Assembly: GCA_024641475.1 (NCBI GenBank)
Contig: JAHECZ010000026.1
Location: forward strand, 1-36,429
Source of the DNA: Gammaproteobacteria bacterium
Lineage (GTDB): Bacteria; Pseudomonadota; Gammaproteobacteria; UBA6429; Thiohalophilaceae
Reading direction: 5' to 3'
Length of the DNA stretch: 36,429 bases
In this document: piece by piece, positions 1-36,429 of the stretch
Layout: each line of letters starts with the position of its first letter
Position numbering within the stretch: position 1 is the first letter of the stretch
Translations under genes and position numbers: made by a program
The notes under the pieces: generated by a model
Told to the model about the DNA's origin: nothing
The model's database searches: none
The model's input: the letters and a program-made list of their open reading frames with translations, nothing else

Positions 1-2
1 TT

Positions 3-356
3 TGGTGGAGGCGGCGGGAATTGAACCCGCGTCCGTAAGTTCTCCGCCATCGGATCTACATGCGTAGCCACGTTATTAATTTAATGTGGCGCTACCCAAC
101 GGGCAGGGAAGACGACACACGAGTCTAGTGAGTTTTAGGAGCAATGACCCCAGACATGTCACGCTACGATCTTGTGATGATGACCGCTGAGTAGAACACA
201 CAAGCATGACTCAGTCAGCGGTTAGCCGGTATTAAGCGGCTAAGGCGTAGTTGTCGTCGTTGGCAACTATAAGTTTTGCAGCTGTATTTACGAGGTTATC
301 TGCGCCTCGGCACGCACCTTTGGTTTTGACACCCACGTCGAAGCCATGTCGCCCCC
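3..356 (-). ncRNA. ssrA: tmRNA (transfer-messenger RNA)
   Basis: Rescues stalled ribosomes by acting as alanyl-tRNA and then as a short mRNA that adds a degradation tag. The 5' end (GGGGGCGACATGGCTTCGAC on the minus strand, from 356) pairs as a seven-base acceptor stem with the 3' end, which finishes in CCA at 3-5 after a T-arm-like GGGTTCAATTCCCG. The tag frame runs from 264 to 232 and reads ANDDNYALAA followed by TAA, close to the E. coli tag ANDENYALAA. It lies directly downstream of smpB on the same strand, the usual pairing. The gene is complete; any terminator lies outside the window. Confidence 0.97.
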
Positions 357-369
357 AGGTAGTCAGTCT

Positions 370-397
370 AGGATAGGGCTTTTCCGGGAAAGTTCAA
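370..397 (-). promoter_or_regulatory. Probable sigma-70 promoter of ssrA
   Basis: On the minus strand TTGAAC (397-392) is followed after 16 bases by TATCCT (375-370), 14 bases ahead of the mature tmRNA 5' end. This would give a primary transcript with a short 5' extension to be trimmed by RNase P. The -35 box ends four bases past the smpB stop codon, so ssrA can be transcribed independently of smpB. Confidence 0.6.
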
Positions 398-400
398 GGG

Positions 401-886
401 TTACTTATTGTTATGCCGGAAAAGGCGCTGTTTTTCCCGCTGCCAATCCCGTTCTTTTTCATCGGCGCGCTTGTCATGCAACTGTTTACCCTTGGCGAGG
501 GCAATTTCGAGTTTGGCGCGATTATTCTTCCAGTACATGGCCGTGGGAACCAGGGTGTAGCCCTTGCGCTCTACGGCGCCGATCAGTTTATTCAGTTCCT
601 GGCGATGTAACAGCAATTTACGCGTGCGTGTCGCATTCGGAATAATATGGGTTGAGGCAGCGAGTAGGGGTGTAATTAATGCACCTAATAAGAAAGCTTC
701 ACTATGTTTGATGATCACATAACTGTCGATTAACTGTACTCGACCGGCACGCAGGCTTTTGACTTCCCAGCCTTCCAAAACCAGTCCGGCTTCAAAGCGA
801 TCCTCCAGACTGTATTCATGGCGTGATTTTTTATTGAGCGCTATCGTCCCCGATTCCTGCGTCTTTTTTGCTTTGGGCTTGTTCAT
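401..886 (-). CDS. smpB: SsrA-binding protein SmpB
   Basis: Small basic RNA-binding protein that carries tmRNA into the A site of stalled ribosomes. The 161-residue product has the normal SmpB length and layout. A charged N-terminus leads into the beta-barrel motif [20 protein letters not shown] and the segment [14 protein letters not shown]. The C-terminal tail ([20 protein letters not shown]) is lysine/arginine-rich and in this family forms a helix in the mRNA channel. It lies just upstream of ssrA on the same strand. No Shine-Dalgarno sequence precedes the ATG; instead a TATAAT hexamer ends 7 bases before it (893-898), which raises the possibility of a leaderless message. The family assignment is secure. 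Confidence 0.97.
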
Positions 887-892
887 GGGTTA

Positions 893-921
893 ATTATATC
901 GAAGAGTGATCCCCTTGGATA
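893..921 (-). promoter_or_regulatory. Possible smpB promoter giving a leaderless mRNA
   Basis: A perfect TATAAT (898-893 on the minus strand) lies so close to the smpB ATG (886-884) that the expected start of transcription falls on or beside the initiation codon. The -35 position holds only a weak TATCCA (921-916, 17-base spacer). The -10 match is seen; promoter activity is inferred and the -35 is poor. Confidence 0.35.
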
Positions 922-1009
922 TCAATAGCTTGATGGGGGGAGTTGTGTATCGGCTAATTATCAACTAAGTATTAGTGACGACGATATTTACAACTCATGC
1001 AGGTCTGTC

Positions 1010-2401
1010 TTGGCGTCACGCGAATCCACTCAAGGTAGTTGGTCTTCCTCCCTGGCATTTATCCTTGCCGGTGCGGGCATTGCAATTGGTTTCAGTAACT
1101 TCTGGGGAATTCCTGGCCTGGTGGCCGCCTATGGCGGCGGGGCATTTTTATTGCTTTATTTCGTTGGACTATTGCTGATGGGCTTACCGTTGCTGATGAG
1201 TGAACTGATTTTAGGGAGCCGCGGCCGACAAAATCCCGTTGGTACTCTACAGACCCTGGCGATCGTTGCCGGCCATCATCCTGCCTGGAAATATCTCGGA
1301 CTTGCGTGCGTAATGACCGCCATTTTAATTCTTTCCTATTACGGTGTTGTCTATGGCTGGGCATTGGGATATCTGTTTCGTTCCATCATGGGGAAATTCT
1401 CCGGTCAAACCGCACAAGGTATCGAAACCATTTTCAGCAGTTTTGTTAGTAATCCTGAAGTGTTATTGGCATGGCATACGGTGTTTATGGCCGCGACCAG
1501 TGCCATCGTTGCACGCGGTGTGCGGAATGGACTGGAAATAACCAATCGTTGGCTGGTTGGGATAATGGCGGGTATTTTATTGCTGTTGTTAGCCTATTCA
1601 TTTCTCAGCGAAACTTTTACTACTACCTTAGCGAATACATTTACGGTTGATTTTTCCCGTATGTCGCTAATTGGCTTCATGGAGGCGATGAAATACGCAT
1701 TTTATTCCCTTGCGGTCGGATTCGGTCTGTATCTGGTCTATGGCAGTTACATGCCGCGTAAGGCATCGATACTTAACTGTAGTGTATGGATTATTGTGAT
1801 TGATGTCGTGGTGGCCATTGTCGCCACGATCATCATATTCAATCTGATCGCACATAGTAATTTGCAATTGACCGATGGGGACACCTTGCTGTTTTTGACA
1901 ATTCCACAGGGCTTCAGTCATGTGCACGGCGGGGTAATCTGGACAACTTTGTTTTATCTTGTCCTGGTATGTGCGGCATTAACCTCGAGCATTGCCTTAC
2001 TGGAGACAGCAGTCAGTTGGGTGATCGACAGGTTTGCCATGCGCCGAATACGTGCAACGATAATAGTAGGTTTGATAGCCTGGTTAATTGGAATTATGAC
2101 CACATTATCGTTTAATCAGCAATCACCGTTACGCTTTGTCTTTCGCTATGCGGGTGAAAGACACGAATATGGATTGTTTACGATATTGGAAGTTATTGCC
2201 GGAAATATTCTGGTGCCGCTGCTGGCCATTGGTTTGTTATTCTTTACCGTATGGAAGATGAATCGGGATGCGGTCCGTGATGAACTCAACATTCGTGACG
2301 GACTGGGATATACTGTCTGGCGCGGCCTCGCCGGGATTGTTGCACCAGGTATGATTTTTCTGGTGTTTCTGTATAACAATGGAATTATCAGTTTAAAGTA
2401 A
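1010..2401 (+). CDS. Sodium-dependent transporter, NSS (SNF/SLC6) family, divergent
   Basis: Membrane symporter of the neurotransmitter:sodium symporter family, which moves amino acids or related solutes with sodium. The 463-residue protein has about eleven or twelve hydrophobic segments. Its first helix region, SLAFILAGAGIAIGFSNFWG, aligns with the unwound TM1 of LeuT. The sodium-ligand asparagine is kept (the N of SNFW), but the external-gate arginine of the usual N-x-W-R-F-P motif is glycine here (NFWGIP), and a glycine of LeuT TM1 is serine. The following GGGAFLL is typical of the family. The start is TTG, chosen because AGGT at 1001-1004 is well spaced and the N-terminus then matches the family; no in-frame ATG or GTG was found upstream. 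The ratA GTG lies 6 bases past the stop, so the two may be co-transcribed. The substrate cannot be predicted. Confidence 0.85.
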   Translation: MASRESTQGSWSSSLAFILAGAGIAIGFSNFWGIPGLVAAYGGGAFLLLYFVGLLLMGLPLLMSELILGSRGRQNPVGTLQTLAIVAGHHPAWKYLGLACVMTAILILSYYGVVYGWALGYLFRSIMGKFSGQTAQGIETIFSSFVSNPEVLLAWHTVFMAATSAIVARGVRNGLEITNRWLVGIMAGILLLLLAYSFLSETFTTTLANTFTVDFSRMSLIGFMEAMKYAFYSLAVGFGLYLVYGSYMPRKASILNCSVWIIVIDVVVAIVATIIIFNLIAHSNLQLTDGDTLLFLTIPQGFSHVHGGVIWTTLFYLVLVCAALTSSIALLETAVSWVIDRFAMRRIRATIIVGLIAWLIGIMTTLSFNQQSPLRFVFRYAGERHEYGLFTILEVIAGNILVPLLAIGLLFFTVWKMNRDAVRDELNIRDGLGYTVWRGLAGIVAPGMIFLVFLYNNGIISLK

Positions 2402-2407
2402 TCTGTA

Positions 2408-2839
2408 GTGAAGAAGATTCATAAAAGCGCTTTAGTGACCTATGATGCAGCACGGATGTATGCCCTGGTCGATGATATCGCTACTTATCAGACGTTTCTG
2501 CCGTGGTGCCGCAAGAGTGAAGTGTTACTTCGCCAGCAAGAGCTCGTCGAAGCACATCTCGAAATTGCCTATGGTAAATTCAATAAAGGATTTACTACGC
2601 GCAATCGTCACATCGCTGACCAATCGATTGAAATGCAATTGCTGGATGGCCCGTTTCGCCATTTGCGCGGGGTTTGGAATTTTACGGCGTTAGGCGCAGA
2701 CGGTTGCAAGGTTAGCCTGGATCTGGAATTTGAATTTGCCAGTACTTTGCTGGGATTAACCGCCGGTCCGGCATTTGGCCAGATTGCCAATTCGATGGTG
2801 GATGCATTCACACAGAGAGCGAAACAAATTTATGGTTGA
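2408..2839 (+). CDS. ratA: RatA/Coq10-like START-domain protein
   Basis: SRPBCC/START-fold protein of the RatA (YfjG) family, related to mitochondrial Coq10. In E. coli it has been described as a toxin blocking 70S ribosome assembly; in Coq10 relatives the fold binds ubiquinone. The 143-residue product keeps the family pattern: an N-terminal KSALVTYDAARMYALVDDI, then YQTFLPWC, GFTTRN, LLDGPFRHLRGVWNF and a C-terminal MVDAFTQRAKQIYG. The start is GTG, chosen because it aligns with the family N-terminus; no strong ribosome-binding site is visible. Its 3' end overlaps rnfH by 8 bases. The ratA-rnfH pair, with bamE and smpB nearby, is a standard proteobacterial arrangement. Family is certain; whether it acts as toxin or quinone chaperone is not. 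Confidence 0.92.
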   Translation: MKKIHKSALVTYDAARMYALVDDIATYQTFLPWCRKSEVLLRQQELVEAHLEIAYGKFNKGFTTRNRHIADQSIEMQLLDGPFRHLRGVWNFTALGADGCKVSLDLEFEFASTLLGLTAGPAFGQIANSMVDAFTQRAKQIYG

Positions 2840-3149
2840 GAACGAAACGATTCAGGTCGAAGTAGCGTATGCCAAACCGGAGACACAAGTCATAATTCCT
2901 GTAAATGTTACAATGGGCGCAACCGTGCAGGACGCAATTCGTCAGTCCGGGATATTAGAAAAATTTCCGGAGATCGATCTGGCCCAAAACAAAGTTGGAA
3001 TCTTCAGCAAAATTGTTCCAGTCGAGACCATCTTGCAAGAGAAGGACCGCGTGGAAATATATCGGGGATTATTGGCCGATCCCAAGGAGTCGCGTCGTGC
3101 ACGCGCTGATAAGAAAACTCGCAAGGAAGAGTCGGACCCGATAAGTTGA
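2832..3149 (+). CDS. rnfH: RnfH family ubiquitin-like protein
   Basis: Small beta-grasp protein of the RnfH/UPF0125 family, usually found beside ratA; its biochemical role is unresolved. The ATG at 2832 overlaps the end of ratA and gives 105 residues. An ORF open further upstream to 2775 would run far into ratA and is not a likely start. Family features are IQVEVAYA at the N-terminus, GATVQDAIRQSGIL, LAQNKVGIFSK and the conserved DRVEIYRGLLADPKE, followed by a charged tail (RRARADKKTRKEE). The tight overlap suggests translational coupling to ratA. It converges on bamE with a 15-base gap. Confidence 0.93.
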   Translation: MVENETIQVEVAYAKPETQVIIPVNVTMGATVQDAIRQSGILEKFPEIDLAQNKVGIFSKIVPVETILQEKDRVEIYRGLLADPKESRRARADKKTRKEESDPIS

Positions 3150-3164
3150 TATAGCTGTAAAAAA

Positions 3165-3491
3165 TTATTCTGGCAGAGATTTAACGCCAAGTTGTGAATC
3201 ATCGATTTTTTCGAGCGTCTCGTTTTTGAAGTAGAGCGTCAGACGTTGTTGCTGGGTCGGTTCGTCGGGTTTTTTCAGAGTATAAAGATAATCCCAACGA
3301 GTGCGGTGGAAGGGGTCTTGTAACAGTGGATTACCTAACAAGAAACTGACTTGTTTCTGGGTCATGCCTACTTGCAGCTTTTTGATTTGCTCTGATTCCA
3401 GCACATTGCCCTGGCGGATATCTGGCCGATAGGCCGAGCATGCGCCAAGTGACAGCAAAGCGGTGAGTAAAAGTGCAAAAAAATTCTTCAT
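3165..3491 (-). CDS. bamE: Outer membrane protein assembly factor BamE (SmpA/OmlA) lipoprotein
   Basis: Lipoprotein subunit of the BAM complex, which folds and inserts beta-barrel proteins into the outer membrane. From the ATG at 3491 the 108-residue protein starts with a lipoprotein signal (MKNFFALLLTALLSLGAC), lipidated Cys18. The SmpA/OmlA domain follows, with IRQGN, KLQVGMTQKQVSFLLGNPLL and WDYLYTLKK. An upstream in-frame ATG at 3527 would give an unusually long N-region and would precede the likely transcription start, so the shorter form is preferred. It is divergent from fur, a common arrangement. TamA, the other Omp85-type assembly system, is also encoded in this window. Confidence 0.94.
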   Translation of the reverse strand: MKNFFALLLTALLSLGACSAYRPDIRQGNVLESEQIKKLQVGMTQKQVSFLLGNPLLQDPFHRTRWDYLYTLKKPDEPTQQQRLTLYFKNETLEKIDDSQLGVKSLPE

Positions 3492-3522
3492 GGGGTTGTC
3501 AATCAAGCTAAACTGGTAGAGG

Positions 3523-3551
3523 ATCATAACGTACTTGGCAACGAATGTCTC
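3523..3551 (-). promoter_or_regulatory. Candidate bamE promoter
   Basis: On the minus strand GAGACA (3551-3546) and TATGAT (3528-3523) are separated by 17 bases. Transcription would begin near 3516, giving a leader of about 25 bases to the ATG at 3491 and excluding the alternative ATG at 3527. The -35 matches four of six consensus bases and the -10 five of six. It lies in the shared bamE/fur divergent region. No clear Fur box was seen here. Confidence 0.45.
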
Positions 3552-3562
3552 ATGAGGACAGC

Positions 3563-3988
3563 ATGGAAAATCCGGAACTAAAAAAAGCAGGACTCAAGGT
3601 CACTGCGCCCCGCATCAAAATCCTGCATATTCTGGAAAATACCCGGCAACGCCATATGAGTGCCGAGGAAGTCTATAAGGCGCTGTTGGAAGGCGGGGAA
3701 GACATTGGCCTGGCAACGGTTTACCGGGTACTCACTCAATTTGAACAGGCCGGCATGGTAAAGCGGCATCATTTCGAAGGTGGTCAGGCGGTATTTGAAA
3801 TTGAGCAAGGCGGGCACCATGACCATATCCTGTGTGTCAAATGTGGCCGGGTTGATGAGTTTGTCGATGAAACCATCGAGCAACGCCAACATGCCATTGC
3901 CGCGCAAAAAGGCTATAGCATGACGGATCATTCACTCTATATATATGGTGTTTGCGCTGCTTGCCAACAAAGTACCAAGAATAAATAA
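3563..3988 (+). CDS. fur: Ferric uptake regulator Fur
   Basis: Metal-dependent repressor that binds DNA with Fe2+ and controls iron uptake and storage genes. From the ATG at 3563 the protein has 141 residues. The start is supported by GAGGAC at 3553-3558 and by the N-terminus ELKKAGLKVTAPRIKIL, which matches E. coli Fur; an in-frame ATG at 3545 would add six residues. The winged-helix region includes EVYKALLEGGEDIGLATVYR. The metal-binding region has HHDH at 85-88, and two CxxC pairs are present (Cys91/Cys94 and Cys131/Cys134). It is divergent from bamE and convergent with recN. All key residues are present. Confidence 0.96.
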   Translation: MENPELKKAGLKVTAPRIKILHILENTRQRHMSAEEVYKALLEGGEDIGLATVYRVLTQFEQAGMVKRHHFEGGQAVFEIEQGGHHDHILCVKCGRVDEFVDETIEQRQHAIAAQKGYSMTDHSLYIYGVCAACQQSTKNK

Positions 3989-3992
3989 ATAC

Positions 3993-5666
3993 TTATAATT
4001 GCGCGCGTTCAATCATTTCTTGAGCGTGTGAGCGGGTCTGCTCGGTAATCTCGATACCACCGAGCATTCGCGCAATCTCATCGACGCGATGTTTTGAATC
4101 CAATGTAGTAATCATGGTGGTCGTATTGCTTTTATTGACGTGTTTACTGACCTGTAAATGCCGATGGCCCAAGGCCGCAACCTGTGGCAGATGTGTAACG
4201 CACAGTACTTGCCGCTGACCGCCTAATGCCCGTAACTGCAAACCAACAATTTCGGCGACGCGCCCCCCAATACCTACATCCACTTCATCAAATATCAAAG
4301 TCGGAATGCGCGCCGCCTGGGCGGTGATCACCTGAATGGCCAGACTGATGCGGGACAGTTCACCGCCCGATGCAACTTTATTCAGGGGACGCAATGGCTG
4401 ACCCGGATTGGCACTGACCAGAAAATCCACGTGCTCGCAGCCGGTTGCTGACCAGCGATCTTCATCTAACGTTTCCAACGCCACACTAAATTTGCCACCA
4501 GCCAGACTCAGGCTTTGCATGCCATCGGTGACCTTGTCGCTCAGTTGTTTGGCAATTTTTTGCCGACTTTTGCTGAGTTTACCGGCAACACCAAGATAAG
4601 CCTCTTTAGCTTTGGCAATCTGCTTGACCAGATTTTCCAGATGAAAATCGGCGCGGTCGAGTTTATCGAGTTCGGTTGTCAATACGGGTAGTAATCCGGC
4701 CAAATCTTCGGGTGTCACACGATGTTTGCGTGCGAGTTGCAGAATGTCACCGATGCGTTGCTCAACCTCAGCCAGACGGTGTGGGTCCAATTCCAAATCA
4801 TCGGCATAGTGGCGTAATTCGGCACCTGCTTCCTGAATCTGGATCAGGGCATTATTGAGTAACTCCTGCACATTACTCAGGCTGCTATCCATGTCACTGA
4901 GTTGCAGCAGTTCACTGCTGCATTGGCTTAACTGTATTTCTACGGCAGTATTGTCATCTTCGGTGAGACGCTGCAGTGTTTGTTGCACGGTTTGAATTAA
5001 CTCGTTGGCATTGGCCAGACGTTTGTGATCCTGTTCTAATGCAGCAAATTCACCGGTTTTAATATCCAGCGCTTGCAATTCTTTAACCTGATGACGCAGC
5101 AACTCCAGGCGCTGATCTCTGTCTCGACCAGCCTGAGTGAGGTGACGGTATTCTTCAGTCAGCGTCCGCCATTGTTGGAAACCCGTTGCGACATGGTTAA
5201 GCAGATCGGTGTGGCCTGCATAGTTATCGAGTAATTCGCGCTGCACATCTCTATGCAACAGCGATTGATGTTCGTGTTGACCATGTAGATCTACCAGCAT
5301 TTCGCCCAGTTCGCGTAACTGCGCGATCGTGGCGGGAATTCCGTTGATAAAGGCTTTGGAAGGTCCGGCGGCACTAATCGTGCGGCGAATGATGCATTCG
5401 TTTTCGCTGTGCATCTCATGCGTTGCCAACCATCCTTCTGCATAAGGTGCATCCGCAGTGCTGAAGCTCACGCTGATTTCGGCCTTGTCAGCGCCGTGAC
5501 GGATTACGCTGGCATCGGCCCGATCGCCCAGTGCCAGTCCTAGCGCATCCAATAGTATCGATTTGCCCGCACCTGTTTCACCGGTGAGTACGGTTAAGCC
5601 TGCATCGAATTCGACATCGAGTTTTTCAACAATGGCAAAGTTCCAGATATGAATATGCGTCAACAT
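3993..5666 (-). CDS. recN: DNA repair protein RecN
   Basis: SMC-like ATPase acting early in recombinational repair of double-strand breaks. The 557-residue product has a Walker A GETGAGKS (residues 29-36) and a central coiled-coil half rich in Gln, Leu and Glu (roughly 150-370). Towards the C-terminus come the ABC signature VASGGELSRISLA, a Walker B TLIFDEVDVGIGG and the histidine-switch region CVTHLPQVAA. Length is normal for the family. It follows nadK with an 11-base gap on the same strand, the standard nadK-recN operon. I looked no further for a LexA box because recN has no separate upstream region here. It ends 4 bases from the convergent fur stop. Confidence 0.96.
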   Translation of the reverse strand: MLTHIHIWNFAIVEKLDVEFDAGLTVLTGETGAGKSILLDALGLALGDRADASVIRHGADKAEISVSFSTADAPYAEGWLATHEMHSENECIIRRTISAAGPSKAFINGIPATIAQLRELGEMLVDLHGQHEHQSLLHRDVQRELLDNYAGHTDLLNHVATGFQQWRTLTEEYRHLTQAGRDRDQRLELLRHQVKELQALDIKTGEFAALEQDHKRLANANELIQTVQQTLQRLTEDDNTAVEIQLSQCSSELLQLSDMDSSLSNVQELLNNALIQIQEAGAELRHYADDLELDPHRLAEVEQRIGDILQLARKHRVTPEDLAGLLPVLTTELDKLDRADFHLENLVKQIAKAKEAYLGVAGKLSKSRQKIAKQLSDKVTDGMQSLSLAGGKFSVALETLDEDRWSATGCEHVDFLVSANPGQPLRPLNKVASGGELSRISLAIQVITAQAARIPTLIFDEVDVGIGGRVAEIVGLQLRALGGQRQVLCVTHLPQVAALGHRHLQVSKHVNKSNTTTMITTLDSKHRVDEIARMLGGIEITEQTRSHAQEMIERAQL

Positions 5667-5677
5667 AGATCGTCGTA

Positions 5678-6559
5678 TTAAACCTGTTCGCCCCAGTGCA
5701 ATTTGGCACGCAGAATTTCATAGTGATCATGTTGCACCGGATGGATCAGGCGCACTGCCTTGGGGTTACGTTGAATCATGACTTTATCACCGGAGACCAG
5801 CCCCATATTTATCTGTCCGTCACAGGTGACCTGGGCCTTGGTATGGGGTCCTTCACAGACCAGGATTTCGATCGTACTGTCACCGCCCACCACAATGGGC
5901 CGATAACTCATTGAGTGCGGGCAGATGGGCACCAGCACAATCGCATTCATGTCCGGTTCGATAATGGGGCCGCCACCGGAAAGTGCATAAGCGGTCGAAC
6001 CGGTTGGCGTGGACACGATCAAACCGTCACCGCGCATGCGATTGAGTAATCGACCGTTGATATACGTCTCAGTTTCGATCATGCGTGCCACATCCCATTT
6101 GTGGATCACGACATCATTGAAGGCATCGCTGATGGAGGGTTCCTGGGACTCATGGTAAATAGTCGAAGTGAGCATCATGCGATGTTCTTCGAGATAGTTG
6201 CCATCGAAAATTTCCGTCAAGCGTTCCTGCATGTCGACGGGAGAGACATCCACTAAAAAGCCCAGCCGCCCGAGATTGATACCGAGAATCGCCACATTGA
6301 AATTAACCAATTCGCGCGCGGCATTGAGTAGCGTGCCATCGCCACCGACGGTGATGACCAGGTCACAGGCCTGCGCTATTTCCGGCATCGTGGCGACATG
6401 CATACCATGCACGGCCAGGTATTTTGCTGTGGTGGCTTCCAGATAGACGGCGCAACCGCGATCCCGCAGGAATTTACTGAGGTGGAGCATGGTTGCGGCA
6501 ACTTCCGGGTCGCCGTATTTGCCGATAATACCGATCGAATGAAAAGCTTGAGTACTCAT
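5678..6559 (-). CDS. nadK: NAD kinase
   Basis: Phosphorylates NAD to NADP with ATP in the cytoplasm. The ATG at 6559 gives 293 residues and the N-terminus MSTQAFHSIGIIGKYGDP, which fits the family; an in-frame ATG at 6592 would add eleven poorly conserved residues. Diagnostic motifs are VGGDGTLLNAA (the GGDG catalytic/ATP motif, residues 72-75), ILGINLGRLGFLVD, NDVVIHK and DGLIVSTPTGSTAYALSGGG. The gene is divergent from hrcA across about 150 bases and probably heads the nadK-recN operon. Confidence 0.96.
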   Translation of the reverse strand: MSTQAFHSIGIIGKYGDPEVAATMLHLSKFLRDRGCAVYLEATTAKYLAVHGMHVATMPEIAQACDLVITVGGDGTLLNAARELVNFNVAILGINLGRLGFLVDVSPVDMQERLTEIFDGNYLEEHRMMLTSTIYHESQEPSISDAFNDVVIHKWDVARMIETETYINGRLLNRMRGDGLIVSTPTGSTAYALSGGGPIIEPDMNAIVLVPICPHSMSYRPIVVGGDSTIEILVCEGPHTKAQVTCDGQINMGLVSGDKVMIQRNPKAVRLIHPVQHDHYEILRAKLHWGEQV

Positions 6560-6627
6560 AACGGGTCCATTGTTTGGCGCACACGTTAGCACAGCTGCCC
6601 ACGCTGTGCCATGCAGCGAATCCGTGC

Positions 6628-6657
6628 TTGACGGATTGATTGTCCCGTTGCTACTTT
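6628..6657 (+). promoter_or_regulatory. Candidate sigma-70 promoter of hrcA
   Basis: TTGACG at 6628-6633 is followed by a weak -10, either CTACTT (6651) or TACTTT (6652), with a 17- or 18-base spacer. Transcription would then start at about 6664, inside the CIRCE element, the usual geometry for HrcA repression. The -35 is good and the -10 poor. Confidence 0.5.
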
Positions 6658-6662
6658 AGGCA

Positions 6663-6689
6663 TTAGCACTTGATGCTTGAGACTGCTAA
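6663..6689 (+). promoter_or_regulatory. CIRCE operator (HrcA-binding site)
   Basis: TTAGCACTT-N9-GACTGCTAA matches the CIRCE consensus TTAGCACTC-N9-GAGTGCTAA with one mismatch in each arm and the exact 9-base spacing. It lies 23 bases upstream of the hrcA start codon and just after the putative promoter. This is the binding site for the HrcA repressor encoded immediately downstream, so hrcA is predicted to be autoregulated. Confidence 0.92.
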
Positions 6690-6712
6690 CCTGTTGATTT
6701 AATGATTTCATT

Positions 6713-7774
6713 ATGATGTCCCGCCAAAACCAGCAATCCCCCAGCCAACTCTTGACCAATGAGCGTGCCCAGGGCTTGCTCAAAACGCTGATTGAGCGCT
6801 ATATCCGCGAGGGACAGCCCATTGGTTCGCGTACCCTGGCCAAGGACGCCGGCATGGTGCTTTCCGCCGCGACCGTGCGTAATGTCTTGGCTGATTTGGA
6901 GGATTTAGGACTGATTAAAGCGCCGCATACCTCGGCGGGCCGGGTTCCCACGGTGCGTGGCTATCGTATGTTTGTCGACAGCCTGCTGACGGTCAAACCC
7001 ATGCGCAGTCTTGAGGTCGAAAAACTCAAGCAGGAATTATCGATCGATCTTTCTCCCGAGAGTGTCATCCAGGCAACCTCATCCATGCTTTCCAAAGTCA
7101 CCGGGCTGGCCGGAGTGGTCATGCTGCCCCGACGTGGCAGTTTGCGACTCGAGCACATCGAATTTTTACGTTTATCAGCCCAGCGCGTCCTTGTCATCCT
7201 GGTGGTGAATGGTCAGGAAGTGCAGAACCGCGTCATACAAACCGAAAAGGATTTTGATCAGGCCGAACTGCAGCAAGCGGCGAATTTCCTCAATGCGGAG
7301 TTTGGTGGTACGGACCTGGGTAATATCCGCGAGCGCTTGTTCAATAGTATGCAACAGGCGCGGGATTCCATGCATGGCATTATGAGCAATGTCATGAGCA
7401 TTGCTGACAAGGTATTACTGCAACAGCGCCAGCAGGATTGTGTTATTGCCGGTCAAACCAACCTGATGGGGTTTGCCGAGATGAGTGATCTGGATAAATT
7501 ACGTCAGATCTTCGAGGCCTTCCAACAAAAACGCGATATCCTGCATATTCTCGATCAATCCATTTCTGCCGAAGGCATGCAGATTTTTATCGGGGAAGAA
7601 TCCGGTTACGAAGTGTTGGATGAATGTTCATTAGTGACCGCACCGTACACGGTAAATGAAGAAGTCATTGGGGTATTGGGTGTGATAGGCCCCACGCGCA
7701 TGGCCTATGATCGGATTATTCCTATCGTGGATGTGACGGCGAAATTGCTCAGTGCCGCCTTGAAACCTGAGTAA
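6713..7774 (+). CDS. hrcA: Heat-inducible transcription repressor HrcA
   Basis: Repressor that binds CIRCE and keeps chaperone genes off at normal temperature; GroEL assists its folding, coupling repression to chaperone availability. The 353-residue protein has the N-terminal winged helix (LLKTLIERYIREGQPIGSRT, then LSAATVRNVLADLEDLGLI and SAGRVPTVRGYRMFVD). The middle and C-terminal domains include GLAGVVMLP, IFIGEES and GVLGVIGPTRMAYDRIIPIV. Two ATGs lie in tandem (6713 and 6716); either is possible. It heads hrcA-grpE-dnaK-dnaJ, and a CIRCE element sits in its own leader. Its last codons overlap a candidate sigma-32 promoter for grpE. Confidence 0.96.
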   Translation: MMSRQNQQSPSQLLTNERAQGLLKTLIERYIREGQPIGSRTLAKDAGMVLSAATVRNVLADLEDLGLIKAPHTSAGRVPTVRGYRMFVDSLLTVKPMRSLEVEKLKQELSIDLSPESVIQATSSMLSKVTGLAGVVMLPRRGSLRLEHIEFLRLSAQRVLVILVVNGQEVQNRVIQTEKDFDQAELQQAANFLNAEFGGTDLGNIRERLFNSMQQARDSMHGIMSNVMSIADKVLLQQRQQDCVIAGQTNLMGFAEMSDLDKLRQIFEAFQQKRDILHILDQSISAEGMQIFIGEESGYEVLDECSLVTAPYTVNEEVIGVLGVIGPTRMAYDRIIPIVDVTAKLLSAALKPE

Positions 7775-7786
7775 TTGCCCCCATAA
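7758..7786 (+). promoter_or_regulatory. Candidate sigma-32 (RpoH) promoter of grpE
   Basis: CCTTGAA (7758-7764) and CCCCATAA (7779-7786) are separated by 14 bases, matching the E. coli sigma-32 pattern CCTTGAA-N13..17-CCCCATNT closely. It begins inside the last codons of hrcA and lies 64 bases upstream of the grpE ATG. This would allow grpE induction independently of CIRCE/HrcA. Confidence 0.75.
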
Positions 7787-7850
7787 CCCGCGGGTAACTT
7801 AAATATACCCGTGAAACGTACATTATTAATCGCTAATACAGGAACCCTGC

Positions 7851-8408
7851 ATGACAGAGCAAGACACGGTTGAATCCAACACCACGATACAGGATCAAGA
7901 GACTACCCAAACAACGGATATTGACGTACTCAATCAGGAAATCACTGAACTCAAGCAGCGTTTGGTTGAGGCGGAAACCAGGGCCACCGAGCACCGCGAT
8001 GCGATGATGCGCGCCATGGCCGAGGTGGATAATGTACGTCGTCGGACGGAACGCGATCTGGAAAACGCCCACAAATATGCGCTGGAGCGGTTTACCCAGG
8101 AATTACTGCCGGTCATCGATAGCCTGGAAATGGGCATGCAGGCAGCACAGGCTAAAGATGTTTCCATCGCCAGTTTGCAGGAAGGTTCAGAGTTAATCCT
8201 GAAAAAATTCGCCTCGGTGTTGAGCAAATTCAATGTGGTCGCGATCGATCCTGTCGATCAGTCCTTTAATCCGGAATTGCATCAAGCGGTATCAACAATC
8301 GCCGTGGAGGGCAAAGCCCCGAACACGGTCGTATCCGTGCTGCAAAAAGGTTACACCCTGAATGATCGACTGGTCCGTCCGGCGATGGTCGTGGTAGCGC
8401 AAAGCTAA
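7851..8408 (+). CDS. grpE: Nucleotide exchange factor GrpE
   Basis: Co-chaperone that releases ADP from DnaK. The 185-residue protein has an acidic, variable N-terminus and a long helical stretch (about residues 25-75) for dimerisation. The GrpE signature follows: MRAMAEVDNVRRRTERDLE, LPVIDSLEMGM, and a C-terminal beta region with NPELHQAVST, VVSVLQKGYTLNDRLVRPAMVVV. AGGAA at 7840-7844 supports the ATG at 7851. It lies between hrcA and dnaK, 76 bases after hrcA, behind a candidate sigma-32 promoter. Confidence 0.96.
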   Translation: MTEQDTVESNTTIQDQETTQTTDIDVLNQEITELKQRLVEAETRATEHRDAMMRAMAEVDNVRRRTERDLENAHKYALERFTQELLPVIDSLEMGMQAAQAKDVSIASLQEGSELILKKFASVLSKFNVVAIDPVDQSFNPELHQAVSTIAVEGKAPNTVVSVLQKGYTLNDRLVRPAMVVVAQS

Positions 8409-8435
8409 TGAAAAAGCGCTAAGTTTGGCGCGGTT

Positions 8436-8465
8436 CCCTTGAAGTTCACAGGGACACCCCCAAAT
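8436..8465 (+). promoter_or_regulatory. Candidate sigma-32 (RpoH) promoter of dnaK
   Basis: CCCTTGAA (8436-8443) and CCCCAAAT (8458-8465) are separated by 14 bases, the same spacing as the candidate before grpE. It lies in the 115-base grpE-dnaK gap, about 58 bases before the dnaK ATG. A private heat-shock promoter would raise DnaK above GrpE, as the stoichiometry of the system requires. Confidence 0.75.
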
Positions 8466-8523
8466 TGGTAAGCATGACAATTTTATTAAACGAATTCACT
8501 TTATTAACTGGAGAGCAAGGGCA

Positions 8524-10455
8524 ATGGGCAAAATAATCGGAATAGATTTGGGCACGACCAATTCCTGTGTCGCCGTGATGGAAGGCGGTAAACCCAAAGT
8601 CATCGAAAATTCAGAAGGCACACGTACGACCCCGTCGATCGTGGCCTTTAGTAAAGACAATGAAGTGCTGGTCGGCCAATCCGCCAAACGTCAGGCGGTG
8701 ACAAATGCCAAGAATACGCTTTATGCGGTCAAGCGACTCATCGGCCGCAAGTTTACCGATGCCGAAGTGCAGAAAGACATCAAGATGGTGCCTTACAAAA
8801 TCGTGAAAGCCGACAATGGCGATGCCTGGGTTGAAGTCGACGGCAAGAAGATGGCGGCCCCGGAAATATCTGCACGTGTATTGCAGAAAATGAAAAAGAC
8901 CGCCGAGGATTACCTGGGCGAAGCGGTCACCGAAGCGGTGATCACTGTACCTGCCTATTTCAATGATTCGCAACGTCAGGCCACCAAGGATGCCGGGCGT
9001 ATCGCAGGTCTGGAAGTCAAACGTATTATCAATGAACCGACTGCGGCAGCGTTAGCCTTTGGTCTGGACAAGAAAGAAGGCGATCGCAAGATTGCGGTGT
9101 ATGACCTGGGTGGTGGTACGTTCGATATCTCCATTATCGAAATTGCCGAAATCGACGGCGAACACCAGATTGAAGTGCTATCCACCAACGGTGACACTTT
9201 CCTGGGTGGTGAAGATTTTGATATGCGCGTCATCGATTATATCGTCGATGAATTCAAGAAAGAGCAGGGCATCGATCTGCGTGGTGATCCACTGGCTATC
9301 CAACGACTGAAGGAAGCGGCGGAAAAAGCCAAGATCGAATTATCTTCCAGTGCGCAGACGGACATCAATTTGCCGTATGTGACGGCCGATGCATCGGGCC
9401 CCAAGCATTTAAATCTTAAACTCACTCGCGCCAAACTCGAATCGCTGGTGGAAGAACTGATTGCGCGCACTGTTGGGCCATGCAAGACCGCACTTAAAGA
9501 CGCCGGGCTATCTGCCAAAGAGGTTGACGATGTCATCCTGGTTGGCGGTCAGACGCGTATGCCCAAGGTGCAGGATGTGGTTAAGGATTTCTTTGGTAAA
9601 GAACCACGCAAAGACGTTAACCCGGATGAAGCTGTCGCGGTTGGCGCGGCAATTCAGGGTGGTGTGCTCGGTGGTGAAGTTAAAGATGTATTATTGCTGG
9701 ACGTCACGCCATTGTCGTTGGGTATCGAAACTCTCGGCGGCGTGATGACCAAGTTGATCGAAAAGAACACCACGGTTCCGACCAAGGCACAGCAGGTATT
9801 CTCCACCGCGGATGACAATCAAACTGCCGTGACCGTGCATGTGTTGCAAGGTGAACGTGAGCGTGCAGCGGCGAATAAATCATTAGGCAAGTTTGATTTA
9901 GGCGATATTCCACCGGCGCCGCGTGGTATGCCGCAGGTGGAAGTCACCTTTGATATCGATGCGAATGGTATCCTGAATGTATCCGCCAAGGACAAGGCTA
10001 CCGGCAAACAACAGTCAATTATCATCAAGGCATCGAGTGGTTTGTCGGATGAAGAAATCAAACGCATGGTGGGTGATGCCGAGGCGCATGCGGCCGAAGA
10101 CAAGAAGTTCCATGAATTGGTCAATGCCCGTAATCAAGGTGAAGGCCTGATTCATGCCACACAGAAATCCCTGAAAGATTTGGGCGACAAGGTGGATGCC
10201 GGCGAGCGCAGCAAGATTGAAGCAGCGATAAAGGATCTGGAAGGCGTGGTGAAAGGTGATGATGTGGAAATCATTACGGCCAAGACCACAGCATTGGCGG
10301 AAGCATCTGCTAAAATGGCCGAGCAACTCTATGCACAAAAAGGTGCGGCGGATGCGGCTGCCGGCGCGGATGCGGCAGGTGGTCAATCTAAAGCGGGTGC
10401 GAACGACAATGTCGTCGATGCAGAATTTGAAGAAGTCGACGAAAACAAAAAATAA
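8524..10455 (+). CDS. dnaK: Chaperone protein DnaK (Hsp70)
   Basis: Cytoplasmic ATP-dependent chaperone. The 643-residue product has a complete nucleotide-binding domain: [17 protein letters not shown] at the start, [47 protein letters not shown] and [14 protein letters not shown]. The linker [16 protein letters not shown] follows. The substrate-binding domain contains [15 protein letters not shown] and [19 protein letters not shown], and the lid ends in an Ala/Gly-rich tail closing with [15 protein letters not shown]. The GrpE-responsive loop region typical of Gram-negative DnaK is present (full length, no deletion). A GGAG site precedes the ATG. Confidence 0.99.
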
Positions 10456-10464
10456 CAAAATTTA

Positions 10465-10547
10465 AGGGACAAGTAACGAGGGACGAGTGACGGGGAAAGG
10501 CGGATTGCAGCCTGTTTCCTGGCGCTCGTCCCTCGTTACTCGTTACT
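10465..10547. repeat. Heptamer-built inverted repeat between dnaK and dnaJ
   Basis: The left arm is four tandem seven-base units, AGGGACA-AGTAACG-AGGGACG-AGTGACG (10465-10492). The right arm, read on the minus strand, is AGTAACG-AGTAACG-AGGGACG (10547-10527). Within these, 10472-10487 and 10525-10540 are perfect 16-base complements, so the dnaK-dnaJ mRNA can form a strong hairpin with a 37-base loop. No U-run follows, so it is not a classical terminator. The dnaJ Shine-Dalgarno AGGG (10548-10551) begins one base after the right arm. It looks like a mobile or expanding intergenic repeat rather than part of either gene. Confidence 0.9.
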
Positions 10548-10555
10548 AGGGTTTT

Positions 10556-11710
10556 ATGAAACGCGATTATTACGAAATTCTGGGTGTTGCCAAAAACGTC
10601 AGTGAGGCTGATCTTAAAAAAGCCTTCAAGCGTTTGGCCATGAAATTTCATCCAGACCGCAATCCGGACAATAAGGAAGCCGAGGAAAAATTCAAAGAGG
10701 CCAAAGAGGCTTATGAGATCCTGGCTGATCCACAGAAGCGCTCAGCCTATGATCAATTCGGCCATGCCGGTGTCGATGCCTCCGCAGGTATGGGGGGGGC
10801 CGGTGGTCCGGGCGGTTTCGGTGGCGCGTCATTTGCGGATATTTTCGGCGATGTCTTTGGTGATATCTTCGGGGGCAGTGGCGGCGGCGGTGGTGGCCGA
10901 GGTCGTTCACGCGCTCAGCGTGGTTCCGATCTCCAGTACAATCTTGATCTCAGTCTCGAAGACGCCGTGCGCGGCACCAAAGTCGATATCCGTTTTCCTA
11001 CCCATATCGCCTGTGATGAATGCAGTGGCTCGGGGGCTAAAAAAGGCACCTCGCCGACGACCTGCGCGACGTGTGGCGGTATCGGGCAGGTACGCATGCA
11101 GCAGGGCTTTTTCTCGTTGCAACAGACCTGTCCGCGTTGCCACGGCAGCGGCAAGATGATCTCTGACCCCTGTGGTAAGTGCCACGGTCAGGGTCGGGTA
11201 CAAAAGCACAAGACCTTGTCGGTTAAAATCCCGGCCGGCGTCGACACGGGTGACCGGGTACGGGTCAGCGGTGAAGGCGAGCCTGGGGTCGAAGGTGGTC
11301 CAGCCGGTGACCTCTATGTCCTGATGAATGTCCGTGAACACAGTATTTTCCAACGGGATGGCAATGACCTGTATTGCGAAGTTCCAGTGAGTATTTTTAC
11401 CGCAACCATAGGCGGGGAGTTTGAAGTCCCGACTTTGGATGGCCGCGTTAAACTGAAAATACCGGCCGAAACCCAGACAGGCAAGCTGTTCCGCCTGCGC
11501 GGTAAAGGGGTACGTTCAGCCCGTACCGGTACCTCCGGTGATCTGCTCTGTCGCGTCACCGTGGAAACGCCGGTCAATCTGACCAAAAAACAGAAAGAAT
11601 TGTTATCGACACTGGAAACCGAACTCCAGCAAGATGGCGTCCAACACAGCCCTCGAACTTCCTCCTGGCTGGATGGCGTCAAAAAGTTCTTTGAAGACAT
11701 GAAATTTTAA
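10556..11710 (+). CDS. dnaJ: Chaperone protein DnaJ (Hsp40)
   Basis: J-domain co-chaperone that delivers clients to DnaK and stimulates its ATPase. The 384-residue protein has the full type I layout. The J domain carries HPD at 32-34. A Gly/Phe-rich stretch follows (about 72-117), interrupted by the repeated [14 protein letters not shown]. The zinc domain has four CxxCxGxG motifs starting at Cys153, Cys170, Cys192 and Cys206. The C-terminal substrate domain includes [20 protein letters not shown] and [19 protein letters not shown]. The ATG at 10556 follows AGGG at 10548. It is the last gene of the hrcA cluster, separated from dnaK by the inverted repeat. Confidence 0.98.
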
Positions 11711-11727
11711 ATGGGGTTTCTATATAA

Positions 11728-12901
<1,174 letters not shown>

Positions 12902-12946
12902 TTGCATAGACACTGCCACGTCGATTACAGTAAAATTCCGCATCCT

Positions 12947-12975
12947 TTGAAGTTTTGATTGGACCGAATTAAAAG
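12947..12975 (+). promoter_or_regulatory. Possible carAB promoter
   Basis: TTGAAG (12947-12952) and TAAAAG (12970-12975) are 17 bases apart. The predicted start near 12982 falls inside the left arm of the hairpin terminator that follows, so transcripts from here would lack most of that arm and should escape termination. The -10 matches four of six consensus bases. Confidence 0.4.
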
Positions 12976-13007
12976 AACGGGAGTGCACGCTTGTGCCTCC
13001 CGTTTTT
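12976..13007 (+). terminator. Rho-independent terminator between dapB and carA
   Basis: AACGGGAG (12976-12983) pairs with CTCCCGTT (12997-13004), with a further four-base inner stem GCAC/GTGC and a run of five T at 13003-13007. It should end transcripts arriving from dapB. It lies 25 bases ahead of the carA start, so an attenuator role in the carA leader is also possible. Confidence 0.75.
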
Positions 13008-13031
13008 CACAAGCGAATGCGGGAGGGCGCG

Positions 13032-14174
13032 TTGAGAAAACCGGCGCTGTTGGCACTGCAAGACGGGAGTGTCTTCTACGGGGAATCCATTGGGGTCGAT
13101 GGGCAAACCGTTGGTGAGGTGGTGTTCAATACCGCCATGTCGGGCTATCAGGAAATCCTTACCGATCCCTCCTATGCTCGCCAAATCATTACCCTGACCT
13201 ACCCACATATCGGTAACACCGGCGCTAACGCCGAAGATGAAGAAGCCGAGCAGTTACATGCCGCCGGTCTCATCGTGCGTGATTTACCCCCGGTCTACAG
13301 CAATTGGCGTTCGCATGAATCCCTGGATCAGTACCTGATTCGCCGCAAGGTCGTGGCATTGGCGGGCATCGACACGCGTAAACTCACCCGAATCCTGCGG
13401 GAAAAAGGCGCGCAAAGTGGCTGCATCATGGCAGGTGATAATGTCGATGAGTCCAGGGCGTTAGCAGCGGCTCGTGGTTTTCCCGGACTGGTCGGCATGG
13501 ATCTGGCCAAGGAAGTCACCACCAGCAAGTCGTATAACTGGAGCGAAGGTAGCTGGCAATGTGGCGCTGGCCATATCACGCCGGCAGCGGCGAGTTTGCA
13601 CTACCATGTGGTGGCATTCGATTATGGCGTCAAGCGCAATATCTTACGGATGTTAGTGGACCGTGGTTGCCGTCTGACCGTGGTCCCGGCACAAACTTCA
13701 GCAGCTGATGTGCTCAAGCTCAAACCCGATGGCATATTTCTTTCCAATGGACCGGGTGATCCAGAACCCTGCGATTACGCCATCAAAGCAATTGGTGAGT
13801 TGAGCCGCAGCGGTATACCGATCTTTGGCATTTGTTTGGGTCATCAATTGCTCGGTCTGGCCAGTGGTGCCAAGACCATCAAAATGAAATTCGGGCATCA
13901 TGGTGCCAATCATCCCGTACAGGATCTCGCCACCAGGCAGGTCATGATCACCAGCCAGAATCACGGTTTTGCCGTGGATGAGACGACGCTACCGAAAAAT
14001 TTGCGGCCTTCACATCGTTCACTATTTGATGGCAGCTTGCAGGGCGTGGAGCGTACCGACATACCTGCCTTCAGTTTTCAGGGACATCCGGAAGCAAGCC
14101 CAGGACCGCACGATGTGTCGGGCTTGTTTGATAAATTTATTCAAATGATTGAACAACGGCGTCACGGGAAATAA
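13032..14174 (+). CDS. carA: Carbamoyl-phosphate synthase small subunit
   Basis: Glutaminase subunit that supplies ammonia to CarB for carbamoyl phosphate, used in pyrimidine and arginine synthesis. The TTG at 13032 is chosen: GGGAGG (about 13020-13026) is well spaced before it, the product then aligns residue for residue with E. coli CarA, which itself starts with UUG, and the length is 380 against 382. An in-frame ATG at 13017 and GTG at 12993 are alternatives, the latter lying inside the terminator hairpin. The amidotransferase triad is visible: Cys268 in [13 protein letters not shown]-type context, His352 and Glu354 in [11 protein letters not shown]. The CarA N-terminal domain ([17 protein letters not shown]) is intact. 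carB follows after 3 bases. Confidence 0.96.
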
Positions 14175-14177
14175 CGT

Positions 14178-17100
14178 ATGCCAAAACGTACAGACATTAA
14201 CAGCATCCTGATTATCGGCGCGGGTCCCATTGTGATTGGTCAGGCCTGTGAATTCGATTATTCCGGCGCACAGGCTTGCAAGGCATTGCGCGAAGAAGGC
14301 TATCGCGTGGTATTGGTCAACTCCAATCCGGCGACCATCATGACCGATCCCGAAATGGCCGATGCCACCTACATCGAACCAGTGAATTGGCAAACCATCG
14401 CCAAGATTATCGAGAAAGAACGTCCCGATGCGATATTACCGACCATGGGCGGGCAAACCGCATTGAACTGTGCATTGGATCTCGCCAAGCAAGGCGTACT
14501 GGAAAAATTTAATGTGGAAATGATCGGTGCCAAACGCGAGGCCATCGATAAAGCCGAAGATCGCGATTTGTTCCGCAAGGCAATGAAAAAGATCGGTCTG
14601 GAAATGCCACGCGCTGCGATTGCGCACAGCATGGAAGAGGCCTTGCAAGTGCAAGCACAGGTGGGTTTCCCCACGATCATCCGGCCCTCATTTACGATGG
14701 GTGGCAGTGGTGGCGGTATAGCCTATAACAAGGAAGAATTTGTTGAAATCTGCGAGCGTGGCTTTGACCTGTCGCCAACCCATGAATTGTTGATCGAAGA
14801 ATCAGCATTGGGCTGGAAAGAATACGAAATGGAAGTGGTGCGTGATACCAAAGACAATTGCATCATCATCTGTTCGATTGAAAATCTGGACCCGATGGGT
14901 ATCCACACCGGTGATTCGATCACCGTGGCGCCGGCACAAACGCTGACCGACAAGGAATACCAGATCATGCGCGACGCCTCGCTCGCTGTGCTGCGCGAGA
15001 TCGGTGTCGATACCGGTGGTTCCAATGTGCAGTTTGCGATCAATCCCGCCGATGGCCGCATGATCATCATCGAAATGAATCCGCGCGTATCACGTTCGTC
15101 GGCGTTGGCCTCCAAAGCGACGGGTTTTCCGATTGCCAAAATCGCCGCGAAACTGGCGGTGGGTTACACGCTCGATGAACTCAAGAATGATATTACCGGT
15201 GGCGCGACGCCAGCGTCGTTTGAACCGACGATCGATTACGTGGTTACCAAAGTACCGCGCTTTACTTTTGAAAAATTTCCGCAGGCCAATGCGCGCCTGA
15301 CCACGCAGATGAAATCGGTTGGTGAAGTGATGGCGATAGGCCGCACTTTCCAGGAATCACTGCAAAAGGCCTTGCGTGCCCTGGAAATCGGCACCGACGG
15401 CTTCAACGAAAAACTGGATCCAGCACGTGATGATTTCAAGGCGACATTGCGCGCCGAATTGAAATCCGCCGGTCCGCATCGTCTCTGGTATGTCGGTGAT
15501 GCGTTCCGTTCTGGCATGAGTGTGCAGGAAGTGCACGAATGGACCGCGATCGATCCATGGTTCCTGGTGCAGATTGAAGAGCTCATTCAACTTGAAGGCG
15601 AAGTTCGCCAACAGGGCATGAGTGGAATGACTAAAGCACGAATGCGGCAGTTGAAACGCAAGGGCTTCTCCGATAGTCGCCTGGCCAAATTGCTTGGCTC
15701 GACTGAAAATGAATTGCGAAAGTTGCGTCACAAGCTGGGTGTGCGGCCGGTCTACAAGCGTGTCGATACCTGTGCGGCAGAATTTGCCACCAAAACTGCC
15801 TATATGTATTCGACTTACGAAGAGGAATGCGAAGCCGCCCCAACCACGCGCGAAAAAATCATGGTGTTGGGTGGTGGACCGAATCGAATCGGTCAAGGGA
15901 TAGAATTTGATTATTGCTGTGTACATGCTGCGATGGCTTTGCGTGACAATGGTTTTGAAACCATCATGGTTAATTGCAATCCGGAAACCGTATCGACAGA
16001 TTATGACACGTCAGATCGTTTGTATTTCGAACCATTGACGCTTGAAGATGTTCTGGAATTAATTGATCTGGAAAAACCCAAAGGCGTGATCGTGCAGTTC
16101 GGTGGTCAGACGCCGTTGAAATTGGCACGCCCGCTGGAAGCTGCTGGTGCACCGATCATCGGCACCACACCGGATTCAATCGATGTCGCCGAAGACCGTG
16201 AACGTTTCCAGCAATTGGTGGAAAAGCTCAAATTACGCCAACCACCCAATCGCACCGCGCGTACCGAAGCCGATGCAATCAAACATGCTGCGACAATCGG
16301 TTATCCGCTGGTGGTACGTCCTTCCTATGTATTAGGTGGTCGTGCGATGGAAATCGTCTATGACGAAACCGAATTAAAACGTTATATGACTGAAGCGGTG
16401 CAGGTATCCAATGATTCGCCGGTATTACTGGATCGTTTTCTCAATGATGCCATCGAAGTGGATATCGATTGTGTTAGCGACGGTAAGGATGTGGTGATTG
16501 CCGGTATTATGCAACACATCGAACAAGCCGGGGTTCATTCAGGCGATTCGGCCTGTTCTTTACCGCCATATAATCTCTCTGCCAAATTACAGGATGAAAT
16601 GCGCGTGCAAATGACGCAGATGGCGCGCGCCCTCAACGTGGTCGGTCTGATGAATACGCAGTTTGCCATCCAGGGTGAAACAGTCTATGTATTAGAAGTC
16701 AATCCGCGTGCCTCGCGCACTGTGCCGTTTGTTTCCAAAGCCACAGGTGTGTCTTACGCGAAAATTGCGGCGTTGTGTATGGCAGGTAAATCGTTAGCCG
16801 CGCAACGTGTAACCAGTGAAACGATTCCGAGTTATATCTCCGTCAAGGAAGCGGTGTTTCCCTTTATTAAATTCCCGGGTGTCGATCCAATTCTGGGACC
16901 TGAAATGAAATCGACCGGCGAGGTCATGGGTGTAGGACTGACTTTTGGAGAAGCCTATGCCAAGGCGCAGATCGGTGCAGGTGAAAAGCTGCCCAGTAAT
17001 GGTAAAGCATTCTTAAGCGTGCGCGAGGCAGACAAGAAAGGAATTGTGAATGTGGCGCAGCAGTTGATTCAAGCGGGATTTCAGCTGGTGGCGACGCGCG

Positions 17101-17399
17101 GTACGGCGCGGGAGATCACTGCCGCAGGCTTAAGTTGCGATGTGGTGAATAAAGTTGCTGAAGGTCGCCCCCATATTGTGGATATGCTCAAGAACCACGA
17201 AATTGCCTTAATCGTGAATACCACGGAAGGGCGCCAGGCGATTGCAGACTCGTATATGATTCGCCGTACGGCATTGCAACACAAGGTGACTTATACCACT
17301 ACCCTGGCCGGTGGCGATGCCTTATGCAGCGCACTCAAACAAACGCAATGGAGCAAGATCATGAGCCTGCAGGAATTACACAAAGGAACCCTGTCATGA
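14178..17399 (+). CDS. carB: Carbamoyl-phosphate synthase large subunit
   Basis: Synthetase subunit: two ATP-grasp halves phosphorylate bicarbonate and then carbamate, and the C-terminal domain receives allosteric signals. At 1073 residues it is exactly the length of the E. coli enzyme. The two halves repeat the same motifs: [21 protein letters not shown] with [10 protein letters not shown] near the N-terminus, then [17 protein letters not shown] with [15 protein letters not shown] from about residue 560. The MGS-like allosteric domain follows roughly residue 935 ([29 protein letters not shown]). It is 3 bases after carA and overlaps greA by four bases (ATGA), so carA-carB-greA is an operon. 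Confidence 0.98.
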
Positions 17400-17878
17400 G
17401 CCGCCCACCTATGACGACTACAGGTGCGGAGCGTCTGCGTGAAGAGTTGAAAGAACTTAAATCGGTCAAACGTCCGCAAGTCGTGCAAGCCATTGCCGAA
17501 GCACGGGCGCACGGCGATTTAAAGGAAAATGCGGAATACCATGCGGCGCGCGATCAACAAAGTTTTATCGAAGGCCGAATTCAGGAACTCGAAGCGGTGC
17601 TGTCTAACGCAGAGTTCATTGATGTGAAAGTGGTGGGCGCCAATGCCCGTGGCAAGATCGTTTTCGGCGCCACCGTGCACCTGATCGATGTCGAGTCCGA
17701 TAACGAGGTCACTTACCAAATCGTCGGTGAGCTTGAGGCCGACATCAAACAAAATTTAATTTCCATTACCTCGCCGATAGCGCGTGCCTTAATCGGTAAA
17801 TCCGAAGGCGATGCCGTAAAAGTTCAGGCTCCCGGTGGCGTACGCGAATACGAAATCGTTACTGTTAGCTACGAGTAA
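17396..17878 (+). CDS. greA: Transcription elongation factor GreA
   Basis: Rescues backtracked RNA polymerase by stimulating cleavage of the transcript's 3' end. The ATG at 17396 overlaps the carB TGA, giving 160 residues. AAGGAA at about 17384-17389 supports it, and an upstream open stretch to 17324 lies within carB and is discarded. The N-terminal coiled coil carries the acidic tip in [20 protein letters not shown] (the D and E that coordinate catalytic Mg2+). The C-terminal FKBP-like domain has [29 protein letters not shown] and [10 protein letters not shown]. The carB-greA link is common in gammaproteobacteria. Confidence 0.97.
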
Positions 17879-17964
17879 TTTCTCTACTCTCTACCCCGGG
17901 TATATCTGCGCCGGGTTGAATCCCAGGTTCTGAGGGTGTTGCGGTCGTGGTAGGATAGGCAGGC

Positions 17965-19716
17965 ATGACATCCACTCATTCAAGCAGATTTCAGCAAGTA
18001 ATCGGGTTTTTCCTGTACGTTATTACCTTGATAACACCTGTGCATGCTGAATCCTTGACAGTACGATTGCATGGCATCAGTAGTGACTTGCAAGAACAGG
18101 TGCTTGCTTATCTGGCTATCAATAATGAATCTGTCCGTGACCATCCCGACCCGGCGCAATTGCCACGCTTGCATGCGCAAGCCTCAGATCAAATCAAAAC
18201 CGCGTTACAGGCTTTTGGTTATTATAAAACCTCCGTGCACGGTGAACTGACTAAAACCGAGGAAGGATGGGAGGCGAATTATCAAATAGATCCTGGTGAG
18301 GCAATTCACATCAATTCTCTGGATGTTGTTGTAAACGGTGAAGCACAACAAGATGATATTTTTAAAAAATTACTGGCTAATTTTCCATTAAAACCGGGCC
18401 AGGATCTTAATCACGCACAATATGAACTGGCTCGTGATGCATTATTACGCACAGCGGTATCACGCGGTTATCTGGATGCCCGGCTCAGCGTGCATGATGT
18501 GACGGTAAATCTGCAAGCTTATACAGCGGATGTCGCCTTGCATCTGGAGAGTGGACGGCGTTATCGGTTTGGCGCAGTGACTTTTGCTAAATCAGATATG
18601 AACGACTCCTTGTTACAGCGTTATGTCAACTTCAAACAGGGCGAATACTACAGTCCAATCGATGTGCTTAAGCTACAGACGAGCCTGGGTGACAGCGGAT
18701 ATTTTCAGCGCGTCGAAGTGCGGCCTGATAAAGAGCATGTCAGCGACGATCAGATTCCTATCGATGTGGACGTCAAATCGCGCTTGCCGCATCAATGGCG
18801 GTTTGGTATCGGCTATGCGACAGATACCGGTGCCCGCACTACAGTGAGCCACACCAATTTGTGGAATGCCGAGGGTGACAAGTTACAGTCAGATTTGTTG
18901 CTTTCCGAAAAGCTCCGACGCATCAGCGCTGCCTACACGATTCCCCAACAAGACCCGATTACCCAGCAACTGGGATTTGGCTGGCGTTACAGTAATGAAA
19001 TTACCGCAAGCCGTGATAGTCATATTACCGGTGTGAATGTGACCTACAGTTCGATGTGGCATGATTGGCGACGGACTTACAGTTTATATCTGGATCGTGA
19101 GCTCTATATTATTGCCGATCAGCCCGAACAGACTCAGCAAGCATTATATCCCTTAATCAGTCTGGATCGTGTCAGTGCTGATGATCGGTTGCGGACCCGA
19201 AATGGTTCGCGCATCCATATCGATGTTCGCGGTGCCCGCGAAGAAGCATTTTCAGATACTAACTTTGCGCAACTGCGTGTCGGCTTGAAATGGATCCGCA
19301 GTCTGGGGCAGCATGGGCGATTTATTACGCGCGGTGATTTTGGAACAACCAATGTTGCCTTTCTGGATAAATTGCCGGCCTCGCAACGCTTCTTTGCCGG
19401 TGGTGATAACAGTGTGCGCGGATTTGGCTATGAAGAACTGGGGCCTAAAGACGCCAGCGGTGCTGTAGTCGGTGGCAAGCATTTAATGGTTGGCAGTATC
19501 GAATTGGAGCACAGCCTCTCGGCAAACTGGAGTGCCGCGACTTTTTATGATATCGGCAATGCCGTGGACTCTTTTAAGGATCAGTTGGCACGCGGTGCAG
19601 GAGTTGGCGTGCGCTGGAATTCTCCTGTTGGTCCAGTACGGTTTGACTTTGCCTGGGCATTGAGCAAGCCACAGGATCGTTTCCGTCTGCATGTTGTCAT
19701 CGGGCCTGATTTGTGA
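17965..19716 (+). CDS. tamA: Translocation and assembly module outer membrane subunit TamA (Omp85 family)
   Basis: Omp85-type outer membrane barrel that with TamB helps insert autotransporters and supports outer membrane homeostasis. The 583-residue product starts with a signal sequence (hydrophobic residues about 10-26, cleavage after PVHA). Three POTRA-type segments follow to about residue 270 (for example GYYKTSVHGELTK, RGYLDARLSVHDV and GDSGYFQRVEVRPDK). The C-terminal barrel contains the conserved NSVRGFGYEELGPK and closes with GPVRFDFAWALSKPQDRFRLHV. Length is close to E. coli TamA (577). The tamB GTG overlaps its stop codon, indicating coupled translation. Confidence 0.93.
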   Translation: MTSTHSSRFQQVIGFFLYVITLITPVHAESLTVRLHGISSDLQEQVLAYLAINNESVRDHPDPAQLPRLHAQASDQIKTALQAFGYYKTSVHGELTKTEEGWEANYQIDPGEAIHINSLDVVVNGEAQQDDIFKKLLANFPLKPGQDLNHAQYELARDALLRTAVSRGYLDARLSVHDVTVNLQAYTADVALHLESGRRYRFGAVTFAKSDMNDSLLQRYVNFKQGEYYSPIDVLKLQTSLGDSGYFQRVEVRPDKEHVSDDQIPIDVDVKSRLPHQWRFGIGYATDTGARTTVSHTNLWNAEGDKLQSDLLLSEKLRRISAAYTIPQQDPITQQLGFGWRYSNEITASRDSHITGVNVTYSSMWHDWRRTYSLYLDRELYIIADQPEQTQQALYPLISLDRVSADDRLRTRNGSRIHIDVRGAREEAFSDTNFAQLRVGLKWIRSLGQHGRFITRGDFGTTNVAFLDKLPASQRFFAGGDNSVRGFGYEELGPKDASGAVVGGKHLMVGSIELEHSLSANWSAATFYDIGNAVDSFKDQLARGAGVGVRWNSPVGPVRFDFAWALSKPQDRFRLHVVIGPDL

Positions 19717-22700
19717 AACGCTGGTTTAAACGCGGTGCACTTGCAGGCAGTGCGATACTGCTGTCAGCTCTGTATTTTCTGCTGGCTACCCAGGCCGGGT
19801 TGCACATCGTCATTGATACCGTCAGACAACATGTTCCCGGTGAGTTAACCGTACAGACTGCCAGCGGCGATGCGCTAGGCCCATTTACGCTAACCGGTTT
19901 GCGCTATCAAAATGCCAATCTTATATTGCAGATTGATGAGTTGAAAATTGATTGGCAAATTTACAAACTGCTGTGGAATACTCTGGATTTGCACAGGGTG
20001 CATGCTGATGGCGTGCAATTGTCCTTAAACGGGCAGTCTGGCAAAGACGAGGCTCAACGTTTCCGCCTGCCTGTCAATATTCATTTGTCCGATACGCAGA
20101 TAACACGGTTGTCCATCGCCACGGCAAGTACGACAACCCCTATACAGATAGATAAAATTAACCTGCGCGGTCGCGGCACAGCGCAACGCATCAATCTGGA
20201 CGAATTGCAAATTCAACAATCGCTATTGTTGTTGAAAAGCCATGGCCAAATCGACCTGGTTGATGCGTATCCGCTGCAGTTAAATTTACATTGGGAATAT
20301 GCACCAGCGCGACTATTGCAAATCGAGGGAAATGGTCAGATCCAGGGAGATCTGCATAAATTACAAATCAGCCAGCAAGTCAGTGGTGATATTGAAGCCA
20401 GCTTGACGGGTGATATCACGGATATGCACGCGACGCCACAATGGCGTGCCAACCTGCAATTACGTAAAGTTAATTCGACGCAATGGAATAAACCCGCAAC
20501 AAATATTGTGATAGCAGGCGCACTGCAAGGTGCCGGTGATTTCAATGAAATGCAAATTACCGGTGAGGTGCAGACTCGCACCAAGAAGCTGGGAATATTA
20601 TTCAGCACAATCAAGGCACAGACAGCAAATGCATTTCACGATTACGCGCTGGCCGTCAGTGGCCAGTGGCAACAAGGTGATAGCCGCAAGGCGACCTATG
20701 CCGTGGATGGCAACGGCACGACGCAAGGCATAAAACTTGAGCGTGTGTATATCAAAACTGCCGAAGGCACCTTGCGTGCCAATGCGGCATTGCAATGGTT
20801 GCCGCAACTGTCAGCCACCGCGAATGTCGCACTACATAACTTTGATACCTCATTATTTCTCCCTGCCATTCCCGGTCACGTTGGTGCGCAAGCTACCTTA
20901 CAAACCAGTCTGGAAAATGACAAGCCGGTGATTGCACTGGCGGTGCAGGCGCTCACGGGTGAAATACGGGGATACGAATTGCGCGGTACGGCCAAAGCGC
21001 AATGGCGGCAATCACACTTGAATGTTGAACAGCTGGATGTGCAGCTTGGCGATACCCGTCTTAATGCGCATGGACGCTTTGCCAGCGCCTGGGATGTGCA
21101 GTGGCGAATACACTCACCCAATATCAATGCCGTATTACCGGGCGCACATGGGCAGGCGGATTTCACGGGGGTGATACAAGGCGCTCACAATGAACCACAA
21201 ATTCAGGCGGAGTTTACCGGTGCTGCACTGAGTTACAAGGAGACAGCCATCGGCCATATTGCCGGTAAATTGAATTTGCAACCGCGTGATACTGCGCCAC
21301 TAGTACTGAATTTGCAGGCAGAAAATATTTCCTATGCCGATACCCGCTGGCGTAGTGGCACCATCGAAGTGTCTGGAACCAATGCAGTACATAGTCTGCA
21401 AGTGAAACTGGATGGCACTAATGCGTTTGTTCACAGCCGTGTGCGGGGTAGTTATCGGCAACAAGTGTGGCGCGGTGTGTTGGCGCAACTGGAATTATCA
21501 CAAGAGCCATTCGGGCGTTGGGAATTACAACAACCTTCCAGTTTTGTATTGTCAGCACAACAACAGCAAATAGATGCAATATGTTTGCAACAACAGGCAT
21601 CGCATCTTTGTGCGCAGCTGGATTGGCAGACGCAGCAGTCCAGGCTGAGTCTGCAGGGTAAAGCCATACCGCTGAGTATCGTGGATTACTGGTTGCCCGA
21701 AGATATATTGCTCGATGGGCATGCCGATGTGTCGCTGCAACTTGCCGGCAATGCCACGCAACATTATCGCGGCAGTTTGGATATCGCTACCGTGGCCAAG
21801 GCCATGAGTCTCAATTTTACCAAACAAAACGTGCAAATCATATTTGCCGATACGCACTATCATGCCGATTTGACCGCAGATGGCTTGTCAATGCAACTGG
21901 CCCTGCCATTACAGAACAATGCCGGCGTCAAAGCGAATATCAGCCTGCCAAAGTGGTCGTGGCGAGATCCCTTGGCACACTCCCAGTCATTACAGGGTGC
22001 AATCAAATTATCGCAGCTACCCCTGGGAACGATTGCTCAATTTATTCCACAGCTAGGCCATGTCAATGGCAATCTCAATGCGCATGCCGATCTCGGCGGG
22101 ACTTTGAGTGAACCACGCTTAAGTGCCAATGCGGCCTGGCAGGATGGCAGCATGGAATTACCGACATTAAATCTTAACTTGCGGGATATTCAGGCCAAAC
22201 TAGACAGCGCAGATCAGAACCGGGTGAAGTTTTCCGTCACGGCACGCAGTGGCGATGGCAATGTGCAGATTGTGGGCGAGACACAACTGCTGGCATCAGC
22301 AGGGTGGCCGACACAAATACATCTTGGTGGGGACGATCTGGTAATCAGTAATACACCACAGGCGCTCGTTATTATTAAGCCCGATCTGGATATAAAGATT
22401 GTTAAAAATACCATTCAAATCAGCGGTGACGTGGCGATACCCCGCGCTCGTTTACGTCCAGGCAAATTATCTGATGGTAGTGTGCCTGTATCCAGCGATG
22501 TGAACATCACCAATGGCGAGCCGACACTAAACCGCGAGGAACGCTGGAAAATATCCACGCGTGTACGTGTGCAGCTGGGTAAATTGGTGGATTTTGATGG
22601 TTTTGGTGTCAGCGGAAAATTGGCGGGTAGTTTGTTGTTACTCGACGAGCCCGGCAAACTTTCCGTCGGTCAGGGGGAAGTGAGTATTCTTGATGGTGTG

Positions 22701-23267
22701 TATTACATGCGTGGCCAGAATCTGACAATTACGCATGGCCGTTTGATCTATGCCAATAGTGTCCTGGATGATCCGGGTATCGATGTTGAGGCTACACGTG
22801 TGATTAATGATGTCACGGCGGGTGTCCGCGTCAAGGGTACTTTAAAAAAACCGGAGTTAACAATATTCTCTGAACCCGCGATGGGTGAGTCAGATGCCCT
22901 GGCGTATTTATTATTGGGACATCCATTGAATCAGGCGACCACAACGGAAGGTCAATCGGTGCGCGATGCCACAACCGCAATGGGCGTCATGGGCGGCGAT
23001 TTGTTGGCACGCGATATAGGTGGACGTTTGGGATTGGATGAATTACGTGTTGAGGCTGGTCAAACCAGCACCCAAACAGCACTGGTGGTCGGCAAATATC
23101 TATCGCCACGGTTATATATCCGTTATTTTACCGGGATTGTCGAATCGAGCAACATTGTGCAGTTGCGTTATCAGCTTTCCAGGAATGTTCAAATCCAGAC
23201 TGAAAGCGGTTACCGTAGCAATCAATCGATTACCGGTGGCGATATTATTTTTGCAATCGAATATTGA
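19713..23267 (+). CDS. tamB: Translocation and assembly module inner membrane subunit TamB (AsmA-like)
   Basis: Large periplasm-spanning protein anchored in the inner membrane; TamB relatives are thought to form a hydrophobic groove conducting phospholipids between membranes and to work with TamA. The 1184-residue protein starts with an N-terminal anchor (residues about 8-28) and then long beta-rich repeats of alternating polar and hydrophobic residues. It ends with the conserved TamB/DUF490 domain, with GEVSILDGVYYMRGQNLTI, DDPGIDVEATRVI, VRVKGTLKKPELTIFSEP and SDALAYLLLGHPLNQ. It is slightly shorter than E. coli TamB (1259). The start is GTG, overlapping the tamA stop (GTGA). The length is uninterrupted, so the gene appears functional. 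Confidence 0.95.
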   Translation: MKRWFKRGALAGSAILLSALYFLLATQAGLHIVIDTVRQHVPGELTVQTASGDALGPFTLTGLRYQNANLILQIDELKIDWQIYKLLWNTLDLHRVHADGVQLSLNGQSGKDEAQRFRLPVNIHLSDTQITRLSIATASTTTPIQIDKINLRGRGTAQRINLDELQIQQSLLLLKSHGQIDLVDAYPLQLNLHWEYAPARLLQIEGNGQIQGDLHKLQISQQVSGDIEASLTGDITDMHATPQWRANLQLRKVNSTQWNKPATNIVIAGALQGAGDFNEMQITGEVQTRTKKLGILFSTIKAQTANAFHDYALAVSGQWQQGDSRKATYAVDGNGTTQGIKLERVYIKTAEGTLRANAALQWLPQLSATANVALHNFDTSLFLPAIPGHVGAQATLQTSLENDKPVIALAVQALTGEIRGYELRGTAKAQWRQSHLNVEQLDVQLGDTRLNAHGRFASAWDVQWRIHSPNINAVLPGAHGQADFTGVIQGAHNEPQIQAEFTGAALSYKETAIGHIAGKLNLQPRDTAPLVLNLQAENISYADTRWRSGTIEVSGTNAVHSLQVKLDGTNAFVHSRVRGSYRQQVWRGVLAQLELSQEPFGRWELQQPSSFVLSAQQQQIDAICLQQQASHLCAQLDWQTQQSRLSLQGKAIPLSIVDYWLPEDILLDGHADVSLQLAGNATQHYRGSLDIATVAKAMSLNFTKQNVQIIFADTHYHADLTADGLSMQLALPLQNNAGVKANISLPKWSWRDPLAHSQSLQGAIKLSQLPLGTIAQFIPQLGHVNGNLNAHADLGGTLSEPRLSANAAWQDGSMELPTLNLNLRDIQAKLDSADQNRVKFSVTARSGDGNVQIVGETQLLASAGWPTQIHLGGDDLVISNTPQALVIIKPDLDIKIVKNTIQISGDVAIPRARLRPGKLSDGSVPVSSDVNITNGEPTLNREERWKISTRVRVQLGKLVDFDGFGVSGKLAGSLLLLDEPGKLSVGQGEVSILDGVYYMRGQNLTITHGRLIYANSVLDDPGIDVEATRVINDVTAGVRVKGTLKKPELTIFSEPAMGESDALAYLLLGHPLNQATTTEGQSVRDATTAMGVMGGDLLARDIGGRLGLDELRVEAGQTSTQTALVVGKYLSPRLYIRYFTGIVESSNIVQLRYQLSRNVQIQTESGYRSNQSITGGDIIFAIEY

Positions 23268-23271
23268 TTGC

Positions 23272-23565
23272 TTACGATTCAATATCAAATGGTTCAGGAT
23301 GCTCCTGGAATTGCGTACTGCGCGTCATGCTAAAACGCAGTGCACGGTAAATTGTGAACGGATCAGGAATTGCTTCTGTCAGTACATTACGGCTAATGCG
23401 CTTCACAGCCATTCCCAGGGTCATCAGGGGCAGGGGGCTGATAACGATGTCGCGTGCCATTTTCCAGGTCGGTGCATCACCGCCATGCAGCATATTTTCA
23501 ATCAATAATTTGTTGTTGGTGGACAAGGTACCATCCAACCCAGCGCAATAATCCACTACCGTCAT
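23272..23565 (-). CDS. Hypothetical protein, 97 residues
   Basis: I do not recognise this small protein. A strong ribosome-binding site, GGAGGT (23576-23571 on the minus strand), sits 5 bases before the ATG, so it is very probably translated. The N-terminus MTVVDYCAGLDGTLSTNNKL has no signal sequence. The middle has a moderately hydrophobic stretch (ARDIVISPLPLMTLGMAV), too weak for a certain membrane helix, and the C-terminus is acidic (EHPEPFDIES). It converges on tamB, with only 4 bases between the stops, and is divergent from the AsmA-like gene across 158 bases. Function unknown. Confidence 0.7.
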   Translation of the reverse strand: MTVVDYCAGLDGTLSTNNKLLIENMLHGGDAPTWKMARDIVISPLPLMTLGMAVKRISRNVLTEAIPDPFTIYRALRFSMTRSTQFQEHPEPFDIES

Positions 23566-23723
23566 GGAACACCTCCGGATTGATTATTCCTCAGTATTCC
23601 TTACAAGGTTCATGCCAAGTCAGTGCTATTGAGCAGTTTGCTGTCACAAATTCGCCTGGAACTGGATTATCGAGACTATAACTGGGTATGATAACGGCCT
23701 ATTTCGCGATGAAGAGGCAATAA

Positions 23724-24536
23724 ATGGTCATGAAAACGCGTAACAAAATAATCCTGGGACTTATTGCGATCGTGCTCCTGGCTGTCGGTGGTGGCGTCTA
23801 TTATGTCGTGACCAATCTTGATGCGCTGGTGAAAGCCGCTATCGAAAAATACGGCAGTGAAGCCACCAGGACAGCGGTACGTGTCGCCAAGGTACATATA
23901 TCGCTGGGTGGTGGTACAGGCACGATCAATGGACTAACTATCGCCAATCCAACAGGATTTGCTGCACCTGACGCTTTTTCACTGGGTGAGATTCATCTGG
24001 CCATCAACACGAAAGCATTGACCGACAAAAAAATCGCTATTGATGAAATACGGATCATAGCTCCGCAAATCACCTATGAAATGAACGCCGACAAACTGGG
24101 GAATCTCAATATACTCAAGGATAATCTGCTTGGCCCGGGCAACAGTTCGCGCTCAACCAGCGGTACACAGAAGCCCGCTACTGGCAAGCCAATCGTATTA
24201 TTTGTTCGGCATGTGGTGCTGGAGGATGCTGCATTGCACGCAACCATCGTACCCCTCAAAGATAAACAATATGATCTGAAACTGCCGAAGCTGGAAATGA
24301 ATAATCTCAATGGTACACCGGCACAGATCGCCCGCCAGATCCTCACTCGCCTGACTGAATTCGCCCGATCAGAAATACAAAAAAGCGCTATCGGGCAGGA
24401 AATTGACAAATTCAAGGACGCAGCCAAGGCTAAAATGGCAGAGAAGAAGGCCGAGCTCAAGGCCAGGACCGATGAAAAAGTAACGGCCGAGAAGCAAAAG
24501 GTGAAAGACAAGCTTAAAGGCATATTCGGCAAATGA
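23724..24536 (+). CDS. AsmA-like membrane-anchored periplasmic protein
   Basis: A 270-residue protein with an N-terminal membrane anchor (residues about 8-29), then a region resembling the N-terminal part of AsmA-superfamily proteins: YGSEATRTAVRVAKVHISL, GTINGLTIANPTGF, FSLGEIHLAINTKALTDK and IDEIRIIAPQITYEMN. A Ser/Thr/Gly-rich linker follows at about 137-150. The last 55 residues are a highly charged Lys/Ala/Glu helix, probably coiled coil. The ATG at 23724 and an in-frame ATG at 23730 are both possible. The next gene overlaps it by four bases. Proteins of this shape are usually annotated only as hypothetical or AsmA-like. Its position beside tamAB suggests, without proof, a role in envelope lipid or protein traffic. 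Confidence 0.75.
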   Translation: MVMKTRNKIILGLIAIVLLAVGGGVYYVVTNLDALVKAAIEKYGSEATRTAVRVAKVHISLGGGTGTINGLTIANPTGFAAPDAFSLGEIHLAINTKALTDKKIAIDEIRIIAPQITYEMNADKLGNLNILKDNLLGPGNSSRSTSGTQKPATGKPIVLFVRHVVLEDAALHATIVPLKDKQYDLKLPKLEMNNLNGTPAQIARQILTRLTEFARSEIQKSAIGQEIDKFKDAAKAKMAEKKAELKARTDEKVTAEKQKVKDKLKGIFGK

Positions 24537-24952
24537 TACAACCCGCCGATCGACAATATGCACCACTGGCACCGTTACTGGCATTTGCCGGTGTTTTTGT
24601 GCACCCGATGGCCAGTACCCTGTTACCGTTTATGCTTTATGTATTGTTTCGTTCGCTCAACAAGCCTTTTGCGATGGGAGTGGCGTTGCGTACCATGGAT
24701 ATGGCTTTTACCATTCAGTTTGTCATTATCTTTTCCAGCCTCATCGTGCGCTTGTTATTGGCGCAGTCACATATTGCAACACCACAGGCTCAGCAGATCA
24801 TGTCTTTAATCACGTTATCGTTGCTGGCGTATTTTTTTCTGGTGTTAGTCATTGCCACAGTCCAGGCGACGCGCGGGCGGGAATTTGGCTATTGGGGTTC
24901 ATTCCGCCTGGCCGAGCGATTTTTGCGGGCGCTCAATCAGCGCAAGAAATAA
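24533..24952 (+). CDS. Small membrane protein, DUF4870-like
   Basis: The 139-residue product has about four hydrophobic segments: LAPLLAFAGVFVHPMASTLLP, a second near FMLYVLFRS, a third around FTIQFVIIFSSLIVRLLL and a fourth around LITLSLLAYFFLVLVIATV. The pattern, and the C-terminal REFGYWGSFRLAERFLR, resemble DUF4870-type small integral membrane proteins of unknown function; the match is by shape more than by diagnostic motif. The ATG lies within the stop of the AsmA-like gene (ATGA), so the two are translationally coupled and may act together in the inner membrane. Confidence 0.6.
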   Translation: MIQPADRQYAPLAPLLAFAGVFVHPMASTLLPFMLYVLFRSLNKPFAMGVALRTMDMAFTIQFVIIFSSLIVRLLLAQSHIATPQAQQIMSLITLSLLAYFFLVLVIATVQATRGREFGYWGSFRLAERFLRALNQRKK

Positions 24953-24979
24953 ATATAACTTACGACGATTAAACTAATC

Positions 24980-25669
24980 TTAACCACAGAGTACATCAGC
25001 CAGACGCGCATCACCTCGCGGCGCGATTTCTGCAATCAAGGCAAGAAATAATTCTGCTGTTCCCAACGCATCATTCAAGGCGTTGTGCGCGGCAGAGACC
25101 GGCAGATGATACTGTTCCCGTAAGGCAAACAAGCGTAAATCCCCGGCCCGGGTCGGTTGATCTCGACGCGCGTGGCGACGTCGCGCCAGTATTTCCGTAT
25201 CGATATACGGTATGAGAAACGGCTGCTGATAGAGCCGCTGACAGATGTTATTCAGGAATTGTAATTCCAGCGCGGCGTGATGCACCAGCAGCACCTTACC
25301 GGTGAGCTGCTGCAACAATAACGGCATCAATTGCTGAATATCCATGCCATGCCGCAATGTATCATCGGTAATCTGATGCAACACCGCACTCTGTTCGGTC
25401 ATGCCATGTTTGCTAAAGACGATCTGATGCCAGGCGCTGCCCAGTTCGATGGCTAATGAATTGATGGCAACCAGACCGACACTGACCAAATGGTGCTGAT
25501 GTGGATCAAGCCCACTGGTTTCAAAATCCAGTGCTACTATCGGTGTGTCACACAGTGCGGTATTTTTTTCCGGAAACGGCACAGCAAAATAATCACGTAA
25601 TGGCCCGGGTGTCATGCGCGCGAGTATGCGGTGACGTTGACGGTTCTTGCTGAAAAATGCCGACCACAT
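24980..25669 (-). CDS. 3'-5' exonuclease, DEDDh (DnaQ-like) family
   Basis: A 229-residue protein of the DnaQ-like exonuclease superfamily. Exo I is VALDFETSG (Asp48, Glu50), Exo II lies around LVHHAALELQFLN (with Glu where many members have Asp), and Exo III is HNALNDALGTAEL, giving the catalytic His and final Asp. It starts 2 bases after the stop of the DUF294 gene on the same strand. This exonuclease and a cNMP-CBS-DUF294 protein occur together next to acetate-symporter genes in many proteobacteria. It is too short for a polymerase subunit and is not the replicative epsilon by context. Its true substrate is unknown. Confidence 0.87.
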   Translation of the reverse strand: MWSAFFSKNRQRHRILARMTPGPLRDYFAVPFPEKNTALCDTPIVALDFETSGLDPHQHHLVSVGLVAINSLAIELGSAWHQIVFSKHGMTEQSAVLHQITDDTLRHGMDIQQLMPLLLQQLTGKVLLVHHAALELQFLNNICQRLYQQPFLIPYIDTEILARRRHARRDQPTRAGDLRLFALREQYHLPVSAAHNALNDALGTAELFLALIAEIAPRGDARLADVLCG

Positions 25670-25671
25670 GA

Positions 25672-27534
25672 TTAAGTTAAGCGACTGGCCTGATGCCGAT
25701 TGTCGAGCACTTCCTGCATTGTATTGATTATCGCAAAGGCATTCTTGAGGTGTTGGCGTTCCAGACCGGAGAGCTCCGTCGGCGGAAGAAAATTATCTGC
25801 TTTATCACCACGGCGGATTTGCATGGCTTGATGCTGAATCCGCAAGCTGGCGATAAATTCCAATGCATCGATGAGATTCTCACCCATCTCATGACTCAAT
25901 GCCCCTGCAACAATCGCCGCCTTGAGCCGGTCCGTACTGTTTGCGGCACCGATGCCGTTTTCCAATGCATAAATACGTGCCAGATCGACAATACACACCA
26001 GGCCACGATGCTTGATATCGAGGGTATGATTGTGTTCGCCATCATGGACCAGTACAAAATTGCGGAAAAACCCCAGCGGTGGCTGATGGGTTAGCGCATT
26101 GGCAACCATATGGGCAATAAAAATTCGATTGGCCTGGGTTTTTGCCAGTACGGCTTGTTGTAATCGATCAAATAACGTCGTTTCACCGTAGATTGGACGG
26201 AGGTCAAAAAAGATGCTCGATAACATCAGCGCCATGCGCTCGGGTCGTTCAATCCAGGTCGTGAAATAATTCAGCCAGCTATGTAAGGGTTGGCGCCATT
26301 GTGGATTGGATGCCATGGCATTACCTGGGCAATACACATAGCCACAGCTATTTAGTCCATCGCAGACGTATTGTGTGAGTTGGGTAAAATAATCCGCGTG
26401 TGCAGGCTGCACGGCGTCATCGATGATCAAGGCGTTGTCCTGATCCGAATGTGAAGTTTGCTCACCACGTGCCTGCGAACCACTGGCTACCCAAACGTAG
26501 CCAACCGGTGGTGGGCCAAATTCAGCCTCAGCCAATTGCAACAGGCGTTGCGTGATGAGATCCGTCACAGAAGAAATCACTTCACCAATTTGCCGTGCTG
26601 TGGTGTTGCTATTGGCGAGTTGTAATTGCAATTCCGGCAGGCGTAGACTGATTTTAACCAGGGCGTCGATCGAATTGGCTTTGCCAATATCGGTGGCAAT
26701 AAAGGCCGCATTGGTACTCAAATGTCGAATGATATCGCTGGCGGTGAGATTACCGATCGGATTCTCACCGCTGAGCACCGGTAGATGATGCAGGCGATGA
26801 CGCGTCATCAATAACAGGGCTTCGGATAACAACGCATGATCTTCAATCGTAATGACCGGCGTGGTCATGATCTCGCTGATGGGTTGTTGCCGGCTGATAT
26901 CGCCGGCCAGACAGCGTTCGCGCAGATCGCGATCGGTCACCAGGCCAACTAATTTATTTGCCTGCATCACTAACACCGAAGATACTTTTTCCTGCGTCAT
27001 GGTTTTGGCGATTTGTTGGATGCTGCCTGTATATTCCACCATGACGGGCGGTCGATAGGTAAGCTCATGGACCGGTAAATTCATCGCGACATCACCAGCC
27101 AGCTGTGACTGGGTGGAGGTAACAGCCTGTTGCATACGCTCACGCAAGGATTCGGAAAAATATTCCTTGAAGGCAGGGGAGTTGGAACATAACTGTTGTA
27201 CCGTGGTGCAAGGGATCAGGTAAACCAGACTATCTTCAACCGTCGTACCATGCCACTTCACCGCGGGTGATGAGTTACGACATGCCTCAACATAGCTGTC
27301 CCCCTCCGCGAGTTTATCCATCAGATTATCGCCGGCATCGCGCAGTTCGACGGCACCGGTGCGTAGCAATAACAGGTGTGGCGAAGTCAGATCGGTTGGG
27401 GGAAAGTCACTGCCGCGGCGTAAATACCGAATAATGATTTGCCGCGGTAAATTATCCTGCAGGTCCGCCGCCAGGCGATTAAACGGCGCATGGCTGGCAA
27501 GAAAGTCACGTATCTCTTTGAGTTCGATCTGCAT
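25672..27534 (-). CDS. cNMP-binding/CBS-pair/DUF294 putative nucleotidyltransferase
   Basis: A 620-residue cytoplasmic regulatory protein with four parts. An N-terminal cyclic-nucleotide-binding-like domain (about 1-140) is followed by a CBS pair (about 165-285; VSSVLVMQANKLVGLVTDRD and LHHLPVLSGENPIGNLTASD). Next is a DUF294 nucleotidyltransferase-like domain with a GlnD-type motif (VASGSQARGEQTSHSDQDNA, about residue 350), and then a substrate-binding C-terminal domain to the end. The GS...DxD pattern of nucleotidyltransferases appears intact. Proteins of this architecture are typically linked to ActP-like symporters and are thought to regulate acetate metabolism or a partner by nucleotide transfer. 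The exonuclease follows 2 bases downstream. A palindrome sits in its presumed promoter. Confidence 0.88.
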   Translation of the reverse strand: MQIELKEIRDFLASHAPFNRLAADLQDNLPRQIIIRYLRRGSDFPPTDLTSPHLLLLRTGAVELRDAGDNLMDKLAEGDSYVEACRNSSPAVKWHGTTVEDSLVYLIPCTTVQQLCSNSPAFKEYFSESLRERMQQAVTSTQSQLAGDVAMNLPVHELTYRPPVMVEYTGSIQQIAKTMTQEKVSSVLVMQANKLVGLVTDRDLRERCLAGDISRQQPISEIMTTPVITIEDHALLSEALLLMTRHRLHHLPVLSGENPIGNLTASDIIRHLSTNAAFIATDIGKANSIDALVKISLRLPELQLQLANSNTTARQIGEVISSVTDLITQRLLQLAEAEFGPPPVGYVWVASGSQARGEQTSHSDQDNALIIDDAVQPAHADYFTQLTQYVCDGLNSCGYVYCPGNAMASNPQWRQPLHSWLNYFTTWIERPERMALMLSSIFFDLRPIYGETTLFDRLQQAVLAKTQANRIFIAHMVANALTHQPPLGFFRNFVLVHDGEHNHTLDIKHRGLVCIVDLARIYALENGIGAANSTDRLKAAIVAGALSHEMGENLIDALEFIASLRIQHQAMQIRRGDKADNFLPPTELSGLERQHLKNAFAIINTMQEVLDNRHQASRLT

Positions 27535-27560
27535 AAAGACTCAGCATTGGACCTCTACAA

Positions 27561-27588
27561 AGTGTAACGTACACCTCGTGTACAACAA
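27561..27588 (-). promoter_or_regulatory. Candidate promoter and operator of the DUF294-exonuclease operon
   Basis: On the minus strand TTGTTG (27588-27583) and TACACT (27566-27561) are 16 bases apart, about 27 bases ahead of the ATG. A perfect palindrome GTACAC-CTC-GTGTAC occupies 27569-27583, filling the spacer, the classic place for a repressor. The palindrome is seen; its binding protein is unknown. Confidence 0.45.
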
Positions 27589-27599
27589 ACCATCCAGGG

Positions 27600-27627
27600 A
27601 AAAAAAAGCCCCGCATTGCGGGGCTTT
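27600..27627 (-). terminator. Rho-independent terminator after the symporter gene
   Basis: On the minus strand AAAGCCCCGC (27627-27618) and GCGGGGCTTT (27614-27605) form a 10-base perfect stem with a 3-base loop, running into eight T (27607-27600). It sits 20 bases past the symporter stop and should separate the symporter operon from the DUF294 operon. Confidence 0.95.
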
Positions 27628-27646
27628 AACTGAAGTTTGATAGTAT

Positions 27647-29425
27647 TTAGTGACTGGTTGCCGCACCGGCACCTTTGGGAACACGGATATCTTCCACCAA
27701 ATGCTGGATATGATCAGGTGGAGGCGTCGTAAGCTTCGCAACTACGAAGGCCACGATAAAGTTCAACAGTGCACCGACAGCCCCAAACGATTCGGGTTGA
27801 ATCCCCATCCACCAGTTGGCGGCATCATTCGGCAGGTTATTGCTGCCAGGAATAAAGAACCAGCCTTTGTAGATAAAGATGTACACCAACGTCACCGACA
27901 GACCAGTTAACATGCCCACTACTGCGCCCGTGTTGTTCATCTTTTTATAGAAGATGCCCAACATGAGTGCCGGGAAAATCGACGAGGCTGCCAAACCGAA
28001 GGCTAATGCCACGACTTGCGCCGCGAAGCCCGGTGGATGCATCCCGAGGTAACCCGAAATAATAATGGCACCCGCCATCGCAAAACGACCTGCAAGTAAC
28101 TCGTGTTTTTCCGAAATATCCGGTTTAAACACACCTTTGAGCAAGTCATGTGAGATCGACGAAGAAATTGCCAACAACAATCCAGCTGCTGTGGATAACG
28201 CCGCGGCCAGACCGCCAGCGGCCACCAATGCGATCACCCAATTGGGCAAACTGGCAATTTCCGGATTCGCCAACACCATAATGTCGTTGTCGATCGTGGT
28301 CATCTCATTGCCTTTCCAGCCCCAACCGGCGGCTTTGGCGGCGAAGTCCTTATTCTTGTCGTTATAGTATTGAATCCGACCATCACCGTTTTTGTCTTCG
28401 AATTTCAACAGCCCGGTTTTTTCCCAGTTCTTGAACCAGGATGGGCGTTGTTCGTACATCAGGTTCGCGGTTGGTTGACCCACTTCACCGGTTTGAATGG
28501 TGGTGGTGAGATTCAAACGAGCCATCGATCCCACGGCCGGCGCGGTGGTGTACAGAATTGCAATGAACACCAGGGCCCAAAACGTGGAGATACGTGCGTC
28601 GGCTACTTTCGGTACCGTGAAAAAGCGAATAATCACATGTGGTAAACCAGCGGTACCGATCATCAGCGACAGAGTGAGTAGCACCAGATTAAGGGAAGTC
28701 CCTTTCATCTCAGTGTATTTCTCAAACCCCAAATCCGTGATCACCAGATTGAGTTTGTCCATCATGTACATACTGTGATCGGCCATGCTGCTACTCAAGC
28801 CCAATTGGGGGATTGGATTACCGGTCAGTTGCAATGAAATGAAGATGGCCGGAATGGTGTAAGCAAAAATCAGCACTACATATTGCGCGATCTGCGTATA
28901 GGTAATGCCTTTCATGCCGCCTAACACCGCGTAGAAAAACACAATCGCCATACCAATCAACACACCGTGGGTGAAATCCACTTCCAGGAAGCGCGAAAAG
29001 GCCACACCGACACCTTTCATCTGGCCGATTACGTATGTAATCGATGCGACAATCAAACAAATGACTGCCACAATACGCGCTGCTTGTGAGTAGTATCGTT
29101 CACCGATGAATTCCGGTACCGTGAACTTGCCGAACTTACGCAGATAGGGTGCCAGTAACATCGCCAGCAACACATACCCACCCGTCCAACCCATCAGATA
29201 TACCGACGCATCGTAACCTTTAAAGGCAATCAAGCCTGCCATGGAGATGAATGAGGCTGCCGACATCCAGTCAGCGGCCGTCGCCATCCCATTGGCCACC
29301 GGATGCACGCCTTTACCAGCCACATAAAACTCACCGGTAGTGCGGGCGCGAGCCCAGATAGCAATGCCGATATATAGCAGGAACGAACCGCCGACCGTAA
29401 TATAAGTTAATGTTTTGAGATCCAT
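27647..29425 (-). CDS. Sodium:solute symporter, ActP/VC_2705 family
   Basis: SSS-family secondary transporter, probably for acetate or another short monocarboxylate. The 592-residue product has about thirteen hydrophobic helices. Family segments include EFYVAGKGVHPVANGMATAA, DWMSAASFISMAGLIAFKG, MIGTAGLPHVIIRFFTVPKV and AAGGLAAALSTAAGLLLAIS. Between helices lies a hydrophilic insert (about residues 315-375) with an EF-hand-like loop DKNGDGRIQYYN (344-355), a feature typical of the VC_2705 subgroup rather than of E. coli ActP. The small DUF4212 gene is 9 bases upstream, which also defines this subgroup. A strong terminator follows. The substrate is inferred from family, not demonstrated. Confidence 0.92.
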   Translation of the reverse strand: MDLKTLTYITVGGSFLLYIGIAIWARARTTGEFYVAGKGVHPVANGMATAADWMSAASFISMAGLIAFKGYDASVYLMGWTGGYVLLAMLLAPYLRKFGKFTVPEFIGERYYSQAARIVAVICLIVASITYVIGQMKGVGVAFSRFLEVDFTHGVLIGMAIVFFYAVLGGMKGITYTQIAQYVVLIFAYTIPAIFISLQLTGNPIPQLGLSSSMADHSMYMMDKLNLVITDLGFEKYTEMKGTSLNLVLLTLSLMIGTAGLPHVIIRFFTVPKVADARISTFWALVFIAILYTTAPAVGSMARLNLTTTIQTGEVGQPTANLMYEQRPSWFKNWEKTGLLKFEDKNGDGRIQYYNDKNKDFAAKAAGWGWKGNEMTTIDNDIMVLANPEIASLPNWVIALVAAGGLAAALSTAAGLLLAISSSISHDLLKGVFKPDISEKHELLAGRFAMAGAIIISGYLGMHPPGFAAQVVALAFGLAASSIFPALMLGIFYKKMNNTGAVVGMLTGLSVTLVYIFIYKGWFFIPGSNNLPNDAANWWMGIQPESFGAVGALLNFIVAFVVAKLTTPPPDHIQHLVEDIRVPKGAGAATSH

Positions 29426-29434
29426 AGCGCCCCC

Positions 29435-29689
29435 TTAATCTTCGTGAACATCAAATTTACGATCGATCTTGGTCATCATTTTGGCGTAGACGAAGATCAG
29501 GATCAGGAAGGTATAGATCGAACCTTGCTGCGCAAACCAGAAACCCAGGCCAACACCGCCGATGTGAATCTTATTGAGTGTGTCGACCAGGATAATGCCA
29601 AACAGGTACGAACATACAAACCAGATAACTAACAAGATGGATACCAGGCGCAAATTCGCCTTCCAATACTCGCTTGCATTGTTACTCAT
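29435..29689 (-). CDS. DUF4212 small membrane subunit of the symporter
   Basis: An 84-residue protein with two hydrophobic segments (about 14-36 and 46-70) and a charged C-terminus (KIDRKFDVHED). It resembles the DUF4212 family (like YjcH/ActP-associated small proteins): YWKANLRLV at the start, WFVCSYLFGIILVDTLN and GFWFAQQGSIYTFLILIFVY. A strong GGGAGG site lies about 8 bases before the ATG. It is co-transcribed with the symporter (9-base gap) and is likely to be an accessory subunit in the inner membrane. Confidence 0.9.
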   Translation of the reverse strand: MSNNASEYWKANLRLVSILLVIWFVCSYLFGIILVDTLNKIHIGGVGLGFWFAQQGSIYTFLILIFVYAKMMTKIDRKFDVHED

Positions 29690-30001
29690 TGTAAGTGCCT
29701 CCCGTGATGGGTTGTTGTGGTTGTTTTGTGCGGGTTCCTGGATGTGTACAGTAAGCTTCTTGCGACGTTTGCACTTGCGCGCATACGTCTGTACAACCAG
29801 CGGTTTTCTAATGATCTGATCATTCCAGACAGGCGATGATCACTTTACTGATCAACTGTAGGTGAATTCCCACAAATGATGCGCAATCATAATGCAGAAG
29901 AAGTTAGGATGTACAGTGTTGGTGCAAGAAGAGGAAATGCTGAATAGAATTATCAGCACATTACTGGCTGCTAATATAGTATCTGAGTAAATTACTACTG
30001 A
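29690..30001. promoter_or_regulatory. Intergenic control region of the symporter operon with a GATC/TGATCA cluster
   Basis: This 312-base gap holds no credible gene. It contains four GATC sites in 41 bases (29813, 29818, 29838, 29850): a perfect palindrome AATGATC-T-GATCATT (29810-29824) and two separate TGATCA (29837-29842 and 29849-29854), roughly evenly spaced. Transcription from here should serve DUF4212-symporter on the minus strand. I could not assign a convincing -35/-10 pair. No terminator-like hairpin follows the diguanylate cyclase stop at 30002. Confidence 0.5.
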
Positions 30002-30910
30002 TTATGCCGCCGATTTAACTTGATTGCGACCGCCATGTTTGGCATCGTACATGGCTACGTCGGCGCGCTCCAATAACGAAGTGAAATTAATATCATTCTC
30101 GCGCATTGTGGCGACACCAAAACTCGCCGTGATTTTTAATTTCATGCCATCAATGTCAATTGGTGTCATCACCAGATGTTCGCGCATGCGTTCGGCGACG
30201 TAGATTGCGCTTGCTTCCGGTGTGTCCGGTAACAGCAACACAAATTCTTCACCACCGATCCGGCCTAACACATCCGAGCCGCGCAAACTCAATTGACATA
30301 TCTTGCTCATGGCGCGCAGCACTTCATCACCGACTGAATGGCCATATTGATCATTGATGGATTTGAAATGATCCACATCGATCATCACCGCCGAGAGTGG
30401 TCGCGAATATTTTTTAGTGCGCACGTATTCTTTATCCGCGCGTTGCATGAAGGCCTGACGATTGAGCAAACCGGTGAGGCTGTCCGTCGTTGCCATGTCT
30501 TCCAGCCGTGACTGCTTGCGTTTGTGATCCGTCAGGTCGCGTTCGATTGCGGCATAGTAGGCCAGCTTGCCGTGTTCGTCATACAAGGGCACCAGATTGA
30601 TATCCAGCCACAACTCGTTGCCCTGTTTGTCGTAATTAAGGATTTCGGTGCGAATTCCCTTGTGTTGCCGCATGGCCTGGCGGATCTTGTAACGGGTCTT
30701 GTCATCCGTCCCTTCACCTTGCAGGATCTTGGGATTTTGACCAATGACTTCCTCTGCGGAGTAGCCCATCAGGCGTTCAAAGGCTGGATTAACATAGACA
30801 ATACGGGGTCCCCCATCATCCAGCGGGGTGGCATCCATGACCATGATCACATCATTGGTATTGTCTACCAGGCTGCGAAATATCCATTCCAATTCCATAA
30901 GACGGTCCAC
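30002..30910 (-). CDS. PAS-GGDEF diguanylate cyclase
   Basis: Makes the second messenger c-di-GMP from two GTP. The 302-residue protein has a PAS domain (about 10-128) with a LOV-like core and a C-terminal GGDEF domain (about 140-300). The active-site motif is GGEEF (219-223). A product-inhibition site RGSD (210-213) lies exactly five residues before it. The catalytic metal aspartate is in MIDVDHFKSIND. The PAS core has GQNPKILQG where photosensing LOV domains have a GxNCRFLQG-type motif, so the flavin-adduct cysteine is missing (Pro60). No membrane segment is visible, so it is cytoplasmic. The start is uncertain: GTG at 30910 or ATG at 30898, neither with a clear ribosome-binding site. Confidence 0.9.
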   Translation of the reverse strand: MDRLMELEWIFRSLVDNTNDVIMVMDATPLDDGGPRIVYVNPAFERLMGYSAEEVIGQNPKILQGEGTDDKTRYKIRQAMRQHKGIRTEILNYDKQGNELWLDINLVPLYDEHGKLAYYAAIERDLTDHKRKQSRLEDMATTDSLTGLLNRQAFMQRADKEYVRTKKYSRPLSAVMIDVDHFKSINDQYGHSVGDEVLRAMSKICQLSLRGSDVLGRIGGEEFVLLLPDTPEASAIYVAERMREHLVMTPIDIDGMKLKITASFGVATMRENDINFTSLLERADVAMYDAKHGGRNQVKSAA

Positions 30911-31346
30911 GTTGGTGTAAGGTTATTCAAGATATCGGCATATTTAGCCAGGGATCATTTCCTTAGTGCAAAACTGTGAATGGTATACAGCTTAATCTGC
31001 CAAATGCTTCACGGCTAGCCATCAGCGTGTGATCTTAAACCGGTACGGTCGACAAAATATTGTCTTTTAAATCAATATTCTGACAAGCAGCGTCTGGGTT
31101 GGTACAGACAGGGCGCTGATGATGTTCCTCAACCTGGTTGCCATCGGGAATATCCGTGATGAATATCACAAAAAATAAGCATAAGATATTGCTACAACAC
31201 AGTGGCAGTCAGTCGGCGTTATATTTAATCACTTAGTTTTAAAATAGGGATAAACTGCCGATACAGTAGCTATCTCTTGTTAATGAGAGTAATGCAGTGA
31301 GGACACTGCGCAACATACAGTAATGACCTGAGCCAGCAAATATTCC
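30911..31346. promoter_or_regulatory. Intergenic region between the cyclase and kinase genes, with a CRP/FNR-type site
   Basis: A 436-base divergent control region with no credible gene. It contains CGTGA-TGAATA-TCACA at 31155-31170, matching the CRP consensus TGTGA-N6-TCACA at nine of ten positions. It also has GACAA-AATA-TTGTC at 31051-31064 with a further GACAA at 31082. The first is about 180 bases from the kinase start. No clear promoter pair was assigned. Confidence 0.4.
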
Positions 31347-33053
31347 ATGACCATAAATAATGAAGCGGCTTTATTGGAGCAGGGGCGTCGCATTCGCGCC
31401 TTGCACGAGATTATTTCCCGGCCTGACTTGAGCTTCGATGAACAAATCGATGCCAGCTTGCGTCTGGGATGCACGTTTCTGGGAACCGAAATTGGCAAGG
31501 TCGGGCGGCAAGACCCCGCGCAAAATATATCCGAATTTCTTAATACCATCACATTAACAAATCTGCCAATTAAACGCGGTGTCATATTTCCATTGGATAA
31601 AACTTTTTGTCAGGTGACTTTCGCAGCACCCGATACCATTGCCATCAGCCATGTCGCCGAGTCGGAATATAAAGATACGCCCGCTGCAAAATATCTGGGA
31701 ATTCAATCCTATATTGGATGCAGTATCAATGTGTTCGGTGAAAAATTCGGTACAGTGAATTTTTCCAATCGAGCTCCAGTGCAACGCGCCTTTACCGAGG
31801 CCGATAAGGATCTGGTCAAACTCATCGGCAGCTGGATTAGTGTGATGATGGAACGCCAGATTGAAGCCGAAGAATTAACAAAATCGAAAGAGGCAGCCGA
31901 GGCCGCGAATTACGCCAAGAGTGCCTTCCTTGCCAATATGAGTCATGAGATTCGTACCCCGCTGACTTCGATCATCGGTTTTAGCGATGCCGCGTTGGAT
32001 GATGATCAAACAATGGAGCAACGTATCGAATCATTGCGCTCGATTCGCAGCAGCAGCGAACATCTTTTACATTTAATCAATAATATTCTGGATTTTTCCA
32101 AGATTGAAGCCGGTGAACTGGATATTGAGCAGTCGGTATATAACCCGCTGCAACTGGTAGACGAGGTGACAGCCATTGTGAGTGGGCTGGCGCAACGAAA
32201 AAATCTTGCGCTGGTGGTGAATTATGCCTATCCGTTACCAGAGCAAATTACCACTGACCCATTACGATTAAAACAGGTGCTGTTAAATCTATGCAGTAAT
32301 GCAATCAAGTTCACCAACGTCGGCACAGTTAAAATTGAAGTTCGTTATGATCAGGTTCAGAATGAGATGAAATTTATTGTCAGCGACAACGGTATCGGCA
32401 TGACCGAAGAGCAGATTGCGCAGATTTTTAAACCTTTTAAACAAGCGGATGCCAGCATTACGCGCCGTTATGGCGGCACCGGCCTGGGCCTGTCTTTATC
32501 ACAGCGCCTGGCTGGGTTGCTCAATGGCAAATTGCTTGTACATAGTGAGGCAGGCAAAGGATCGGAATTTGAATTGTCATTGCAACTGCAAACCATGCCG
32601 GTGCGTTTCATTTCCGCGAATAACAAATCGACATCTGCCCCGACGAATGCGAGCAGCGTGTCCGCATCGCCGAAATTATCCGGCACTATTTTGTTAGTCG
32701 AAGACAATGAAATAAACCAGAAAATCATTCAGCGCTTCCTGGAAATCATGGGGGCAACGGTTAGCATTGTGGATAATGGTGCCAGCGCGGTGACACAGGC
32801 ACAGCAACACCACTACGATCTTATCTATATGGATATGCAAATGCCGGGTGTCTCCGGTATCGATGCAATACGGCAACTGCGTGCGGCCGGTTACACCAAA
32901 CCGATCGTGATGCTGACTGCCAATGCCACGCTGGAAGATCGGGCCCACTGTAAACAAGTTGGCTGCGATGACTTTATCACCAAACCGATCGATCGCCAGC
33001 AGTTATATAACGTGACCGCCACCTACCTTAAACCCGCAACGATTCAAATCTGA
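31347..33053 (+). CDS. Hybrid sensor histidine kinase with GAF and receiver domains
   Basis: A 568-residue cytoplasmic signalling protein. The N-terminal half is a GAF-type sensor (about 15-170). It then has a dimerisation domain with the H-box NMSHEIRTPL (phospho-acceptor His200) and a HATPase domain with an N-box (LLNLCSNAIKFTN), G1 DNGIGM (347-352), F-box FKPFKQAD and G2 GGTGLGL (376-382). After a Ser/Ala linker a receiver domain follows (about 445-565) with VEDNEINQ and phospho-acceptor Asp496 in YMDMQMPG. No transmembrane segment and no DNA-binding output. A phosphotransfer partner (Hpt) is not in the window. No strong ribosome-binding site precedes the ATG at 31347. Confidence 0.93.
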   Translation: MTINNEAALLEQGRRIRALHEIISRPDLSFDEQIDASLRLGCTFLGTEIGKVGRQDPAQNISEFLNTITLTNLPIKRGVIFPLDKTFCQVTFAAPDTIAISHVAESEYKDTPAAKYLGIQSYIGCSINVFGEKFGTVNFSNRAPVQRAFTEADKDLVKLIGSWISVMMERQIEAEELTKSKEAAEAANYAKSAFLANMSHEIRTPLTSIIGFSDAALDDDQTMEQRIESLRSIRSSSEHLLHLINNILDFSKIEAGELDIEQSVYNPLQLVDEVTAIVSGLAQRKNLALVVNYAYPLPEQITTDPLRLKQVLLNLCSNAIKFTNVGTVKIEVRYDQVQNEMKFIVSDNGIGMTEEQIAQIFKPFKQADASITRRYGGTGLGLSLSQRLAGLLNGKLLVHSEAGKGSEFELSLQLQTMPVRFISANNKSTSAPTNASSVSASPKLSGTILLVEDNEINQKIIQRFLEIMGATVSIVDNGASAVTQAQQHHYDLIYMDMQMPGVSGIDAIRQLRAAGYTKPIVMLTANATLEDRAHCKQVGCDDFITKPIDRQQLYNVTATYLKPATIQI

Positions 33054-33260
33054 ACGATAAGCCACATTAATTGTTAGATTATTAGCTCTGTTTAACCACG
33101 TAATTCATCTTCGTCGTTCCTGATTTTCTGATTTGTGAATCATCTGGCAATTCATTCGCGCGACGGACTTGACGCGATTGCAGGAATCATTAAATATTCA
33201 GCTCAATGTAAGTCATAAAGCCTATATATAAGAGTCAGAATTAAAAAGGAGAGGGGAGTC

Positions 33261-34136
33261 ATGAAGAATTATCTAATTAGTATCGTAGTGGCAACATTAA
33301 TACTGAGTGCGTGTGGCGGGGGCGGCGGTAATAGCGGGCCTGCACCGATTCCACCACCACCGGTAGCAGGTACTCCCACGGCAGGCATCACGAATTCCCA
33401 AGCCACGGCGAATGATCTGTCCAAAACCAGCGTGGCAGCCATTGCGTCGCTACGCAGTGCCAGTAATTCGAATAATATTCCGATAAACCAGTTGGTCACT
33501 AATATTAATAACGTACTGGCATCGGGTTCTGTCCCCGTTGGTACGCAGAGCGCTACAGTCTCATGTGCCAATGCAAATAGCCGTTTGGATGTTACTTATA
33601 CTCTCAGCAGTAGCACTGGACTGAGGGCCGGTGACAGTTTCATGCTCAGCTTTACAAATTGCGAGTTTGTGCCCGGGTTTCAATTCAATGGTACAATTGC
33701 GTTTAACTTTAGCCGCTATCTCAGCACCAGCGATTATGCGTTCAGCCTGTCTGCCAGCAACTTTACATTTATCAATAGTGGTACAACCTATGGCCCGTTC
33801 AATTACGTCGGCAGTATCGATGTCAATAACCAGACCACCATCACTTCTTATCTGATCAACGATGTCAGAGTGATTGGGTTGCCAATGGTCACCGATGATG
33901 GAACATACACTACCGTCGCATCCGGCGTGACCCACATTAATTATCCTGGTGGTGGCTGGATTGAGGTCACGTACAACAATTGGGTGATCGACGATGCGAC
34001 AGGCAAACCCGTGTCAGGAACGATGACGCTCACAGCCGCGAATGGTGACACTGCCACGATTTCCACAGATGGTGTCAACTACGTGGTGACCATCACCATT
34101 AATGGCACTACTAAAATATATAACGTAGCCGTTTAA
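33261..34136 (+). CDS. Putative lipoprotein, Gly/Pro linker and Ser/Thr/Asn-rich beta domain
   Basis: I do not recognise a family. The 291-residue product has a clean lipoprotein signal (MKNYLISIVVATLILSAC, Cys18). A GGGGGNSGP and PIPPPP spacer follows, then an extended Ser/Thr/Asn/Gly-rich domain with many short beta-like segments (for example SCANANSRLDVTYTLSSST, MTLTAANGDTATIST and YVVTITINGTTKIYNVAV). Two Cys (in VSCAN and FTNCEF) may form a disulfide. The ATG has an excellent site, AGGAGAGGGGAG (about 33248-33259). A terminator follows. Probably tethered in the outer membrane or exposed at the surface; function unknown. Confidence 0.8.
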   Translation: MKNYLISIVVATLILSACGGGGGNSGPAPIPPPPVAGTPTAGITNSQATANDLSKTSVAAIASLRSASNSNNIPINQLVTNINNVLASGSVPVGTQSATVSCANANSRLDVTYTLSSSTGLRAGDSFMLSFTNCEFVPGFQFNGTIAFNFSRYLSTSDYAFSLSASNFTFINSGTTYGPFNYVGSIDVNNQTTITSYLINDVRVIGLPMVTDDGTYTTVASGVTHINYPGGGWIEVTYNNWVIDDATGKPVSGTMTLTAANGDTATISTDGVNYVVTITINGTTKIYNVAV

Positions 34137-34156
34137 TTTAGCCCAGCAGCATGCTA

Positions 34157-34193
34157 CGCCCGGGTCGACACTCCTCAGCCCGGGCGTTTTTTT
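34157..34193 (+). terminator. Rho-independent terminator of the lipoprotein gene
   Basis: CGCCCGGG (34157-34164) and CCCGGGCG (34179-34186) form an 8-base all-GC stem with a 14-base loop, followed by seven T (34187-34193). The stem and U-run overlap the last codons and the stop of the convergent TetR gene (34175-34193), so the terminator is embedded in that coding sequence. Confidence 0.92.
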
Positions 34194-34774
34194 GGTTTGG
34201 TTTTTTTTGTAACGGTTAATGACTGCAACCAGTCGCGTAGTTCCTGCACTTCCTGCTTGAGAAATTGCTCATCGTAAAATACATTGGCCAAGGTCGCGAT
34301 ACCCTGGCCACGACCGATCAAATGCATGGCGAGATTATTTGCTTTCGCCTTGTGGCCCAGCAGAGTGAATTGTTCGCTTAACCAGTTGCGTGTCATGGCA
34401 AACAACGCATTAGCTTCGACTTGTGAGGCATGGCGTAGTTTGGCAAGTTCTGAACACAGCGTGCCGACCGGACAACCGTAATGTTTGATGTTGGCCTGGT
34501 TGGTAATCAAAACATCGATGTATTGCAGGATGCGTTCCGCGGGTTGCGGTATTTCCTCATCCCAGCGCGTCAGGATCTGTTGTAATGTTGCCAGGCGTGT
34601 ATCAATGACGGCCTGCAGGATATCGTCTTTGGTTTTGAAGTGATAATAAAAATTGCCGCGCGAAATCTGCACCGCATCCGCGATATCGCTGAATGAAGTC
34701 TGTTCATAGCCTTGCTGATAAAACAGCTGGTCGGCTGCTTCAACAATGCGCTCGCGAGTGTCCTTGTCGGTCAT
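34175..34774 (-). CDS. TetR-family repressor, NemR-like
   Basis: Predicted repressor of the adjacent alkene reductase gene. From the ATG at 34774 it has 199 residues. The N-terminal helix-turn-helix is typical of TetR (ERIVEAADQLFYQQGYEQTS, then ISRGNFYYHFKTKDDILQAV). The ligand/sensor domain has GCPVGTLCSEL with Cys101 and Cys107, in a region where E. coli NemR uses Cys106 as a redox and electrophile sensor. The C-terminus is Lys-rich and codes through the neighbouring terminator stem. An in-frame ATG at 34798 would add eight residues right after a hairpin and has no ribosome-binding site. It follows the reductase on the same strand; its operator is probably TAGGAC-N4-GTCCTA upstream of that gene. 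Confidence 0.88.
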   Translation of the reverse strand: MTDKDTRERIVEAADQLFYQQGYEQTSFSDIADAVQISRGNFYYHFKTKDDILQAVIDTRLATLQQILTRWDEEIPQPAERILQYIDVLITNQANIKHYGCPVGTLCSELAKLRHASQVEANALFAMTRNWLSEQFTLLGHKAKANNLAMHLIGRGQGIATLANVFYDEQFLKQEVQELRDWLQSLTVTKKTKPKKRPG

Positions 34775-34804
34775 CAATATCAGCCCTGGTTGTAACATAA
34801 AAAG

Positions 34805-34830
34805 CTGGCCGGGCAGGCCAGCCCGGCCAG
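34805..34830 (-). terminator. Hairpin between the reductase and TetR genes
   Basis: CTGGCCGGGC and GCCCGGCCAG form a perfect 10-base stem (34805-34814 and 34821-34830) with a 6-base loop. On the minus strand it is followed by C and then five T, so it should terminate or attenuate nemA transcripts before the TetR gene. It is GC-rich and symmetrical, with a T run on the plus side too. Confidence 0.75.
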
Positions 34831-34842
34831 TTTTGCCTGACG

Positions 34843-35931
34843 TTATGCTACTTCAGTTTCCTTTTTATAAAAAGGGTAATCCGTATAACCATGCTCGTTA
34901 CCGCCATAAAAGCTGGCCTGATCCGCTGTATTCAGGGGTAAATCCTCTTTATAACGTCGCACCAGATCCGGATTCGCCAGGAAGGGTACGCCAATCGCAA
35001 TCAAATCGGCCGCATTACCGCGCAACGCTGTTTCAGCTCGAACCCGGTCGTAACCATTGTTGGCCATATACGGTCCGGCGAACTTTATGCGTAACTCACG
35101 ATAATTCATCGCACTGGTCTTGCCTTGCATGTCACCTTCGAGCACATGCAGATACGCCAGTTTTCGCGTACTCAACTGCGCTGTGAAATAGCCAAAATGC
35201 GCCTGCGGATCGGAATCCGACATGGAATTGAATTTGTTTTCCGGGCTAAAACGCACCCCAACCCGTTGTGCCGGCCAGACTTCACAGATGGCATCCAAAA
35301 CCTCGTTTAATAAACGCATGCGATTTGGCAAATTGCCACCATAGGCATCGCTACGGTGATTACTGCCATCACGCAAAAACTGATCGATCAAGTAACCATT
35401 GCCAGCATGTACTTCCACACCATCAAACCCGGCGCGTTTGGCCTGGGTGGCGCCGTGTTTGAATTGCGCGACAATATGCGGTATTTCTTCAATGTTCAGT
35501 GCACGTGGCGTCACATAATCCTGCATGCCGGAATAGGTCACGGCCTGACCGTCAGGACGAATTGCTGACGCAGAAACCGGCGTGGCGTTATCGGGTAATA
35601 AACTGGGATGTGAGATACGGCCGGTATACCACAGTTGTAAAAATATCCGGCCACCCAGCGCATGCACCGCATCGGTTACCTTGCGCCATGCGGTGACTTG
35701 CGTCTCACTGTGTATTCCTGGTGTGGCGGGATAGCCCACGCCAGCGGGCGACACCTGCGTGGCTTCGGTAATGATCAATCCAGCGGTAGCGCGTTGTTGA
35801 TAGTACGTGACGGTCAGGGGCGTGACAGCATTATGTTCATCGGCGCGATTGCGCGTCATGGGCGCCATGACCATCCGGTTGGACAAAGTCAAATCACCCA
35901 ATTGAAATGGCTCAAACAAATCAACAGACAT
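34843..35931 (-). CDS. nemA: Alkene reductase, old yellow enzyme family (NemA-like)
   Basis: FMN-dependent NAD(P)H oxidoreductase that reduces activated alkenes, nitroesters and quinone-type electrophiles. The 362-residue TIM-barrel protein has the classic segments: LFEPFQLGDLTLSNRMVMAP at the start, GLIITEATQVSPAGVGYP, GGRIFLQLWYTGRISHPSL, the substrate region FDGVEVHAGNGYLIDQFLRD (with the His and Asn of the HxxN ligand pair), SNHRSDAYGG and a C-terminal FMN-phosphate region around GVPFLANPDLVRRYKEDLPL. GGGAGA lies about 6 bases before the ATG. It is paired with the NemR-like repressor and has two operator copies upstream, as in E. coli nemRA though with the gene order reversed. Confidence 0.95.
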   Translation of the reverse strand: MSVDLFEPFQLGDLTLSNRMVMAPMTRNRADEHNAVTPLTVTYYQQRATAGLIITEATQVSPAGVGYPATPGIHSETQVTAWRKVTDAVHALGGRIFLQLWYTGRISHPSLLPDNATPVSASAIRPDGQAVTYSGMQDYVTPRALNIEEIPHIVAQFKHGATQAKRAGFDGVEVHAGNGYLIDQFLRDGSNHRSDAYGGNLPNRMRLLNEVLDAICEVWPAQRVGVRFSPENKFNSMSDSDPQAHFGYFTAQLSTRKLAYLHVLEGDMQGKTSAMNYRELRIKFAGPYMANNGYDRVRAETALRGNAADLIAIGVPFLANPDLVRRYKEDLPLNTADQASFYGGNEHGYTDYPFYKKETEVA

Positions 35932-35960
35932 GAAGTTCTCCCTTAGTTAAGATAATTAAA

Positions 35961-36016
35961 TAGGACGGCCGTCCTAGACTGGAGCTAAATGTAGGACAAA
36001 TGTCCTACTATGTCAA
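35961..36016 (-). promoter_or_regulatory. nemA promoter with two TAGGAC-N4-GTCCTA operators
   Basis: On the minus strand TTGACA (36016-36011) and TACATT (35993-35988) are 17 bases apart. The first operator, GTAGGACA-AA-TGTCCTAC (35991-36008), fills the spacer and overlaps the -10. The second, TAGGAC-GGCC-GTCCTA (35961-35976), lies just after the predicted start (about 35981). Both reduce to TAGGAC-N4-GTCCTA and their starts are 31 bases apart, about three helical turns. It resembles the E. coli NemR box TAGACC-N4-GGTCTA in shape. Repression by the adjacent TetR protein is inferred. Confidence 0.82.
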
Positions 36017-36229
36017 TTAGTCGACCGAAGCAAGTTGCCGTGATTCATATGAATGATGGGTATGTCGTGACATTTTAATGATGAAACTCGACACAATATT
36101 ATTGATTATTTTTCTGACAGAAATGCCAGACGCCGCAGGTGGAATGTGAGATCAATGTTGCTGCGATATATCAGCAAAATGAGATGTGCCAAAATTGAAT
36201 TCGAAAAGAAAAGTATCATTTTTTGGCGC

Positions 36230-36257
36230 TTGACTATTGAGACTTGTCTCATATAAT
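36230..36257 (+). promoter_or_regulatory. Strong sigma-70-type promoter with a palindrome in its spacer
   Basis: TTGACT (36230-36235) and a perfect TATAAT (36252-36257) are 16 bases apart. Within the spacer is the perfect palindrome TGAGAC-TT-GTCTCA (36238-36251), ending where the -10 begins. Transcription should start near 36264, leaving more than 160 bases of leader in the window. The sequence 35932-36429 otherwise holds only the nemA control region and no confident gene. The repressor is unknown. Confidence 0.75.
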
Positions 36258-36372
36258 CGTTCGAACTGATTGGGTTTTTGTCTTGATTTTCAGCGCATGG
36301 TAAAGCTCAATAGCAGGTAAATTGCTTGTTGAATCGAATTATAAAATAAGTTTTATAAATAACAGAACAGGG

Positions 36373-36429
36373 ATGTATTTATTACTCTACATCTGGATAG
36401 CAAGTTGGTTTAACTTTTTCTTGGGGGTG
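36373..36429 (+). CDS. Possible start of a membrane protein gene running off the window
   Basis: An ATG at 36373 opens a frame with no stop to the end of the window (MYLLLYIWIASWFNFFLGV). The 19 residues are strongly hydrophobic, as in a membrane helix or signal sequence. AGGG abuts the ATG, too close for a normal ribosome-binding site. An alternative is that GGGGGTG at 36423-36429 is the ribosome-binding site of a gene beginning just beyond the window. The short length makes chance plausible. Confidence 0.25.
   Translation, partial: MYLLLYIWIASWFNFFLGV

Follow-up and report, generated by a model that had tools for sequence, protein, structure and literature searches.

What is taught about the gammaproteobacterial heat-shock response comes from Escherichia coli, an organism without HrcA. 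Among the closest described systems is Geobacter sulfurreducens, in which a CIRCE element was predicted before rpoH in 2004 (Rodionov et al., PMC545781; here and below, statements on published work refer to excerpts of the cited papers). The titration of GroE away from HrcA is known from other bacteria (PMC6032397, PMC8119881). In Caulobacter, groESL is under dual control, by CIRCE/HrcA with sigma-73 and by sigma-32 (PMC8119881), and the groESL operon of Agrobacterium is likewise controlled by both HrcA and sigma-32 (PMC11764788). The first-pass annotation of the DNA studied here had contrasted enterics, where RpoH alone drives dnaK, with many Gram-positives, where HrcA alone does so; this contrast leaves out the dual control excerpted above for Caulobacter and Agrobacterium.

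The window analyzed, that is, the whole stretch of 36,429 nucleotides, is a complete contig (C27) of a 3.16-Mb draft genome in 131 contigs and carries hrcA, grpE, dnaK, and dnaJ. According to our analysis, which is based on sequence comparison, the source genome likely operates a two-tier heat-shock cascade with HrcA placed above RpoH.

Sigma-32-type promoters of grpE and dnaK

All four genes lie in the same direction, each scoring above the curated cut-off in a profile search (Table 1). A terminator scan of positions 6300 to 11800 returned no plus-strand terminator-like site; the two sites that it listed are both on the minus strand and are fewer than in shuffled sequences. Between dnaK and dnaJ lies an imperfect palindrome, about 75 bases in length (10469 to 10543). 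Apart from its inverted match to itself (76%), a genome search gave a single weak match elsewhere, at C90:68401-68470 (73%); the element may be a small mobile or terminator-like repeat.

Table 1. Chaperone locus and CIRCE sites of the source genome (positions in the window unless a contig is named)
Feature	Position	Strand	Remarks
hrcA	6713..7774	+	TIGR00331, 326.6 bits (cut-off, 197.2)
grpE	7851..8408	+	NF010748, 211.2 bits (cut-off, 152)
dnaK	8524..10455	+	TIGR02350, 962.4 bits (cut-off, 822.55)
dnaJ	10556..11710	+	TIGR02349, 453.4 bits (cut-off, 377.2)
Putative sigma-70 extended -10 promoter of hrcA, TTGACG-N18-TACTTT	6628..6657	+	TG at 6649-6650; by eye
CIRCE operator of hrcA (predicted HrcA site)	6663..6689	+	2 mismatches; directly 3' of the putative hrcA promoter; third genomic CIRCE site (C27:6663)
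Sigma-32-type promoter of grpE, CTTGAA-N14-CCCCAT	7759..7784	+	0 mismatches; conserved
Sigma-32-type promoter of dnaK, CTTGAA-N14-CCCCAA	8438..8463	+	1 mismatch; conserved
CIRCE of groESL	C3:25036		Perfect match; groES starts 74 bp downstream
CIRCE of rpoH	C50:44461-44487		1 mismatch; ends 31 bp upstream of the start codon of rpoH

Sigma-32 promoters have the consensus CTTGAA and CCCCAT, separated by 13 to 17 nt. Promoters of this type had been claimed before both grpE and dnaK in the first-pass annotation, with identical 14-base spacers, and both motifs are present as described, in a genome that also encodes RpoH (TIGR02392, 418.6 bits; cut-off, 323.1). The grpE motif is the sole exact N14 match in the draft genome, and shuffled sequences average 0.08 such matches (spacers of 11 to 17). 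The dnaK motif is one of 14 one-mismatch N14 sites genome-wide and, by itself, is therefore just moderately unusual. More generally, the motif alone is a weak predictor, since pairs with up to two mismatches number 188 in the genome versus 123 for a reversed control pattern.

It is conservation that raises both predicted promoters above chance. The sample of relatives comprises 58 genomes including the source genome, of which 48 have an HrcA match. Counting the source genome, the best hexamer pair has 0, 1, 2, and 3 mismatches in 6, 20, 16, and 5 of the 47 hrcA-grpE regions, respectively, and 0, 1, 2, 3, 4, and 5 mismatches in 12, 18, 9, 3, 3, and 1 of the 46 grpE-dnaK regions. At most two mismatches are thus found before grpE in 42/47 genomes and before dnaK in 39/46, a level reached by 14/940 and 19/920 letter shuffles, respectively, and the comparison of the same intervals in relatives that had been proposed as a check comes out in favor of both motifs. 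Fourteen bases is also the usual spacer, occurring in 29 of the 42 good hrcA-grpE regions and 31 of the 39 good grpE-dnaK regions. Both promoters reach this level together in 35/46 genomes, the remaining eleven being G005, G006, G008, G018, G020, G024, G030, G032, G037, G046, and G049.

As a positive control from the same genome, CTTGAA-N14-CCCTAT stands 44 bp before the clpB open reading frame (L017), whose 485 residues up to the end of the locus match ClpB and which, as a cut fragment, scores below the full-length cut-off. This is one of the 13 one-mismatch N14 sites found outside the chaperone operon (L010, L011, and L013 to L023), among which clpB and the tmRNA gene (L011) are plausible sigma-32 targets; eight of the other 11 are in or antisense to long open reading frames, and the rest are L013, L014, and L015. 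The tmRNA gene lies in the window (3-356, minus strand; tag AKLIVANDDNYALAA) and is directly preceded by CTTGAA-N14-CCCTAT at 373-398 (minus strand), where a sigma-70 promoter, TTGAAC-N16-TATCCT, could be read as well; smpB (401-886, minus strand) adjoins it.

Two other origins of the hexamers have to be considered. In the window, the -35 hexamer of grpE is located within the hrcA codons for A-L-K, and in 35 of the 42 regions with up to two mismatches its first base is at -16, counted from where the hrcA stop codon ends, so that it spells part of the last codons of hrcA; as the tail of HrcA has a conserved Leu with K, S, T, R, or N after it, the hexamer could be a by-product of a conserved protein sequence. 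We give next to no credence to this explanation in view of the codons used. The overlapping codon encodes Leu in 40/47 genomes, and 39 of the 40 use TTG for it; elsewhere in these genes, TTG makes up 16.8% of 1677 Leu codons. This is a comparison among related genomes whose statistics ignore shared descent. The preceding codon ends in C in 37/40; in the sole non-TTG genome, G053, the best hexamer pair lies further downstream. Judging by these counts, TTG is not demanded at this position by the protein sequence alone, and the -10 element, which lies outside hrcA, is likewise conserved. Protein constraint as the source of the -35 conservation was rejected on this codon test. At dnaK, 18 of the 39 good regions have the TGA stop codon of grpE within the -35 hexamer; in the window, the hexamer is found 29 bases past that stop. 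It is also very unlikely that the sites before grpE and dnaK are sigma-70 promoters misread, even though TTGAAN-N16-(T/C)ATnnn overlaps CTTGAA-N14-CCC(C/T)AT and the CCC(C/T)ATAT of many relatives contains a passable sigma-70 -10 element. Neither a leading C nor a CCC run is needed by sigma-70. In the hrcA-grpE set, C occupies the first -35 position in 41/42 regions and the CCC of the first three -10 positions is conserved in 39, 41, and 41 of 42, column counts that lean towards sigma-32 because the sites were picked by their match to its consensus; the sigma-70 reading was rejected on the near invariance of these letters.

CIRCE operators and the rpoH promoter

The presence of CIRCE before hrcA, as the first-pass annotation had it, was confirmed: the element matches TTAGCACTC-N9-GAGTGCTAA with two mismatches at the position given there, and shuffled windows average 0.02 such sites. 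With up to three mismatches, the genome holds three CIRCE sites, before groESL, hrcA, and rpoH, versus one for the reversed-pattern control. The source genome thus encodes HrcA and carries CIRCE before both groESL and the dnaK operon. In the sequence, CIRCE lies on or beside the predicted sigma-70-type promoters of groESL, rpoH, and hrcA. Inspection by eye of the groESL region revealed a TTGACA/TATCAT sigma-70 promoter that adjoins CIRCE and no good sigma-32 site. At hrcA, CIRCE begins five bases 3' of the putative promoter, which was read by the general logic of sigma-70 extended -10 promoters; a consensus promoter scan does not list it, the second hexamer being too far from TATAAT, and lists another weak site at 6677-6706. 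CIRCE with up to three mismatches precedes hrcA in 37/48 genomes, the source genome included, and a TTGC(T/A)ANT box is present within 25 nt upstream of it in 13 of these 37 versus 0/37 for a control window.

The CIRCE of rpoH reads TTGGCACTCGAAGGTTAGGAGTGCTAATATT. Its left arm is TTGGCA and its right arm forms the start of TAATAT, with an 18-base spacing, so that the predicted operator and a sigma-70-type promoter (TTGGCA-N18-TAATAT) coincide; the promoter reading covers this CIRCE-overlapping site, as distinct from promoters further upstream. Since a CIRCE with one mismatch sits on a sigma-70-type promoter, rpoH is predicted to be a further target of repression by HrcA.

When the relatives were inspected, CIRCE with up to three mismatches was found in 46/52 rpoH 5' regions and in 32/32 within the same family, and the best reversed-pattern control had 5 mismatches. 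The 58 genomes gave 52 rpoH regions after the exclusion of G003 and G005 (5' end cut off), G011, G031, and G035 (rpoH incomplete), and G054 (no rpoH); 22 named loci were left out of the counts. Of the six relatives without the rpoH CIRCE, G038, G039, G042, G043, and G056 have no HrcA hit, and the HrcA of G049 is divergent (41% identity). Four relatives have the operator and no HrcA hit, namely, G009, G025, G041, and G052, the first three being 62 to 82% complete. CIRCE is thus retained at rpoH no less well than at its autoregulatory position before hrcA, given the 37/48 reported above for the latter. In G046 (L150), two tandem CIRCE elements precede rpoH, at C61:202567 and 202599.

To sample the whole class, 124 genomes were drawn, with two from the family of the source genome and one from each other family; the sample is partly shared with the relatives. 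HrcA matches were obtained in 92 of the 124, 88 of them above the cut-off; HrcA-positive takes in partial hits below it, in G097, G119, G144, and G151 here and in G203 among the other classes. Ten genomes had no usable rpoH row, which left 115 regions of 114 genomes (G068 twice), including G150, which is slightly below the cut-off. The rpoH CIRCE was detected in 79/86 regions of HrcA-positive genomes versus 4/29 of HrcA-negative ones (Fisher p 4.6e-15, a statistic that ignores shared descent), and the reversed-pattern control was never better than 4 mismatches. To judge from these sequences, the HrcA-bearing members of the class examined have, as a rule, a predicted HrcA operator on their rpoH promoter. 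Exceptions in both directions count against gating of rpoH by HrcA: HrcA-positive regions without the operator are those of G049, G062, G072, G100, G135, G142, and the second rpoH copy of G068. HrcA-negative genomes with it, at 0 to 3 mismatches, are G052 (L156), G103 (L182), G148 (L237), and G155 (L211); in these, the operator may be an orphan, a contig may be missing, or the repressor may have diverged. Directly 3' of the rpoH CIRCE, three bases reading N[AC]T complete a -10-like box in 70 of 83 class regions; among the hrcA CIRCEs of relatives, N[AC]T follows in 9 of 37, so that the overlap of CIRCE with a -10 element is a feature of rpoH.

For the other classes of the phylum, 40 rpoH regions were read from 37 of 68 genomes, the 37 being selected to cover many families, and genomes of the same class that first appeared in this draw were left out of the counts. 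The rpoH CIRCE was present in 4/34 HrcA-positive and 0/6 HrcA-negative regions, and G161 has a 4-mismatch site at rpoH. All four belong to a single family, f135 (G167, G191, G206, and G214; L288 to L291), in which six HrcA-positive members were read.

A proposed cascade and the alternatives to it

In the arrangement that we favor, HrcA and RpoH look stacked serially, not side by side. In the absence of stress, HrcA supported by GroESL would repress groESL, rpoH, and the hrcA-grpE-dnaK-dnaJ readthrough transcript, and basal expression of grpE-dnaK-dnaJ would be the readthrough from the hrcA promoter. Heat or misfolded protein would titrate GroESL and HrcA would be released, although it may be heat itself, rather than GroE titration, that releases it. 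With HrcA off, the sigma-70 RNA polymerase would transcribe groESL, hrcA, and rpoH, and newly made sigma-32 would drive grpE, dnaK, and clpB from their own promoters, which are without CIRCE; the chaperones would then switch off both tiers. At rpoH, HrcA would block RNA polymerase directly, because TTRGCA-N18-TAANAT overlaps both arms of CIRCE.

The original observation was that CIRCE is layered with sigma-32 promoters at this locus; its facts are right, and as a type it is ordinary. The reading given with it was that RpoH is able to bypass HrcA for grpE and dnaK. The layering stands, with CIRCE before hrcA and a conserved promoter for each of grpE and dnaK. The bypass is not supported, as a one-mismatch CIRCE coincides with the sigma-70-type promoter of rpoH; if HrcA gates rpoH and RpoH drives grpE, dnaK, and clpB, RpoH probably does not bypass HrcA.

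Alternatively, the two regulators would act in parallel, HrcA on hrcA and groESL and RpoH independently on grpE and dnaK, with the CIRCE of rpoH having little effect and sigma-32 being controlled by its stability and by chaperone binding. The separate and conserved sigma-32-type promoters of grpE and dnaK would fit this arrangement, and in E. coli sigma-32 is controlled largely after transcription, for which reason a transcriptional gate on rpoH may matter little. RpoH and HrcA are also given 'differential and independent roles' in the title of an Agrobacterium paper cited in PMC11764788. We nevertheless consider parallel action unlikely, since an operator without effect would hardly be kept in 79 of 86 regions and track the presence of HrcA as it does across the class. 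The other classes, where HrcA-positive genomes are mostly without a CIRCE at rpoH, indicate that a parallel design exists and is not the one kept here. In nitrogen-starved Xylella, hrcA was reported to be up 4-fold at 2 h and rpoH up 2-fold at 8 and 12 h (PMC3224663); if that rpoH has a CIRCE, such co-induction is not what simple repression of rpoH would predict.

Returning to the serial cascade, we tentatively put forward, as a possibility that falls somewhat short of probable, that gating of rpoH transcription by HrcA is the ancestral state of the Gammaproteobacteria (as defined in GTDB) and that the E. coli state is derived, having arisen after the loss of HrcA. If this were true, a GroE-sensing repressor would stand above a DnaK-sensing sigma factor, and E. 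coli would be the case without HrcA, in which sigma-32 is set by translation and stability. A related idea, that an RNA thermosensor took over from HrcA where HrcA was lost, predicts a more stable fold of the rpoH mRNA 5' region in genomes without HrcA and was examined by comparing folds, one sequence without a start codon being dropped. The z score of fold stability was +0.69 for the source genome and -2.32 for E. coli, and 27 HrcA-positive versus 20 HrcA-negative sequences (E. coli included) did not differ in it (Mann-Whitney p 0.53); for the openness of the start region, p was 0.09.

Comparison with described heat-shock systems

The rpoH regulon of E. coli has the same sigma-32 consensus and shares grpE, dnaK, and clpB as targets with the genome studied here. 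It differs from the source genome, which has HrcA, in that the control genomes in which HrcA was matched do not include E. coli, and in that the E. coli rpoH is without CIRCE, the best match having 7 mismatches. The presence of HrcA in 92/124 genomes, together with its operator in 79/86 rpoH regions, suggests that a serial HrcA-to-sigma-32 circuit may be the design shared by most of the class. Whether folding stress is sensed by GroE or by DnaK, an old question, would then become one of a definite order of events.

The gene order hrcA-grpE-dnaK-dnaJ is the same in Xanthomonas campestris, where grpE and dnaK are heat inducible (Weng et al. 2001, as cited in PMC11764788). Caulobacter resembles the source genome in combining HrcA and sigma-32 in one heat-shock system and in the support that GroESL gives to HrcA activity; the dual control described there is at groESL, and CIRCE before rpoH is not mentioned in the excerpt of that paper (PMC8119881). 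In the open-access literature, the coverage of which did not extend to the Permina and Gelfand survey of 2003, we found no report of CIRCE before a gammaproteobacterial rpoH. There is a close likeness with G. sulfurreducens, in which, as here, CIRCE is predicted before groESL, hrcA-grpE-dnaK-dnaJ, and rpoH, and a sigma-32 promoter is also predicted, before dnaK-dnaJ (PMC545781). That prediction concerns a single genome of another lineage, whereas the operator described here occurs across the class and is predicted to be one and the same with the sigma-70 promoter of rpoH.
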